From: Adhaeribacter aquaticus DSM 16391
GTDB lineage: Bacteria > Bacteroidota > Bacteroidia > Cytophagales > Hymenobacteraceae
Direction: 5' to 3'
DNA: 64,000 bases
Assembly: GCF_000473365.1 (NCBI RefSeq)
Contig: NZ_KI421517.1
Coordinates: 2,932,634-2,996,633 of the forward strand
Shown: positions 1-64,000 of the stretch, one piece after another
Layout: the number at the start of each line of letters is the position of its first letter
Position numbering within the stretch: the first letter of the stretch is position 1
The notes under the pieces: model-generated
Seen by the model: the letters and a program-made list of their open reading frames with translations, nothing else
What the model was told of the DNA's origin: nothing
Databases searched by the model: none
Made by a program: the position numbers and the translations under genes

Positions 1-2
1 AA

Positions 3-1196
3 GCCCCGATACCAATAGAGCCTACTTTAGCATCCTTGCAAAGCCGGGTGGTTACCTTGGAAACCACTGGTGTTACAGCTACGACTCCTAATACCAGTGA
101 TTTAAGTACAGCGGATACCAAACTTATTTTCCCTAATAAGTTATTTGTAGTGGAAGGTAGACCTTTTCAACTTTACCTTTCCTCTATGTTGCCAGATCGT
201 AATAAAACTGTAGCTAGTAGAGTTGCTGCTTTTCAATCTATTAATAATGCTAAGTTACCTTACAATATTTTATTTACTAACACTTTAGAAGTTAATCCAG
301 ATAGACTAGGAAGTACAGCTACTTTAACTCTTCGTAATGCCGGTTTAGCTGACCGGGAAATGCAATTACCCCTGACCGTTTATAAAAGCGCCGCTAATAA
401 GAGCAAGGCCGTAAGTTACCTTCACCTGGGGGATAGCTTGGTGGCACAGTCTACTACGCCTCTATTTGAGAAGTTTTCCTCTGGTTCTGTTACGCCTACC
501 TCATTAGGCACCCGCTTAAATGGTACGGTTTATTCCGAAGGTCGGGGCGGTTGGAAAGGAGCTGATTTTGTCTATATCCAAACGACCAATAACCATGCAC
601 CTTTACCAACAGGTTCGGAGGCTACTGCTTTAAGTTTAGGGAATGACACCCGGAACCCTTTTATTCGAGTAGCCACGGGTTCAGACGCGGCAGAAGATAT
701 TAAAAACGGTTACATCTTTGATTTTCGGTTCTACCTGAATCGGTTCAGTTTTGCCGATCCGGATGTGGTGGTTTTAAACTTTATGACCAACGACATTAAC
801 AATGATGGGACTAATATCGGGGTAGCCAACGCCTTAGAAGCTTACCGGATTATTATTGCTTCTATCCGGTCAGCTTGTCCAAATGCCAAGATAGGAATTG
901 CCATGCCGATGAATGGCAATAATTCTTACTTTAACCCGCTCTGGTACGATGGCTATGTCAAGACATTCTTAAAGCTTTGCGAATTATACGGTAACCAGCA
1001 AAATAACAACATTTATGTGATTGGCGCTCATGCTTACCTGACTGACCAGTTTATTTATCCCATGAACACTGTTTCAACGGATAGTCAAACCGGGTTAATC
1101 GAACAATCTCTAAATGATGGGACGCATCCAATTAACCCAATAGGGCGGCACTTATTTGCCGAACCGCTTTACCAGTTTATTCACGCTATTTGTTAA
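3..1196 (+). CDS. Phage tail-associated SGNH/GDSL hydrolase, 5' partial
   Basis: The reading frame is open to the left edge of the window, so the N-terminus is missing; a TTG at 36 could serve as a start but nothing favours it. The first 120 or so residues (counted from that TTG) look like a beta-rich structural region. The C-terminal domain is an SGNH hydrolase: block I is HLGDS with Ser134, an NFMTND block follows, and the C-terminus has DGTH with Asp361 and His364. This family includes acetylesterases that deacylate polysaccharides. Its place directly upstream of a holin/endolysin/spanin cassette suggests a tail fibre or baseplate protein that edits a host surface glycan. Domain assignment is good; the substrate is unknown. 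Confidence 0.75.
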   Translation, partial: APIPIEPTLASLQSRVVTLETTGVTATTPNTSDLSTADTKLIFPNKLFVVEGRPFQLYLSSMLPDRNKTVASRVAAFQSINNAKLPYNILFTNTLEVNPDRLGSTATLTLRNAGLADREMQLPLTVYKSAANKSKAVSYLHLGDSLVAQSTTPLFEKFSSGSVTPTSLGTRLNGTVYSEGRGGWKGADFVYIQTTNNHAPLPTGSEATALSLGNDTRNPFIRVATGSDAAEDIKNGYIFDFRFYLNRFSFADPDVVVLNFMTNDINNDGTNIGVANALEAYRIIIASIRSACPNAKIGIAMPMNGNNSYFNPLWYDGYVKTFLKLCELYGNQQNNNIYVIGAHAYLTDQFIYPMNTVSTDSQTGLIEQSLNDGTHPINPIGRHLFAEPLYQFIHAIC

Positions 1197-1258
1197 TTAA
1201 TATGAATAAAGCCATTTACACCTCCTGCACCCTACCAGTTTAAGCCATAACCTGTTCG

Positions 1259-1534
1259 ATGAAATTAGAAGAAGTCCTCATTAGTATTGCCGGTTTTATA
1301 ATCATTACGCTGCTGGGTGTGGTGGCTCATTTCCTGAAAAGGGTGCTGGATAAGATTGATTACATGGCTACCGAAATGATGGACTTAAAAAGCCAATTAA
1401 ACATTGTGGACTTCCTGAAAAATGAAGTCAATGAGCTTAAAAGGGAATGTGCATCACTGAGGAGGTCCTTTACTGAAATGGATAAAGTGATTTACAGCTT
1501 TATAAGAAAACATAAAGGAGACGATGGGCCTTAA
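1259..1534 (+). CDS. Small phage membrane protein with coiled coil (holin-like or holin partner)
   Basis: This 91-residue protein has one hydrophobic segment at about residues 5-27, followed by a charged heptad-like stretch to about residue 75. It lies 3 bp before the next gene and heads the probable lysis cassette. One N-terminal membrane segment plus a cytoplasmic coiled coil is common among small phage proteins next to holins, where they act as holins or antiholins. No family signature is recognisable, so the role rests on position and topology alone. Confidence 0.5.
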   Translation: MKLEEVLISIAGFIIITLLGVVAHFLKRVLDKIDYMATEMMDLKSQLNIVDFLKNEVNELKRECASLRRSFTEMDKVIYSFIRKHKGDDGP

Positions 1535-1537
1535 CCT

Positions 1538-1861
1538 ATGTTAGAAGTGATCAAAAAGATGTGGTGTGATACCACTAAAAACACCCTTACGGGTGAGTAC
1601 TCCATGAAGCGGCTGCAGGTGTTCCTGTTTACGTGGCTCTCGGTGGTTTTTAGCTTGCCTTATTTGATTGAGGTGGACTTGCCAGCCAAAAGCCCTATCA
1701 AGATTATCAAGCCGCCGATTGAGTTGATCCTGATATTCCTGGGTATTGCTTTGGGTAGTTCTTACCTGACTATTCTGGGGAAATTCCAGAACCGGAAAAG
1801 AGGAGATGAGAATGGAGTGCCATTGTCACCTGCTTATCCTGAACACACAACAAACCATTAA
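1538..1861 (+). CDS. Probable phage holin with two membrane segments
   Basis: The protein has 107 residues with two hydrophobic segments, near residues 27-45 and 60-82, and a hydrophilic C-terminal tail rich in basic residues and prolines. A two-helix hairpin directly upstream of an endolysin is the usual form of a class II holin, which makes the inner-membrane lesion that releases or activates the endolysin. It starts 3 bp after the preceding gene and ends 10 bp before the endolysin, so all are probably one transcript. The sequence itself is not a family I can name. Confidence 0.5.
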   Translation: MLEVIKKMWCDTTKNTLTGEYSMKRLQVFLFTWLSVVFSLPYLIEVDLPAKSPIKIIKPPIELILIFLGIALGSSYLTILGKFQNRKRGDENGVPLSPAYPEHTTNH

Positions 1862-1871
1862 TTAAAAACAT

Positions 1872-2441
1872 ATGGCTAATTTTTTACTTGCTTACAACAT
1901 CACAAAAAAAGCAGAAGGTGGTTGGAGCGACAACCCAAAAGACAGAGGCGGACAGACCTGGAAAGGAGTTGCCCGGAACATGCACCCGAAATGGAAAGGC
2001 TGGGAGCTAGTTGATAATGCTAAAAAGAAACCCGGCTTTCCTACCTCGCTTTACAAACTGGTAGACCTGCAGAAGCTGGTGCTGAAGTTTTATAAAATCC
2101 ATTTCTGGGATGTTAACCTATTAGACCAGGTACAGAATCAGGAAGTGGCTAATGAAATCTTTGATACCGGTGTTAACATGGGACCAGGTGTGCCAGTGAG
2201 ATTTGTACAACGGGCTATTAACTTCCTCAACAAGGGAGGCCAGTTAGCTCCAAACCTGAAAGTGGATGGTGTTTGTGGTCCTGCTACCGTAGCGGCTATC
2301 AATCAATATCCTTACCCTACCCGGTTGCTTAAAACCCTGAATGGTTTACAGGTTGCTAGGTATGTGGAGATTGTAGAGAAAGACCCTACACAGGAGGTTT
2401 TTGCAAATGGTTGGATCGAACAACGGGTGAGTTATGTATAA
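1872..2441 (+). CDS. GH108-family endolysin (N-acetylmuramidase) with peptidoglycan-binding domain
   Basis: This 189-residue protein begins with the GH108 signature: AEGGWSDNP, in which Glu15 is the expected catalytic acid, followed by RGGQTWKGV. The C-terminal half contains a predicted peptidoglycan-binding segment (VDGVCGPATVAAI, about residues 130-142) typical of the PG_binding_3 domain found with GH108. It would cleave the MurNAc-GlcNAc bond of the host wall. There is no signal peptide, so export should depend on a holin. Its stop codon overlaps the start of the downstream lipoprotein gene by 8 bp, which implies translational coupling inside a lysis cassette. Confidence 0.85.
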   Translation: MANFLLAYNITKKAEGGWSDNPKDRGGQTWKGVARNMHPKWKGWELVDNAKKKPGFPTSLYKLVDLQKLVLKFYKIHFWDVNLLDQVQNQEVANEIFDTGVNMGPGVPVRFVQRAINFLNKGGQLAPNLKVDGVCGPATVAAINQYPYPTRLLKTLNGLQVARYVEIVEKDPTQEVFANGWIEQRVSYV

Positions 2442-2970
2442 GCACTTCTACAAACTATTGCTGTTACTGCTGTTGCTACCATTGAGCTGCAAAACTGGTA
2501 AGCATGGTAACGACACCAATGTCGTTACCAAAGAGCCTACAATTAATCAGGCTAATTCCTTGCCTCCTTATGAGAATGGCTCACCATTGGATAGCCTTGC
2601 TTTCATGTACCCAGGTATTCAGCAAGCAATGGAGGAGGCCAAAAATCAAAAGGTGTCGAATTCGACAGGTTTAGACAATCCTAAAAAAACAGGATTTATA
2701 AGCCGGCTATTTGGATCTAAAAAAACTAAGCTCAAGAATTCAGCTATTAACATTAACTACCAGGTAGCACAAGGAGGTAGCTCCATTGCACCAGCTATGC
2801 AAACCGGCAACCAGGATACCAAAGAAAAGCTCAAAGGCCAGAACGCTGTCAAAGGAGATGGCAATACTTCCACAGCAAACAAATCAGATAAGAGCTTGCT
2901 TTGGGTGGTAGTGGTAGTAGTGATAGCAACCATAGCAGCCGCATACTTCATGAAAAGGAATAATGTATAG
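2434..2970 (+). CDS. Candidate unimolecular spanin: lipoprotein with C-terminal transmembrane anchor
   Basis: The 178-residue product starts with a lipoprotein signal (a run of eight leucines, then PLSC; Cys19 would be lipidated). It continues with about 130 hydrophilic, Ser/Asn/Lys-rich residues and ends in a strongly hydrophobic helix near residues 154-174 capped by KRNN. An outer-membrane lipid anchor plus an inner-membrane C-terminal helix in one chain is the architecture of u-spanins, such as T1 gp11, which fuse the two membranes in the last step of lysis. The 8-bp overlap with the endolysin gene fits. There is no sequence similarity I can cite, so the call is by topology and context. 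Some phage lipoproteins with other roles could look alike. Confidence 0.6.
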   Translation: MYKHFYKLLLLLLLLPLSCKTGKHGNDTNVVTKEPTINQANSLPPYENGSPLDSLAFMYPGIQQAMEEAKNQKVSNSTGLDNPKKTGFISRLFGSKKTKLKNSAININYQVAQGGSSIAPAMQTGNQDTKEKLKGQNAVKGDGNTSTANKSDKSLLWVVVVVVIATIAAAYFMKRNNV

Positions 2971-2976
2971 GGCTTT

Positions 2977-2997
2977 ACTAATGTGATTAGTTTTCGT
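2977..2997. repeat. Operator-like palindrome, copy 1
   Basis: ACTAATGTGATTAGTTTTCGT contains the perfect inverted repeat ACTAAT-GTG-ATTAGT. The same 21 bases recur at 3359-3379 with one change. Both copies sit just upstream of a promoter-like sequence, so a shared phage regulator is the simplest reading. Confidence 0.5.
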
Positions 2998-3004
2998 TGA
3001 TTTA

Positions 3005-3036
3005 TTTGTCTGTTTTACTGATTTAACGTATATTAG
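3005..3036 (+). promoter_or_regulatory. Bacteroidota-type promoter for the structured RNA
   Basis: A -33 TTTG at 3005-3008 is followed after 20 nt by TATATTAG at 3029-3036, which matches the TAnnTTTG core at all but one position. Transcription would begin near 3043, immediately before the GC-rich helices of the downstream RNA. The palindromic element at 2977-2991 lies just upstream. Confidence 0.5.
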
Positions 3037-3042
3037 CAGTAT

Positions 3043-3353
3043 AAAAAATGGGGTGAGTAGCAGTAATCAGTCTGGCTTCTAGGTTCGAACCAAGCACTCC
3101 ACATAACTAACCCGAAAGGGGAAGCGCGAAAGCACAAGTATTTATTTTAAGGATTAGCTACCCTTGGGATAGATATGTAAACCGGAAGGTTGTTTCCCCG
3201 CTGACGAAGCTTTTAAAGTTTAGAAGTAGCTACTGAATTTTAAAAGATGGGAGGTATCCTGAATATGATACCAAAGAACGGAGACTATGCTTTATATCTA
3301 TTTGCCCGTTCTCGTAAAAAGCAAAGCCTATCTAAATGATAGGCTTTTTTTAT
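3043..3353 (+). ncRNA. Orphan structured RNA at the prophage right end
   Basis: No sizeable reading frame fills this stretch, but helices are dense. GGGGTG 3050-3055 pairs with CACTCC 3095-3100 around an inner GCTT/AAGC and GGT-TCGA-ACC hairpin. CCC-GAAA-GGG lies at 3111-3120, and a GAAA-capped hairpin at 3124-3135. AACC-GGAA-GGTT is at 3180-3191, enclosed by GGGA 3167-3170 and TCCC 3195-3198. GGTATC/GATACC is at 3253-3272, and AGAACGG 3275-3281 pairs with CCGTTCT 3306-3312. A 10-bp terminator hairpin (3323-3347) with a T tract ends it. Several loops are GNRA-type, as in large folded RNAs. I do not recognise the family; it is not a tRNA, and no tmRNA tag frame is visible. Confidence 0.6.
3323..3353 (+). 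terminator. Rho-independent terminator of the structured RNA
   Basis: AAAGCCTATC at 3323-3332 pairs perfectly with GATAGGCTTT at 3338-3347 across a five-base loop, followed by a run of T. Confidence 0.8.
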
Positions 3354-3358
3354 TTAAT

Positions 3359-3431
3359 ACTAATGTAATTAGTTTTCGTATCTTTGCAATGCAAATTGAA
3401 AGAGAAGGGCGCTCCCATTGGGGGCGCTTTT
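3359..3431 (+). promoter_or_regulatory. Second operator copy, promoter core and short hairpin-terminated leader
   Basis: The 21-base element at 3359-3379 repeats the one at 2977-2997 with a single change. It abuts TATCTTTG at 3379-3386, a perfect TAnnTTTG core. About 20 nt downstream GCGCTCCC (3409-3416) pairs with GGGGGCGC (3420-3427) over an ATT loop and is followed by TTTT. The unit would yield a transcript of only about 40 nt unless read-through occurs. It could be a tiny RNA or an attenuator. The -33 box is not clear, and would overlap the palindrome. Confidence 0.4.
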
Positions 3432-3457
3432 CATTTATTAGCAGCAAAATTTCCAGA

Positions 3458-3501
3458 TATATCAGTAGTTATATCAGTAGTGTTTTGCATTAATACTGAT
3501 A
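3458..3501. repeat. Tandem and inverted TATCAGTA repeats beside the attachment site
   Basis: The 12-mer TATATCAGTAGT occurs twice in tandem (3458-3469 and 3470-3481), and an inverted core TACTGATA follows at 3494-3501. Their place 25-70 bp inside the proposed attR is where phage arm-type integrase or excisionase sites usually lie. Function is inferred from position. Confidence 0.4.
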
Positions 3502-3526
3502 GTCAACGGATTAAATAGTGCTGTCT

Positions 3527-3545
3527 GACTCCCTGCAGCTCCACA
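3527..3545 (+). other. Probable attR: residual 3' end of a tmRNA gene
   Basis: GACTCCCTGCAGCTCCACA resembles the 3' end of a Bacteroidota tmRNA: T-arm 3' strand GACTCCC, acceptor strand CAGCTCC, then discriminator A with no encoded CCA. No 5' part of an RNA gene precedes it, and a strong terminator follows at once. This is what remains at one end of a prophage integrated into the 3' end of ssrA, with the intact gene at the other end, outside this window. A tRNA with a GGGGCTG acceptor is the alternative. Confidence 0.5.
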
Positions 3546-3552
3546 ATTACAG

Positions 3553-3592
3553 AAACACCTGATTACTAAAAGTAGTCAGGTGTTTTGTTTTT
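3553..3592 (+). terminator. Strong terminator after attR, likely the native ssrA terminator
   Basis: AAACACCTGA at 3553-3562 pairs with TCAGGTGTTT at 3576-3585, extended inward by TACT/AGTA, and is followed by TTGTTTTT. It has no coding gene to serve upstream, but fits as the terminator of the interrupted RNA gene. Confidence 0.8.
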
Positions 3593-3690
3593 CAGCCTTT
3601 TGGGTTAATTTACGGTATACAAGATCACTGTATTATTATTTGTTGTCAAAACTACGTAATATTTCACGTCACTAAAAAGCAAATTAGGCA

Positions 3691-3852
3691 ATGGGAACCA
3701 GATCAGAAGACCAACAAAGGAAGCAGCGCCAAAAGGAATTTAAAGAAAGAAAAGAACACCAGGAGAGCCTCAGAGCAGCTGCAAAAAAAGCTAAACGTGA
3801 TACGGGTAAGAATGATGATGAGCCTGACGAGGGGCAAAAAACTGTAGAATAA
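3691..3852 (+). CDS. Small charged hypothetical protein
   Basis: An ATG at 3691 opens a 53-residue frame rich in Lys, Arg, Gln and Glu, with an acidic tail (NDDEPDEG) and no hydrophobic segment. It could be a small helical, nucleic-acid-associated protein like the short basic proteins common in Cytophagales, but no family is recognised. It is the first gene outside the proposed prophage end. The composition is unlike random AT-rich frames, which supports coding. Confidence 0.4.
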   Translation: MGTRSEDQQRKQRQKEFKERKEHQESLRAAAKKAKRDTGKNDDEPDEGQKTVE

Positions 3853-5338
3853 TTGTTTACTGGCTTATAGGTACCTTAAATTAGGGCCATTGTATCACTG
3901 GAATAATAAGCAAAAACTTTTTTATCCTGGTAAATATTACTTTTTCAGTTTATTGGTTGCATAGCCTGGTGTAACAAAACAGTGCTTTCTAGAATTGAGC
4001 TGATTGATTCCGCAGTTTGAGGTCAAGCCGGTTGTAAAAAAAATAGAGTTGTGAAAAGCGCAAAGGATTAACAGCGGTTGTATAGTTTGTTTATTACATA
4101 AGCTTTAAGTTAATTGCCAGTTTTCCAGCTATTTGCCAAGTGGTCCAACCCAAAGGATGAATGACCTGAGGAGTTTATTTATGGGGGCTTAAAATCCTAA
4201 GAGTTTGAAATTTCCTGCTAAATAATTCGAAGTATGGCACAGCAATGGGTTGTAGCTAGGCCTAGCAGAATGGAATAGAGCAGGTCAAATCATTGCTTAT
4301 AACAGGGCTTTATAGTGCTTTCGTGCTGTTGATGAACAAGAATTAATTGGCAGGAAAGTGTGATACTTTAATGTAGTGAATCCAAAAAGGCTTATAATAA
4401 AATAAATAAGAGTGTTTTATTAATGCGGACTAGGAATGTGTTTTTTAAACTTCAGCCTGTTTGCTTTCTCTGTTGTTTTCATTCTTAATAGTTGCTTGGT
4501 ATTTCCTCCTGCATGCCAATTTTTCTAATTTTAATATCCCCTATATAGAAGTATTAAACATTCCCTGTGATGGGCTCTTATTCCGAGGCTCGGTTTCTTA
4601 AGCATACGCCAGCGTGTCTTTTACAAAGTTTATCAAAATAAATCTGTTGATCTCCTGTCAATTCGCTTGTATTAAGCTACTTTTTTGCTATTTAATTCTT
4701 TCTTTAATTTTAAAATGTAGTTTACCAGTTTTGTGTTTTATTTATAAATATAAATAAATGAATTAATTATATATGTTGGTTGCTGGTGTAAAATGGATTT
4801 TAAATATAAAAATAGATTTTAACTGAGGAAAAATTATAATTTTTTAACTATTTAAAGGAAAAGATAAAATTGTACGATAAAGTTCAAAAAAGGTTTTTAT
4901 GTTTGTGTGGTAATTTAATTATTTGATGATAGTGTGCTGCTTTGGGTTTAGTTTTAATCTATCACTTAATGAGGCGTGAAGTTTGGCTATTTAACAAATT
5001 AGGGTTAGTGTAATTAGGAGAAAATTGGAGGTAAGACTGAGGCTGATCTAATAATATGAATTAATGGAATAGTGGGTTGGCAGGAATGAGTAGAAGTGGA
5101 AGGTTTGTGGTGTTCCTGAATATTATGGTAGTTGGTAGAGAGTCAAACTGAAAGTTTAATTCAGTGGGTTCAGTTAGGAAGTGCATCCTTGGGATGCTAA
5201 TAACTTGGCAGATGAAGCTTTAGTGGTTTTTAAAAGCAATACATTTCTAATTCTGCTAATAACAAGAAGGAAAATGATTATAAAGGTTTTAACTAATAAT
5301 TAATTTTTAATAATACATATGAAACAATAATTACTTTT
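3853..5338. other. Long AT-rich spacer without a recognisable gene
   Basis: About 1.5 kb contains no frame I would call a gene on either strand. It includes a perfect 12-bp palindrome, GCTAGGCCTAGC, at 4255-4266, and a very AT-rich stretch at about 4680-4900. No tRNA or clear terminator is seen. It may be decayed sequence near the integration site. Confidence 0.5.
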
Positions 5339-6184
5339 ATGAAAACAAATTTTACTTTTTGGGGAGCGTTCCTTCTCCTGTCTTTTACTGCATTTGTGCC
5401 TGTTAAAGCACAAGAAGATTCAAAAGTTGAGTCTGGCAACCTGTCAACTGCAAAATCAGTTCCTGGTAAGTTGGTATTTAGCGGGGCTGCTGGATTATCA
5501 GTGATGAATAGTGACAACCGTACCCAAGGTTACCAAAGCAATACTATTGGTTTAATGGAAGGAAATGGTTATGGTGTAAATCTGGGTGTGGGTGCCTTAT
5601 ACCAGTTTTCGCCCTACTTAGGTCTTTCCGGTAATTTAGAGTATAATAGATTTAAAGGCTTACAAGATAGTGGAGAGCGCATAGATATAAGTAGTTTTTC
5701 TTATAAGTCTGATGTGGCTTCTGTTTCTGCTTCTTTGTTGGTTAATCTTGGTAGTAAGAAAGCTATTGCCCGATTCTATGAGCAGCCAGATGAGCAATCA
5801 CTTCCTTTAAATAATTTATCGGATTTTCTTCGGGTTATTGGTAAAAATACGGTGGTATTGCCTTATTTGAAGGCGGGTGTAGGTTTAATGCACATGAATG
5901 CTTCTTCTTTTGTTGATGGTGTGAGAGAAGTTTCTGGTACAAAATTTCCGGTTATGGCAGCTATGGTGCCAGTAGGAGGGGGATTGCGATTCAGATTCTC
6001 AAATCAGGTAAGTGTGGCTCCTGAGGTTACTTATAATATAACTGTTTCCGATTATTTTGATAATAGAAAAGCACCCGATGGTGTTTTGGGGAAACAAGAT
6101 ATTTTTGTGAGTGGGGCTGTGAAATTATTTTATACACCCTCGGTTAAGAAGAAGATTAAAAAGACTAAAACTTTTCATAGTTAG
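5339..6184 (+). CDS. Outer-membrane beta-barrel protein, paralogue A
   Basis: The 281-residue protein begins with a Sec signal peptide cleaved near PVKAQ-E (about residue 25). The rest alternates polar and aromatic/hydrophobic residues with Gly and Asn turns, ending in a strand (IFVSGAVKLFYTP) like the last strand of small OmpA/OmpX-type barrels. The segment SVMNSDNR..GYQS..IGL..GNGYGVN is shared with the gene at 7703, which has the same length, so the two are a duplicated pair. The function is unknown; small barrels of this type serve as adhesins, stabilisers or narrow porins. A terminator follows at 6244. Confidence 0.7.
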   Translation: MKTNFTFWGAFLLLSFTAFVPVKAQEDSKVESGNLSTAKSVPGKLVFSGAAGLSVMNSDNRTQGYQSNTIGLMEGNGYGVNLGVGALYQFSPYLGLSGNLEYNRFKGLQDSGERIDISSFSYKSDVASVSASLLVNLGSKKAIARFYEQPDEQSLPLNNLSDFLRVIGKNTVVLPYLKAGVGLMHMNASSFVDGVREVSGTKFPVMAAMVPVGGGLRFRFSNQVSVAPEVTYNITVSDYFDNRKAPDGVLGKQDIFVSGAVKLFYTPSVKKKIKKTKTFHS

Positions 6185-6243
6185 TTATGTGAAGTAAGGC
6201 GTAAATGTTTTAGCGATTGAATATCCGGGTCTGATAAAGTTAG

Positions 6244-6277
6244 AAAGCCTCTCATAAGTTTTATGGGGGGCTTTTTA
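6244..6277 (+). terminator. Terminator after paralogue A
   Basis: AAAGCCTCTCATAA pairs with TTATGGGGGGCTTT (with G-T pairs), followed by TTT. It lies 60 bp after the barrel gene's stop. Confidence 0.6.
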
Positions 6278-6378
6278 GTTTTATTAAATTAGTTGTTGCA
6301 TAAGAGGTGTTGAAATGAAGCAAAGGGAGGTCGAGAAAAGTGTGTTAGTATGGCAATGTTTTGAATTTATAAAATTAA

Positions 6379-6786
6379 TCACTTCGTGTATAGCCAGTCT
6401 AAGGCAGTTTCTCGAGTTTCAAATAATTGGGCTTTAAGTGGTAAGTTAAAGTTGGCTTTCAAAAGAAGGATAGTTTGCAGTATATTTTGATCCCAATAGT
6501 AATCGGTAGATTCTATAATGGCTATTTTTCTCAAGTTAGATTGCGGTAATATTTCAGAGGTATGTATTAGTACTTCTTCTGGAATGCCATCCTGCAAAGG
6601 TATTTGTAAGTCCAATAAAAGTAGTTCTATTTCTTTATTCCCAAGTGCTTCCAGAAGGGGTATGATAGCTGCTTTTGTATTAATAGGTTCATTATTTGTT
6701 AAGGATTGGCAAGAGGCAAGAAGTAAGGTTTCGTTTATTTCCAGGTTTATTAAACGGGAGCCATCTTGATTAGAAGCTCTTTTCAT
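6379..6786 (-). CDS. STAS/SpoIIAA-like small protein
   Basis: The ATG at 6786 gives 135 residues; the longer frame would need a TTG. The middle has a hydrophobic strand ending ELLLLDLQIPL, then RKIAIIESTDYYWDQ, and the protein ends FETRETALDWL. That pattern, a beta strand with an Asp followed later by a closing 'F-x-x-x-x-x-A-x-x-WL', is typical of STAS/SpoIIAA-like cytosolic proteins common in Cytophagales. The molecular role of this group is not established. It lies between the two barrel paralogues on the opposite strand. A degenerate receiver domain is the alternative; the family call is moderate. Confidence 0.5.
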   Translation of the reverse strand: MKRASNQDGSRLINLEINETLLLASCQSLTNNEPINTKAAIIPLLEALGNKEIELLLLDLQIPLQDGIPEEVLIHTSEILPQSNLRKIAIIESTDYYWDQNILQTILLLKANFNLPLKAQLFETRETALDWLYTK

Positions 6787-7702
6787 ATGCAAAAATTAAG
6801 AAATGATATCTATAAAAATAGTACAAAATATAGCTCCTTAAAGTTTCATTAAGTAAATAAGGTTTTCTGATTGAAAGTTAGTTATTTATTGGCAGGTGTA
6901 TTAATGGTTTTAGGTGGGTGGTTTAGGTAAATGTTTCTACTTGTTCTCTTGGCTATTATTAATAAACAAACTTTAGCTGAATTTTAAGGTTGGTCAAGGT
7001 ATCAAGAAAAATAAGGCATGTTAAATTGCTTTTATTATATTTTATTAATTGTTGTTAAGCCTTCTAATATTCTAATGGATGCCATAAAGTTCTGATGGTC
7101 CTTTTGGTTTTTCCCGTTCCCTTTCTTTATTATTTATCAAGTTTGTATTTTCATCTGAAAAAAAGCACCTCGCAAAATTTTCTGTTTTTAAAAAGTTATA
7201 ATTGTATTTGTTTTATAGTAAAAAATTTGGGTGAATCCTGTAGTGAAGAGAATTAAACTATTGTAGATATAGTAATAAATTAATATATAACGCCTTTAAT
7301 AGGGTTTTTAGAAGAATTAATTTGAACTTTTAAGGTATTTTTAATATTCGAAGTGAAAAATATGGATGTTAAAAAAAAGCTTTTTACATTCGCATAAATT
7401 ATTAAAATTCTAATAGTTGTTAAAGGTTTTATTTCAATGAAAAACATTTACAGGTTAAAATTACAGGGTGTGCAGCTGATTAATATTTAGTCTATTACCT
7501 GGTAGGTATTTTAGCTCTTAAAGAAAACGGAGCACCAAAGTGTATACATTTAGTAATGACTGCTTCTGTGTTAAGTACAAATAGAGGTGTGCTTCAATAT
7601 ATTTTACCTTTTCATTGAAATTCTTCCTTTAAGCAAGCTGGTGTAGCTTACTTATTTAGAAACCAGATTAATGAATAATATTTTTCCTTTTGAATTTTCT
7701 TT
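6787..7702. other. AT-rich spacer upstream of paralogue B
   Basis: About 0.9 kb with no convincing gene, RNA or terminator. It presumably holds the divergent promoters of the STAS-like gene and the second barrel gene, but no full TTTG-N19-TAnnTTTG was found. Confidence 0.45.
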
Positions 7703-8548
7703 ATGAAAACAACCTTTACTTTTTTAGGAGTTTTTTGGCTCCACTTTTTTGTTGTCATAGCTCCGGTTAAAGCTCAATACACTCCTAAATTAAGCCTAAA
7801 GAACAGCCTTCTTAGAAATGCTATTTTTGATAATGAAAAGCTCGCGCTTACAGGAGCATTAGGTATGTCTGTTATGAATAGTGATAACCGGGCCCGTGGA
7901 TACCAAAGCAAAGGCATAGGTTTAATTAAAGGCAATGGGTACGGTGTCAATGCAAGTGTGGGAGCACTTTATCAAGTGGTGCCAAATATAGGAGTTTCCG
8001 GAAGTTTGGAATATAATCAGTTTAAAGGCTTGCAAGACCAGGAAGCACCGGTAGAGAAGAGAACAGGTAGTTTTACCTTTCAATCCAATGTAATAGCGGC
8101 TTCCTCTTCTGTTGTTATAAATCTAGCGCCCAAAAACACGATTGCTAAATTTAATAAACCTACCGGACACGTACGGTTTTCAGATTCTCCTTTCGAAAAC
8201 TTTATTCATATTATTCAGAAACATTGTGTCGCATTGCCTTATGTTAAAGCAGGTGTTTCTATAATTCAAGTTAAAGCGGCTACGCTTACGGGTAACGATT
8301 TGGAAGTAGCAAATGGTAAAACACCTCTTTTCTCAGCTAGTCTCCCGGTAGGTGGTGGTATCCGGCTCCGATATTCCGATAATATAAGTATTGCTCCTGA
8401 ATTTACCTACAACTTAACCTTTTCCGATTACCTGGATAATACAAAAATGAAAGGTGGGTATCTGGGGCCAAATGATAATTTTGTAAGCGGTGCCATAAAA
8501 ATATTCTATACACCAGCTGGTCCAAAGAAAAAGATCAGACAATTATAA
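7703..8548 (+). CDS. Outer-membrane beta-barrel protein, paralogue B
   Basis: 281 residues with a signal peptide cleaved near PVKAQ-Y and the same layout as the gene at 5339. Roughly half the residues match by eye, including SVMNSDNR, GNGYGVN, YNQFKGLQD and the closing strand FVSGAIKIFYTP. Equal length and shared turns show a duplication that has since diverged mainly in the signal peptide and the middle loop (about residues 145-175). No substrate or partner can be named. A hairpin terminator follows 45 bp after the stop. Confidence 0.7.
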   Translation: MKTTFTFLGVFWLHFFVVIAPVKAQYTPKLSLKNSLLRNAIFDNEKLALTGALGMSVMNSDNRARGYQSKGIGLIKGNGYGVNASVGALYQVVPNIGVSGSLEYNQFKGLQDQEAPVEKRTGSFTFQSNVIAASSSVVINLAPKNTIAKFNKPTGHVRFSDSPFENFIHIIQKHCVALPYVKAGVSIIQVKAATLTGNDLEVANGKTPLFSASLPVGGGIRLRYSDNISIAPEFTYNLTFSDYLDNTKMKGGYLGPNDNFVSGAIKIFYTPAGPKKKIRQL

Positions 8549-8593
8549 TTTCAGTTGCTCAAATTAGTTTAAATAGTAAAGTTAATGTAATTT

Positions 8594-8631
8594 ATACCCT
8601 GTGTGCCACAAAAGTATACAGGGTATTTTTA
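8594..8631 (+). terminator. Terminator after paralogue B
   Basis: ATACCCTGT at 8594-8602 pairs with ACAGGGTAT at 8618-8626, followed by TTTT. Confidence 0.7.
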
Positions 8632-8800
8632 TATAATTAAACAAACGAGGCGGAGAGTTGATACTAAGTTATATAAATGGAATCTGGTAACCGGCCCTCT
8701 AAGGGGATTTTATTTCTTTATAATTTTTCGGCTTACAATCAGGTGGTAATTGGATTGAGCCGGAACGACTTTATTAGGAAATCAAAATTACATTAAATAT

Positions 8801-8838
8801 AAAAAGGAAGGGCTGCATTAATGCGGCCCTTCCTTTTT
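8801..8838. terminator. Bidirectional terminator
   Basis: AAAAAGGAAGGGC pairs perfectly with GCCCTTCCTTTTT around a TGCATTAATGCG loop. A and T runs on both sides allow action in either direction, and it faces the small minus-strand gene ending at 8950. Confidence 0.75.
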
Positions 8839-8949
8839 ATCAAAAACAGGTATTGTATTTATACGGTGTTTCCGTTTATAAGTTATATTACTACTTGGTT
8901 AACCGGTTTTTCTGCTGTTTAATTGGAATAACCGTTGCTTAAATTTAAC

Positions 8950-9108
8950 TTAAGATTTTTGGCCAGACGCGCTTTTAGCTTTAGCCAGTAAATCTTTAAG
9001 CTTTTTTAATCGCAGTTCATCCTGTTTTTTGTTTAAAACATTTTCTGGTAAATGCACAGAATAATTCTTTAGGTTGTTGTTTCCAGAAGGAGTAGAACTT
9101 TTAGCCAT
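8950..9108 (-). CDS. Small basic hypothetical protein
   Basis: The ATG at 9108 gives 52 residues: MAKSSTPSGNNN, then a short helical, Lys-rich body (KKQDELRLKKLKDLLAKAK). An upstream in-frame start at 9186 would add 26 hydrophobic residues, but the MAKS start matches how small cytosolic proteins of this kind begin. No family is recognised. It is divergent from the exonuclease gene at 9274. Confidence 0.4.
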   Translation of the reverse strand: MAKSSTPSGNNNLKNYSVHLPENVLNKKQDELRLKKLKDLLAKAKSASGQKS

Positions 9109-9273
9109 CCTGTATTTAGTTAAATATAAATTTTGTGGTATAAAGTTAATGAATACTTCTGCAAGTAGCACTACAAATAACATCATAACTTCATTAGTTT
9201 TTGATTGCCGGTAATAACTAATTTTGTTATAGTTATTTTACATCTAAATACCCGCGCCTGAGGTATAAGTACT

Positions 9274-9846
9274 ATGCGCTATGTTTCCATCGACTTAGAA
9301 ACTACTGGGACCGATCCTGATCGTCACCAAATAATTGAATTTGGGGCTGTAATAGAAAATACCCATAAAAACCTGGAACTGGAAAATTTGCCCCGGTTTA
9401 AACGTGTAGTAAAACACCCGGAATATATCGGAATGGCTTTTGCCTTAAATATGAATGCCCGGATTTTTCAGGAGTTAGTTCAGCCTACAGGTAGTACCCA
9501 GGTTTGTGCGGCTAATGAGCTTGCCGAACAATTTAAGGATTTTTTAGTGAACAATGGCTTTGATGCCGAAGAAAAAGGATATGTCCGTATTACCGCTGCC
9601 GGTAAAAACTTTGGCACGTTTGATCTGCAATTCCTTAATAAATTAACTAATTGGCTGGATCATATCCGGATTAGTCATAAGATTTTAGATCCTACTATGT
9701 ATTACATAAATTACCAGGAGGATGAAGCACTACCATCCCTGGAAGAATGTAAAAAGCGAGCTGGTTTTGAGGATGCTACTGTTACCCATGATGCCCTGGA
9801 TGATGCTTTAGATGTGGTGCGCCTGCTCCGCCAGCAATATCAATAA
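9274..9846 (+). CDS. DEDDh 3'-5' exonuclease (DnaQ-like)
   Basis: The 190-residue protein has the three Exo motifs of the DnaQ superfamily: YVSIDLETTG with Asp7 and Glu9, GKNFGTFDLQF in the middle, and HDALDDALD near the C-terminus (the H...D of DEDDh). These residues bind two metal ions that hydrolyse the 3' terminal nucleotide of DNA or RNA. It stands alone, with no polymerase domain, so it may be a repair or RNA-trimming nuclease, not the replicative proofreader. Function class is sure, substrate is not. Confidence 0.85.
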   Translation: MRYVSIDLETTGTDPDRHQIIEFGAVIENTHKNLELENLPRFKRVVKHPEYIGMAFALNMNARIFQELVQPTGSTQVCAANELAEQFKDFLVNNGFDAEEKGYVRITAAGKNFGTFDLQFLNKLTNWLDHIRISHKILDPTMYYINYQEDEALPSLEECKKRAGFEDATVTHDALDDALDVVRLLRQQYQ

Positions 9847-9981
9847 AAAAGCCAGAGACAGAAGTGACTTCAATTTAAAGCTAGCTAAAGTAGCTGCTTC
9901 CTGGCAATATTTTCCAATCTGCCGCCATTCATTCCTGATTAATATTCCTATATTGGGAAGCTTAAATATTAATCAGATTCT

Positions 9982-11259
9982 ATGAATCGGCTTTTTAAAA
10001 ATCTTACTTTTCGGGTTTTAGTTGCTATTATTTTAGGAGTATTAGTCGGTGCATTTTACCCGGCTACCGGAGCTAAACTAAAACCCTTGGGCGATATTTT
10101 TATCAATATGATAAAAATGGTAATTGCGCCGGTTATTTTTCTGACTATTGTGTTGGGAATTAGTAACATGGGCAACCTTAAAAAAGTAGGTCGGGTAGGC
10201 GGTAAGGCGCTGCTGTATTTTGAGATTGTTACCACTTTTGCTTTATTAATTGGACTGGTGATTGCAAACTGGGTAAAGCCAGGGGCCGGTTTGCCAACTG
10301 CTAATTTAGCAAAAGGAGATATTTCGGCGTATCAGAAAGGAGCCGAGGGGATAGATTGGGCTGAATTTTTTACGCATATAGTTCCCTCTAATGCTATTAA
10401 AGCTTTTGCCGAAGGCGATATTTTACAAGTTCTCTTTTTTGCTATTCTGTTTGGTGTTGGGTTGACTAAGCTGGAAACAACTGGTCATTCCGTTATTAGC
10501 ACATTTGAGAAGCTTTCAAAAGTATTTTTTAATATACTGGCTCTGGTCATGAAACTGGCTCCTATTGGAGCGTTTGGGGGGATGGCCTACAGTGTAGGTA
10601 AATTTGGCCTGGCTACGCTTATTCCGTTGGGGAAGCTCATGCTTAGTGTTTATGCCACCATGTTCCTGTTTATTTTCGTTGTGCTTAATTTAATATGCCG
10701 CTTATATGGCTTTAGCCTCTGGAAGTACCTAAAATTTATCAAGGAAGAAATATTAATTGTGTTAGGTACTTCTTCCTCGGAGTCGGTATTGCCCCAGATC
10801 ATGCAAAAGCTGGAGACTTTTGGGTGCTCCCGATCCGTAGTGGGCCTGGTTATTCCTACCGGTTATTCCTTTAACCTCGATGGCACCAGTATTTATTTAT
10901 CTATGGCGGTTATATTTCTTGCCCAAGTATTCCAGGTTGATTTAAGCCTGACCCAGCAATTAACCATTGTGGGTATTCTGATGGTTACGTCTAAAGGAGC
11001 CGCTGCTGTAACGGGCGGAGGTTTTATTGTGCTGGCGTCTACTTTAGGAGCCTTAAAAGTTATTCCGGTAGAAGGTATGGCGTTGCTGTTGGGCGTAGAT
11101 CGTTTTATGTCGGAGGCTCGCGCTATAACCAACTTAATTGGTAATGGCGTTGCTACCATAGTAGTGGCAAAAAGTGAAAATGAGTTTGATCCGATACAGC
11201 ATGAGTTGGCTTTAAAAGGTCAAAAAGTGGCTGCTTACGAGGTGGAAGTAAATAAATAA
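9982..11259 (+). CDS. Dicarboxylate/amino acid:cation symporter (DctA/GltP, SLC1 family)
   Basis: 425 residues with the usual eight membrane helices and two re-entrant loops of the SLC1 fold. Key motifs are present: the serine-rich hairpin GTSSSESVLP, the NLDGTSIY segment of helix 7 that binds sodium and substrate, SKGAAAVTGGGFI of the second hairpin, and SEARAITNLIGNGVA of helix 8, where Arg favours dicarboxylic substrates. It should import C4-dicarboxylates or acidic amino acids with sodium or protons at the inner membrane. The YdeI-family gene begins 9 bp downstream, so the two are probably cotranscribed. Confidence 0.9.
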   Translation: MNRLFKNLTFRVLVAIILGVLVGAFYPATGAKLKPLGDIFINMIKMVIAPVIFLTIVLGISNMGNLKKVGRVGGKALLYFEIVTTFALLIGLVIANWVKPGAGLPTANLAKGDISAYQKGAEGIDWAEFFTHIVPSNAIKAFAEGDILQVLFFAILFGVGLTKLETTGHSVISTFEKLSKVFFNILALVMKLAPIGAFGGMAYSVGKFGLATLIPLGKLMLSVYATMFLFIFVVLNLICRLYGFSLWKYLKFIKEEILIVLGTSSSESVLPQIMQKLETFGCSRSVVGLVIPTGYSFNLDGTSIYLSMAVIFLAQVFQVDLSLTQQLTIVGILMVTSKGAAAVTGGGFIVLASTLGALKVIPVEGMALLLGVDRFMSEARAITNLIGNGVATIVVAKSENEFDPIQHELALKGQKVAAYEVEVNK

Positions 11260-11268
11260 TCAGCCTGT

Positions 11269-11853
11269 ATGACACAAGTGTACGCGCAGGATCGGGAAGA
11301 ATGGCGAGCCTGGTTAGAACAAAATCACAAATTAGCCCCGGAAATTTATTTGGTTTTTTTAAAAAAGGGTACCGGTAAACCCTGTATAACTTATGAAGCA
11401 TCGGTAGAAGAGGCGCTGTGTTTTGGATGGATTGATGGCATAAGAAAAGGTTTGGATGCAGAAAGCTATACGTTACGGTTTACTCCCCGGAAGCGGGGTA
11501 GTATGTGGTCCTTAGCCAATAAAGAAAGAGTTGAAAAGCTAATGCAGGAAGGCCGGCTAACAGCCGAAGGATTAATGACGGTGGAAGATGCAAAAAAGAC
11601 AGGTAAATGGGAGGAGGCTTATTCCATGAAAGGACCGCAGGAACTTCCTGAAGATTTAAAACAAGCGCTTCTGTCCAACCCGCAGGCCTGGGAAAACTTC
11701 CATAATTTTAGCAATTCGGTACAATTTGTTTTTATCAGGCGGGTCGGTAAAATAAAGGGAAAAGAGCTTCGAGCCGAAAAAGTTAAGAAGGTAGTGGCAT
11801 TGTGCGAGCTCAATCTAAAACCAGTTGGCCCTGATGGTAAGTCCAGGTTATAG
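11269..11853 (+). CDS. YdeI/OmpD-associated family protein
   Basis: 194 residues with the family landmarks: an N-terminal W..WL.Q segment, YEASVEEALCFGWIDG with its SVEEAL and GWIDG core, and FTPRKRGSMWS. Members are small soluble proteins linked to bacteriocin or cationic-stress protection in enterobacteria, but their biochemical activity is not known. The length is normal. It starts 9 bp after the symporter stop, which suggests an operon of convenience. Confidence 0.8.
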   Translation: MTQVYAQDREEWRAWLEQNHKLAPEIYLVFLKKGTGKPCITYEASVEEALCFGWIDGIRKGLDAESYTLRFTPRKRGSMWSLANKERVEKLMQEGRLTAEGLMTVEDAKKTGKWEEAYSMKGPQELPEDLKQALLSNPQAWENFHNFSNSVQFVFIRRVGKIKGKELRAEKVKKVVALCELNLKPVGPDGKSRL

Positions 11854-11878
11854 TTTGCTTTTGTATTTATTTTAAGTC

Positions 11879-12766
11879 TTAGATAAAATTTAACTCCTGC
11901 AATAATTCCTTAGCCAGTAAAGCGCTGGCTTCTTTATCTTTAATTTCCAGCATAATATCTATATCCAGGCCATTCAGGTGCGTTAGAAATTCCCGGAACA
12001 TATCCAGTTCAATGGAAGCTGTATGTTTGCCTTTACGTTCACCAGGGGCTTGGGAGCTGTAATCCATCATTAAAATGCCATCTTCGGGGGGCCAGGTCTG
12101 GGAAGCCAATCTTAATGCTTCCTGCATGCTTTCGCCGTTATTCAGGCATTCGTGGTGGAAGTTATCAAAAAGTATCGGAATGCCAGTTTGTTCATGAATT
12201 TCCAGACAATCCTGTAAACTGTATAAGCGGTCGTCGTTCTCAATTACCAGGCGGGCCTTTATATTATCAGGTAACACGTGGTAAGCATCTACAAAGCGAC
12301 GGATAGCACTTGGTTTATCGCCGTAAACCCCCCCGCCATGTATTTGTAATTTAGCTGATTTATCCAGTTCCATTAAATCCATAATCGCACATTGATAAGC
12401 CAGTTCGGCAAAGCTGCTTTGTACAATGCGTTCTGTAGGAGAGTTTAGCACTACAAACTGATCGGGGTGCATGGAAATACGGAGCTGGTGCGCTTTTATG
12501 TAGTTGCCTATGCTCACTAAAGTATCTTTAAAATGATCTTTCCAATTATAAGAATTTATGGGATGTGAGCCAAATGGAACCATGTCTGAGCTCATCCGAA
12601 AAAACAGGAGCCCGTTCTGAACATTAAATTCCAGAATTTTCTGCAAGCAATCAAAATTAGTAGTCACCGTCTGGATCAAGCGCTCTTCGGAATAGGAGGC
12701 TAACCTAAAAGTAGTAGCCGAGGAGCAGGGAAGGGTTTCGTTGATGCAGGGATAACCAATTTTCAT
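11879..12766 (-). CDS. uvsE: UV damage endonuclease UvsE/UvdE
   Basis: 295 residues forming a TIM-barrel UVDE family enzyme. It begins MKIGYPCIN, as members of this family do, and carries the metal-binding strand ends RMSSDMVPF, RISMHPDQFVVLNSP, LQIHGGGVYGDK and RLVIENDDR, with IMLEIKDKE at the end. The enzyme nicks DNA 5' of cyclobutane dimers and 6-4 photoproducts using a cluster of Mn ions, which starts an excision repair path independent of UvrABC. It is transcribed alone, convergent with the YdeI-family gene. Confidence 0.93.
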   Translation of the reverse strand: MKIGYPCINETLPCSSATTFRLASYSEERLIQTVTTNFDCLQKILEFNVQNGLLFFRMSSDMVPFGSHPINSYNWKDHFKDTLVSIGNYIKAHQLRISMHPDQFVVLNSPTERIVQSSFAELAYQCAIMDLMELDKSAKLQIHGGGVYGDKPSAIRRFVDAYHVLPDNIKARLVIENDDRLYSLQDCLEIHEQTGIPILFDNFHHECLNNGESMQEALRLASQTWPPEDGILMMDYSSQAPGERKGKHTASIELDMFREFLTHLNGLDIDIMLEIKDKEASALLAKELLQELNFI

Positions 12767-12836
12767 AGTTGTTAATGCTAAGGTACAGACATTAAAACTG
12801 TATAAAATAAAATTGGTTTTGTTACTGAATCTAAAA

Positions 12837-13481
12837 TTAACGGAAACCTACATTCCGGTCTTTAAATAAGCTGTCGTAGGCCTGTTGTTTTTTTCGTTCT
12901 TCCAGCATTCTCTTCTCCTCAGCCATTTCCTGAAGTATTCGTTTTTCTTTTCCTTCCTTTGAGAGCATGTCGTAAAGCAGACTGGCCGGATTTTCAATGG
13001 TTGGGGCAGTAGGTTCAAATTTCTTTTCCGGATATAAGGGTTTTGGCTCTGGTGGTTTAACCACCACCCGGGGCTGCGCTGGTTTTTTCATATTGCGAAG
13101 TACCCGGTTTACTTTTTCATAATCCAGGCCGCCCACTACTTTTACTTCCGGTAGTTCATAAGATCCTTCCTCCAGTAATATATCTACATTCACATCGGCC
13201 TGTACTTGAGAATGTACTACGTAGTGTAAAGATTTGAATCCCAGCGCCCTAATTAATAAGGTGTCGCCGGGTTGTACCAGTATTTTAAATTTGCCGGCTT
13301 CATCTGAAATGGTGCCCCGGTTGATGCTTGGTTTAAGTATGGTAATACTAGGTAAAGGCTGACGGGTTTTGCTGTGCAATATGGTGCCACTTAGTACAAT
13401 ACGGGTATTCTGAGCCAGGCCACTGGTGCCATAACCAATTAAAAATATCCAGAATACCAGGCGCAGAAACCAGCCAACCAT
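12837..13481 (-). CDS. Secreted protein with a CarboxypepD_reg-like domain
   Basis: 214 residues: a signal peptide ending near GLAQ-N (residue 24), then a single carboxypeptidase-regulatory-like beta-sandwich (about residues 28-110) with LSGTILHSKTRQPLP and GTISDEAGKFKI. This is the domain found at the N-terminus of TonB-dependent receptors in Bacteroidota. The receptor barrel is absent. The tail is Pro/Lys/Glu-rich and probably helical at the end (KEKRILQEMAEEKRMLEERKK). It is likely a periplasmic or envelope-associated protein of unknown role. Confidence 0.7.
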   Translation of the reverse strand: MVGWFLRLVFWIFLIGYGTSGLAQNTRIVLSGTILHSKTRQPLPSITILKPSINRGTISDEAGKFKILVQPGDTLLIRALGFKSLHYVVHSQVQADVNVDILLEEGSYELPEVKVVGGLDYEKVNRVLRNMKKPAQPRVVVKPPEPKPLYPEKKFEPTAPTIENPASLLYDMLSKEGKEKRILQEMAEEKRMLEERKKQQAYDSLFKDRNVGFR

Positions 13482-13571
13482 AAATTAAAAGCAAATATTT
13501 AGTATTAGCCATAACGGCTAAATAAACTTAAAATTATGAAAATTTTGATTGTAGTAGCTACAGGATGTAAT

Positions 13572-13606
13572 AAAAAAGCTTGCCTTTACTGGAGGCAAGC
13601 TTTTTC
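13572..13606 (-). terminator. Terminator after the charged-tail lipoprotein gene
   Basis: AAAAAGCTTGCC and GGCAAGCTTTTT form a hairpin with a nine-base loop; on the minus strand it follows the gene ending at 13629. Confidence 0.75.
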
Positions 13607-13628
13607 TGGTAACTCAGATTAAGGAACC

Positions 13629-14345
13629 TTAATCTCTTTCTTTGATTTTAATTTTATGCGTTGGGGTTTCATATTTCATTTTGCCCGGCTCGCTCTTAAT
13701 TTTTGTATTACTGTCTTTGTACTTACGTTCCTCGCCTTTTATCTTCGACTCGTAGTTTTCGGTTTCTACTTTAGATTTACCCGGTTCTGCTTTTACTTTT
13801 ATATCCTGGGTTTTTACCTTCAGTTCGTCATCATCTACTTTAAGATTCGCGTGTGCGTTAGTGTTATCTATATCTAAAGATGGAGCTGGTTCATCAGCGC
13901 CTTCCGTCCAATACATATTGCGGTTTGTTTCGTAGGTACGGAATTGATCAGATGGCAAAATGGAACGAAATTCATTATCAATTTCCACATCTACAGCCTG
14001 TAGTTCCTGATACATACCGGTAGTATCCATGGTGCCACCATTGCGGCTGTTGGCCTGATATTTATTTCTGATTTCAGTAACTCGTTTTTCGCGTTGAGAA
14101 TATACATCCTGTACCCGCGATTCCATGGCCGGGTCGTAATGTACATCTGCAGCCAGACGAGAGGAGAAGCGTTTGGCCCGGTCGCGGTATTCTGCTTCAT
14201 AGGCGCTTTCTTCAGTAGCGGCTACACCACCATTATTTGCTTTACCCGAAACGGCAGTTTCTGAGGTATTATCAGTTTTTTTCATTCTTTCGCAGGCGGT
14301 GAAGGTTAAACTACCAGCGCACACCAGCATCAATAATTTTTTCAT
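13629..14345 (-). CDS. Lipoprotein with Lys-rich repeats at its C-terminus
   Basis: 238 residues beginning with a lipoprotein signal whose lipobox is FTAC (Cys18). The middle (about residues 50-150) is helical and charged, and includes a region around LPSDQFRTYETN that resembles Spy/periplasmic-chaperone-like helical repeats. The last 75 residues are a low-complexity beta-like tract with repeated K-I/V-K pairs and two copies of a K-x-EPGK-x-K-x-ET unit. It is presumably anchored to the envelope. No function is known; the adjacent gene at 14558 is another low-complexity lipoprotein. Confidence 0.65.
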   Translation of the reverse strand: MKKLLMLVCAGSLTFTACERMKKTDNTSETAVSGKANNGGVAATEESAYEAEYRDRAKRFSSRLAADVHYDPAMESRVQDVYSQREKRVTEIRNKYQANSRNGGTMDTTGMYQELQAVDVEIDNEFRSILPSDQFRTYETNRNMYWTEGADEPAPSLDIDNTNAHANLKVDDDELKVKTQDIKVKAEPGKSKVETENYESKIKGEERKYKDSNTKIKSEPGKMKYETPTHKIKIKERD

Positions 14346-14477
14346 AGTATATTTCTAAAGTTAACTATATCTTATTTGTACTTTATCTTTTATAAAGATA
14401 TAATGCCTTTTACGAATACACTTTTATTTGGTTGAGAATTGTATTTTGGTAAGGGGTGGCGTGGAGTGAAAATAAAT

Positions 14478-14515
14478 AAAAAAGCTCAACCTCCCTAAGG
14501 AACTTGAGCTTTTTT
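14478..14515 (-). terminator. Terminator after the GTTAG-repeat lipoprotein gene
   Basis: AAAAAGCTCAA pairs with TTGAGCTTTTT, with T-rich flanks on the minus strand; it lies 40 bp past the stop at 14558. Confidence 0.75.
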
Positions 14516-14557
14516 ATTTATTATATATTCGGCTTAACCCGAATAGGTTCCTTTGAA

Positions 14558-15013
14558 TTATCTGCCAGTAGTTGCGCCTCCACCAGCACCGCCAGCAGTA
14601 GTACCTGTTCCACCAGCAGTAGTTCCGGCTGTGGTGCCTGTACCACCAGCTGTTGTACCCGTTCCTCCAGCAGTAGTACCTGTACCACCAGCTGTAGTTC
14701 CGGCTGTAGTGCCTGTACCACCAGCTGTTGTTCCAGTTCCGCCAGCAGTAGTACCCATGCCACCAGCGGTAGTTCCGGCTGTAGTGCCTGTACCACCAGC
14801 TGTTGTTCCAGTTCCGCCAGCAGTAGTGCCCATGTCACCGGCAGTTGTGCCAGTACCGCCCATACCAGTTGTGTCAGAGCTCATTCCTGCATCACTACCC
14901 ATTTCAGTTTCTGTAGTGGTAGTTTCTTCATTGTGGCCTTCTTGGTTGCTGCCGCCGCAGGAAGCAAAAGTGAATGCGCCTACGCAACTTAAAATCATTA
15001 ATACCTTTTTCAT
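14558..15013 (-). CDS. Lipoprotein with Gly/Thr-rich tandem repeats
   Basis: 151 residues. The N-terminus is a lipoprotein signal with lipobox FASC (Cys19), then a short acidic linker, and then almost nothing but Gly, Thr and Ala in GTTAG/GTTAGG units. At DNA level three 75-bp copies (14619-14693, 14694-14768, 14769-14843) give a 25-residue repeat. The composition suggests an unstructured or fibre-like surface segment, and the number of repeats could vary by slippage. The plus-strand frames here are open only because the repeat has no stops. The function is unknown. Confidence 0.6.
   Translation of the reverse strand: MKKVLMILSCVGAFTFASCGGSNQEGHNEETTTTETEMGSDAGMSSDTTGMGGTGTTAGDMGTTAGGTGTTAGGTGTTAGTTAGGMGTTAGGTGTTAGGTGTTAGTTAGGTGTTAGGTGTTAGGTGTTAGTTAGGTGTTAGGAGGGATTGR
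14619..14843. repeat. Three 75-bp tandem repeats inside a lipoprotein gene
   Basis: Each unit begins GTAGTTCCGGCTGT and is built of smaller 24-27 bp segments. Copies two and three differ at few bases, so duplication looks recent. The period is a multiple of three, so gain or loss keeps the frame. Confidence 0.8.
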
Positions 15014-15201
15014 AGCTTTTTTATAATTGTTAATAAATAATAAATTTTATTCAAAACTTTTTAAATCAGCATTTTAAACGAGTAAGCTTTAATTAAGTTT
15101 TCGGTATTTGTAGATAATTTTTTAATTGTATATGTATTTGATTAAAAATATAAAAAAAATTTATTCCTTATGAATAAAAACCGCTGTTAAACCTTTTAAA
15201 T

Positions 15202-16461
15202 TTACTTTTTACTCCTTAATTCAATTAAAGTTATCTCGGGTAAAAAGCCCACCCGACCCGGATAACCCAGAAAACCAAGGCCAACATTTACATATAAAAA
15301 TTGTTTGTTTTTTTGGTAAAGCCCGGCCCATTGCTTGTATACATATTGTACCGGACTCCATCGCAACCCGGGTATATTAATGCCAAACTGCATGCCGTGG
15401 GTATGCCCCGAAAGGGTTAGGTCAATGTTCTGGAATTTAGTGTTGATCTCTCCGTCCCAATGCGAAGGGTCGTGGGAAAGAAGTAATTTAAAAGGAATGG
15501 TTTCAGAACCGGCATAAGCTTTAGCCAAGTTACCATATTTAGGAAAATTCATGCGGGTGCTCCAGTTTTCTACACCCAAAACGGCTATTTGAACACCTTC
15601 TTTTTCTAAAAGTATATGCTCGTTTAATAATAGCCGCCAACCAATTTCCTGATGGGCCTGTTTTAACCGGTTTAAATTTTTAACCTTTGCTTCCTGGCTT
15701 TCCCAGCTAACATAATCCCCATAATCGTGATTGCCCAGAATGGAATAACAGCCGTCTTTGGCTTTAATTTGTTTTAAAGTAGCTATATGCGGAAAAACTT
15801 CATTAGCCCGGTTGTTAACTAAATCGCCGGTAAATAAGAAAAGATCTGGATTTTGTTTGTTAATAATCGCAACAGCTTTTTTTAAAGGATTAATGCTGGT
15901 AAAGCTGCCTGCGTGCAAGTCGGTAATTTGTAAAATTTTGTAACCATCGAAAGCCTGCGGCAGATTCGGAAATTGAAGAGTTACTTTTTTTACCTGATAC
16001 TGATACGCCCCTTTTACCATGCCATAAAGAAGGGCTACTGTAGGTATAGCTCCCACCCCCAAGGCAATTTTATTAAGAAACTCATTTCGCGATATTTTTA
16101 TTTTCCCGGCATCAGGCATGTTAGGGGCTGTGGCGAAAATATAGTTTACAATAAACTTCAGTAGCCGGATTCCATCATCCAGTAATAAAAATACTACTAT
16201 TACCAATTTGCCGGCAAAAATGGCAAACAAGGTATTGATTAAGTAGGTCTGGTAGTGGCTATGCGACGACCGGGGAGTGAGAATGGCTACAAATGTTGTT
16301 ATGGCTGTTATTACGAAAACTCCCCAAAATAGCCAAAATATAAGGCGTTGGTACCGCAGGGATAAACTTTGCGTTACCGTCCGGATTGCCTGAAAAACGT
16401 ACCATTCTACCAGGAATACCAGCAGAATAATGATTGATATGGTAATAAATCTTGAAAGCAT
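15202..16461 (-). CDS. Membrane-anchored metallophosphoesterase
   Basis: The ATG at 16461 gives 419 residues; the TTG five codons upstream is a weaker choice. The N-terminal 150 residues hold about four hydrophobic helices. The rest is a calcineurin-like phosphoesterase with all metal-binding blocks: ITDLHAG, FTGDLVNN, LGNHDYGDY, LLSHDPSHW and LSGHTHGMQFG. It resembles the YkuE/YaeI group, whose members act on phospholipids such as UDP-diacylglucosamine or on unknown phosphoesters at the membrane. The active site faces one side of the inner membrane; the substrate is not predictable. Confidence 0.85.
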   Translation of the reverse strand: MLSRFITISIIILLVFLVEWYVFQAIRTVTQSLSLRYQRLIFWLFWGVFVITAITTFVAILTPRSSHSHYQTYLINTLFAIFAGKLVIVVFLLLDDGIRLLKFIVNYIFATAPNMPDAGKIKISRNEFLNKIALGVGAIPTVALLYGMVKGAYQYQVKKVTLQFPNLPQAFDGYKILQITDLHAGSFTSINPLKKAVAIINKQNPDLFLFTGDLVNNRANEVFPHIATLKQIKAKDGCYSILGNHDYGDYVSWESQEAKVKNLNRLKQAHQEIGWRLLLNEHILLEKEGVQIAVLGVENWSTRMNFPKYGNLAKAYAGSETIPFKLLLSHDPSHWDGEINTKFQNIDLTLSGHTHGMQFGINIPGLRWSPVQYVYKQWAGLYQKNKQFLYVNVGLGFLGYPGRVGFLPEITLIELRSKK

Positions 16462-16597
16462 ATATAAATAATCCAAAAGGGATTGCCAGCCTGATACGCA
16501 AATCGTGGTGGTTTGGGTAGCCGGGTGTATTTTAATTTTTTTTGGTAATGTTGAACTAAATTCAGGGACAAAGGCCTAATAGAAATAAAATATTATT

Positions 16598-17314
16598 ATG
16601 GCTGCACCCATTTTAGAACAAACCTACAACCAATCCTTGGTTATTAAAAGTTGGGCGGAAGAAGACCGTCCGAGGGAAAAGCTTTTATTAAAAGGCAAAG
16701 CTGCGTTAAGCGATGCCGAGTTAATAGGTATTCTAATTGGGTCGGGTACGGCCAAACTAACAGCCGTTGATGTGGCCAAACTTATACTAACGGCCATTAA
16801 TAACGATTTAAATGAACTGGCTAAGCTTACGGTAAATGATCTGAAGAAACACAAGGGAATTGGCGAGGCCAAGGCTATTTCTATTGTAAGTGCTTTGGAG
16901 TTAGGGAGGCGCCGGAAAGAAACAGCAGCTTCGGCTAAAACTAAAATAACCTGTTCTACTGATATTTACAATTACATAAAACCCCAACTCTTAGATTTGC
17001 CCCACGAAGAGTTCTGGATAATTTTATTAAACCGGGCAAATGTTGTGATGAAAAAAATACCGGTGAGCAGTGGCGGAATAGCCGGAACAGTCGCAGACCC
17101 CAAAATAATTTTTAAACAAGCCATAGAAAATCTAGCCAGTGCTATAATTCTGGTGCACAACCATCCGTCTGGTAATTTAAAACCAAGTGCCGCCGATATA
17201 TCATTAACTAAGAAAATGAAGGAGGCAGGTACTTTGCTAGATTTACCTATTCTGGATCACATTATTTTTACTGAACATTCGTATTACAGTTTTGCCGACG
17301 AAGGCATGCTGTAG
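16598..17314 (+). CDS. radC: RadC family JAB-domain protein
   Basis: 238 residues, full length for the family: an N-terminal helix-hairpin-helix part (KHKGIGEAKA, about residues 87-96) and a C-terminal MPN/JAMM domain with the metal motif HNHPSGNLKPSAAD. RadC proteins are widespread and often near mobile DNA. The name comes from a repair phenotype later assigned to recG, so the true role is unknown, probably DNA-related with a metallopeptidase or nuclease-like fold. It stands as a single gene. Confidence 0.92.
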   Translation: MAAPILEQTYNQSLVIKSWAEEDRPREKLLLKGKAALSDAELIGILIGSGTAKLTAVDVAKLILTAINNDLNELAKLTVNDLKKHKGIGEAKAISIVSALELGRRRKETAASAKTKITCSTDIYNYIKPQLLDLPHEEFWIILLNRANVVMKKIPVSSGGIAGTVADPKIIFKQAIENLASAIILVHNHPSGNLKPSAADISLTKKMKEAGTLLDLPILDHIIFTEHSYYSFADEGML

Positions 17315-17401
17315 GAGCCAGACTATTTCATTTACAATCCCAAGGGTGGTTCTTTCGCATAAGTTTGTTTATTTTGCAAATATTAAGCAAATAGAAGATA
17401 T

Positions 17402-18022
17402 ATGTCCAAACCCATCCGTTTTGTTTTGCTGGTTGGTGTACTGCTGGTTTTATTTTATTTCCTGAAAGAATCTGTTTTCAGTGATACCTCTTATGTAGCT
17501 ACTATTAAAAAAGAAAGGATAGATAAAAACCTTTCTTTCCGAAGTGCAACCTCTTCTCCGCTGGAGGATCGGGATCGGAATACATTTGATAGTTTAACGT
17601 ATTACACACCCGATATACGTTATCGGGTAGAGGCTGATTTTGAAAAATTCAGCAACCCGGATACGGTACAAATGCCCATGACTACCGGAGAAACGGAGGT
17701 ATACCTGCGTTTTGGTAAAGCAACTTTTAATTTAGAAGGCCGGTCCAATACCTTGATTCTATATTTACAAGCCAGTACCGCTGACAGCTCTTTGTTTGTG
17801 CCCTTTACAGACAAAACCAATGGCACCGAAACGTATGCAGGGGGGCGCTTTCTGGATGTGCCCAAACCGGAGCCGGATGCCAATACCATAACCCTTGATT
17901 TTAACAAAGCCTATAACCCCTTTTGTGTTTATAATTACAGTTATAGCTGCCCTATTCCGCCCCGCGTAAATCGCTTAGATGTTCCATTACGGGCCGGAGA
18001 AAAAGCCTATACAAAAAAATAG
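17402..18022 (+). CDS. DUF1684 domain protein, membrane-anchored
   Basis: 206 residues with one N-terminal hydrophobic helix (about residues 7-22) that is likely a membrane anchor or uncleaved signal. The conserved DUF1684 core follows: GETEVYLRFGKATF, FVPFTDKTNGTETYAGGRFLDV, DFNKAYNPFCVYNYSYSCPIPP and a closing L.AGEK. The Tyr/Cys-rich NPxCxYNxxYxCPxPP stretch is the best-kept part of this family. No biochemical function is established. The length is typical. Confidence 0.8.
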   Translation: MSKPIRFVLLVGVLLVLFYFLKESVFSDTSYVATIKKERIDKNLSFRSATSSPLEDRDRNTFDSLTYYTPDIRYRVEADFEKFSNPDTVQMPMTTGETEVYLRFGKATFNLEGRSNTLILYLQASTADSSLFVPFTDKTNGTETYAGGRFLDVPKPEPDANTITLDFNKAYNPFCVYNYSYSCPIPPRVNRLDVPLRAGEKAYTKK

Positions 18023-18052
18023 GCGGGTATATTTAGTATCCACTTTAATTAA

Positions 18053-18120
18053 TAACTTTGCCCGATTAGGAAGCGCCAGCCCTAAAATTCAGGTGTTATT
18101 ATAAACCTGACCTTTTGGCG
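18053..18120 (+). promoter_or_regulatory. Promoter core and folded leader of pheT
   Basis: TAACTTTG at 18053-18060 matches TAnnTTTG, without a clear -33 box. The roughly 110-nt leader folds into nested helices: CGCCA 18074-18078 with TGGCG 18116-18120, enclosing TCAGGT/ACCTGA at 18089-18110. No T-tract follows, so it is not an ordinary terminator; translational or transcriptional control of pheT is possible. Confidence 0.35.
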
Positions 18121-18177
18121 ACCTACAATTAAACCATGGTTTTAATGCTCATGGCTGATTTAAGATTAAAATAATTT

Positions 18178-20592
18178 ATGCTGATATCATTTGATTGGTT
18201 AAAACAACTTATTGCTATAAATAAACCAGCCACCGAAGTGGCCGCCTTACTTACAGACTCCGGGTTAGAGGTAGAAGGGTTGGAAACTTTTGAAGTAATA
18301 AAGGGAGGGTTGCAAGGTATTGTTATTGGCGAGGTGCTTACTTGTGAAAAGCATCCGGACGCTGATAAACTAAGAATTACTACTGTAAATATTGGATTAG
18401 AGCAACCTAAACAAATTGTTTGTGGGGCGGCAAATGTAGCTGCCGGTCAAAAAGTAGTTGTAGCTACTGAAAATGCTGTTTTATATCCTTCCGGCGGTGA
18501 GTCTTTTCAAATTAAAAAATCCAAAATCCGCGGGGCTGTTTCAGAAGGAATGATTTGTGCCGAGGACGAAATAGGGATAGGTACTTCCCACGCAGGTATT
18601 ATAGTGTTGGACACTGATCTGCCAAATGGTACACCCGCAGCCGAATATTTTGGTTTAAGTTCTGACACCGTCTTTGAAATTGGTTTAACTCCTAACCGAG
18701 CAGATGCTGCCTCGCATTACGGGGTAGCCCGGGAGTTACAGGCTCTTACCGATGCTAAAGTTGCTTTACCGGATGTTTCCGTATTCAACCTAAGCAATAC
18801 AAACCGGAATATTGCCATTGAAATTCAGGATGCAGCAGGTTGCCCCAGATACGCGGGATTAACCATCAGCGGGGTAAAAGTAGGGGAGTCGCCGGAATGG
18901 TTGCGTAACCGGCTACGTGCCATTGGTCTATCACCTATCAATAATGTGGTAGATGTAACTAATTACGTGCTACATGAATTAGGCCAACCCTTGCATGCTT
19001 TTGATGCCGATAAAATTGCTGGAAATAAAATTGTGGTAAAGCGGGCAGATGAAGGCGCTGCTTTTGTAACCTTAGATGGGGTAGAACGGAAATTACGCAG
19101 TACAGACCTGATGATTTGTAATGCCGACGAACCCATGGTAATTGCCGGAGTATTTGGAGGTAAAAAATCGGGTGTTTCAGAAGAAACAGTAAATATATTC
19201 CTGGAGAGCGCTTATTTTAATCCAACCTCCATCCGGAAATCTTCCCAGGTACACGGCCTAAAGACTGATTCTTCTTTCCGTTTTGAAAGAGGAACAGATC
19301 CGAATATAGTACCTTATGCTTTGAAGCGGGCAGCATTGTTAATACAAGAAGTAGCCGGAGGCGAAATTTCATCGGAAATCACCGATGTTTATCCAGAACC
19401 GGTTCAGCCTTTCCAGATAAGCCTGAGTTTATCCCGGGTAGATAAATTAATAGGCCAAGCCATAGGCCGAGAGCGGATTATAGAAATTTTGACGGACCTA
19501 AATATTGAAATTAAGGAAGAAACAGAAACACATTTGGTGTTATTAGTACCTCCGCACAAAGTAGATGTTACCCGGGAGGCAGATGTAATAGAGGAGGTTT
19601 TACGTATTTACGGCTACAACAATATTGCTTTAAAAGAAAATATCGCCACTAGTTTCTTAGCTAAATTCCCGCAACCAAATCCGGAAGAGTTAAAGCAAAA
19701 GATCAGTAATTTGTTAACGGGTAGTGGCTTTAGTGAAATAATTACCAACTCCCTTACTGATTCGGCTTACTATGAAAAAGGTGCGGAGGATAAAGATGAA
19801 ACATTGGCCCGCATTGTAAATTACAACAGCGAAGAGTTGGATGTAATGCGGAAAACCCTGGTGTTTTCGGGATTAGAAGTAATTCGGCGAAACGTAAACC
19901 GGAAGCAGAAAGACCTTAAACTTTACGAATTAGGTAAGGTTTATGCAAAAGCCGGTGAAAAATACAAAGAGCAACAGAAATTAGCCTTGTTTGTTACGGG
20001 TAATACCGCTGCCGAAACCTGGTCGCAGAAATCCGAGAAAACTACTTTCCATTATTTGGCAGGAGTGGTGCAAAATGTATTGACTAAACTGGCCAGAACC
20101 GATTTTACCTTGCAGCCTTTACAACACCCCTATTTAAGTGGTGGCGTTAACTACCAGAAAAATGATGTGGTACTGGCGCAGGTTGGTTTGTTAGATGCTC
20201 AGGTATGTAAACGCATTGATGTAAAAGAACAAGTTTGGTACGCCGAATTAAACTGGGATTACCTGGTTAAAAATTCTAAAAGCCAACTGGTGTTTGAGGA
20301 GTTGGCCAAATTCCCGGAAGTGCGCCGTGATTTATCTTTGGTAATTGATAAGGGCATAACTTTTGATCAGATAAAAACCATAGCACAGCGTACCGAACGG
20401 AAACTGTTGCAGGATATAAATGTGTTTGATGTGTACGAAGGCGATAAAATTGAAGCTGGTAAAAAAGCCTATGCCATCAGTTTTACTTTGCTGGATAAAC
20501 AGCAAACACTAACCGATAAAGTAATTGATGCCACCATGAACCGGTTGATGCAACAATTTGAAAAGCAATTAGGAGCAGTTATCAGAAAATAA
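18178..20592 (+). CDS. pheT: Phenylalanyl-tRNA synthetase beta subunit
   Basis: 804 residues, a normal bacterial length. In order there is an N-terminal EMAP-like tRNA-binding domain (about 40-150; LTCEKHPDADKLRITTV), the B3/B4 editing domain (about 210-380), the B5 domain, the catalytic-like core, and the C-terminal anticodon-binding FDX-ACB domain (about 710-803). With the alpha subunit (not in this window) it charges tRNA-Phe. It leads an operon: the next gene starts 2 bp after its stop, and zapA and rny follow. Confidence 0.96.
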   Translation: MLISFDWLKQLIAINKPATEVAALLTDSGLEVEGLETFEVIKGGLQGIVIGEVLTCEKHPDADKLRITTVNIGLEQPKQIVCGAANVAAGQKVVVATENAVLYPSGGESFQIKKSKIRGAVSEGMICAEDEIGIGTSHAGIIVLDTDLPNGTPAAEYFGLSSDTVFEIGLTPNRADAASHYGVARELQALTDAKVALPDVSVFNLSNTNRNIAIEIQDAAGCPRYAGLTISGVKVGESPEWLRNRLRAIGLSPINNVVDVTNYVLHELGQPLHAFDADKIAGNKIVVKRADEGAAFVTLDGVERKLRSTDLMICNADEPMVIAGVFGGKKSGVSEETVNIFLESAYFNPTSIRKSSQVHGLKTDSSFRFERGTDPNIVPYALKRAALLIQEVAGGEISSEITDVYPEPVQPFQISLSLSRVDKLIGQAIGRERIIEILTDLNIEIKEETETHLVLLVPPHKVDVTREADVIEEVLRIYGYNNIALKENIATSFLAKFPQPNPEELKQKISNLLTGSGFSEIITNSLTDSAYYEKGAEDKDETLARIVNYNSEELDVMRKTLVFSGLEVIRRNVNRKQKDLKLYELGKVYAKAGEKYKEQQKLALFVTGNTAAETWSQKSEKTTFHYLAGVVQNVLTKLARTDFTLQPLQHPYLSGGVNYQKNDVVLAQVGLLDAQVCKRIDVKEQVWYAELNWDYLVKNSKSQLVFEELAKFPEVRRDLSLVIDKGITFDQIKTIAQRTERKLLQDINVFDVYEGDKIEAGKKAYAISFTLLDKQQTLTDKVIDATMNRLMQQFEKQLGAVIRK

Positions 20593-20594
20593 GT

Positions 20595-20891
20595 ATGGAT
20601 ACCGGCAAAGAGTTAGAACAACTGAATCGGATAGAAAGCAAAGTTTCTAAACTGATTACGCGCTATCACCAGGCCCAGGAGGCGCTGGAAAAAGCCCACC
20701 AGGAAATTCGGGAACTTCAGACGGTCATTCATCAGAAAGATGAGGAAATAAAAAATTTTCAAAATCAAGATAATATTGCTAAAATTGTAAACACGATAGC
20801 AGCCGATGCTGCAAACGCGACAGAGTTAAAGCTGAAAATAAACGAATATATCAGAGAGATTGATAAGTGTATCGCTTATTTAAGAGATTAG
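20595..20891 (+). CDS. Short coiled-coil protein, ZapB-like by context
   Basis: 98 residues, almost wholly heptad-like from residue 5 to 55 (ELEQLNRIESKVSKLI...), ending in a second helix. It lies between pheT and zapA. Small coiled-coil proteins at this place are common in Bacteroidota and are plausible partners of ZapA at the division ring, analogous to ZapB. The sequence alone does not prove that; the name is a working hypothesis. Confidence 0.6.
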   Translation: MDTGKELEQLNRIESKVSKLITRYHQAQEALEKAHQEIRELQTVIHQKDEEIKNFQNQDNIAKIVNTIAADAANATELKLKINEYIREIDKCIAYLRD

Positions 20892-21013
20892 ACAGGTATA
20901 TTGGTAGTTATTAAGTGTTGTTTAAATTTTATAGTATCATATTACTTTATTTTGACTGTTTATAATACACTTTTACTTAAACAACTGATAATAATTAACA
21001 AATAGCGCATACG

Positions 21014-21304
21014 ATGAGTGAGTTATCTATAAAAATACGCATAGCTGACCGTGATTATCCAATGCGCGTTACCGAGGATGAAGAGGAAAGGCTACGAATA
21101 GCCGGACGCGTGATAAACGAACGTATAAAGTTGTTTCGCGACCAGTTTGGGATAACCGAAAAGCAGGATTTATTAGCCATGGTGGCGCTGGAAATAGCAG
21201 CCGATAGCCTTAAAACTGCCAAAAATAAAGCAGAAGATTTAAGTTCTTTTGCCGGAAAGCTTTCGCATCTAAACGATCTTCTTTCATCTCTTAAATTGGA
21301 TTAG
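21014..21304 (+). CDS. zapA: Cell division protein ZapA
   Basis: 96 residues with the ZapA pattern: an N-terminal beta segment (IKIRIADRDYPMRV), then E.RLR.AGRVINERI, and a long helix with DLLAMVALEIAADSL. ZapA binds FtsZ and bundles filaments at the division site. It follows the coiled-coil gene by 122 bp and precedes the RNase Y gene, an arrangement seen in Bacteroidota. Confidence 0.9.
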   Translation: MSELSIKIRIADRDYPMRVTEDEEERLRIAGRVINERIKLFRDQFGITEKQDLLAMVALEIAADSLKTAKNKAEDLSSFAGKLSHLNDLLSSLKLD

Positions 21305-21316
21305 TTTATTAACTTG

Positions 21317-21382
21317 TTATAGAGGTTTTCGGCAACGCCGGAAGTTGTAGCTTAATGCCTGCCTTTGCCATCGATGCTATAA
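21317..21382 (+). promoter_or_regulatory. Folded spacer between zapA and rny
   Basis: TTATAG at 21317-21322 pairs with CTATAA at 21377-21382 and encloses an 8-bp hairpin, TTTTCGGC 21326-21333 with GCCGGAAG 21337-21344. There is no T-tract. It could be an RNase processing site or a translational control element in the rny leader. Confidence 0.3.
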
Positions 21383-21407
21383 TTTAAACACCAAAAAAAT
21401 TATAGTT

Positions 21408-22973
21408 ATGTCCATTACTGCTTATATAATAATTACTGCCCTGATAGCTTTAGGCATTGGGATAGTAGTTGGGCGCTTTCTGTTAAAACAAGTCTTCAAA
21501 AAAGAAGAGGAAGAAGCTCATGAAAAAGCTAAATTAATTATCCGCGAGGCTGAATTAAATGCTGAAAGCCTAAAGAAAGATCGAATTTTAGAGGCAAAAG
21601 AAAAGTACTTCCGTTTAAAAACTGAATTTGAAGAAGATGTAAATAAAAAGAAAAACATCATTATTCAGAACGAGAACAAAGTAAAACAACGCGAGCAACA
21701 AGTAACTAACCAGTTTGAGCAGATCAAGAAAAAAGAAGCTGAATTAGCTACTCAAAAAGAGCAATTAACGGCCCAGTTAGATGGCATTACTAAGCAAAAA
21801 GAACAGGTAGAAAAAGCCCGTCTTTCAGTCGTGCATCAACTTGAGAAAATTGCCAATCTATCGGCTTCAGAAGCTCGGGAACAACTGATTGAAAGCCTTA
21901 AAAACGAAGCCCAGATTCAGGCTTCCTCTCATATTAAAGATATTGTAGCCCAGGCAAAATTAACGGCAACCAAGGAAGCTAAAAAAGTAGTGCTGGAAAC
22001 CATTCAACGTACTGCTGCTGAACATGCCATTGAAAACTGCGTTTCCGTATTTAACATCGAAAGTGACGATATTAAAGGTAAAGTAATTGGTCGGGAAGGG
22101 CGTAATATCCGGGCTTTAGAGGCCGCTACAGGGGTAGAAATTATTGTGGATGATACGCCGGAAGCCATTATTATATCTGGTTTTGATCCGGTACGACGCG
22201 AGATTGCCCGTTTATCTTTACACCGTTTAGTGGCAGATGGTCGTATTCACCCGGCTCGTATTGAGGAAGTGGTAGCGAAAACTAAGAAAAACATTGAAGA
22301 CGAAATTATAGAAATTGGAGAGCGTACCATCATTGATTTAGGTATCCATGGTTTACATCCTGAATTAATTAAAATGGTAGGCCGTATGCGTTTCCGGTCT
22401 TCTTATGGCCAGAATTTATTACAACACTCCCGCGAAGTAGCGAATTTGTGTGCTACCATGGCAGCCGAATTAGGTTTAAATGTAAAGCATGCGAAACGTG
22501 CCGGTTTGTTACATGATATTGGAAAGGTTTCGCCGGAAGAGCCGGAGTTACCACACGCTATATTGGGTATGGAGCTGGCTAAAAAGTATAAAGAACATCC
22601 GGATGTTTGCAACGCGATAGGTGCTCACCACGATGAAATAGAAATGACCGCCATGGTTTCGCCGCTGGTGCAGGCCTGCGATGCTATTTCAGGTTCTCGT
22701 CCGGGTGCCCGTCGTGAAATAATGGAATCTTACATAAAGCGCCTGAAGGAATTAGAAGAAACTGCTATTGGTTTTGATGGCGTAAACCAGTGCTATGCCA
22801 TTCAGGCCGGCCGGGAATTACGCGTTATGGTAGATGCTGATAACGTTTCGGATGACCGGGCTCAGCAATTATCTTTTGATATTTCTCAGAAAATAGAAAA
22901 GGAAATGCAGTATCCGGGCCAAATTAAAATTACGGTTATTCGGGAAATGCGTTCGGTGGCTTATGCCAAGTAA
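21408..22973 (+). CDS. rny: Ribonuclease Y
   Basis: 521 residues, standard size. An N-terminal membrane helix (about 4-26) is followed by a long Lys/Glu-rich coiled coil (30-190), a KH domain with [15 protein letters not shown], and an HD domain with HSREV and LLHDIGK. It is a membrane-bound endoribonuclease that starts mRNA decay. It is the last gene of the pheT-zapA block and has its own terminator. Confidence 0.96.
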
Positions 22974-22987
22974 TTTTATATGATTCT

Positions 22988-23025
22988 AAAAAAAGCCTTG
23001 CTACTAAAAAGCAAGGCTTTTTTTA
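22988..23025 (+). terminator. Terminator after rny
   Basis: AAAAAAGCCTTGC and GCAAGGCTTTTTT pair over a nine-base loop, 15 bp after the stop. Confidence 0.85.
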
Positions 23026-23201
23026 TGGGAAGTAAAACAACCCTGGGTTTTATCGTAAATTTACGGGTACTTTTAGTTTTCCACAGTTGTTATATTCTGT
23101 ACTAAAAAACCGTAAGAGCCTGAAAGGCTTTAAACAAAGCTTCCAGTTTGTAATTCTGTTTTTACCATCACCCAATACTGCTTAGATCTATCAAACTATT
23201 T

Positions 23202-23951
23202 ATGTTAAGAAGTTTTAAACTAGTTGTTGCCTCTGCAATTATTTTAAATTTAGCTAGTTGTTCATCAGTTTACATGCCCAATACCCCCAATACGCCCATG
23301 TTAAGTGCAAAGGGAGAACTAAGTACCGGGGGGCATATTACAATGAAAGGTAATGCAAGTTTCAATTCCGGATATGCCGTTTCTGACCATTTTGGATTGA
23401 TTGTGAGTGGAGCCATGATGAGCAGAAATCGGGTTAAACAAGATTTCCGGCATAATTTATTAGAAGCCGGGGGCGGTTATTTTACTGCGTTTGGTCCTAA
23501 CCATAATCGAATTCTGGAAATTTATACGGGGCTTGGCCGCGGAAGCAGTGACCGAACTTTTAAAGAAAAAACCTCAGCCGGAGCCCAAACGTTTGATCGG
23601 CAGGAAACAACTTTTAATAAATATTTTATGCAGGTAAACTACAGTTCCAAGCGGAAGGAATCTTTGCGGTTACTAGGCCGGGATTATCCGCTTAATTATG
23701 GAACTGCTTTGCGCCTTAGTTATATAAATATGGACGAATTCTTTCGAAACGATGTAGCTCAGCCTACCGAAGATAATATTTTCCTGGAACCGGTTTTTTA
23801 TACCAGGATGGCATTAAGTCCATCGGTACAGTTGCAATACACCAGTGGTAGTAATTTCGGTTTAAAGAATCGCAAATTTCTTACTGCTGGCAACTCCGTT
23901 TTTAGCGTCGGTTTTGTAATAAATGTGGGCGGATTAACTAATAAAAAATAA
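23202..23951 (+). CDS. Lipoprotein-type outer-membrane beta-barrel protein
   Basis: 249 residues. The signal ends in LASC-SS, so Cys20 is likely lipidated. The body has alternating beta strands with Gly/Asn turns and aromatic girdle residues, such as GGGYFTAFG, LEIYTGLGRGS and a terminal FSVGFVINVGG. It is probably a small barrel or barrel-like protein of the outer membrane. No functional family is recognised. The 3' spacer is long (about 245 bp) before a terminator. Confidence 0.6.
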   Translation: MLRSFKLVVASAIILNLASCSSVYMPNTPNTPMLSAKGELSTGGHITMKGNASFNSGYAVSDHFGLIVSGAMMSRNRVKQDFRHNLLEAGGGYFTAFGPNHNRILEIYTGLGRGSSDRTFKEKTSAGAQTFDRQETTFNKYFMQVNYSSKRKESLRLLGRDYPLNYGTALRLSYINMDEFFRNDVAQPTEDNIFLEPVFYTRMALSPSVQLQYTSGSNFGLKNRKFLTAGNSVFSVGFVINVGGLTNKK

Positions 23952-24196
23952 AAAGTGTAAGACCACTTCTAGTAAATAGTTTACTTTATTTTAGTCGCTG
24001 TTGATAAATTTGTTAAACCCCTGCCAAATTTTGCCGTAGAAGCCTTTAAATTAAGCAGGTAATAAAAGACGTAAGCAGATTACTTTCCAGTTAAGAATGC
24101 TGCTTTACCAAAAGAATTACTGCTAAAAAGATATAAATCAGGATGCCGTTTACCTGATAACAATTATTAAATGGTGTTTTTTTATTAGGGGGAAAG
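23952..24196. other. 3' spacer of the lipoprotein-barrel gene
   Basis: About 245 bases (330 to the next gene) with no gene visible; ends in a pair of face-to-face terminators at 24197 and 24233. Confidence 0.5.
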
Positions 24197-24223
24197 AGGC
24201 TTGAGGAATCAAGCCTTTTTTTT
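24197..24223 (+). terminator. Rightward terminator
   Basis: GGCTTGA-GGAA-TCAAGCC is a perfect hairpin with a GNRA loop followed by eight T. Confidence 0.85.
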
Positions 24224-24232
24224 GTTTAAAAA

Positions 24233-24257
24233 AAAAAGCGGCTTACGGCCGCTTTTA
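24233..24257 (-). terminator. Leftward terminator of dps
   Basis: AGCGGC pairs with GCCGCT; on the minus strand it is followed by a long T run (the A tract at 24228-24237). Confidence 0.8.
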
Positions 24258-24281
24258 CTCTGTTCTGCTGTCGCAAAGGTC

Positions 24282-24755
24282 TTATTTAAGGAAAGCCCTC
24301 AGCATCCAGTGATTTTTCTCATGCTCATTTAAGTCTTCACTAATTAAGCCATTGGTGCCTTCATCTTCGCTTTCTCCGGCTAATCTTAAAATTTCCCGCT
24401 CCAGCTTAATTAGGGTACTTATATTGTCAATAGTAGCTCCCACGGTTTCCCGGTCGCTGGAAACATTGGCAGTTTCTTTTATGCTGGATACGCGAACAAA
24501 ATCAGAAAAAGTATGTAGGGGCGTATACCCAAGTGTTAAAATACGTTCTGCTATTTCATCAATTTTGGTTAAGGCATTGGTATATAATTCTTCGAACTTA
24601 GCATGTAACTGGAAAAAGTTTACCCCTTTGATATTCCAATGAAAGCCCCGCACATTCTGGTAATAGATGTGGTAGTTGGCTAATAATTCATTTAGTTTTT
24701 CAACCAGTTCTTTATTGGGTGCTTGTTCCAGACCTAAGTCAGTTAAATTTTCCAT
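24282..24755 (-). CDS. dps: Dps-family ferritin-like protein
   Basis: 157 residues. The intersubunit ferroxidase ligands are all present with canonical spacing: His39 (GFHWNIKG), His51, Asp66 and Glu70 (DEIAE). Dps dodecamers store iron, consume hydrogen peroxide and often bind DNA. The N-terminus is short and not very basic, so DNA binding is uncertain. Transcribed alone, with its own terminator. Confidence 0.93.
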   Translation of the reverse strand: MENLTDLGLEQAPNKELVEKLNELLANYHIYYQNVRGFHWNIKGVNFFQLHAKFEELYTNALTKIDEIAERILTLGYTPLHTFSDFVRVSSIKETANVSSDRETVGATIDNISTLIKLEREILRLAGESEDEGTNGLISEDLNEHEKNHWMLRAFLK

Positions 24756-24835
24756 AGTTTATATTTATACTTTTAGTTTATTGGTTAATCTTAAGGTATA
24801 ACTTAAAAACAGGGATTATTGGATAAAGGTTATAA

Positions 24836-24863
24836 AAAAAGGTGCAGAATTTCTGCACCTTTC
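24836..24863 (-). terminator. Terminator after sucD
   Basis: AAAGGTGCAGAA pairs with TTCTGCACCTTT almost without a loop, with a T run on the minus strand; 23 bp beyond the sucD stop. Confidence 0.8.
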
Positions 24864-24885
24864 AAACTTATAGTCTTTAGTAAAA

Positions 24886-25776
24886 TTAAGAAGAAACAGC
24901 TTCTCCTTTTAACGCCTGTAACATGGTTTCACCAATGTTAGCCGGAGAATCTACTACAAAGATTCCGTTTTCACGCATAATTTTCATTTTAGCAGCAGCA
25001 GTATCATCAGCACCACCAATGATAGCACCTGCGTGGCCCATTCTACGACCAGCTGGAGCAGTTTGACCTGCAATAAAACCTACAACTGGTTTTTTGTTTC
25101 CGGTAGAACGGATGTACTCAGCTGCAACAGCTTCGTAATTACCGCCAATTTCACCAATCATTACAATAGCATCGGTCTCTGGATCTTCCATTAACAGTTC
25201 TACTGCATTTTTTGTAGGAGTACCAATAATTGGGTCACCACCAATACCAATAGCAGTAGAAATACCTAAACCAGCTTTTACAATCTGGTCGGCAGCTTCG
25301 TAAGTTAAAGTACCAGATTTAGAAACAATACCAATACGACCTGGTTTGAAAACGAAGCCTGGCATGATACCAACTTTCGCTTCACCTGGGGTAATTACAC
25401 CCGGACAGTTTGGCCCGATTAAAGTAACATCTTTGTCTTGGATGTACTCTTTTGCGTAAATCATGTCTTTTACCGGAATACCTTCGGTAATAGCCACTAT
25501 TACTTTAATACCAGCATCAGCCGCTTCCATAATAGCATCAGCAGCAAAGGCTGGTGGTACAAAAATAATGGATACATTAGCACCAGTTTGAACAACGGCA
25601 TCAGCAACGGTATTAAATACCGGCTTGTCCAGGTGAGTAGAACCTCCTTTGCCAGGGGTTACACCACCTACCACGTTGGTGCCATATTCAATCATTTGTT
25701 GGGCATGGAAAGAACCTTCTGAACCGGTAAATCCCTGCACAATCACTTTAGAATCTTTATTAACCAAAACACTCAT
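24886..25776 (-). CDS. sucD: Succinyl-CoA ligase (ADP-forming) subunit alpha
   Basis: 296 residues, typical length. The N-terminal CoA-binding Rossmann domain has [12 protein letters not shown], and GPNCPGVI and [10 protein letters not shown] follow. GHAGAII contains the His that is phosphorylated during catalysis. It converts succinyl-CoA to succinate with substrate-level phosphorylation in the TCA cycle, together with SucC, which is not adjacent here. A separate sucC locus is common in Bacteroidota. Confidence 0.96.
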
Positions 25777-25821
25777 GTGTACTTTTTTTAAGATGAATGA
25801 AAGTCAGAACAGTAAGTGGTG

Positions 25822-25852
25822 CAAAAATAGATTTTTTTGCGGCCCCTGCAAA
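25822..25852 (-). promoter_or_regulatory. Perfect Bacteroidota promoter upstream of sucD
   Basis: Read on the minus strand, TTTG (25852-25849) is followed after exactly 19 nt by TATTTTTG (25829-25822), matching TTTG-N19-TAnnTTTG. Transcription would start near 25815, about 40 nt before the ATG. Confidence 0.75.
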
Positions 25853-25943
25853 AATTACTTGCAGTATTCCTAAATAGATTTTCATTTTTGATCTTATTGC
25901 TCCAGTTTTAGGTATAAATACAAAAATATTTCTGGAAAAAGGA

Positions 25944-25951
25944 TACTTTTG
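25944..25951 (+). promoter_or_regulatory. Promoter core of the CBS-like gene
   Basis: TACTTTTG matches TAnnTTTG, 68 bp upstream of the ATG. A -33 box is not clear. Confidence 0.35.
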
Positions 25952-26018
25952 CATTTCATTTTGTTAGGGTAAAGGGAGCCAATTATTTTGGGCGCAACCT
26001 TAATTTAAAATCTTGATA

Positions 26019-26999
26019 ATGTATTTAAATCATATTACTGAAGCCATTGGTAAAACTCCACTGGTAAAACTAAATAAAGTAACCGATGGTATTAAAGCTA
26101 CCATTCTGGCTAAAGTAGAATACTTTAATCCGGGTAACTCTGTTAAAGACCGGATGGCACTTAAAATGATTGAGGATGCCGAAAAAGCGGGCTTATTAAA
26201 ACCAGGCGGAACTATTATTGAAGGTACTTCCGGTAATACTGGTATGGGCTTGGCGCTGGCGGCTTCGGCAAAAGGGTATAAGTGCATTTTTACGCTTACA
26301 GATAAGCAAAGCCCGGAAAAAATGAATATTCTAAGAGCTGTTGGTGCCGACGTAATTGTTTGCCCTACTAATGTGGCTCCAGAAGATCCGGCTTCTTATT
26401 ATTCTGTAGCAAAGCGGTTAAATCAGGAAATACCAAACTCCTTTTATCCAAATCAGTATGATAACTTATCTAACACGGCAGCTCATTACGAAACGTCTGG
26501 CCCGGAATTGTGGGAGCAAACCGAAGGTAAAATTACTTACTTTGCTGCGGGAGTAGGAACAGGCGGCACTATATGTGGTATTGCAAAATACCTAAAAGAT
26601 AAAAATCCGGCTATCAAAACTGTTGGTTTAGATACCTATGGTTCAGTTTTTAAAAAATATAAAGAGACCGGCATTTTTGATGAAAATGAAATATATCCTT
26701 ATAAAACCGAAGGCATTGGCGAGGATATATTGCCTAAAAATGTTGATTTTGATTTAATAGATCAATTTATAAAAGTAACCGATAAAGACGGTGCGCTTAT
26801 GACCCGTCGTTTAGCCAAAGAAGAAGGCTTATTTGTGGGTTGGTCGTCCGGGACGGCAGTACATGGCGCCCTGGAATTTGCCCGGGAACATTTAACGGAG
26901 CAGGACGTGCTGGTGGTGCTATTGCCCGATCATGGTACCCGTTACTTAGGCAAAATTTATAATGACGATTGGATGCGTAGCGAAGGGTATATAGACTAA
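26019..26999 (+). CDS. Cystathionine beta-synthase-like PLP enzyme
   Basis: The ATG at 26019 gives 326 residues; a TTG two codons earlier is less likely. It is a fold-type II PLP enzyme with the Schiff-base Lys in NSVKDR, the phosphate loop EGTSGNTGMG and GVGTGGTICG. Features such as EGIGEDILP and EEGLFVGWSSGTAV fit cystathionine beta-synthase better than cysteine synthase A or B. The C-terminal CBS regulatory pair seen in longer homologues is absent. It would join serine (or O-acetylserine) with homocysteine or sulfide. Confidence 0.8.
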   Translation: MYLNHITEAIGKTPLVKLNKVTDGIKATILAKVEYFNPGNSVKDRMALKMIEDAEKAGLLKPGGTIIEGTSGNTGMGLALAASAKGYKCIFTLTDKQSPEKMNILRAVGADVIVCPTNVAPEDPASYYSVAKRLNQEIPNSFYPNQYDNLSNTAAHYETSGPELWEQTEGKITYFAAGVGTGGTICGIAKYLKDKNPAIKTVGLDTYGSVFKKYKETGIFDENEIYPYKTEGIGEDILPKNVDFDLIDQFIKVTDKDGALMTRRLAKEEGLFVGWSSGTAVHGALEFAREHLTEQDVLVVLLPDHGTRYLGKIYNDDWMRSEGYID

Positions 27000-27021
27000 G
27001 GAATATTGCCTTTTCCTACTA

Positions 27022-27060
27022 TAAAAATAGCCAGTTATCATAACTGGCTATTTTATTTTA
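27022..27060 (+). terminator. Terminator after the CBS-like gene
   Basis: AAAATAGCCAGTTA pairs with TAACTGGCTATTTT over a TCA loop, followed by ATTTTA. Confidence 0.85.
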
Positions 27061-27197
27061 TATCTTTAGCCGTTTTTGCCTTATTGCCCAGTAATAAATA
27101 GGAAAGACCAAGATTACTGATTTTGCGTAATAGGGATAATTAAATTTAAAGCACTACCTAATAATAATCTTATACCAGGTTTAGAGTAAACATAAAC

Positions 27198-28475
27198 ATG
27201 TTTAATTTCTTACAAAAGCTTTTAGAGTCGTCTGAATTTATGCCTCATGGCCATTGTTATTTATGGCGATCAGATATTTTATGGTTAACAGTTATTGGTG
27301 ATGGCCTGACAGGGTTAGCTTATTTTACTTTGCCTTTAATGCTTTTTTACATAGTTAAAAAGCGCCAGGACCTGATACACCGCAACCTGTTTATGATGTT
27401 CGGGATATTTATAATGGCTTGTGGTGCCACCCATTTTGTAGATATATGGACCATCTGGAATCCGACCTATCGCCTGGCAAGTGTAGTAACCATGTTTACT
27501 GGCCTGGTTTCCGTTGCAGCGGCAGTAACTCTTTTTAGAACCATTCCGGCTATCCTGGCCTTACCCAGCCCTATCCAACAGGACGCTACAAATGCCGAGT
27601 TAAGAGCTCAGATAGAAGAACGCGAAAAAGCTCAGACTTCGCTGCGCCAGATAAACGATGAATTAGAAATTCGGGTACAACAGCGAACTGCACAGTTAAT
27701 TCGGGCTAACCGTGACCTGGAGCAACAAATAGAAAACCGGAAACGAGCCGAAAGAGATTTAATTGCCAAAAACGGCGAACTTATCCGGATAAATGGAGAT
27801 CTGGATAACTTTGTATACTGTGCTTCCCATGATTTAAAATCACCGGTGGTAAATGCCGAAGGTTTAGTAACAGCTCTGCGGGAAGAGTTGCCAAGTGATA
27901 TTCAGGGCGTGCAGGACTTATTAGGTCGTTTGGATCTTTCTATCCGGCAAATGCACCGTACTATCCAAGACCTGACTGAAGTAAGTACCTTGCAAAAAAA
28001 TACAGATAAGTCGGATTTTGAGATTCTTAACTTCAGTAAAGTGCTGGATGAAGTAAAAATAAGTCTGGCAGATAAGATTGGCAAAGCAGGGGTTACCATT
28101 ACCGGTGATTTTAGTCAGGTGGATGAAGTACGGTTTACGCATAAGAACTTAACCAGTATTATTTTTAACCTGGTGAGTAATGCTATTAAATACCGCTCGC
28201 CCGATAGGGCTCCAGTAATTCAGGTATCGTCGCAAGATGCTGGTGATTATGTAATGCTGGCCGTAGCAGATAATGGTATTGGAATGGATTTGATCAAGCA
28301 TGAAAAGAAAATATTTTCTTTGTTTAAACGTCTGCACGATAACATAGAGGGCAGTGGGGTTGGATTGTTTATTGTAAAACGCATTATGGAGTATAACCAG
28401 GGCAGGGTAGAAGTCGAAAGCAAACCAGGAGAAGGAACGACCTTCAAAATATTTTTTCCTAAAAGAATTTCCTAA
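27198..28475 (+). CDS. Sensor histidine kinase with ethylene-receptor-type N-terminal domain
   Basis: 425 residues. The first 120 contain three membrane helices that match the ethylene-binding domain of plant ETR1. LAYFTLPL corresponds to its first helix, and CGATHF gives Cys75 and His79, the pair that binds copper. Asp35 and Tyr42 also fall at the ETR1 positions with a constant offset of ten. A coiled coil (about 125-195) links to a HisKA domain (CASHDLKSPV, His211) and an ATPase domain with NLVSNAIKY, DNGIGMD and GSGVGLFIV. There is no GAF domain. It should sense ethylene or another small copper ligand and phosphorylate the receiver encoded 9 bp downstream. Confidence 0.85.
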   Translation: MFNFLQKLLESSEFMPHGHCYLWRSDILWLTVIGDGLTGLAYFTLPLMLFYIVKKRQDLIHRNLFMMFGIFIMACGATHFVDIWTIWNPTYRLASVVTMFTGLVSVAAAVTLFRTIPAILALPSPIQQDATNAELRAQIEEREKAQTSLRQINDELEIRVQQRTAQLIRANRDLEQQIENRKRAERDLIAKNGELIRINGDLDNFVYCASHDLKSPVVNAEGLVTALREELPSDIQGVQDLLGRLDLSIRQMHRTIQDLTEVSTLQKNTDKSDFEILNFSKVLDEVKISLADKIGKAGVTITGDFSQVDEVRFTHKNLTSIIFNLVSNAIKYRSPDRAPVIQVSSQDAGDYVMLAVADNGIGMDLIKHEKKIFSLFKRLHDNIEGSGVGLFIVKRIMEYNQGRVEVESKPGEGTTFKIFFPKRIS

Positions 28476-28484
28476 TAAGAAAAC

Positions 28485-28901
28485 ATGAGAACATTACGTA
28501 GCATATTATTAGTTGACGATAACGAAACCAGTAATTTTTTAAATGAGCGGCTTTTGCGCCGTATGAATTTAACCAACAGCATTAAATTGATGCCTAATGG
28601 CAAAAATGCCTTTGATTACCTGGAAGCTCTGAGCTTAGGAAAAACTCCCGAAGAGGTAAAACCCGAGTTGATATTATTAGACATTAATATGCCGGTACTG
28701 GATGGATTTGAATTTTTGGAACTTTACCAAACCCTGGACGAAAGCTTCCGAAGCGATATTATTGTGGCTATTTTGTCTACTTCTAACCATCCGCAGGATA
28801 CAAGTAAAGCAAGCGATTTCAGGGCATATTATATTACCAAACCGTTGACCATTGAGAAAATAGAAACCCTTCTCTCTATGTATGACGAGCATAATGGATA
28901 A
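28485..28901 (+). CDS. Single-domain response regulator (receiver only)
   Basis: 138 residues, one CheY-like receiver: LLVDDNETS holds the acidic pair, LILLDINMP the phosphoacceptor Asp, LSTSN the Thr/Ser switch, and YITKPL the conserved Lys. There is no output domain, so it probably relays phosphate or acts by protein contact. It starts 9 bp after the kinase and is almost surely its partner. Receivers of this kind with DDNETSNFL starts are common next to Bacteroidota kinases. Confidence 0.9.
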   Translation: MRTLRSILLVDDNETSNFLNERLLRRMNLTNSIKLMPNGKNAFDYLEALSLGKTPEEVKPELILLDINMPVLDGFEFLELYQTLDESFRSDIIVAILSTSNHPQDTSKASDFRAYYITKPLTIEKIETLLSMYDEHNG

Positions 28902-28943
28902 TCAAAACAAATAGAGGCAAGCTTATTCATAATTCACCAGACG

Positions 28944-30596
28944 CTAAGCTGGTGAAGGCTGTTGTACGGGAGTAAAAGTAAAAATTTCACCATTAAATAA
29001 GCCTTTATCGCTAAGTTTTAAAGCCGGAATTACCAATAAGCCCATGAAAGATAACGTCATAAACGGGGAAGCAAGGGTGCTGCCCAAGCTTTTGGCAGCG
29101 GCATCCAGGGCAGAGTAAGCATTGGCAACCTTATACCCATCTTCCGGCGACATAATGCCTGCTACCGGTAGTGGTAAGACTTGCTCACCAACCGAGCCAA
29201 CAGCAGCAATACCACCTTTCTCTTTTATAATTAAGTTTATAGCCTGGCATAAACTTTCATCTTCGGTGCCCACGGCAATTATATTGTGGGAATCGTGCCC
29301 TACGGATGAAGCAATAGCTCCTTCTTTTAAACCAAAGTTGCGGATAAAGGCAATAGCTGGTTCAGAATCCTGGTAACGGTTTACTACGACAATTTTTAAA
29401 ACGTCCTGGGTTAAATCTGAAACAATATGACCTTCTTCTATCTTAGCCGGTACTTCCAGACTTCCCGTTATTAACTGCCCATCATAAGCTTCTATTACTT
29501 TTATTTTAGTATTGGGAGAAGCAGCAGGTACTTTAAATTGATTTGGGGTTTTAAGATTGGTATTAAAATTATTGATAACCTCGTTTTCCGAAGAAGGAAT
29601 ATTAGTTTTACCATTTTCGGCCACTAATTGGCCGTTTATATAGGTTTTCAAAACATGGAAACTCTCCAGGTTATCCACTATTATAAAATCGGCGGGGTCA
29701 TTTATTTGTAATAAACCCACCTCCAAATCGTAATGCTTTACCGGGTTAACGCAAGCAGCTGTTAATATTTTAAACAAATCAATTTGTTTTGCCAGAGCTC
29801 TTTTAACCAATAAGTTTATATGCCCTTCTACCAGATTATCGGGGTGTTTATCGTCTGAACATAACATTATAGAATTATAATGTTCTGGTAATAAATCAAT
29901 GAGGGCATCAAAATTGCGGGCGGCGCTGCCTTCCCGAATCAGGATTTTCATGCCGTATTTAAGTTTATCTAAAGCTTCTTCCTGCGTAAAACATTCGTGG
30001 TCGGTGGTCATGCCGGCGGCAATGTACTGTTGGGCTTGTTCGCCACGTAGGCCGGGAGCGTGTCCATCTACCTGTTTGCCGTATTTTTGGGCCAGGGTAA
30101 TTTTCTGAACAACCGTTGGGTCCTGGTTAAGAACACCCGGCCAATTCATCATTTCCGCTAAATACTTAATTTCATTCCGACTAAATAATTCTTCAATGTC
30201 TTCTGCTGTAATTTCGGCGCCGGCTGTTTCAAATGGGGTAGCGGGTACACAGGAAGGGGCTCCAAAATAAAATTTAAAGGGCACCTTTTTCCCATTCTCT
30301 ATCATGTATTCTACACCTTTTAAGCCAAGTACATTCCCGATTTCGTGCGGATCGGAAACCGTGGCTACTGTACCATGCACTGTTGCTAAACGAGCAAACT
30401 CAGCGGGCACCAGCATCGAGCTCTCAATGTGCACATGAGCATCTACAAAGCCTGGTAAAATATATTGTTTATGTTCGGTTTTCTCCGGAACAATTTTCTC
30501 AATTTTACCATTGACAATATAGATAGTGCCCTCAATTAGTTGTTCATTTAAAACATCTATAATTTGGCCGCTGATTTTAAAATCTTTAGGGTGCAT
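28944..30596 (-). CDS. ade: Adenine deaminase
   Basis: 550 residues in the amidohydrolase superfamily. The metal-binding [34 protein letters not shown] and CSDDKHP blocks are all present, and the C-terminal adenine-deaminase domain has [13 protein letters not shown]. The enzyme turns adenine into hypoxanthine and ammonia in purine salvage and uses Fe or Mn. Transcribed alone on the minus strand, facing the kinase pair. Confidence 0.94.
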
Positions 30597-30655
30597 GTTC
30601 GTTGGTCTAAAGGATATTAATTTCCGTACATAGGTTTCGAAAGGGTAAATTACCC

Positions 30656-30663
30656 TATATTTG
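30656..30663 (+). promoter_or_regulatory. Promoter core for the small lipoprotein-cmk transcript
   Basis: TATATTTG matches TAnnTTTG, 12 bp before the ATG at 30676, which would give a very short leader. No clear -33 TTTG. Confidence 0.4.
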
Positions 30664-30675
30664 CAATAAATATAA

Positions 30676-30843
30676 ATGGTTTTGAAAAAGTTTATCTGGG
30701 TTATTTTATTAGCTGTATTTCTGGGAAGCAGTGCTGCGGAGTTAGCTTGTACCCGGAAAACAAGCCTGCAAAAGAAAACAATGGCTTATAAGAAAAAAGC
30801 AAAGAAGGGCAAACCAATGCCTTGCCCGTGCGAAAGTAAATAA
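30676..30843 (+). CDS. Short exported protein upstream of cmk
   Basis: A 55-residue frame with a clean signal peptide ([22 protein letters not shown]). The Cys25 context ELAC could be a lipobox, although the preceding residues are also compatible with plain cleavage. The mature part is tiny, very basic (KKKAKKGK) and ends in a CPC motif. It starts just after a promoter core and ends 28 bp before cmk. Too small to assign; coding is supported by the signal and by position. Confidence 0.5.
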
Positions 30844-30871
30844 AGCAAAAGCCAGCCCGAACGTAACTTAT

Positions 30872-31573
30872 ATGAAAAAACTTGTAGTAGCCATAGACGG
30901 TCATTCATCCTGCGGAAAGAGTACTACAGCAAAATTAGTAGCAAAAGACCTTGGCTACGCTTACATTGATACCGGGGCCATGTACCGGGCCGTTACCTTG
31001 TACTTTCTGGAACATTATATTGATTTCACCAACCCGAAAAAAATAGATCAGGCCCTGCAGGAAATTCACATCACATTTGAGCGAAATACTAAATCGAACC
31101 GGAATGAGGTGTTTTTGAATGGCTTAAATGTGGAAGATGAAATCCGGAAAATGTATATCTCCAACAAAGTAAGCGAGGTGAGCTGTATTCCGGCTGTAAG
31201 ACATGCTATGGTGAGTCAGCAGCAAAAGATGGGACGTAAACGCGGGGTAGTAATGGATGGCCGGGATATTGGAACCACCGTTTTTCCGGATGCCGAGGTT
31301 AAAGTTTTTATGACTGCTGATGTGGATACCCGGGCTCGCCGCCGGCAGCAGGAACTTCTGGATAAGGGGGAGCTGGTGCCATTGGATGATATAATAGCAA
31401 ATCTTCAGAAACGGGATTTAATAGATTCTACCCGCAAAGAAAGCCCGTTGGTAAGAGCCGAGGATGCCGAAATTTTAGATACTTCGCATATTACCATAGA
31501 TGAGCAAGTTGATTTTGTGTTACACCAGGTTTCTGCGAAATTATTAGAACAAGAACTAGCTAAGCGCAAATAA
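30872..31573 (+). CDS. cmk: Cytidylate kinase
   Basis: 233 residues, family length. The P-loop GHSSCGKSTTAK, the substrate segment YIDTGAMYRAVTLY and VVMDGRDIGTTVFPDA with the lid Arg residues (RARRRQQE) are all present. It phosphorylates CMP and dCMP with ATP. It precedes ispH by 110 bp, a frequent bacterial neighbourhood. Confidence 0.96.
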   Translation: MKKLVVAIDGHSSCGKSTTAKLVAKDLGYAYIDTGAMYRAVTLYFLEHYIDFTNPKKIDQALQEIHITFERNTKSNRNEVFLNGLNVEDEIRKMYISNKVSEVSCIPAVRHAMVSQQQKMGRKRGVVMDGRDIGTTVFPDAEVKVFMTADVDTRARRRQQELLDKGELVPLDDIIANLQKRDLIDSTRKESPLVRAEDAEILDTSHITIDEQVDFVLHQVSAKLLEQELAKRK

Positions 31574-31683
31574 TGTTTTTTAGTGTAGGCTTATAAGCTG
31601 GCCAAGAATGGCCTGATTGTTGGATAATGGATAAACTAAAGATGCCAGCAACCTTATAACCACATAAACTGCCAATTTAAGAA

Positions 31684-32568
31684 ATGACCATAACCATAGA
31701 TAAAAATTCAGGATATTGTTTTGGAGTTGAATTTGCCATTCAGATGGCAGAAGACGAGATGGAAAATGTTCCGGAATTATATTGCCTTGGTGATATTGTT
31801 CATAATGGTATGGAAGTGCAGCGCTTATACCAAAAAGGGCTCCGTATTATCGATCGGGAGCAATTAAAAGAATTACATGATTGCAAAGTACTCATTCGGG
31901 CTCATGGAGAGCCACCGGAAACGTACCAGTTAGCGCTCCAAAATAATATTGAATTAATAGATGCTTCCTGCCCCGTGGTATTAAAGCTGCAAAACCGGGT
32001 TAAGCATGCCTTTGATAATATGGAAGAAGTGGAAGGGCAGATTGTTATTTACGGGCAGCAAGGACATGCCGAAGTAATTGGTATTGCCGGGCAAACCCAC
32101 GACAAAGCTATTATTGTTACCACCGAAGCAGATTTAGATAAAATTGACTTTACTAAACCAGTAACCCTTTTTAGCCAAACAACTAAAAGTACCAAAGGCT
32201 TTTACCACATTAAAGCCTTAATAGAAGAGCGCATTAGGGAGGCCAAAGGGGAATTGGTAGATTTTGATGCAAACGATAGTATTTGCCGGCAGGTCTCTAA
32301 CCGGGAACCACAACTAGCAAGGTTTTCTACCGAGCACGATGTAGTAGTATTTGTAAGCGGCAAGAAAAGCTCTAATGGCAAAGCACTTTACAGTGTTTGC
32401 AAATCTATCAACCCTAATAGTTATTTTATTGAGAGCGAGCAGGAATTGGAGGCTAGCTGGTTTGATCAGGCGCAATCGGTAGGTATTTGTGGGGCAACTT
32501 CTACGCCTATGTGGCTGATGCAGCAAGTGGCAGACAGCATTCAGGCCTTGGAGCTGCAAGCCATCTAA
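31684..32568 (+). CDS. ispH: 4-hydroxy-3-methylbut-2-enyl diphosphate reductase
   Basis: 294 residues with the three Fe-S cysteines: Cys12 in SGYCFGV, one in DASCPVV and one in DSICRQV. Other active-site blocks are IVHNG, IRAHGEP, GQQGHAEVIG, TTKST and VSGKKSSNGK. It makes IPP and DMAPP in the last step of the methylerythritol phosphate pathway, so this organism uses MEP rather than mevalonate for isoprenoids. Cotranscription with cmk is plausible. Confidence 0.95.
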   Translation: MTITIDKNSGYCFGVEFAIQMAEDEMENVPELYCLGDIVHNGMEVQRLYQKGLRIIDREQLKELHDCKVLIRAHGEPPETYQLALQNNIELIDASCPVVLKLQNRVKHAFDNMEEVEGQIVIYGQQGHAEVIGIAGQTHDKAIIVTTEADLDKIDFTKPVTLFSQTTKSTKGFYHIKALIEERIREAKGELVDFDANDSICRQVSNREPQLARFSTEHDVVVFVSGKKSSNGKALYSVCKSINPNSYFIESEQELEASWFDQAQSVGICGATSTPMWLMQQVADSIQALELQAI

Positions 32569-32627
32569 GCTTTGGCTAAAACTGGCAAGGAATATGTATG
32601 TTTCCTTGTTTTGGATTTATATCTACC

Positions 32628-33170
32628 ATGAAACGTCTCTTCCGTTATTTCCTGAATGGGTTCCTGATTATGGCACCCATTACTCTTACCATTTATATTA
32701 TTGTGGCCATTATTGACTGGCTAAATACTATTTTTGACCTAGGTTTCCCAGGCCTGGGTATTCTGGTAATGTTAATTCTGCTTACCTTGGTTGGCTTTAT
32801 TGGCTCCTCTTTTCTTGTACGTCCTTTTTTAGTAATAACCGAGCGGATATTTAATAAAGTCCCGATTGTTAGCATTATCTATTCTTCTATTAAAGATTTG
32901 TTTAATGCTTTTGTGGGTGATAATCAAAAGTTCAATAAGCCTGTTATAGTCCATTTTTATAAAGATCCGGATGTTTTTCGGGTAGGTTTTGTAACCCAGG
33001 ACAGTATGGCTGCTATAAATATGGAAGATAAAATGGCCGTTTATTTTCCAGATTCTTATAATTTTTCTGGTGAGCTTTTCTTGGTTTCGAAGGATCAAGT
33101 CACTTATCTGGAGCTACCAAGTAGTGAAGTTATGAAATTTATTGTATCGGGAGGTGTTTCCAAGCTTTAG
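32628..33170 (+). CDS. DUF502 family membrane protein
   Basis: The ATG at 32628 gives 180 residues; a start ten codons upstream is less likely because DUF502 proteins begin with the MKRLFRYFLNGF-like segment seen here. Two membrane helices cover about residues 10-33 and 43-68, followed by the conserved VPIVSIIYSSIKDLFNAF and a soluble C-terminal beta-rich part. Members are widespread with no known function. It lies 59 bp after ispH. Confidence 0.8.
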   Translation: MKRLFRYFLNGFLIMAPITLTIYIIVAIIDWLNTIFDLGFPGLGILVMLILLTLVGFIGSSFLVRPFLVITERIFNKVPIVSIIYSSIKDLFNAFVGDNQKFNKPVIVHFYKDPDVFRVGFVTQDSMAAINMEDKMAVYFPDSYNFSGELFLVSKDQVTYLELPSSEVMKFIVSGGVSKL

Positions 33171-33286
33171 TTTTAAACCATTGGTTGTTATTCTCTTATT
33201 TTAAATAATAATAGTTTTTAAACTCTTTTTTTGGGAATTGGTATAAAATCCGATAAGGGTTATTTAATTTATTAAAGTAATAGAAA

Positions 33287-34096
33287 TTGCCATTTGTAGA
33301 ACTGGAACGAGCTAGATTTCATTACCAATCATTTGGCCAGGGACCGCATGTGATACTGGCCTTTCATGGTTATGGACAGGATAGCGGGCATTTTCAGGTA
33401 ATAGCCGAAGCATTACGGCCAACCAGTACCATTTACGCCTTTGATTTATTTTTTCACGGCAAAAGTAAACTGCCCAAATCCAAAATGCCGCTGCAGAAGC
33501 GGTTCCTCCAAACCCTGATCAAACAATTCCTGGAAGAAAAGAAAATCTCTTCATTCTCTGTATTGGCCTTTAGCATGGGCGGTAAATTTGCGCTAAGTTT
33601 AATAGAAGGTTTCCCAACTCAAATAGATCGGGTGTTGTTAGTTGCTCCGGATGGTATTAGAACCAACTTTTGGTACAGCATGGCCACCTACCCGGGCTTT
33701 TTGTCGGGGTTGTTTAAGCGAACAGTTTTGAAGCCTACTCCTTTTTTTAAATTTGTAAATTTTCTGGAGCGGAAAAAAATTGTGGACCGAGGGCTGGTAA
33801 GGTTTGCCAACTGGCACATGGAAAGTACGCCCAAGCGCCTGCGGGTTTACCGAAGCTGGGTAGGCTTTAGTAAGTTAAATTTTGATATCCGTAAAATTGT
33901 TCGGATTTTAAACGAACACCAGATAGAACTTACCATGTTCTTAGGAGAATTTGATCAGGTAATTCCACAACGAAGTTTACAGGTTTTTATCAAAGCCGTT
34001 CAGAAATGTCGGGTAATTGTGTTAAAAACTGGCCACGCTTTACTGCTGCACGATGTGGCTTATTACCTGCGCAGGCACCAGGAGATTTTTAGGTAA
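33287..34096 (+). CDS. Alpha/beta-hydrolase
   Basis: 269 residues from a TTG at 33287. A stop lies two codons upstream and no ATG exists near, so TTG decides the start. The fold is shown by AFHGYGQDSGHF (oxyanion loop), FSMGGKFAL (nucleophile elbow, G/A-x-S-x-G), LGEFDQVIP (acid) and TGHALLLHD (catalytic His). The substrate is unknown; it may be a carboxylesterase or lipase-like housekeeping hydrolase. Confidence 0.8.
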   Translation: MPFVELERARFHYQSFGQGPHVILAFHGYGQDSGHFQVIAEALRPTSTIYAFDLFFHGKSKLPKSKMPLQKRFLQTLIKQFLEEKKISSFSVLAFSMGGKFALSLIEGFPTQIDRVLLVAPDGIRTNFWYSMATYPGFLSGLFKRTVLKPTPFFKFVNFLERKKIVDRGLVRFANWHMESTPKRLRVYRSWVGFSKLNFDIRKIVRILNEHQIELTMFLGEFDQVIPQRSLQVFIKAVQKCRVIVLKTGHALLLHDVAYYLRRHQEIFR

Positions 34097-34105
34097 CAAC
34101 CAAAC

Positions 34106-34624
34106 TTATGCTTGCAGCTTCATTTGCCGAAACAAAAAATACCTTCCATTTATTTTAATTGTTTCAAATGCTACCTGAACGGCCTGGTTTTCTTTATTGG
34201 TGAGGGTAATGAGCACAGGCTGTAATAATTTGGTCTTAGGACTTCCTTTACCCGCCTTGCTTTCAGCTAAAGTCAAAGCCGACCAATTGACCGTCCGGTT
34301 TACGCCCTCCTGCAGTAACGCATCATAATCTGATTTTAAATGATTTTTAAGGTCCGCAGCCGTTGTATTAGTAATAACAGCTTGCAAATCAGCTGAAGGC
34401 TGCCGCTTCAAAGCAGCTAATTCTGCATCTGTAATCAGGTAAGCAGATAGTTGATCAAAATCATGGCTTTGGATAGCCTGCACAATACCATTAGCTAATT
34501 CGGCAATGGAAGTAGCGCCATTGGCCTTGGTATTTACTACCGGATAATAAGTTCTGGCCATGAGAGTAGGTACCATTGGGATACCTAACAGGAAAAGCCA
34601 TAACATTAGGCTTAATTTTTTCAT
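34106..34624 (-). CDS. Secreted hypothetical protein
   Basis: 172 residues. A signal peptide ends near residue 23 (TLMA-RTYY). The mature part has a helical section (SIAELANGIVQAIQSHDFDQLSAYL), followed by beta strands that end NGRYFLFRQMKL. This helix-then-sheet layout resembles NTF2/SnoaL-like folds of periplasmic proteins, but that is only a visual impression. No family recognised. Confidence 0.6.
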   Translation of the reverse strand: MKKLSLMLWLFLLGIPMVPTLMARTYYPVVNTKANGATSIAELANGIVQAIQSHDFDQLSAYLITDAELAALKRQPSADLQAVITNTTAADLKNHLKSDYDALLQEGVNRTVNWSALTLAESKAGKGSPKTKLLQPVLITLTNKENQAVQVAFETIKINGRYFLFRQMKLQA

Positions 34625-34761
34625 TTTAGTTTTCTTTATAAATACGTGTTCTTATTCTTTTCTTTTAATATTGGTATTACGTTAGGTAGCTTAAAGAGGT
34701 AACATTTTAAAAAGTATAAGGCAGTTTCCATTCATTCAAGTTATGTTACAGGTAATTCACT

Positions 34762-35241
34762 ATGGAAGATAAACCCGAGAAAAAGACTGTTGGCCGCCGG
34801 GAGCGGGTAAATTTCCCATTATTAGATATATATGAGGTAGAAGCCAAGATAGATACCGGCGCTTTTACTTCAGCTATTCATTGTAGCAATATCCGGGAAG
34901 AGATTTTAGAAGATGGCAGTTCTGTTATCCGCTTTCGATTATTGCATCCGTCTCTATCAAAGTATGATAACCGGGTTTTTGAGTTTAAAGAATATGCCAG
35001 GCGAAATATTAAAAGTTCTTTCGGAGACGTTCAGGAGCGGTATGTAATTAAAACGCAGATTCAAATTTATGAAGAAAACATAGAAACTGAATTTTCCTTA
35101 TCTGACCGCAGCGATTTAAAATATCCCGTATTAATTGGCCGGTCCTTGTTAAGTAAGCATTTTGTAGTAGATGTGGCCAAAAAGAATGTTGCCTTTAAAC
35201 AGAAAAGAAAGAAAGCAAAAAAACAAAGAAATCAATTATGA
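34762..35241 (+). CDS. RimB-like retropepsin-type aspartic peptidase
   Basis: 159 residues with [14 protein letters not shown], in which Asp31 is in the retropepsin DTGA motif, and LIGRSLL near the end. The family (formerly called ATP-dependent zinc protease) is the RimB peptidase found beside rimK. In Pseudomonas RimB trims the glutamate tails that RimK adds to ribosomal protein S6. The last four bases overlap the rimK start (ATGA), so expression is tightly coupled. Confidence 0.85.
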
Positions 35242-36146
35242 AAATAGCCATCTTATCACGCAACCCTAGATTATATTCTACCCGACGATTAGTGGAGGTA
35301 GCCCAAGCGCGTGGGCACGAGGTTGTGGTGCTGGACCACTTACAATGCGATTTGATAATAGAAGCTGGCCAACCTTCAATTATGTACAAAGGAACAGTAA
35401 TATCGGGTATTGATGCTGTTATACCGCGTATCGGAGCTTCGGTAACTTTTTATGGTACGGCTGTGGTCCGTCAGTTTGAGATGATGAAGGTAAAAAGTGC
35501 GGTAGGTTCTCAGGCAATTGTGCGTTCTCGAGATAAATTGCGGTGCATGCAAATCTTGTCCCGGGCTGGTTTGGGCTTACCCAAAACTGCTTTCACCAAT
35601 TATTCTAAAGGTAGTAAGCAGTTAGTTAGCCAGGTAGGAGGTGCTCCTTTGGTTATAAAATTACTAGAAGGGACCCAGGGCTTGGGCGTTGTGCTGGCCG
35701 AAACCGAAAAAGCTGCTGAATCTGTTATTGAGGCTTTCCATAATTTAAAAGCCAGAATTATAGTACAGGAGTTTATTGCGGAATCTAAAGGAGCTGACAT
35801 CCGGGCATTTGTGGTGAATGGCGAAGTGGTAGGAGCTATGAAACGCCAGGGGAAAGAAGGAGAGTTCCGGTCTAACTTGCACCGGGGTGGTACGGGTACC
35901 CTCATCAAATTATCTCGGGCAGAAAAGGCTGCCGCCCTAAAAGCTGCTGAAGTGCTGGATTTATCGGTAGCCGGGGTGGATATGCTACAATCTAAACGAG
36001 GACCTCTGATTCTGGAAGTAAATTCTTCCCCGGGTCTGGAAGGAATTGAGAACGCTACAAAACAAGACATTGCAGCTAAAATAATTGAATATACAGAGTT
36101 ATTGGTGCAGAAAAAGAAAAATCGCAAAAGCAAAACCCAGGAGTAA
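35238..36146 (+). CDS. rimK: RimK-type ATP-grasp glutamate ligase
   Basis: 302 residues in the ATP-grasp superfamily, full length for Rim[19 protein letters not shown] opens the N-terminal domain, followed by [11 protein letters not shown] (nucleotide loop), [18 protein letters not shown] and [13 protein letters not shown] (metal ligands). It adds Glu residues to the C-terminus of ribosomal protein S6 or makes poly-alpha-glutamate. It overlaps rimB and directly abuts the aspartoacylase-like gene. Confidence 0.93.
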
Positions 36147-37103
36147 ATGCCTCAGGAAATTATTATAAATAAGCAATCAATCGGATTAGGGGAGCATGTG
36201 CTCACCCGTTTAAATATTTCGCGGTTGCCCAGCGGTACTATTATAGATATACCCGTACACGTTTATCGGGGGCAGGAAGATGGACCAGTTTTATTATTAA
36301 TGGCTGGTATGCACGGAGATGAGGTAAATGGCGTTGAAGTAATCAGGAGGTTGATTCGCCGGAAAATGATAAAGCCTGAACGAGGAACTGTGATTGCTAT
36401 TCCTATTTTAAATATTTATGGGTTCTTAAATTTTTCCCGTGAGGTTCCGGATGGGAAAGATGTAAACAGAAGTTTTCCCGGTGATAACCGGGGGTCTTTA
36501 GCCAGCCGGGTGGCCAATGCCTTTGTTAGCGAAATTTTGCCCTGGATTGATTACGGAATAGATTTTCATACGGGAGGAGCCAGCCGGACTAATTTTCCCC
36601 AGATTAGATGTATTTTAGATATCCCAGATAATGAAAAATTAGCTTATGCTTTTGGCGCCCCCTTTATTATTAATGCCTCGTTTCGGGCTAAATCTTTACG
36701 AAAAGAAGCATCTAGATATCAAAAGTCCATAATAGTTTATGAAAGCGGAGAATCATTGCGTTTCGATGAAAAAGGAATTCAGATAGCACTGGAAGGTACG
36801 CTGCGGGTATTAGATGTTTTGGATATCCAGAAGAGTAATGTAGCTACAGCCAAAGAACCAATTGTTTGTTTAAAAACAAATTGGGTCAGGGCCAAAGTTG
36901 CGGGGTTGTTTCGGAGTAAAGTAACACCCGGCCAGTTTATAAGGAAAGGACAAGCCATAGGTAGTATTGCCGACCCCTATGGTGATATGTCGGTCCGGAT
37001 AAAGTCGCAGTACACCGGATACGTTATTGGGCTAAACAATATGCCGGTTGTAAACCAAGGAGATGCTATTGCTAATATTGGTATAGAAAAGGAAGCAAAC
37101 TAA
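36147..37103 (+). CDS. Succinylglutamate desuccinylase/aspartoacylase family metallopeptidase
   Basis: 318 residues starting on the base after the rimK stop. The zinc site is visible: GMHGDEVNG with His56 and Glu59, then DFHTGG with His141. It belongs to the M14-like ASPA/AstE clan, and its C-terminal barrel-like part resembles a biotinyl/lipoyl-like cap. These enzymes cut N-acyl or C-terminal acidic residues. In a RimB-RimK operon it probably acts on glutamylated substrates or free poly-glutamate; that is inference from context. Confidence 0.85.
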   Translation: MPQEIIINKQSIGLGEHVLTRLNISRLPSGTIIDIPVHVYRGQEDGPVLLLMAGMHGDEVNGVEVIRRLIRRKMIKPERGTVIAIPILNIYGFLNFSREVPDGKDVNRSFPGDNRGSLASRVANAFVSEILPWIDYGIDFHTGGASRTNFPQIRCILDIPDNEKLAYAFGAPFIINASFRAKSLRKEASRYQKSIIVYESGESLRFDEKGIQIALEGTLRVLDVLDIQKSNVATAKEPIVCLKTNWVRAKVAGLFRSKVTPGQFIRKGQAIGSIADPYGDMSVRIKSQYTGYVIGLNNMPVVNQGDAIANIGIEKEAN

Positions 37104-37136
37104 ATAGTAATATGAATGTTTAGTTTAATAATACGA

Positions 37137-37916
37137 TTATTGGTAAGATTGCAGGTAGGCATCTTTATTAGTTCTTTGACCTACCAGCCGGAAAAAAGAA
37201 ATAAAGTTCTTATCATCCTTTTGCAGGGCCACCGCAAAAGGATCTTTCTTATTAGTACCTTCAAAATCTTTAATGTACTGTGTTCTGATTAAATCTGCGG
37301 CGGGTACAGGTTCGGCAGTAACTATAGAAACTAACCCGGTTTTTTCCCAAAGCTTTTTCCACCAGGTAATAGAATGAATAAAATACCAGTAGTTCTGATA
37401 ATCTTTTCGTAAAAAAGCTGGTACTTCTTCCAAGCTTTCTATCTCCTGGTTAAAGCAAACATCTACAATGGCCATGTAACCACCTGGTTTAATAAACTGG
37501 CAGATGTAAGGTAAATATTTTTCATCAGTACCAAAATAGGTGTAAGAATCTACTACCAGTACGGCATCAAAAAAAGCTTCGGAAAAAGGCAGGTTACGGG
37601 CATCTAGTTGTAACGGGAACACTTTTTCTTCGCAATCAGCCTCACAAATACGTTCATAGTTTTCAGTTGCCGAAACAGCCTCATCGATGGCCCAAACCTG
37701 AACATTATATTCTTTTGCTAGAAAAATGGAGCTGATAGCTTTACCACAGCCTAAATCCAAAACGCGCATTCCTGCCTTGAGCGGAATAATACTTGTTAAA
37801 CTCTCCAGATTAAACAATACATTTTCGCCTAATGAATGCTGACGCACCCATTCCTGGTCGTATTTGGTGGCCTTGGGAAAAACAGATTTTAAACGAACCG
37901 GAGCATTACTTGCCAT
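37137..37916 (-). CDS. Class I SAM-dependent methyltransferase
   Basis: 259 residues with motif I VLDLGCGKAISSIF (SAM loop), an acidic residue after the second strand (VWAIDEA), QLDARNLPF and VLVVDSYTYFG. It looks like a small-molecule methyltransferase of the UbiE/Methyltransf_11 type. No substrate can be given. It is convergent with the RimK operon and not obviously part of it. Confidence 0.75.
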   Translation of the reverse strand: MASNAPVRLKSVFPKATKYDQEWVRQHSLGENVLFNLESLTSIIPLKAGMRVLDLGCGKAISSIFLAKEYNVQVWAIDEAVSATENYERICEADCEEKVFPLQLDARNLPFSEAFFDAVLVVDSYTYFGTDEKYLPYICQFIKPGGYMAIVDVCFNQEIESLEEVPAFLRKDYQNYWYFIHSITWWKKLWEKTGLVSIVTAEPVPAADLIRTQYIKDFEGTNKKDPFAVALQKDDKNFISFFRLVGQRTNKDAYLQSYQ

Positions 37917-38096
37917 GAAACCTAGATTTAGTTTTTTGTCCCATACGGGGAGCTATTGGGCTGGTTATATTTTTAAATTAAAATCCGGAAGTGTGCGATC
38001 TTGAGTGCTGCTAAAAAGGGAAGAAGGAAAGGTGAAAACTTTCCTTCTGTATAAAAATAGAAGAGTTAGTTTTATTTAGTATATGATAAATGGCTT

Positions 38097-38924
38097 CTAC
38101 TTTAACGTTATAGAATCTGAAGCTAACTCAATTTTGCCAGCTTTGTACAAGCTGCCTAATGCCTTTTTAAATACTTTTTTGCTCATGCCCAAAGCTTCGT
38201 AAATAGCTTCCGGAGAGCTGGTATCCGATAAGTTCAGGCGGCCGTTGTTTTCTGCTAATTTATTTAATATAATCTGAGCCGCATCGGGTACTTCCTGGTA
38301 ACCAGGTTTCTGCAGGCTGACGTCTATTTTGTCGTCTTCCCTGATTTTACGAACATAGCCGGTAATCTTATCACCTAATTTTAAATCCCGAAATACCTCA
38401 TTTTTATAAAGTAAACCGCTGTAGGCATTATTAACAATTACTTTTATACCTAATTCTGTAAAGCCGGCTACCAATACCTCCACCGCGTCTCCTTCGCTTA
38501 AGCTTTCTGGTACTGGTTTTTGATATTTCTCATATTTAGCTGTAGCAACAATCCTGTCAGAGGTTTCATCCATGTAAATGTAAACTAGGTATTTCCGGCC
38601 AGGCTCCATTTTTACCCGCTGGTTTTGGAAAGGAACAAATAAATCTTTTTCCAGGCCCCAATCCAGGAAAGCTCCATAATTGTTGGTTTGTTTAACTTCT
38701 AAAACTGCAAAATCGCCAACTTTGGCTTTTGGTTGTAAGGTGGTGGCAATAATACGGTCTTCTGAATCGCGGTAGATAAATACACGTATGGTTTGGCCTA
38801 CCCGGAAATCTTCAGGCACATATTTGGTGGGTAACAAAATTTCGCCGTCGTCAGAATCTAGGTAAACACCAAAATCTACTTCTTTTATAATTTCAAGATC
38901 ATTGTAATCGCCAATAGCTACCAT
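38097..38924 (-). CDS. cvfB: CvfB-family S1-domain RNA-binding protein
   Basis: The ATG at 38924 gives 275 residues beginning MVAIGDYNDLEII, which fits the family. The upstream TTG at 38948 would add eight. Three S1-like OB folds follow one another (about 1-60, 68-130, 150-215; EVDFGVYLDSD and NNYGAFLDWGLEKDLFVPF are typical), and a winged helix sits at the C-terminus. In Staphylococcus, CvfB affects virulence gene expression through RNA binding. The role here is unknown. Confidence 0.88.
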   Translation of the reverse strand: MVAIGDYNDLEIIKEVDFGVYLDSDDGEILLPTKYVPEDFRVGQTIRVFIYRDSEDRIIATTLQPKAKVGDFAVLEVKQTNNYGAFLDWGLEKDLFVPFQNQRVKMEPGRKYLVYIYMDETSDRIVATAKYEKYQKPVPESLSEGDAVEVLVAGFTELGIKVIVNNAYSGLLYKNEVFRDLKLGDKITGYVRKIREDDKIDVSLQKPGYQEVPDAAQIILNKLAENNGRLNLSDTSSPEAIYEALGMSKKVFKKALGSLYKAGKIELASDSITLK

Positions 38925-39018
38925 AGTTGTAAACTTATTATTTCCCAAACCTACGAAAAAGATAAGATGGGTGATTACAATTAGCCGGATAAATCCTGAA
39001 AAAGGAGTACCAGGAAGG

Positions 39019-40881
39019 TTATCTAAAATCCGAAATAATGGGTTGGGAGAAGCGGAAATCGTTAAAATCGTAATAGGGGCGGGTACTGTTAAATGATTTG
39101 ATTGGTGTTCTGCCTTGTGGATAATAACCCAGTAGTACCTGAATGGTATTAATAGCCATGTATTCGTTACGGAACCGAAAACCTATGCCGTAGCCTTGGT
39201 AGGGTTTGTAGTCAAAAGGGTTAGTATGATTGCCATCAGAAAGCCAGGCGAAATCGGCAAAGTTTACTAGCGCTAACCGGAAACCCAGAAAGGAAAATGG
39301 CGTGAATAAACTACTCTCATAGTTTACCACAAACCGCCGGGTACCTCGTTCGCCGATACTAAACCCCCGGATACCATTGTTACGGTTAATGTTCAGAATG
39401 TCTTCGGCAAATTTCCGGTTAAATCCCCAGGTGGTGCGGTTCCAGATTAGATGGCGCCACTGCCAGGTACCCACTTTCAGGAGTTTGGTAAAATAAAGTA
39501 TTTCACTTGAAAATTCGCCTTGTTCCCAATTTTTACCGCGAATATAGGAGTCAAACTGGGCGTCCATGTATAAATAACCAAAATTGGTGGCATATTTACC
39601 AAAAGCCATTTTGCCGCCTATGTACCGGCGGTTATAAAAATCCCCTTTTTCATAACCGGCCGAAACAGCAATTAAATTTCCGGAAGGAATGTCTTCTGTT
39701 CGGCCAAAACCAAATAAAAACCGGTCTTTGTAATATTTCCGGTAGCTAAAACCAAAGCCGCCAATAAATAAGATATTATTCTGATAATCGGGATTAGGCG
39801 AATTGGCATAGTTGGTGGCTATGATACGCCCAGCCGTTATAATCCGTCCAGGGTTTTCAAAACCTAAATCGTAAGACTTTAGCTTAAATGACCTACCCAA
39901 CCAGTAATCTTGTTTGGTGAAGGTAATATTCTGACGAACACGTCTATCGTCTATGCCTTGGACATGAATAGGATATGAATAGTAATTTACATTCAACGCA
40001 CCGGCATATCGGGTATTAGCAGTATAAAAATCGCGATAAAAATTGATGCCCCGTTGCTGGTAATGAATTTCGTTCCGGTATAAGAGATGGCCGGTAATAA
40101 AGGTGTTATAAATGTTTTGTACGGTATAACTACCTGTGTAAGTCCATGACCGGCGTATAGAGTCTAGCCCAAACTGGTAAACGTTCCGGAACTGATGTCC
40201 TAACCCTAAAAAATTTACATCATTTAGCCTAACTCGGCCAGCTGCGGTGTTAGTGTTAAAAGAGCCGGAACCACTTAAATTAAACACGTCTTTGGATACA
40301 ATAATAACATCTACGCTGTCTTTGGTAGTGGATTTTTCATTCACAAAAATTCGGGCGTCCAGGATATGTTCGGTTTGCCGCAACAAACGCTCCGATTCCT
40401 GTAAATCTCCTGGCTCTAGAAGCTCACCTCTTCTGAATAATAATTGACCGCGAATGCGCCTGTTATGTGTTTTAATGTGAAAAGAATTTCCGGCTTTTTC
40501 AAAAAAATTGCGCGGCGTTCGGGTGGTATCGTTTATGGAGTAGCCAAATGGGCTTAAACGCCTAATTTCTATGTGGCGAACCACCTTATAATTGTGTTGG
40601 GCATAAGCCGGCCGCAATAATTCCGGATCAATGCCGCGTAACGGAGCTTTCCTGTCAAAATCAAATAACAAATCTAATCCCCGGCCTATTAAATTCTTTC
40701 GTTTTGATAACGTTTTAAGTCTTTCCAGAACGCGTTCCGAAAAGTCAGGTCGAGCAGGCTTAGGTACCGGTACTAGCTGGCTGGTGTCTACAGGTGTGGT
40801 AGTGACTTGGCTAAAGGCAGACGTGCAGATGCCTAAAACTAAAAAGAGTGAAATTACTGCCCAACCTTTAATAAAAATCAT
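39019..40881 (-). CDS. BamA/TamA-like outer-membrane protein with POTRA-like region
   Basis: 620 residues. A signal peptide ends near SAFSQ-V. About residues 60-210 contain a POTRA-like segment (KVVRHIEIRRLSPFG, RRGELLEPGDLQESERLLRQ). The rest is beta-barrel sequence with repeated aromatic-ended strands, and the barrel ends in a strand like RFSQPIISDFR. It belongs to the Omp85 superfamily in general form. The short POTRA region is fewer than the five of canonical BamA, so it is likely a lipid- or protein-assembly paralogue rather than the essential BamA. Confidence 0.75.
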   Translation of the reverse strand: MIFIKGWAVISLFLVLGICTSAFSQVTTTPVDTSQLVPVPKPARPDFSERVLERLKTLSKRKNLIGRGLDLLFDFDRKAPLRGIDPELLRPAYAQHNYKVVRHIEIRRLSPFGYSINDTTRTPRNFFEKAGNSFHIKTHNRRIRGQLLFRRGELLEPGDLQESERLLRQTEHILDARIFVNEKSTTKDSVDVIIVSKDVFNLSGSGSFNTNTAAGRVRLNDVNFLGLGHQFRNVYQFGLDSIRRSWTYTGSYTVQNIYNTFITGHLLYRNEIHYQQRGINFYRDFYTANTRYAGALNVNYYSYPIHVQGIDDRRVRQNITFTKQDYWLGRSFKLKSYDLGFENPGRIITAGRIIATNYANSPNPDYQNNILFIGGFGFSYRKYYKDRFLFGFGRTEDIPSGNLIAVSAGYEKGDFYNRRYIGGKMAFGKYATNFGYLYMDAQFDSYIRGKNWEQGEFSSEILYFTKLLKVGTWQWRHLIWNRTTWGFNRKFAEDILNINRNNGIRGFSIGERGTRRFVVNYESSLFTPFSFLGFRLALVNFADFAWLSDGNHTNPFDYKPYQGYGIGFRFRNEYMAINTIQVLLGYYPQGRTPIKSFNSTRPYYDFNDFRFSQPIISDFR

Positions 40882-41127
40882 AAAATTTTAAGCATGCCAC
40901 CTGCACTTGCTACCCAAGGTCTGCCCCAAAACAAATATCGTTATTTCAGTATACTTTACCTAATACCTACTTTTTTCGGCTATTTGCTTCTTTTCAATAA
41001 GGTTGGTTAAGGAGGCCTCCTATGCCAGAACCACTATAGGTATGGAGGAATATCTACTAAAAACTTTGGCTAAATATTTTAGTTTTAAGCTTGGATATGA
41101 AAGATAATCCTAGTAATATTGAACCAT

Positions 41128-42384
41128 ATGAACGATAAAATTCAGGGAAAGCTAAAAATTTTAGCTGATGCCGCCAAATATGATGTTTCTTGCTCTTCAA
41201 GCGGAGGTAAACGCAAGAACGTAAATAAAGGGATTGGCAATGCTGAAGGAATGGGCATTTGCCATAGTTATACCGAAGATGGCCGTTGCTTTTCGCTTCT
41301 GAAAATTTTGCTTACCAACTATTGTATTTTCGATTGTGCCTATTGCGTAACCCGACGCAGTAACGATATTAAAAGGGCTGCTTTTACTGTGGAAGAGGTA
41401 GTAGATTTAACGCTTAATTTTTACCGCCGCAATTACATAGAAGGCTTATTCCTAAGCTCTGGAATTTTTAAAGACGCTGATTATACCATGGAGCGCCTGG
41501 TACGGATTGCTAAAAAGCTAAGGCTGGAGCATAATTTTAACGGCTACATTCATTTAAAAACTATACCGGGTGCAAGCGACGAATTAATTCAGGAAGCAGG
41601 TCTGTATGCTGATAGATTAAGTGTAAACATTGAACTGCCCACTGAGGTAAGCCTGCAAAAATTGGCACCCGAAAAGAATTATGAGCAGATACTTTTACCT
41701 ATGGGTACTATCAGCCAAAAGCTAATTCAAAGTAAAGAAGAAAAAAAGCTGTTTAAACTGGCTCCAAATTTCGCGCCGGCCGGACAAAGTTCTCAACTTA
41801 TTGTGGGGGCCACGGCTGAAAATGATCAGGAAATATTACAGCTCTCTGATCAGCTTTACCAGCAATTTAAGTTAAAGCGGGTTTATTATTCGGGGTATGT
41901 ACCCGTTTCTACAGACAAACGGATGCTGGTAACAACCCAAACGCCGGTAATCAGAGAAAATAGAATTTACCAGGCCGATTGGTTAATGCGGTTTTATGGG
42001 TTTGGCGTAAATGAAATAGTAAACGATACGTTTCCTAACCTGGATCTGGAAATAGATCCGAAACTAGCCTGGGCTTTGCGCAACAGAGCCTTTTTCCCAG
42101 TGGAGATAAATACTGCCGATTATGAAATGATTTTACGCGTACCAGGAATAGGGGTGAAATCAGCCAAAAAAATTGTATCGGCCCGTCGTTTTGCTTCTTT
42201 GTCTTTTGATCATTTACAGAAAATAGGGGTGGTGCTGAAACGGGCAAAGTTTTTTATTACGTGCCGGGGCAAAAGTTTAGAGCATAAAGATTATTCCGAC
42301 CAACTAATCAGGCGTATAATTTTATTTGGGGAGGGTAGCCGCCGAAATGACCTGGTTAAACAGCAACTCTCTTTGTTTCAGTAG
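41128..42384 (+). CDS. Putative DNA modification/repair radical SAM protein
   Basis: The ATG at 41128 gives 418 residues; the TTG at 41119 is less likely. Cys66, Cys70 and Cys73 form the CxxxCxxC cluster motif (CIFDCAYC). The C-terminus carries a helix-hairpin-helix segment (ILRVPGIGVKSAKKIVSAR) of the kind that binds DNA. This matches the radical SAM family (TIGR03916) that usually pairs with a DUF4130 protein and often with a uracil-DNA glycosylase. The reaction is unknown. The DUF4130 partner is the gene at 42638. Confidence 0.9.
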   Translation: MNDKIQGKLKILADAAKYDVSCSSSGGKRKNVNKGIGNAEGMGICHSYTEDGRCFSLLKILLTNYCIFDCAYCVTRRSNDIKRAAFTVEEVVDLTLNFYRRNYIEGLFLSSGIFKDADYTMERLVRIAKKLRLEHNFNGYIHLKTIPGASDELIQEAGLYADRLSVNIELPTEVSLQKLAPEKNYEQILLPMGTISQKLIQSKEEKKLFKLAPNFAPAGQSSQLIVGATAENDQEILQLSDQLYQQFKLKRVYYSGYVPVSTDKRMLVTTQTPVIRENRIYQADWLMRFYGFGVNEIVNDTFPNLDLEIDPKLAWALRNRAFFPVEINTADYEMILRVPGIGVKSAKKIVSARRFASLSFDHLQKIGVVLKRAKFFITCRGKSLEHKDYSDQLIRRIILFGEGSRRNDLVKQQLSLFQ

Positions 42385-42465
42385 CTGATAAATAGCTATT
42401 TGTATCCTTTTAAAAAGTTTTAAAGTATAAAGTCATAATATTTAATTTATTAATTGTACAGGATC

Positions 42466-42630
42466 ATGAAGTCTAATTTTAAGCTCGCACCTATTTCTTG
42501 CCATTGCAAGCTTAGTGTGTTGATTCCACATCTTAAGAGCTTATCTGCTGGCAAATCAGTTGCTTCTGCTGCTAAACAGAGCGCTGAATCTGCTGGGTTA
42601 AGCCAATTTTTATTTACGCGTTACGTTTAG
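42466..42630 (+). CDS. Candidate 54-residue ORF between the radical SAM and DUF4130 genes
   Basis: An ATG at 42466 opens 54 codons ending seven bases before the TTG start of the DUF4130 gene. The sequence has a Cys-His-Cys motif (SCHCKL) but no homology I recognise, and a serine/alanine-rich tail. The tight spacing could mean coupling, or the frame may be chance. Low confidence. Confidence 0.3.
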   Translation: MKSNFKLAPISCHCKLSVLIPHLKSLSAGKSVASAAKQSAESAGLSQFLFTRYV

Positions 42631-42637
42631 TAATTAG

Positions 42638-43420
42638 TTGTACCAATACATTTACGATGGCTCCTTCGCTGGGCTGCTTTCTACTATTTTTGAAATTTAC
42701 GACCGCAAAAACTGGCCTGATTCTATTGTAAAAGAATCAGCAAAACAGCCATGTTTGTTTGGTCAACAAGTTTTGGTAACAACAGATGAGCAAAAGGCTA
42801 ATCGGGTATGGATGGGGATTGGCAAAAAAGTATCGGTTTTGTTTCAAACGAACCTCTATCATACTTATTTGTCGGAAAAGCCAAATGCCGAAATGCTTAT
42901 ATATCAGTTTATGCGGCTGGCTTTTGCCAATGCAGTAAATATTGAGGACAATTTTGCCGAAGATTGCGTGCGGGAGATAGCATCTACAGCCAGGCAGATT
43001 TTCCGGGAAAAGCATCGTATGGAAGCCTTCATCCGGTTTCAGAAAACAGCTGACAATTTATATTTTGCCAGCATAGAGCCAGATTTTAATGTGGTGCCAT
43101 TGCTGATAAATCATTTCCAAAAGCGTTATGCTGATCAGCAATGGCTGATATATGATGTAAAACGGAATTATGGTATTTATTACGACCTGATAAGGGTAAC
43201 GGAAGTTACTTTGGATAATTCAAATGACGGTAAAGCCGGTGCTTTACAAAACGCTGTTTTGCAACAGCATGAAACCCTTTATCAAGACCTTTGGAAACTT
43301 TACTTTAAATCAGTAAATATTCAGGAACGGAAAAATAAAAAGCTGCATTTGCGGCACATGCCTATCCGTTACTGGAAGTACTTAACCGAAAAACAGATAA
43401 AGCCGGAGGATATAAGGTAA
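42638..43420 (+). CDS. DUF4130 DNA-metabolism protein, partner of the radical SAM enzyme
   Basis: 260 residues from a TTG at 42638; a stop sits just upstream and no ATG is near. The start YQYIYDGSFAGLLSTIFEIY is the family N-terminus (TIGR03915/DUF4130), and the end has RKNKKLHLRHMPIRYWKYLTE, also conserved. In many bacteria this domain is fused to, or beside, a family-4 uracil-DNA glycosylase; here no glycosylase is present. It probably acts with the radical SAM protein on a modified base. A long inverted repeat follows its stop. Confidence 0.85.
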   Translation: MYQYIYDGSFAGLLSTIFEIYDRKNWPDSIVKESAKQPCLFGQQVLVTTDEQKANRVWMGIGKKVSVLFQTNLYHTYLSEKPNAEMLIYQFMRLAFANAVNIEDNFAEDCVREIASTARQIFREKHRMEAFIRFQKTADNLYFASIEPDFNVVPLLINHFQKRYADQQWLIYDVKRNYGIYYDLIRVTEVTLDNSNDGKAGALQNAVLQQHETLYQDLWKLYFKSVNIQERKNKKLHLRHMPIRYWKYLTEKQIKPEDIR

Positions 43421-43431
43421 TAAAGTTTATA

Positions 43432-43500
43432 AAGGAGCAATTTTTATGAAGTACCAGCAGGAAGATATTATTTGTGCTAGTTAAATAAAAATTGCTCCTT
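43432..43500. repeat. Perfect 16-bp inverted repeat with a 37-nt loop
   Basis: AAGGAGCAATTTTTAT at 43432-43447 is the exact reverse complement of ATAAAAATTGCTCCTT at 43485-43500. It separates the convergent DUF4130 and DUF3050 genes. It may be a bidirectional terminator with an unusually large loop, or a small mobile remnant. Confidence 0.7.
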
Positions 43501-43537
43501 CAATGTTACTTCGGATCTACTATTAGATTAAACCTGA

Positions 43538-44311
43538 TTATTTTTTAGCTTGAATAGATGTGGCAATGCTATCCCATAAAGCTATTCGCTTCTGCAATGC
43601 TGTAATGGCCACCACTCTGCACTCTTCCCATTTGGTTTCATCCGCTTGGCAAAGTTCAGAAATCATTAGCATAGCCATTGGTCCATGCTCGTCGGCATCC
43701 AACTCTATGTGACGGTCCAGGTAATAAACCAGCTTTTCAAGCTTTTTGGGAAAATGTTGGTGCAGGTCTTGCACTAATGCACTAAACATATCAGGAATCA
43801 GATCTTCCCGGCCAAAAGTAAAAATAGAGGCAATCTCGTGTGTTTTTCCATTGGCAATTGTATCAAAAGAAAATTGAACAAAATCACGTACTGCTTCAGC
43901 AACAGGAAGCTGAGCAAGCGCTTCTTTTACGCTACTTCCTGAAGAAATTAAGCTGAGCAACTGATTTATTTTTTCGGTATTGGCTTGGGTGGCAGCCATG
44001 GCTTCCAGGTAAAGTTCATAATGGCTGGCAGGTTTACCATTGGCGTCCACATCTGTTTCTTCCCCCATTACAATTTCATTAACCAGCCTTCTGGTAACCG
44101 GATTACCTTTAGGTACCCAGGGTACTTCCACACAGGTAAGGTCGCGTTGCAGGGCTTTTAATAAAGACATAAAATCCCATACCGCAAATATGTGGTGCTC
44201 CAGAAAAATATTCAGATCCGGAACAGTTTTTATTTGGCTATAAATCGGGTGGTTTAATAATGCTTGCCTTAACGGCTCAATATCAGTTTTAATTTGGGCA
44301 ATTAAATTCAT
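43538..44311 (-). CDS. DUF3050 family protein
   Basis: The ATG at 44311 gives 257 residues; an upstream ATG/TTG option adds 11 hydrophobic residues that do not belong to the family. The conserved parts are LNHPIYSQI, LNIFLEHHIFAVWDFMSLLKALQRDL with its His pair, GEETDVD, YYLDRHIELDADEHGPMA and the final helix. DUF3050 has a heme-oxygenase-like all-helical fold; its role is unknown. The promoter core TATCTTTG is at 44349-44342 on the minus strand. Confidence 0.88.
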   Translation of the reverse strand: MNLIAQIKTDIEPLRQALLNHPIYSQIKTVPDLNIFLEHHIFAVWDFMSLLKALQRDLTCVEVPWVPKGNPVTRRLVNEIVMGEETDVDANGKPASHYELYLEAMAATQANTEKINQLLSLISSGSSVKEALAQLPVAEAVRDFVQFSFDTIANGKTHEIASIFTFGREDLIPDMFSALVQDLHQHFPKKLEKLVYYLDRHIELDADEHGPMAMLMISELCQADETKWEECRVVAITALQKRIALWDSIATSIQAKK

Positions 44312-44341
44312 AAAAGTAAAAATGCTTCTAATAAAAAAGCG

Positions 44342-44349
44342 CAAAGATA
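44342..44349 (-). promoter_or_regulatory. Promoter core of the DUF3050 gene
   Basis: Minus-strand TATCTTTG matches TAnnTTTG exactly, 31 bp before the ATG at 44311. No -33 TTTG at the normal distance. Confidence 0.4.
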
Positions 44350-44468
44350 AATTATAGTTTTGGTCACAGAACAGGCAAGCTTATATAATGTTTGAAAATA
44401 AACCAGGTAAAAGCAGGAACATGATTTAGTCTTTTTGCTTAAACCTCTTTTAAAGACGTAAGTAAACT

Positions 44469-45263
44469 ATGAAAATGTGGATTTGGCTTATAAGTATTTT
44501 TTTTGGGTTGATAGTAGTTTTTCTGGTAATAGTGTATCTGCTGCAGGAAAAATTAATCTTCTTTCCGGAGAAGGTGCCGGAAAACTACCAATATTCTTTT
44601 AGTCAACCTTTTAAAGAAGTATACCTGACGTCCCCGGATAAGGCCCGGCTCCATGCTTTATATTTCATCCAGGACAATCCCAAGGGAGCTATTTTATATT
44701 TTCATGGCAATGCCGGCAGTTTGCGAAGTTGGGGTTATGTAGCAGAAGATTTAATGCGTTATGGGTATAATGTTTTAATAATGGATTATCAGGGCTTTGG
44801 AAAAAGTACTGGTAAACTTAGCCAAAAAGCTTTATTTGAGGATGCTGAACTCATGTACAAGTACCTTTTAAACTATTTTCCGGAGCAAAAGCTGGTAGTT
44901 TTCGGACGGTCGTTGGGTACGGGCATAGCTGTAAAAGTAGCGGCGGATAACAAGCCTGGTTTACTACTACTGGAAACGCCTTTTTACAATTTTGCCGATG
45001 TAGCAAAAGCGCATTATTCATTTTTACCCATCTCTCTTCTGTTGAGATATCCTTTTCGGTCCGATAAATATTTGCCACAGGTAAGTTGCCCCGTTTATAT
45101 ATTTCATGGTACGGCCGATGAAATTGTACCCTATGCTTCCGGGCTTAAATTGGCAAATTTGTTGAATCAGCCTGGGGGCTTAATTACCGTAGAAGGAGGT
45201 GGACATAATAACTTAGAAGGTTTTGCTGTGTACCAGCAAGCATTAAAAAGAATTCTGGAATAA
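44469..45263 (+). CDS. Membrane-anchored alpha/beta-hydrolase (BEM46/FrsA-like)
   Basis: 264 residues. An N-terminal hydrophobic helix (about 3-25) anchors it. The hydrolase core has LYFHGNAGSL (oxyanion), VFGRSLGTGIA (nucleophile Ser in GRSLG), FHGTADEIVP (acid) and GGGHNN (His). The EKLIFFPEKVP segment is seen in the YqkD/BEM46-like hydrolases of membranes. The substrate is unknown. Confidence 0.85.
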   Translation: MKMWIWLISIFFGLIVVFLVIVYLLQEKLIFFPEKVPENYQYSFSQPFKEVYLTSPDKARLHALYFIQDNPKGAILYFHGNAGSLRSWGYVAEDLMRYGYNVLIMDYQGFGKSTGKLSQKALFEDAELMYKYLLNYFPEQKLVVFGRSLGTGIAVKVAADNKPGLLLLETPFYNFADVAKAHYSFLPISLLLRYPFRSDKYLPQVSCPVYIFHGTADEIVPYASGLKLANLLNQPGGLITVEGGGHNNLEGFAVYQQALKRILE

Positions 45264-45294
45264 AACAGAACAGCTTTTTTTTAGCAAATAGACG

Positions 45295-45302
45295 TACCTT
45301 TG
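45295..45302 (+). promoter_or_regulatory. Promoter core upstream of rlmI
   Basis: TACCTTTG matches TAnnTTTG, 28 bp before the ATG at 45330. A -33 box is not clear. Confidence 0.4.
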
Positions 45303-45329
45303 CCGGATAATTAAGGAGAAAATTATTAC

Positions 45330-46514
45330 ATGAAAGCATTTGCCCGCGTAACCCTAAACAAAGGGAAAGAAAATTCTTTATTGCGACGCCATCCCTGGGT
45401 ATTTTCCGGAGCCATAAAACGCATTGATGGAGAGGTAACAGAAGGTGATTTTGTGGAGGTATTTAGCTTTGGTGGCGATTTCTTGGGTACGGGTTATTAC
45501 CAACCGGGCGGATCAATTGCTGTTCGGATATTTTCTTTTGAACAGGTAAATCCGGATTACGAATTTTGGAAAAGCAAAATACAAAAAGCTTTCGATTTCC
45601 GGCAAACCTTAGAGTTTGATGAAAATACGAATGTGTACCGCCTGTTCTTTGCCGAAGGGGACGGTTTAGCTGGTTTGGTAGTAGATGTTTATGGTGATAC
45701 AGCTGTTTTGCAATGCCATACCACCGGTGTATATCGTTTGCGGGAGCAATTGGCTAAGGCCATCATAGAAGTAGGGAGCCCGGTAATAAAAGCTGTTTAT
45801 GATAAAAGTGCCGAGTCTTTACCTAAAAATTCGGGTGTAGAGGCTACCAATGGTTACCTGATTGGAGAAGGTCAAGGAAGTCAGGTAGTAGCAGAAAATA
45901 AAAATAAGTTTTTAGTAGACTGGGTAAACGGACAGAAAACCGGCTTTTTTATTGACCAGCGGGAAAATCGAGCCCTTCTGGCACATTACTCGAAGGGCAA
46001 AAGCGTATTAAATACTTTTTGTTATACCGGTGGTTTTTCCATTTATGCTTTAAATGCCGGTGCTACTTTAGTGCATTCGGTAGATAGCTCCAAAAAAGCA
46101 ATTGAACTGACTGATCAGAACGCGGAGCTAAATAAGGTTGCTGACCGGCACCAATCTTTTGCTATAGATACCTTTACCTTTTTAAAAGATAACCCGGATA
46201 CGTACGATATTATTATTCTGGACCCACCGGCCTTTGCCAAACACCAAAGTGCCCGCCATAATGCCGTTATGGGTTATAAACGTTTAAATGTGGAAGCTAT
46301 CAAAAGAATTAAGCCTGGCGGTATTTTGTTTACTTTCTCTTGTTCCCAGGTAGTCGATAAATATTTATTTAATAATACCATTATGGCAGCTGCTATTGAG
46401 GCTGGCCGAAATATCCGGATCATGCACCAGTTAAATCAACCGGCCGATCATCCCGTAAGTATTTTTCATCCCGAAGGAGAATATTTAAAAGGCCTGGTTT
46501 TATTTGTTGAATAG
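45330..46514 (+). CDS. rlmI: 23S rRNA cytosine methyltransferase RlmI-type
   Basis: 394 residues. The N-terminal PUA domain (about 1-80; HPWVFSGAIKRIDG) is followed by an RNA-binding region and a Rossmann methyltransferase domain with VLNTFCYTGGFSIYAL and the catalytic-site IILDPPAFAK. RlmI in E. coli makes m5C1962 of 23S rRNA. This is a family-level assignment; YwbD-like relatives have other positions. A bidirectional terminator lies beyond the stop. Confidence 0.85.
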   Translation: MKAFARVTLNKGKENSLLRRHPWVFSGAIKRIDGEVTEGDFVEVFSFGGDFLGTGYYQPGGSIAVRIFSFEQVNPDYEFWKSKIQKAFDFRQTLEFDENTNVYRLFFAEGDGLAGLVVDVYGDTAVLQCHTTGVYRLREQLAKAIIEVGSPVIKAVYDKSAESLPKNSGVEATNGYLIGEGQGSQVVAENKNKFLVDWVNGQKTGFFIDQRENRALLAHYSKGKSVLNTFCYTGGFSIYALNAGATLVHSVDSSKKAIELTDQNAELNKVADRHQSFAIDTFTFLKDNPDTYDIIILDPPAFAKHQSARHNAVMGYKRLNVEAIKRIKPGGILFTFSCSQVVDKYLFNNTIMAAAIEAGRNIRIMHQLNQPADHPVSIFHPEGEYLKGLVLFVE

Positions 46515-46556
46515 TAAACAGCAACAGAATAATTACCAAATCTTTGAGCGAAAGCA

Positions 46557-46597
46557 AATAAAAAAGAACCAGCCTGAAAAGTTGGTTCTTTTTTATT
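46557..46597. terminator. Bidirectional terminator between rlmI and the multi-PAS kinase
   Basis: AAAAAGAACCA at 46561-46571 pairs with TGGTTCTTTTT at 46583-46593, with A and T tracts on both sides; the flanking genes converge. Confidence 0.8.
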
Positions 46598-46629
46598 TGG
46601 GATAATTATAAACTTAAAGAGGATTAGGT

Positions 46630-49600
46630 TTATAGGATTTCATGCTTTGGATTTAACCCTTTAATTTCCGTGTCTGGAAAACAGACATAAAAAGCGCTGC
46701 CTTCATTTAATTTACTTTCTACTTTTATGCTACCACCTAATGCATCTAATTGGGTTTTTACTAAAAACAACCCTAATCCTTTCCCATCAATGTGTTTATG
46801 CAATCTTTTATATAAACCGAAAATATAATTTTTGTTTTTTTCCAGATTCATTCCCAAGCCATTGTCTTTTATATAGAGCACAATGTTTCCATCAACCTTA
46901 CTGGTAGAGATGAATATGTTTAAGGGGCGATCAGGTAATTTATATTTTACAGCATTACTTAGCAGGTTTAACAGAATGCTATGTAAATAACCTTTTACGG
47001 AGTATATAGATGGAGCTTCCTTAAAATTAACTTCTAAGGTTGCCTTTTCCTGTAAAAGTTGGTTAGTTAGCGAGCAGGTTACATCATTAAATATTTCCTC
47101 AAATTGTATCTTTTCTTTTACAGCACCTAAGTTTCCCCTGGTGGTTAATATTGTATTAAGATCTTTGATAACCGTATCCAGGCTACCGGCAGATGAAACC
47201 ATGTTTTCCAAAGCCATTCGTTTTAGGCCCTGATCTTCGCCGGCATGTTGTAATAGGTCGCTTAAGCCCAAAATATTGGCAACCGGTGCTCTTAGGTTAT
47301 GGGAAACAATATGGGCAAATTGTTGTAAAGAGCTGTTGTGTGCCTGTAATTCTTTTATTAAAGTTTCTCTTTCTGACTCAAATTTCTTTTGCGCAGTAAT
47401 ATCATGTACGGCGCCAGTCATTCTGATAGCTTTTCCTTCTTTATTGCGTAAAATCTGGCCTTTATTTATGACATGAACATAACTGGATTGGGTAACATGG
47501 AAATATTGGTATTCGTCTTTCCAATGATACTGCGTAGGGTCTGAAATAGCATTCAGAGTAGACTTTATGACCCGATCTCTGTCTTCGGGATGAATGTTTT
47601 CTATCCAGGTATCCGAGGATGTTCCTAATTTCTTGGTGTTATAACCAAATAATTTCTCAAAGCCAATCCCCCAAAAGATAGTATCTGTTTGCAAGTCCCA
47701 ATCCCAAATAGCATCATTCGTAGCAGCTGTTGCCAAATTAAACCGTTCATTGCTTTCTTTTAAAGCTTTTTCAAAAAGTTTACCTTCTAAAATGGGCTGT
47801 AAAAAGTTATAAGCTTTATCTATTAAATTTTCTTCTTCTGGAGTGGGTTCTTTGGCTTTGGAGTAATAAAAAGCAAAGGTTCCTAATACCTGTCGGTTAG
47901 CACTGATTATAGGAATAGACCAACAGGCACGTAAATTATTACTTAAAGCAATTTGTTTAAAGTTTTCCCAATTAGGATTTGTAGCAATATTCTTAACAAT
48001 AACCTTTTCTAAAAAATAAGCAGCAGTGCCACAAGAGCCTTGTTGAGGTCCCACAGGTAAGCCATGGATTGCTTTAAGATAGGCACTTGGTAAATTGGGG
48101 GAGGCAAGGTTATATAATTTGTTGTTTTCAAGCCGGAGAACGGAGCAAAGCATTCCCGGAATAATACGTTCCAGTCCTTTCAGGTAATGAGCAACAGTTG
48201 CTTCCAGGGAGCTATCGGGTATGGTATTTATTTCTAATACTTCCTTTTCCAGATCATCTATCGCCTCCAGTTGTTTTTGCCGCGTAATGTCACTGAAGTA
48301 AACCGATAATCCTTCTTGGGAAGGATAAATTTTAAGTTCTATCCACTTTCCTAATATTTCATCAAAGGTTTCAAAATAGTCTACCTGGCCTGTATTTACA
48401 GCCTGGTGAAAGCGGTGGTAATAAATGGTTTCCTTTAAATTCGGGAATTCTTCCCAAATATTTTTGCCAACTACTTGGTGTCTTGTAACACCTGTTAGGC
48501 CCTCAAATTCATTGTTTACAAAGTCAAATCTCCAATCCTTATCCAGGGTATAAAAAGCATCTTTTATGCTGTTTAAAATGGAGTTAAGCTTATTGGCCTG
48601 TTCTTGAATGGTTTTAAAAGAACTAACAATGGGGGTAATATTTTTTGCAATGGTATAAACACCGGTAACCTTTTGGTCAATTACTACAGGTAATTTGTTT
48701 GTGTCAAAAACCAAGGAGTTACCTTCGGGCATTTTTACTTCTAAATTAAAACGGGCCGGTTTACCTGGTAAAACTTCTTCCAGATGTTTATTACATAATT
48801 CTATGGTTTCTTTTGGTAAAAGACAAGACAAAGGTTGATTTATTACATCCGGCTTTTCTTTTTGAGTTAAGGCCAGAAAAGCCTGATTGGCATTAGTGAC
48901 TAAACCTTCCGTTGTTTCATAGAAAATAATATCAGGATTATTATCGAACAAAAATTTTAGACTTTCTTCACTTTCTTGCAGCTGCAGCTGATAATGCTTC
49001 CGTTCGGTAATATCTCTGGAGCTTAAAATAATAGCTTTGATATTGGGGTTTTGGAGGTGATTGCTTCCAAGAGTTTCCAGCCATTTCCATTCGCCATTAG
49101 CGGCCCTTACCCTATATTCAATATTTTCACTATAATGTTGGGTTACCAGTTTTTCAAAAGAAGCTTGTACATGTTCTAGATCATCCGGATGAATAAACTC
49201 AAAAGCATTGCGGTTGATTAATGATTCTGGCTCGTAACCTAATACTTTAAGCGAGGCTTGCCAGAAGTTGGGATCACTAAATTGGTAAGCCGGAAATATA
49301 AAATTACCTTCCGCATCCAGTACAGAAAAAATATCGGAGCCTTTTTCTAATAGAGCCTGAAAAAAAGCATCTCTTTGCTGAATATCTTTCTTTAATTGGT
49401 TGATTTCAGATGCTTTGCGACCAATACAAAAGCAAAGTGTATCTTCTTCAGACCAGGTAGCTGACCAAATTAGCGGAACGGGTGTACCGTTTTTATGGAC
49501 CCAATTATTTTCGAAACAGGTTGTTGTCAGGCCTTCCAGTACTTGCTGTGAAATAATATTTGTTTTTAGCCTCTCCTCAGGATGGACATATTCTAAAAAA

Positions 49601-49755
49601 TTACGCCCAATTAATTCTTCTGGTTTGTAACCCAGAATTCCTAAACTTGCATCGTTAACCTGAATAATATCTCCGCTACTTCCAAAGGCACAAATTAGAT
49701 CAGGCGAATGATTATATAACTTTTTAAGAAGATTTTCTGAGCTTTCTATATCCAC
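46630..49755 (-). CDS. Multi-PAS/GAF cytosolic sensor histidine kinase
   Basis: 1041 residues from a GTG (no ATG in frame nearby). In order: PAS domains at about 10-120, 130-250, 265-375 and 390-490, a GAF domain at about 510-660 (IPGMLCSVLRLE...GSCGTAAYFLEK), a fifth PAS at about 670-795, and HisKA with His819 (HIVSHNLRAPVANI). An ATPase domain follows at about 915-1030 (NLLSNAVKY, DNGLGMN, GKGLGLFLVK). No membrane helix is seen. It probably integrates redox, light or small-ligand cues and must signal to an unlinked regulator, since no receiver gene is near. Its C-terminal half resembles the ethylene-type kinase at 27198. Confidence 0.88.
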   Translation of the reverse strand: MDIESSENLLKKLYNHSPDLICAFGSSGDIIQVNDASLGILGYKPEELIGRNFLEYVHPEERLKTNIISQQVLEGLTTTCFENNWVHKNGTPVPLIWSATWSEEDTLCFCIGRKASEINQLKKDIQQRDAFFQALLEKGSDIFSVLDAEGNFIFPAYQFSDPNFWQASLKVLGYEPESLINRNAFEFIHPDDLEHVQASFEKLVTQHYSENIEYRVRAANGEWKWLETLGSNHLQNPNIKAIILSSRDITERKHYQLQLQESEESLKFLFDNNPDIIFYETTEGLVTNANQAFLALTQKEKPDVINQPLSCLLPKETIELCNKHLEEVLPGKPARFNLEVKMPEGNSLVFDTNKLPVVIDQKVTGVYTIAKNITPIVSSFKTIQEQANKLNSILNSIKDAFYTLDKDWRFDFVNNEFEGLTGVTRHQVVGKNIWEEFPNLKETIYYHRFHQAVNTGQVDYFETFDEILGKWIELKIYPSQEGLSVYFSDITRQKQLEAIDDLEKEVLEINTIPDSSLEATVAHYLKGLERIIPGMLCSVLRLENNKLYNLASPNLPSAYLKAIHGLPVGPQQGSCGTAAYFLEKVIVKNIATNPNWENFKQIALSNNLRACWSIPIISANRQVLGTFAFYYSKAKEPTPEEENLIDKAYNFLQPILEGKLFEKALKESNERFNLATAATNDAIWDWDLQTDTIFWGIGFEKLFGYNTKKLGTSSDTWIENIHPEDRDRVIKSTLNAISDPTQYHWKDEYQYFHVTQSSYVHVINKGQILRNKEGKAIRMTGAVHDITAQKKFESERETLIKELQAHNSSLQQFAHIVSHNLRAPVANILGLSDLLQHAGEDQGLKRMALENMVSSAGSLDTVIKDLNTILTTRGNLGAVKEKIQFEEIFNDVTCSLTNQLLQEKATLEVNFKEAPSIYSVKGYLHSILLNLLSNAVKYKLPDRPLNIFISTSKVDGNIVLYIKDNGLGMNLEKNKNYIFGLYKRLHKHIDGKGLGLFLVKTQLDALGGSIKVESKLNEGSAFYVCFPDTEIKGLNPKHEIL

Positions 49756-50109
49756 TATTAGTAGAAATTTTTTTAATACTTAAATAAAACAACATTGAGA
49801 TATCAATCACCACCGGCTAGTATATCTCATTAGAACCTTTATTGTAAAGTTGTTTTGGTTTAAGCATATGAATTTAAGTTTTTCTGCCTAAACGATGGCA
49901 AGTAATAATACAAAAATTATTATTTTGTTGTTCCTGCTAGCTGAAAAAAGAACTTTTTCTATTGACAGATTTAGGTAGGAATAATTTACTAGCTTTAAAT
50001 ATTAAAATATTCCTGGTGTTAAAGCTTTTGGTTTTATTAATTTGACCTGGTATTTCTGAAATGTAAAGCAGATAATAGAAAGAATTGCTGCTTTTTACCA
50101 GGATTTAAA
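49756..50109. promoter_or_regulatory. Divergent control region with an operator-like dyad
   Basis: The 354 bases between the kinase and the ThiE-like gene hold no gene. TGAGATAT at 49796-49803 and ATATCTCA at 49822-49829 form an 8-bp dyad 40 bp from the kinase start, where a regulator could bind. No clear -7/-33 pair. Confidence 0.35.
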
Positions 50110-50736
50110 ATGTACGACAATTCAAAATTCGTTATAGCAGCCATCAAAGACATCAATTCAATAAATGAATTTGATGGTGCCGTAATAAATAATTTATTTC
50201 TTAAGGGGTTAGATTTATTTTATGTACGAGGAATCCTATTTACTGAGGTTTCTGCGGAAGAGATTTTAAAAAAGGTTCAGCCTATATTTCATTCGAGGGT
50301 AATTTTACCTTTTTCGGTTACAAGCTTTAAAGTTGAAGGTGATTTTGTAAGACACCTGAAGGAGGCGGAAAGAAAAGCAAATATGCTTACCCCTAACTTG
50401 TCCGGAAGGAAATACTCTACCTCTATACATTCCTTACCCGATATTGATAACTTGCCGGATTATTTTAATTACGTTTATTATAGTCCGCTATTTGAGAGTA
50501 TAAGTAAGCCTGGGTATTTACCAAAGCAGCGTTTAGACGAGGTAAAAGAAGAATTAAAAAAAATACGTCAGAGGCAGAAAAATTTACCTCTTGTTATTGG
50601 GTTGGGAGGAGTTAAAGTAGAGAATATAAATGAAGTAAAGAAATCAGGTTTTGATGGAGCAGCTTTAATGGGAGCACTATGGCAATCGGAAGATCCGGTG
50701 AAGGCTTTTCTGGCAATAAAAAACAAGCTACAATAA
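50110..50736 (+). CDS. Degenerate ThiE/TenI-like protein
   Basis: 208 residues with the TIM-barrel outline of thiamine phosphate synthase: FNYVYYSPLFESISKPGY near the middle and VIGLGGVKVENI near the end correspond to conserved ThiE/TenI segments. The phosphate and Mg/pyrophosphate-binding motifs of active ThiE (as in [11 protein letters not shown]) are absent. It is likely a TenI-like paralogue, perhaps a thiazole tautomerase or regulatory relic. It converges on thiF with 13 bp between stops. Confidence 0.7.
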   Translation: MYDNSKFVIAAIKDINSINEFDGAVINNLFLKGLDLFYVRGILFTEVSAEEILKKVQPIFHSRVILPFSVTSFKVEGDFVRHLKEAERKANMLTPNLSGRKYSTSIHSLPDIDNLPDYFNYVYYSPLFESISKPGYLPKQRLDEVKEELKKIRQRQKNLPLVIGLGGVKVENINEVKKSGFDGAALMGALWQSEDPVKAFLAIKNKLQ

Positions 50737-50749
50737 TTTACCTTCAATT

Positions 50750-51820
50750 TTATTCTTTAATTGCCCCTAATCCGCCTTTTAAGTTTAGTACATTGGATAT
50801 CCCATTAGTAATTAATATCTGGGCCGCTTTTTGGCTTCTGGCGCCGCTTTGGCAATGAACCAAAATAGGTAAGGTTTGGGGGATCTTTTGCAGACTTTTT
50901 TCTAATTGACCCAACGGAATTAATATTCCTCCAATATTTTGTCTGGCATGTTCATGTGTTTCACGTACATCCAGAATGGTAAATTCTTCTCCTTCTATTA
51001 ATCTTTCCTGAAATTCGGAGTAAGTAATTTCAGGAATTGGGGCCAAGCAATATTCGTCTGTTTCTGGCAAACTATTTATTTGCTTATTGCTGGGGTTAGC
51101 GGTAAAAGAGAAAATATGGTGGGTTAGCGATAGCGCATTAAGCACCAGTAGCTTCCCAGACAGAATTTCTCCTAAATCTAAAATGACTTTAATGACCTCA
51201 TTAGCCATATACATACCAATTAGCCCTGGTAAAACGCCTAATACGCCTACTTCGGAGCAGGAAGCTAACTCGCTCGGTTCGGGATACAAGCAGCGGTAGG
51301 TGGGCCCATTCTTATAATTGAAAACACTTACCTGACCTTCAAATTTAAATATAGAACCAAAGATCAGGGGTTTATTTGAAATAACACAGGCGTCGTTTAC
51401 CAGATAACGAGTGCTAAAATTATCCGAACCATCAATAACCAAATCAAAATCAGTAAGAATAGCTAAAGCGTTATCGCTTGTTAGTCGAACCGGATAACTA
51501 ATGATTTTTATAAATGGATTTTGCTGTTTAAGTTTTTCCCGGGCAACGTCGGCTTTAAGGTAGCCAATATCAGCCATGGCGAAAAGTATTTGGCGCTGCA
51601 GGTTACTTTCTTCTACTTTATCAAAATCAACAATACCAATGGTGCCTACGCCAGCTGCCGTTAAATATTGCAATACCGGGCATCCTAAACCACCAGCTCC
51701 AATAACTAATACTTTAGCAGCTTTTAGCTTCTGAACACCGGCCTCTCCAATTTCCGGTAATAAAATATGCCGGGAATAGCGGGTTTGTTCGGAAGGTGTT
51801 AAGGTTACCTGCTGGCTCAT
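50750..51820 (-). CDS. thiF: ThiF/MoeB-type adenylyltransferase fused to a rhodanese domain
   Basis: 356 residues. Residues 1-245 are the E1-like adenylation domain: RYSRH, the ATP loop GAGGLG (41-46), and DGSDNFSTRYL. About 265-356 is a rhodanese with the active-site loop HCQSGARS. It activates the C-terminal Gly of ThiS and supplies sulfur for the thiazole. The zinc-binding CxxC pairs of MoeB-type enzymes are missing: GPTYRCL replaces GPCYRC, and no later CxxC is seen. It is the last gene of the thi cluster, 51 bp after thiH. Confidence 0.88.
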   Translation of the reverse strand: MSQQVTLTPSEQTRYSRHILLPEIGEAGVQKLKAAKVLVIGAGGLGCPVLQYLTAAGVGTIGIVDFDKVEESNLQRQILFAMADIGYLKADVAREKLKQQNPFIKIISYPVRLTSDNALAILTDFDLVIDGSDNFSTRYLVNDACVISNKPLIFGSIFKFEGQVSVFNYKNGPTYRCLYPEPSELASCSEVGVLGVLPGLIGMYMANEVIKVILDLGEILSGKLLVLNALSLTHHIFSFTANPSNKQINSLPETDEYCLAPIPEITYSEFQERLIEGEEFTILDVRETHEHARQNIGGILIPLGQLEKSLQKIPQTLPILVHCQSGARSQKAAQILITNGISNVLNLKGGLGAIKE

Positions 51821-51871
51821 TTTTTGAAAATTGTTTTAGGTCAAGTTGATGAGAATAAAGAATACCTAAGC

Positions 51872-53014
51872 TTATGACTTATTACTAAATTCCAGCGCAT
51901 GGTCCCAGTCTTTCCAAACTGGTTCGTAACCTTGCAGGCGAATCATCCGGGCAATTTCCTGCGGACTACGTTCGTCGGAAATTTCAAATTGCTCCAGCGA
52001 TTGCGGCTCTACTACATAGCCGCCCGGGTTGGTTTTGGAACCGGCGCTGATGCTGGTAATTCCTAATTTTATAACGTTGTTACGGAATTTCTCACTTTCG
52101 CGCGTAGACATAGAAAGCTCTACTTCTTCGTTAAACAACCGGTATGCACAAATTAACTGTACCAGTTCTTTGTCACTCATATAAGTATCGAAGCTCTTAT
52201 GGGAGGTATTCTCATTGGTGCCTACTTCAATCGGGCGCAGCCGGGGGAAAGAAATGCTGTATTTGGTTTGCCAATAGGTTTTCTCCAGGTAATTCAGGTG
52301 CAGAGCGGTGTAGAAGCAGTCGGACCGCCAGTCTTCCAGGCCAATTAAAACGCCTAAGCCCATTTTATGAACGCCTGCTCTCCCCAATCTATCCGGGGTG
52401 GCCAGTCGGTAATTGAAATTAGACTTATTGCCTTTCGGATGATGGATTTTGTAATTGCCTTCGTGGTACGTTTCCTGGTACACCAATACCGTATTTAATC
52501 CAGCAGCAATCAAGGTTTCGTATTCGTCCTGGTCCAGGGGCTGAACTTCCATGGCAATATGTGAAAAGTACGGACGCAGTAATTCAATGGCATTTTTCAG
52601 ATAAGGAACCCCAACCGTATGATTGGCTTCGCCGGTTACCAGTAACACGTGATCGTAGCCCATTTCTTTCAATACCGCTACCTCTTTTAGTATTTCGTCA
52701 TCGGTTAGGGTACGACGGCGAATTTTATTATCGAGGCTAAAAGCGCAATAAGTACAGATATTCTGACATTCGTTGGAGAGGTAAAGCGGCACGTACATCT
52801 GAATAGTTTTGCCAAAACGCTTCAAAGTTGCTGCCTGGCTTAAACGAGCCATTTGCTCTAAATACGGCATAGCCGCCGGCGAAATCAAGGCTTTAAAATC
52901 TTCTAAATTTCGTTTTTCTTTAGCCAGAGCCCGTTCTACATCCACAGCAGTTTTTCCGTAGATGCTGCTTTTTACCGCCTCCCAATTATGCTGATTAAAT
53001 ACTTCCCCAAACAT
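51872..53014 (-). CDS. thiH: 2-iminoacetate synthase ThiH
   Basis: 380 residues, a radical SAM enzyme with NECQNICTYCAF (CxxxCxxC). Downstream blocks GEANHTVG and LNTVLVYQETYHEGNY fit tyrosine lyase ThiH. It splits tyrosine to dehydroglycine (2-iminoacetate) for the thiazole ring under anoxic-type chemistry, in place of ThiO. It begins 1 bp after thiG. Confidence 0.95.
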   Translation of the reverse strand: MFGEVFNQHNWEAVKSSIYGKTAVDVERALAKEKRNLEDFKALISPAAMPYLEQMARLSQAATLKRFGKTIQMYVPLYLSNECQNICTYCAFSLDNKIRRRTLTDDEILKEVAVLKEMGYDHVLLVTGEANHTVGVPYLKNAIELLRPYFSHIAMEVQPLDQDEYETLIAAGLNTVLVYQETYHEGNYKIHHPKGNKSNFNYRLATPDRLGRAGVHKMGLGVLIGLEDWRSDCFYTALHLNYLEKTYWQTKYSISFPRLRPIEVGTNENTSHKSFDTYMSDKELVQLICAYRLFNEEVELSMSTRESEKFRNNVIKLGITSISAGSKTNPGGYVVEPQSLEQFEISDERSPQEIARMIRLQGYEPVWKDWDHALEFSNKS

Positions 53015-53015
53015 A

Positions 53016-53795
53016 TTAATCTTCTAAAAAGGCAGTTAAAGGACTACTGGCTTCGGCAAAGTTTTTTGCGGGGGCCAGTTTGGCTTCAAAAGCCATCCGG
53101 CCGGCTTCTACGGCTAACTTAAAGGCTTGCGCCATTTGTACAGGATTTTCGGACACGGCAATAGCTGTATTTACCAGTACGGCATCGGCCCCCATTTCCA
53201 TCGCTTCGGCGGCGTGCGAAGGTGACCCAATACCGGCATCAACTACCACAGGTACTTTGCTTTGCTCAATAATAATTTCCAGAAAATCGCGGGTACGTAA
53301 GCCTTTATTGGAGCCTATAGGTGCCCCCAAAGGCATCACGGCAGCAGTACCAACTTCCTCCAGGTGCTTGCACAAAACCGGATCGGCGTGTATGTAAGGC
53401 AACACAATAAAACCTAATTTCACCAGTTCTTCGGCGGCTTTTAAGGTTTCTATTGGGTCTGGTAATAAATATTTGGGATCGGGATGGATTTCCAGTTTAA
53501 GCCAATTGGTTTCCAATGCTTCGCGGGCTAATTGGGCGGCAAAAATGGCTTCTTTGGCCGTCCTTACACCGGAAGTATTTGGCAATAAATTAAATTGCGG
53601 ATGGTTCAGGTGGCTTAGAATATCATCTTGTTGTCCTCCTAAATCAACCCGTTTTAACGCTACCGTTACTAATTCGGAACCGGATGCCAATAGCGCATCT
53701 TCCATAAGACCGGCGGAGTTAAATTTACCGGTGCCGGTGAATAAACGCGAGGTAAACGTTTTGCCAGCTAGGGTTAAAGCAGATGTTTCCAACAT
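53016..53795 (-). CDS. thiG: Thiazole synthase ThiG
   Basis: 259 residues, standard size. The opening [31 protein letters not shown] (with the Schiff-base Lys segment), [10 protein letters not shown] and [24 protein letters not shown] are all family blocks. It builds the thiazole phosphate from DXP, dehydroglycine and the ThiS thiocarboxylate. It sits 4 bp after thiE and 1 bp before thiH. Confidence 0.96.
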
Positions 53796-53799
53796 AATT

Positions 53800-54447
53800 T
53801 TAGCTTTCTAAAGGTAATGGGGCAGGAGCCAGAGCTTTTATAAAAGCCTTAGCTGCCGCTGAAATATTTTCGTTTTTAGCAATCGCGGATGATACTGCTA
53901 TGCCATACACTCCGGTTCCCAAAAGAGCCCGAATATCCGCAAGAATCAGTCCGCCAATGGCAATAATAGGAATCGTTATATTAGCTTTTTGACATTGCTT
54001 TAAAATAGAGGCGTAGCCTTCCAATCCCAATATTGAACTTAGATTTTCTTTCGTAGCGGTGAATCGGAATGGGCCTAACCCAATATAATTAACCCCAGCG
54101 GCTACGTGCATCTGAATATCTTCAAATGTGTTAGCTGTTCCGCCAATAATAAAATCCGGACCTAATATTTCCCGTGCCTGGGTTGTGGACATGTCCTGTT
54201 TTCCCAGATGCACCCCATCCGCTCCAATTTCCTGGGCCAGGGCTACATTATCATTTATAATTAATTTCGCATTGTATTGGCGGCAAATAACTTGGATCGC
54301 GAAAGCTTCCTTTTTCCAATCAGCTGCTGGTTTATTTTTCAGGCGTAGCTGCACCCAGTTTACCCCGCCTGCGCAAGCGGCTTCGGCTAGTTGGGCATGG
54401 CTAAAGCCGGGAATATCCTGGGTAATATAATGTAGTTTCGAAATCAT
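53800..54447 (-). CDS. thiE: Thiamine phosphate synthase ThiE
   Basis: 215 residues. [44 protein letters not shown] and [15 protein letters not shown] match the active-site segments of ThiE, with a slightly divergent GPFRFTATK in place of GPxFPTxTK. It joins HMP-PP and thiazole phosphate. It follows thiD by 1 bp. Confidence 0.93.
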
Positions 54448-54448
54448 A

Positions 54449-55204
54449 TTAAATTTTGTGGTAACCCAATAAGGTTGAATTACTGCTTAAAAAACGGGCT
54501 GTATAAGCCTTTGCCCGAAGGCATGCCCGGGAAAGTTTATAGTCCAGCGCTAAATTACTTACTACAGCCGCTGACAAAACACAGCCGGAACCATGTTTTG
54601 GCGTTGCATTTTGCACCTTTGGCCGATAAGAATATTTTTCACCAGTTGCCAGGTGCAGCATATCCCATCCCAATTTATCTTCCCTATGGCCACCCTTTAA
54701 AAGTACAGGGCAATATTGGCTTAAATGTTCCGCACTTTCTTCTGTACTATTTGCTAATGCTAATTTCCGGGCTTCCTCGGCATTAGGTGTAAGCAGGTAC
54801 AGTTTGGTTAAAATATTCTGTAAGGTTAACTGGTTTACCTCCGCGTGAAAAGTAAAACCGGCACTGGCTTTCAGAATCGGGTCCCAGATTATTTTCATTT
54901 CCGGGTTTACCTGGAGTAAATAATCCAGTAAAGTTTTTAGAGTGGGTAAACTTTGGATCAAACCTATTTTTACCACTTTCACCGGAAACTTCATTAGTAT
55001 TAATTCGACTTGCCGGATTATACTTTCCACTGGTACCCAATCTACTCCCGTAAATGTGTCGTCGTTCTGGTAAGTAATGGCTGAAACCACTCCTAACCCA
55101 TATACCTTATGTGCTTCAAAGGTTTTCAGGTCGGCAAACACACCGGCTCCGGCGCTGGGGTCGGAGCCAGCGATGCTTAACACATATGGTCTGGGTTTAG
55201 CCAT
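54449..55204 (-). CDS. thiD: Phosphomethylpyrimidine kinase ThiD
   Basis: The ATG at 55204 gives 251 residues; an earlier start would add ten. The ribokinase-like fold shows SIAGSDPSAGAGV at the N-terminus and NATPKHGSGCVLSAA (anion hole) near the C-terminus. It phosphorylates HMP and HMP-P. Between it and thiC lies a palindromic repeat of about 93 bp, so the operon may be processed or partly terminated there. Confidence 0.93.
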   Translation of the reverse strand: MAKPRPYVLSIAGSDPSAGAGVFADLKTFEAHKVYGLGVVSAITYQNDDTFTGVDWVPVESIIRQVELILMKFPVKVVKIGLIQSLPTLKTLLDYLLQVNPEMKIIWDPILKASAGFTFHAEVNQLTLQNILTKLYLLTPNAEEARKLALANSTEESAEHLSQYCPVLLKGGHREDKLGWDMLHLATGEKYSYRPKVQNATPKHGSGCVLSAAVVSNLALDYKLSRACLRAKAYTARFLSSNSTLLGYHKI

Positions 55205-55229
55205 GTTAATTTTTATTGGTAAAAATACC

Positions 55230-55322
55230 GTCATGTTGAGCTTGCCGAAACATCTAAATCTTACCGTAAAGTCTATTTGTTATAGCGGTATGAATTAGAT
55301 TTCTCGACAGGCTCGAAATGAC
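55230..55322. repeat. Palindromic intergenic repeat (REP/MITE-like) between thiC and thiD
   Basis: GTCATGTTGAGCTTGCCGAA at its left is matched by TCGACAGGCTCGAAATGAC at its right, an imperfect inverted repeat whose ends contain GTCAT and ATGAC. Repeats with this TTGAGC...CTCGA pattern and an AGATTTCTCGA core occur as dispersed copies in many bacteria. It splits the thi transcript and could form a large hairpin in the mRNA. Confidence 0.55.
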
Positions 55323-55387
55323 CTGTTGAATTTAAACTTATTGTAAAGAGAGGAGTAACTTACTATTCAGACATCACCACTCAATTT

Positions 55388-57476
<2,089 letters not shown>

Positions 57477-57574
57477 AACGCAATACCTTAATCATAAAAA
57501 AATAGGTAAAGCTTTAGGAGGAGGAAATGGCTGGACGCCGGCCGAAAATACCGGACAAATAATAAAGTTAGCTC

Positions 57575-57652
57575 ACTTTTCCCTTCGCAGGCATTATCCT
57601 GTTCAGGTTCCAAGGGTATTATCTCAGCCTTTCAGCACCCCTAAAGTCGAAC
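57575..57652 (-). ncRNA. TPP riboswitch controlling the thi operon
   Basis: On the minus strand the conserved thi-box elements appear in order: GGGGTGC, CTGAGATAATACCC, TTGGAACCTGAACAGGATAATGC and the closing GCGAAGGGA. It lies about 100 nt before thiS. Binding of thiamine pyrophosphate should lower thiS-thiC expression. Confidence 0.96.
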
Positions 57653-57753
57653 CAAATGTAATTAATTTATAACTAGATAAACAAATTGATTTAAAAATAT
57701 TTTATTTAGAAGACTAGCTAATATAAAAAGATACAGTAAGTTACCTATTATAA

Positions 57754-57791
57754 ACAAAAAAAGGTGCCCCTATAGGGGCACCTTTTTTTGT
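57754..57791 (-). terminator. Terminator after typA
   Basis: ACAAAAAAAGGTGCCCC pairs perfectly with GGGGCACCTTTTTTTGT over a TATA loop, a 17-bp stem that serves either direction. Confidence 0.9.
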
Positions 57792-57817
57792 TTATAAGGG
57801 AATATGTTATAATTGGG

Positions 57818-59632
57818 TTATACAGTCTCCTCGCGTTTTTCGTAACGTTTCCGGTCGTTTTCTTCTAAATAGATTTTACGCATCCGGATGCTTTTTGGCG
57901 TGATTTCCAGTAACTCATCTTTCTGGATATATTCCATTGCTTCTTCCAGTGAAAACTGACGCTTTGGAACAATCTTTACGTTGTTATCAGAACCAGATGC
58001 CCGCATGTTGGTTAACTGCTTGCCTTTTTGAATATTTACAGTAATGTCATTACCGCGGCTATGCTCACCAATTACCATACCGGCATACACTTCTTCTCCC
58101 GGATCCACGAAGAATTCGCCCCGATCCTGTAATTTATCAATAGAATATGCTGTACCAGGACCTGTTTCCAATGAGATTAAAGAACCATTGATCCGGCCAG
58201 GGATAGGACCTTTATGTGGTTCATAGCTCATAAACCGGTGGTTCATAATTGCTTCACCAGCTGTAGCTGTTAATACGTTATTACGTAAACCAATTAAGCC
58301 CCGAGCCGGAATGTTGAATTCGATGTGTTGTAAATCGCCTTTTGGTTCCATAATGGTTAATTCACCTTTACGGGCCGTTACTAATTCAATAACTTTACCG
58401 GCACTTTCTTCTGGCACATCTACTACTAAATGCTCAATTGGCTCGCATTTAACACCATCAATTTCTTTAAAAATAACCTGCGGCTGGCCTACCTGTAATT
58501 CGTAACCCTCGCGACGCATGGTTTCTATTAATACTGATAAGTGTAGAATACCCCGTCCATAAACAAGGAAAGTATCTTCTTTATCAGTTTCTTCTACCCG
58601 TAGAGCCAGGTTTTTTTCAGTTTCTTTGTATAAGCGCTCGCGTAAGTGACGTGATGTTACAAATTTACCTTCCCGACCATAGAAAGGTGAGTTGTTAATT
58701 GTAAACATCATGTTCATGGTAGGCTCATCAATAGAGATACGCGCCAATGCCTCTGGCATTTCAGCATCCGCTATGGTATCACCAATATCAAAACCTTCGA
58801 TACCAGTTATCGCACAAATTTCACCAGAGCTTACACTAGTAACTTTAACTTTACCTAAACCTTCAAATACGTGTAATTCTTTAATCCGTACTTTTTTAAC
58901 GGTGCCATCACGTTTCATTAAGCTCATGGCTTCGCCTTCAGTTAAGGTTCCCCGATGAACACGGCCAATAGCAATACGGCCAACAAAAGCAGAATAATCT
59001 AAAGACGTAATCTGCATCTGGGGCGTACCATCTAAGGTAGGAGCCGCCGGAATTACATCAATGATAGCATCTAATAGAGGCGTAATATCTTCAGTTTTTT
59101 GTTTCCAGTCGGTGCTCATCCAGCCTTGTTTGCTGGAACCGTAAAGGGTAACAAAGTCTAATTGGTCTTCAGTAGCACCTAAGTTGAACATCAGGTCAAA
59201 AACCTGTTCGTGTACCTCATCAGGGCGGCAGTTTTCTTTATCTACTTTGTTTACAACCACAATTGGTTTTAAACCTAAGGAGATAGCTTTGCCTAAAACG
59301 AAACGGGTTTGTGGCATAGCCCCTTCAAAGGCATCTACCAACAATAATACACCGTCAGCCATTTTTAATACCCGCTCTACTTCACCGCCAAAGTCGGCGT
59401 GACCAGGAGTATCAATTACATTTATTTTTACACCTTTGTAACGAACAGATACGTTTTTGGAAACGATGGTAATACCGCGTTCGCGTTCCAGATCGTTGTT
59501 ATCCAGGATTAAATCGTCGAAGTGTTGGTGTTCGGCAAAAAGTTTGGAAGCGTGAATAATTTTATCAACCAGCGTAGTTTTACCGTGGTCAACGTGCGCG
59601 ATAATCGCAATGTTTCTGATATTCTGACTCAT
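57818..59632 (-). CDS. typA: Ribosome-associated GTPase TypA/BipA
   Basis: 604 residues, normal length. The G domain has AHVDHGKTTLVDKI (P-loop), RERGITI (switch), DTPGHADFG and NKVD, followed by EF-G-like domains and the BipA-specific C-terminal part (IPGRINGSLISLETG...LLEITPKSIRMRK). It is a translational GTPase needed for 50S assembly and stress adaptation. Minus-strand core TACCTTTG (59659-59652) lies just upstream. Confidence 0.96.
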   Translation of the reverse strand: MSQNIRNIAIIAHVDHGKTTLVDKIIHASKLFAEHQHFDDLILDNNDLERERGITIVSKNVSVRYKGVKINVIDTPGHADFGGEVERVLKMADGVLLLVDAFEGAMPQTRFVLGKAISLGLKPIVVVNKVDKENCRPDEVHEQVFDLMFNLGATEDQLDFVTLYGSSKQGWMSTDWKQKTEDITPLLDAIIDVIPAAPTLDGTPQMQITSLDYSAFVGRIAIGRVHRGTLTEGEAMSLMKRDGTVKKVRIKELHVFEGLGKVKVTSVSSGEICAITGIEGFDIGDTIADAEMPEALARISIDEPTMNMMFTINNSPFYGREGKFVTSRHLRERLYKETEKNLALRVEETDKEDTFLVYGRGILHLSVLIETMRREGYELQVGQPQVIFKEIDGVKCEPIEHLVVDVPEESAGKVIELVTARKGELTIMEPKGDLQHIEFNIPARGLIGLRNNVLTATAGEAIMNHRFMSYEPHKGPIPGRINGSLISLETGPGTAYSIDKLQDRGEFFVDPGEEVYAGMVIGEHSRGNDITVNIQKGKQLTNMRASGSDNNVKIVPKRQFSLEEAMEYIQKDELLEITPKSIRMRKIYLEENDRKRYEKREETV

Positions 59633-59651
59633 TAGTTTTTAATTTCAGCCG

Positions 59652-59659
59652 CAAAGGTA
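59652..59659 (-). promoter_or_regulatory. Promoter core of typA
   Basis: Minus-strand TACCTTTG matches TAnnTTTG, 20 bp from the ATG. The -33 region is not a clean TTTG. Confidence 0.4.
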
Positions 59660-59840
59660 CAAAATGTTAACCAGAATAAGAACATTCGGTTAACTCTTTG
59701 GGCTATAGTTAATATAAAGGTAATTTGACATAAAAAAGTTTCCGGTGAGTTGTAAAATTAGCTGAGCCGGCAATCTGAGTTAGTAAGCTAATGCGTATGT
59801 GTAATGAATTAGAGTGTTTTCAGCTTATCAATTAAATAAC

Positions 59841-60377
59841 ATGAAGAATTACCTTTCCTATATATTAGTTTGCTTAGTTGCGCTAACTGCCTGTGCGCAG
59901 CAAAAGAAACAGGAATCTACTGCTGCTAGTGGCGATAGTCCATTATCTGGCCAGCAGGTAAATAATTTGAATAATGGAGATGACAGTTATGCGGTAGTAA
60001 AAACAGATGCTGAGTGGCGAAAACAACTAACTGAAGAGCAATATAATGTAACCCGAAAGAAAGGAACGGAACGTCCCTTTACTAATAAATACGCCAATAA
60101 TCATGCTAAAGGAGTTTACCATTGCATTGGGTGTAACCAGGAATTGTTTAGTTCAGAAACTAAATTCGAATCTGGTACCGGCTGGCCAAGTTTTTACAAA
60201 CCTATCAGCAATAAAAATGTAAAGGAGCTGCAGGATGTAAGCCACGGCATGGTCCGGACTGAAGTGGTTTGTGGTAGATGTGGCTCGCATTTAGGACACG
60301 TTTTTGATGATGGACCCCGGCCAACCGGCCTTCGCTATTGTTTAAATTCTGCTTCGCTAAATTTTGTGAAGAAATAG
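59841..60377 (+). CDS. msrB: Lipoprotein-type methionine-R-sulfoxide reductase MsrB
   Basis: The ATG at 59841 gives 178 residues with a lipoprotein signal (LTAC, Cys17); the upstream GTG adds only a non-signal stretch. The MsrB domain has both zinc CxxC pairs (CIGC, CGRCG), [17 protein letters not shown] and the catalytic Cys in RYCLNSASL. It reduces methionine-R-sulfoxide in envelope proteins, so it should act in the periplasm or outer surface. Confidence 0.93.
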
Positions 60378-60467
60378 CCGCTGGAGCTAAAAGGTACGGT
60401 ATATAATTTATATATCTTTTGTAGGGTACCGTCCGTATTTTCAGTCTAAACAACTTATTTGAAAGTT

Positions 60468-60743
60468 ATGGATTTAGTATCAAGCAGCAATAATATACAG
60501 CATACTGCCCAATTAATTCTGGACGCTTTTCGGCATTTTGGCACCCAGGCAAATGAGGTTTTATCGTACGATGAGCTTTTACCTTTCCTGGAAAAGCAAA
60601 GCGAACATCCCCAGCACTATAAGGATTCTTTGAAAGAAGCTGAGTACCATTTAAGTAAAGAAGCGTATGCTACTCCTGATGTTACGGGTTTACGCTTAAC
60701 GGAGGTGGGTTACGGAGCCATACAGCAGGGAAAAGAAGCTTAA
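60468..60743 (+). CDS. Small hypothetical protein, helical
   Basis: The ATG at 60468 gives 91 residues. It has a helical pattern with a possible winged-helix outline (LILDAFRHFGTQANEVLSY...ELLPFLE...TGLRLTEVGYGAI). No family recognised. It lies 90 bp after msrB. Confidence 0.55.
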   Translation: MDLVSSSNNIQHTAQLILDAFRHFGTQANEVLSYDELLPFLEKQSEHPQHYKDSLKEAEYHLSKEAYATPDVTGLRLTEVGYGAIQQGKEA

Positions 60744-60789
60744 GACAATAATAAATGGGAGCTCATGAAAAGGAGGAGTAGGGAGGAAT

Positions 60790-61137
60790 ATGAAAAGGCT
60801 TAGCAATTGGATGGAACAGGTCAGGCTTGGATTACTAGTTGGAGTTGGTTTGTGGATGGGAGCCTGTACCTCCGCCAAAGAAAATAGTGAGTTTAATGCG
60901 GCAGTCCCTAACACTATAAATAGTGATGCGGACCGCCGCGCCATTTATAATAACGGTACCATCAGTACAGCTCCATCCTCCATTCCGCGTAATTTAGACG
61001 ACCAGGCCAGTGAAATAAACCGGCAAAAAAATATAGAAAACCGTGGGTCGGAACGATCCAGTAATCGTCCACTAGAAGTTCGCACAGAAGAGATTGGTCG
61101 TCCAACAACAGATACCTTACGGCGTTCTATTAGGTAG
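60790..61137 (+). CDS. Small lipoprotein of unknown function
   Basis: 115 residues. The N-terminus (about residues 8-25) is hydrophobic and ends WMGAC, a lipobox with Cys26. The mature part is Asn/Ser/Arg/Glu-rich and probably disordered. No family recognised. Confidence 0.55.
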   Translation: MKRLSNWMEQVRLGLLVGVGLWMGACTSAKENSEFNAAVPNTINSDADRRAIYNNGTISTAPSSIPRNLDDQASEINRQKNIENRGSERSSNRPLEVRTEEIGRPTTDTLRRSIR

Positions 61138-61559
61138 AATTATCTTACCTATTTTATTTTAATTCCTGGCAACCGCTTTTTAGCAGTAAACTAAATATCT
61201 GTTTGGCTCAAGTAAGCCTAATTAGCAATCAGATAGTTTTGATGATTATTTATTTATTTATAGCTTACTTCTATCTAATAAAAGTTACCCAAAGAAGAGC
61301 TTTGTCTGAGATATTCCCTGATAACAACTTGATTAATTATAATCTTTTCATTTCCTGCCTTCTAAATTCATAACATTCAATAAGGGTATCGTCTTGTAAC
61401 TTAACACGTATTTAATTTTTTGGGTAAGTACTCCAATGATAATTGGTAAATAATTCGTTTATTATTAGTTAGTGCAATTTTTTGGCTAAGCTAATCTTAA
61501 TGTTTTATAAACTTTTAATGAGGTGTAAGTTTAAAAGCTAGGTACAATTAGCAATTTTC
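61138..61559. other. AT-rich spacer upstream of metG
   Basis: About 420 bases with no gene, RNA or terminator that I can support. The end carries the metG promoter core. Confidence 0.45.
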
Positions 61560-61567
61560 TATATTTG
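61560..61567 (+). promoter_or_regulatory. Promoter core of metG
   Basis: TATATTTG matches TAnnTTTG, 18 bp before the ATG at 61586. No clean -33 box. Confidence 0.45.
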
Positions 61568-61585
61568 CACCATTAAAGATAAAAT

Positions 61586-63622
61586 ATGAGCAAAAATTAT
61601 AAACGCTATACAGTTACTTCGGCATTACCCTATGCCAACGGACCTGTGCACATAGGACATTTGGCTGGGGTATACATTCCTGCCGATATTTATGTGCGAT
61701 ACCTGCGCTCTAAAGGGGAAGATGTGAAATTTATCTGTGGTTCAGATGAACACGGAGTTCCAATTACTATTCGGGCTCAGAAAGAAGGCGTTACACCGCA
61801 ACAAGTAGTAGATAAGTACCACGAAATTATTAAAAACTCATTTCAGGAGTTTAATATTTCCTTCGACATTTATTCCCGGACTTCTTCTGAAATTCATGCC
61901 GAAACAGCAGCTGGTTTCTTTACAAATTTACACGGGAAAGGCATTTTTGAAGAAAAAACAACAGAGCAGTATTATGATGAAAAAGCCAACCAGTTTCTGG
62001 CCGATCGTTATATAGTTGGAACCTGCCCACGCTGCGGAAACGAAAACGCTTATGGCGACCAGTGTGAAAGCTGCGGATCCAGTTTAAATGCCACGGATTT
62101 AATAAATCCGAAAAGTATGCTAAGCGGCGAAAAGCCAGTTTTAAAAGAAACCAAACACTGGTATTTGCCTCTTGATAAATACGAAAGTTGGTTACGGGAG
62201 TGGATAATAGATGGCCATAAAGACTGGAAAACCAATGTTTATGGACAATGTAAATCCTGGATTGACGGGGGCCTACAACCCCGGGCTGTTACCCGTGATT
62301 TGGACTGGGGTGTACCCGTGCCATTAGAAGAAGCCAAAGGGAAAGTATTATATGTTTGGTTTGATGCACCTATTGGTTATATCTCCGCGACTAAAGACCT
62401 GACGCCGGATTGGGAGAAATACTGGAAAGACGAAGAAACTAAACTAGTCCATTTTATTGGAAAAGATAACATTGTATTTCATTGTATTATTTTCCCGGTA
62501 ATGCTGAAGGCGCACGGCGATTATGTAGTACCTGATAATGTGCCTGCAAATGAATTTTTAAATCTGGAAGGCGATAAAATTTCTACTTCCCGGAATTGGG
62601 CAGTTTGGTTGCACGAGTATTTAGAGGATTTCCCGGGCAAGGCCGATGTTTTACGGTATGTTTTAGCCGCCAATGCGCCCGAAACAAAAGATAATGATTT
62701 TACCTGGAAAGATTTTCAGGCCCGCAACAACAATGAGCTATTGGCAATTTTCGGGAATTTCATTAACCGGGCTGTGGTACTTACCCATAAATATTATGGC
62801 GGTAAAGTGCCAGCTAAAACCGAACTGCAACCTGCTGACCTGGTAGTACTGGATGAGTTAAAGGCATTCCCGGCTAAAATTGGAGATTTGATTGAAAGAT
62901 ACCGATTCCGGGAGGCGCTGAGTGAGTTAATGAACCTGGCTCGGTTAGGCAATAAATACCTGGCCGAAACGGAGCCCTGGAAGCTGATAAAAACAGATGA
63001 GGACCGGGTAAAAACCATTTTAAATATTGCTTTACAGATTGCAGCTAGCTTAACTATTGTGGCGGAGCCTTTTTTACCAGATACGGCTAAAAGATTAGCT
63101 CAAATGTTAAAAATTAAGCCAGATACCTGGGCAGCTGCCGGTGGGCAGGATTACCTGGTAGCCGATCATCAGTTGGGCGAGGCGGCCTTACTTTTCGAGA
63201 AGATAGAAGATGCAACTGTTCAAGCACAAGTGCAAAAGCTTTTGGATACGAAAAAGGCCAATCAGTTAGCCAATTCAACAGTAGCTCCAGCTAAAGAAAA
63301 TATTACCTTCGATGACTTCTCGCGGATGGATATCCGGGTTGGTACCATTCTGGAAGCAGAGAAAGTTGCTAAAACCAAAAAACTTCTAAAGCTGAAAATT
63401 GATACCGGCCTAGACCAACGAACCATTGTGAGTGGGATTGCAGAGTTCTTTGATCCGGCTCAGATTATTGGTCAGCAGGTTTCGGTACTGGTAAACTTAG
63501 CTCCGCGTGAAATTAAAGGGATTGAAAGCCAGGGTATGATTTTAATGGCTGAAAATGCCGATGGTAGTTTAGCTTTCGTGCAGCCATCTAGTGCTGTAAA
63601 AAATGGCAGTGGTATTTCTTAG
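61586..63622 (+). CDS. metG: Methionyl-tRNA synthetase with C-terminal tRNA-binding domain
   Basis: 678 residues. The catalytic domain has [14 protein letters not shown] (HIGH), a zinc knuckle pair ([18 protein letters not shown]), and [10 protein letters not shown] in place of the KMSKS loop. The anticodon domain is around 400-530. Residues from about 573 form a Trbp111-like tRNA-binding domain ([13 protein letters not shown]). It charges tRNA-Met. The KISTS form is usual in this lineage, so it is not a defect. Confidence 0.96.
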
Positions 63623-63637
63623 ATTTTACTTTTGATA

Positions 63638-63675
63638 TAAAAAAGGGCTGCTTTATATAAAGTAGCCCTTTTTTA
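63638..63675. terminator. Bidirectional terminator between metG and hemJ
   Basis: AAAAAAGGGCT.CTTTA pairs with TAAAG.AGCCCTTTTTT, 17 bp after metG; the two genes converge. Confidence 0.8.
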
Positions 63676-63690
63676 TTCTTCTACCCTACA

Positions 63691-64000
63691 TTACGGTTTT
63701 TCTCTTAGTTGTTTATATATCCGGATTGCCAGTAATAAAATAGCTATCAGTACAGCCAGACCAGCTAAGCCATAAGCCATTCCCAACCCATTTTTTAAAA
63801 TAACTAAAAATACAATGGCAAAAAGAAATATGGTTGCTACCTCATTCCAGATTCTAAGTTTTGTTGAGTTCCAGGTAATGATATTGTTTTGTTGTTGTTT
63901 AAAGAGGCGGTGGCAATAGAAATGATAACCGTATAAACCCAATACAAACAATAATTTAAGGTGGAGCCAACCCGGAAAACCGCCGTACAAATACCAGGTA
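63691..64000 (-). CDS. HemJ/CopD-family membrane protein, 5' partial
   Basis: The frame is open to the right edge, so the N-terminal part is outside the window. About 100 residues are visible: GGFPGWLHLKLLFVLGLYGYH, then LRIWNEVATIFLFAIVF and two further membrane helices. The GWLHxK and LRxxNE patterns match the C-terminal half of HemJ, the membrane protoporphyrinogen oxidase. A CopD-type copper protein is the alternative because the fold is shared. It would take part in heme synthesis. Confidence 0.7.
   Translation of the reverse strand, partial: TWYLYGGFPGWLHLKLLFVLGLYGYHFYCHRLFKQQQNNIITWNSTKLRIWNEVATIFLFAIVFLVILKNGLGMAYGLAGLAVLIAILLLAIRIYKQLREKP

Follow-up and report, generated by a model that had tools for sequence, protein, structure and literature searches.

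A candidate phage accessory RNA gene with complementary hairpin loops at a prophage right end of Adhaeribacter aquaticus

The right end of a prophage in Adhaeribacter aquaticus DSM 16391 contains a stretch of about 310 nt that is probably a real RNA gene (3043-3353, plus strand). Positions refer to the window, i.e., the whole stretch of 64,000 nucleotides that was analysed (G000:C1:2932634-2996633), whose first 3.5 kb are the prophage right end. In the reading preferred here, to which we give about an even chance, the phage carries the stretch as an accessory gene for an RNA that would fold around a kissing loop and act in trans. This reading is supported by the z score of the core, the rank and strand asymmetry of the corresponding tile, the match between two loops, the G-U pairs, the terminator, the absence of the segment from sister prophages, and the repeats that bracket it. 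It is weakened by the single sequence at hand, by a promoter match and outer domains at chance level, and by the post hoc nature of the loop test.

Position at the prophage right end

The prophage right end begins with a GDSL-like ORF (36-1196), with Pfam scores slightly below the cut-offs, followed by two small genes and by an endolysin gene of the GH108 type (1872-2441, plus strand; Glyco_hydro_108, E 3.3e-19; PG_binding_3, E 1.1e-14). The last gene ahead of the RNA encodes a small lipoprotein-like product (2434-2970, plus strand), which matched no Pfam profile at E 0.01 and no PHROGs profile at E 0.1, and which may be called spanin-like by its position only; an ORF resembling it by eye occupies the equivalent place in L043. 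Leftward, the translated ORFs suggest that the prophage goes on with genes for tail, capsid, and terminase, and that a repressor and an integrase come last. The gene order thus bears out the sequence-only reading, which had placed the RNA between the lysis genes and the attachment site, where accessory genes are carried.

Regarding the relatives of this prophage, a protein search of genome contigs retrieved three relatives of the terminase-like gene at 35-37%, the distant relatives belonging to Paludibacter, Flavobacteriaceae, and one Spirochaetota MAG, and none of a 107-aa gene. The relatives in Paludibacter and Flavobacteriaceae agree with an assignment of the host to Bacteroidota, as do the promoter-like boxes. 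The neighbour search with proteins in IMG/VR gave five endolysin relatives and one capsid relative, and none for two other genes; in the 'phages' set, two genes had no protein relatives.

Strength and strand specificity of the fold

The ends of the proposed gene were placed by a promoter-like site and a terminator, and the predicted product is about 300 nt long. Over the full length, the plus strand folds with a z score of -4.23, and none of 400 shuffles was as good; this was also the case after removal of the terminator (z -2.91, 0/400) and for the core at 3118-3246 (z -5.48, 0/400). The antisense strand without the terminator gave a z score of -0.08, with 177 of 400 shuffles as good, and a folding tool applied with the terminator kept returned -3.99 for the sense strand (0/100) and -1.83 for the antisense strand (4/100). 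It is confirmed that the plus-strand fold of 3043-3353 exceeds chance and is strand-specific.

The window was also tiled into 912 tiles of 140 bases, with rough z values from 16 shuffles each. Tile 3109(+) ranks eighth (z -5.71), and its antisense scores -0.27. Of the seven tiles with a lower z, six belong to long inverted repeats, in four regions, where either strand scores, and the remaining one, 3389(+), adjoins the RNA stretch and contains a terminator at 3404-3432. Long inverted repeats with no spacer were seen at 8799-8840 (21 bases per arm, 95%) and 57748-57797 (25 bases per arm, 100%); both score on both strands and are perhaps two-way terminators.

The best fold comprises 86 pairs, involving 172 of 279 positions, and G-U pairs make up 15 of these 86 and 8 of the 47 pairs of the core. 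Together with the strand asymmetry, the G-U pairs point to an RNA rather than to DNA hairpins, and a DNA-level site such as att arms was dropped as a candidate because the core fold is strand-specific. The fold signal is not evenly distributed, as positions 3049-3102 at the 5' side (z -0.47) and 3247-3321 at the 3' side (z -1.23) are at chance level. Since the core is above chance and neither the outer parts nor the promoter match are, the solid part of the proposed gene is its core and not its ends.

Anatomy of the core and match between its loops

The core contains a multibranch domain (3118-3199, plus strand; z -4.44, 0/400), with pair probabilities mostly above 0.95, in which a closing stem (3118-3125/3192-3199) surrounds a multiloop with a GAAA hairpin, a 15-bp hairpin, and a GGAA hairpin. 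The 15-bp hairpin (3138-3176, plus strand) exposes the loop AUUAGCUAC at 3153-3161, and 14 of its 15 pairs have probabilities of 0.96-1.0, the outermost having 0.67. Beyond the multibranch domain lies a 14-bp hairpin (3210-3246, plus strand) with the loop AAGUAGCUA at 3224-3232, in which 13 of 14 pairs have probabilities of 0.86-1.0 and the outermost 0.43. Three GNRA loops had been proposed, and two of them are present in the best fold (GAAA at 3128-3131 and GGAA at 3184-3187). The third one, a CCC-GAAA-GGG hairpin at 3111-3120, is absent from it and would need positions 3118-3120, which are also used by the favoured stem 3118-3125/3192-3199. Outside the core, arrangement A contains a long-range stem (3051-3060/3298-3307; -77.2 kcal/mol), and arrangement B a local 5' stem (3049-3055/3095-3101) plus a 3' hairpin (-75.1 kcal/mol). 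The energies of A and B differ so little that the overall shape is not fixed.

Both hairpin loops are 9 nt long, and seven Watson-Crick pairs are possible between 3155-3161 and 3226-3232, both on the plus strand, which are the two candidate strands of a kissing loop; this complementarity was absent from the sequence-only reading. Of 1000 shuffles, 3 showed a seven-pair loop match, and of 456 window tiles taken from both strands only one did, namely the present stretch on the plus strand, in a test that was devised after the loops had already been seen and that reads through inner helices of fewer than three pairs, a rule favouring this case. The match is absent from the antisense fold. When the threshold was lowered to six pairs, the numbers rose to 18 among the 1000 shuffles and 12 among the 456 tiles. 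Two weak internal pairs in the loop 3224-3232 (0.73-0.74) compete with the predicted kiss, and forbidding all pairs within both loops costs 0.8 kcal/mol (-76.4 vs. -77.2 kcal/mol).

The loop match bears on how the RNA could act. A base-pairing regulatory small RNA, with loops directed against messages of the host or of rival phages, would have a precedent in DicF, which acts by base pairing. The excerpt of PMC5069750 describes DicF as a prophage-encoded small RNA with a possible effect on the host, and the present stretch resembles it as a prophage gene for a small RNA that ends in a terminator and may affect the host. The two differ in the compact fold and the mutually complementary loops found here, their sequences having been compared through the Rfam scans. 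We regard this mode of action as unlikely, given that each of the main loops is complementary to the other, so that the kiss would consume them and leave antisense pairing less likely, and that 172 of 279 positions are already paired in the best fold.

The palindrome UAGCUA is present in both 9-nt loops, and the bare-duplex energies are -6.5 kcal/mol for loop1-loop1, -5.5 kcal/mol for loop2-loop2, and -8.2 kcal/mol for loop1-loop2. A loop palindrome able to form a kissing complex recalls the HIV-1 DIS, as far as the partial account consulted describes it, as a physical analogue only and with no common descent meant. The difference is that the seven matching bases here belong to distinct loops within a single molecule, which makes an intramolecular kiss at least as likely. 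As UAGCUA occurs in both main loops, the loops of the intramolecular kiss could also join separate molecules. A compact class of self-assembling phage RNAs, linked by UAGCUA loops into dimers or chains, is very improbable in our estimate; if true, such an RNA would be a behavioural counterpart, in only 300 nt, of the RNA-only phage assemblies.

Promoter-like site, terminator, and reading frames

A promoter-like match, TTTG-N20-TATATTAG, is found upstream at 3005-3036 (plus strand) with one mismatch, and can be compared with the TAnnTTTG promoter box given in the excerpt of PMC9723704. With up to one mismatch, the pattern occurs 13 times in the window, where 17.4 occurrences are expected; this chance frequency makes the match no evidence by itself. 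Hence, of the promoter that had been claimed, the pattern is there and its significance is not. The claimed 10-bp terminator is strong: at 3323-3347 (plus strand), 10 pairs are followed by a T run, and the element was also found as an inverted repeat.

Likewise, the statement that the stretch has no sizeable ORF stands, since the stop-to-stop frames wholly within it reach at most 41 codons (3111-3236) and no frame that opens with a start codon and is likewise contained in the stretch encodes more than 30 aa (3247-3339). A 68-aa ATG frame (3287-3493) starts inside, reads through the terminator, and continues past the stretch, and a 34-aa frame on the minus strand (3033-3137) extends 10 bases outside. 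Altogether, 14 stop-to-stop frames overlap 2990-3370, and the six of them that were screened had no PHROGs match; a coding remnant was dropped as a candidate for the lack of such a match among the screened frames. If the stretch were instead an mRNA with a structured leader, encoding a tiny protein, e.g., a type I toxin, it would use the 30-codon ATG frame at 3247-3339, which terminates within the terminator. We consider this extremely unlikely: there is no PHROGs match, no homologue shows conservation of the frame, and the frame begins only where the fold signal (3118-3246) has ended, although a structured leader would equally allow that.

A bracketed cassette absent from two sister prophages

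The same genome contains two further prophage right ends, L017 and L018, with flanks matching those of the RNA stretch. The window matches L018 at 95.4% (15-2429), 79.6% (2440-2997), and 79.0% (3358-3493), and L017 at 86.7% (2870-2997) and 95.1% (3358-3438), the left match to L017 being shortened by a nearby N run. Exactly 2998-3357 is missing from both, so that the segment is present in one and absent from two of the three sister prophages. It is bracketed by a 22-bp direct repeat, TACTAATGTRATTAGTTTTCGT, whose left copy (2976-2997, plus strand) ends where the homology to the sisters stops and whose right copy stands at 3358-3379 (plus strand); according to a repeat search, the copies are identical at 21 of 22 positions and spaced by 382. 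Each sister prophage has a single copy of a close form of TACTAATGTRATTAGTTTTCGT, and two more places in the genome match it with three mismatches. As a pattern with one mismatch allowed and two positions free, it was found in none of the 203 other genomes of the family.

The shared flanks, the exact absence of 2998-3357, and the bracketing repeat indicate that the segment is a cassette gained or lost since the prophages diverged. Deletion between the 22-bp repeats would give the state of the sisters, and insertion would be the reverse. The same repeats, together with the three prophage right ends that look exchanged (see below) and the lack of any homologue found, would suit a non-functional relic of another element left between recombined right ends, folding by accident or owing to a past function. 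This is an improbable origin in our view, since the core z score of -5.5, the intact loop-loop match, and the intact terminator argue against long decay.

Attachment sites and exchanged right ends

The proposed right attachment core (3525-3544, plus strand) shares 18 of 20 positions with the host tmRNA gene at its 3' end (G000:C1:3733-3752). This tmRNA gene (L069 1501-1869; G000:C1:3733-4101), with the tag GESNYAMAA, resembles a phage attachment site, and an integrase-like ORF beside it seems, by reading, to be directed away from it. Moreover, the left end of the window's prophage (L029 19649-19786) matches the right end of the second prophage (L017 9432-9661) over 23 bases (95.7%, E 2e-4). 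A second piece of 16 bases (100%, E 0.03) joins the same pair of ends, and is weak evidence because the same search gave two other matches at E 0.01-0.03 that were taken as chance. The cross-matching left and right ends and the match to the tmRNA site suggest that right ends have been exchanged between prophages, which looks like the result of an inversion between similar lysis genes or of an assembly error, the latter being quite possible given the N runs in the sister prophages.

Next to the right repeat, a promoter-like TATCTTTG is followed within about 20 bases by the terminator 3404-3432 (whole unit 3379-3432, plus strand), and this arrangement is kept in all three prophage right ends. 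Compared with L018, the stem 3404-3432 shows three one-sided changes, all of which keep the pairing. This unit perhaps gives rise to an RNA of about 45 nt or serves as an insulator.

An insulating role could also be considered for the RNA itself, as a cis-acting leader or insulator that keeps late-gene transcription from running on into the integrase gene or adjusts how much of it does so. In the circular phage, the right and left ends would be joined at attP, placing the RNA and the terminators upstream of the integrase, provided that this right end is paired with a left end of the tmRNA type, the integrase there sharing the orientation of the RNA and pointing away from attP. The match of the attachment core to the tmRNA 3' end, the integrase-like ORF read away from that site, and the ATATCAGTAGT-type repeats seen by eye on both ends agree with this arrangement. 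However, two strong terminators (3323-3347 and 3404-3432) come after the RNA, the sisters have one terminator there without the RNA, and the elaborate core would be superfluous for insulation. Furthermore, the scheme fails if the partner is the left end 40 kb upstream in the assembly, where the integrase-like gene seems, by reading, to be directed towards the attachment site. We therefore rate a cis-acting role as doubtful.

Comparison with known RNA families

The assertion that the stretch matches no known RNA family was upheld, since none of 4227 Rfam 15 models matched 3043-3353 at the gathering cut-off. A permissive Rfam scan of 2960-3460 gave 19 matches, all below the cut-off, the best with 26.9 bits against a cut-off of 60. 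A TPP riboswitch at 57563-57652 on the minus strand (71 bits) is the only Rfam match at the cut-off in the whole window. Equally, the stretch was recognised as neither tRNA nor tmRNA, none being detected by ARAGORN in the window or by the Rfam models. Within 3049-3101, GGTTCGAACC is like a T arm and 7 bp can form between 3049-3055 and 3095-3101, which recalls a tRNA minihelix. A tRNA or tmRNA mimic was dropped because shuffled sequences fold as well as the 5' part. A retron was also dropped, as Pfam revealed no reverse transcriptase in the ORFs 36-1193, 1872-2438, 2434-2967, and 5339-6181, which are four of the five ORFs that reach 150 aa or more within positions 1-9000 (7703-8548 being the one left out).

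ROOL RNAs are near 600 nt long. According to the excerpt of PMC12286853, ROOL and GOLLD are encoded by phages or prophages, have no known function, include kissing loops among their contacts, and both have Rfam profiles, and many GOLLD RNAs exceed 800 nt; neither matched in either Rfam scan of the stretch. The RNA described here is like them in being prophage-encoded and in its predicted kissing loop, and unlike them in its shorter length, in the single kissing loop found, and in the absence of a tRNA gene from the window.

Search for relatives

Relatives were sought with BLASTN, exact patterns, and R1, a single-sequence covariance model of 3109-3250; as such a model and such patterns reach close relatives only, 'orphan' means here an orphan within the collections searched. 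BLASTN gave no credible relative in the 'phages' set (36 records; among the 20 listed, the matches span 8-10% of the query) and none in 'plasmids'. Among 98 related genomes, including its own, only the terminator was matched, in two others. In a class sample of 395 genomes, its own included, 11 others had pieces of 21-51 bases, none a credible relative: six were recovered by plus-strand BLASTN as short matches, L066 and L067 are weak R1 alignments, and L062, G934, and G961 are known as search rows alone.

In overlapping genome sets, R1 scored only the top-ranking places of a permissive initial screen of each genome, at most 8 for the order and phylum and 15 for the family. Besides its own genome, it reported three of 390 genomes in the order sample at E <= 0.1, four of 395 (six places) in the phylum sample at E <= 0.05, and two of 204 in the family at E <= 0.01, none of them credible. 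The top R1 score, in G036 (26.4 bits), lies inside a 220-codon ORF, the places in G816 lie inside repeat-rich ORFs, and the alignments of G552, G727, G196, G896, G348, and G371 show broken pairs, large deletions, or insertions; G348 (20.7 bits) is in a stretch without an ORF longer than 78 codons and, thus, is not excluded by coding. The score in G540 was weak (18.4 bits); this hit and the one in G348 retain some chance of being relatives. Seven individually chosen records or genomes gave one weak match. Four exact-pattern scans of IMG/VR yielded 6, 0, 1, and 68 stretches, and R1 reached at most 15.1 bits over all 75. Elsewhere, R1 scored 17.7 bits on the antisense of one window hairpin and 11 bits in L029, and gave no scores on the further loci examined. 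With no homologue found for an analysis of covariation, the case relies on one sequence. Of the results set out beforehand as refuting the proposal, none was obtained, the one within reach of a single sequence being a match to a known Rfam family.

Proposed function and significance

In the preferred reading of a phage accessory RNA gene, its own promoter would drive transcription towards the attachment site, ending at 3347-3353, to yield a product of about 300 nt with a multibranch core, GNRA-capped hairpins, and a second long hairpin. The 7-bp kissing loop would lock the core and the second hairpin together, and the folded RNA would work in trans, most likely by sequestering a protein or serving as its decoy. 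The gene would be part of a cassette some 380 bp long, which recombination between the 22-bp direct repeats added or removed. Transcription, kissing contact, action in trans, target, and benefit are elements that we infer. The original proposal of a new phage-encoded RNA is partly supported: it is strengthened by the strand-specific fold, the lack of an Rfam family, the accessory position, and the absence from two sisters, and loses the promoter, which is at chance level. The anti-defence, regulatory, and packaging roles suggested with it are conjectural.

To our knowledge, the structured RNAs carried as accessory genes by phages are mostly without a known function. A small RNA with a testable kissing loop, accompanied in the same genome by two sister prophages free of it, would make a tractable system for the study of phage-RNA function.
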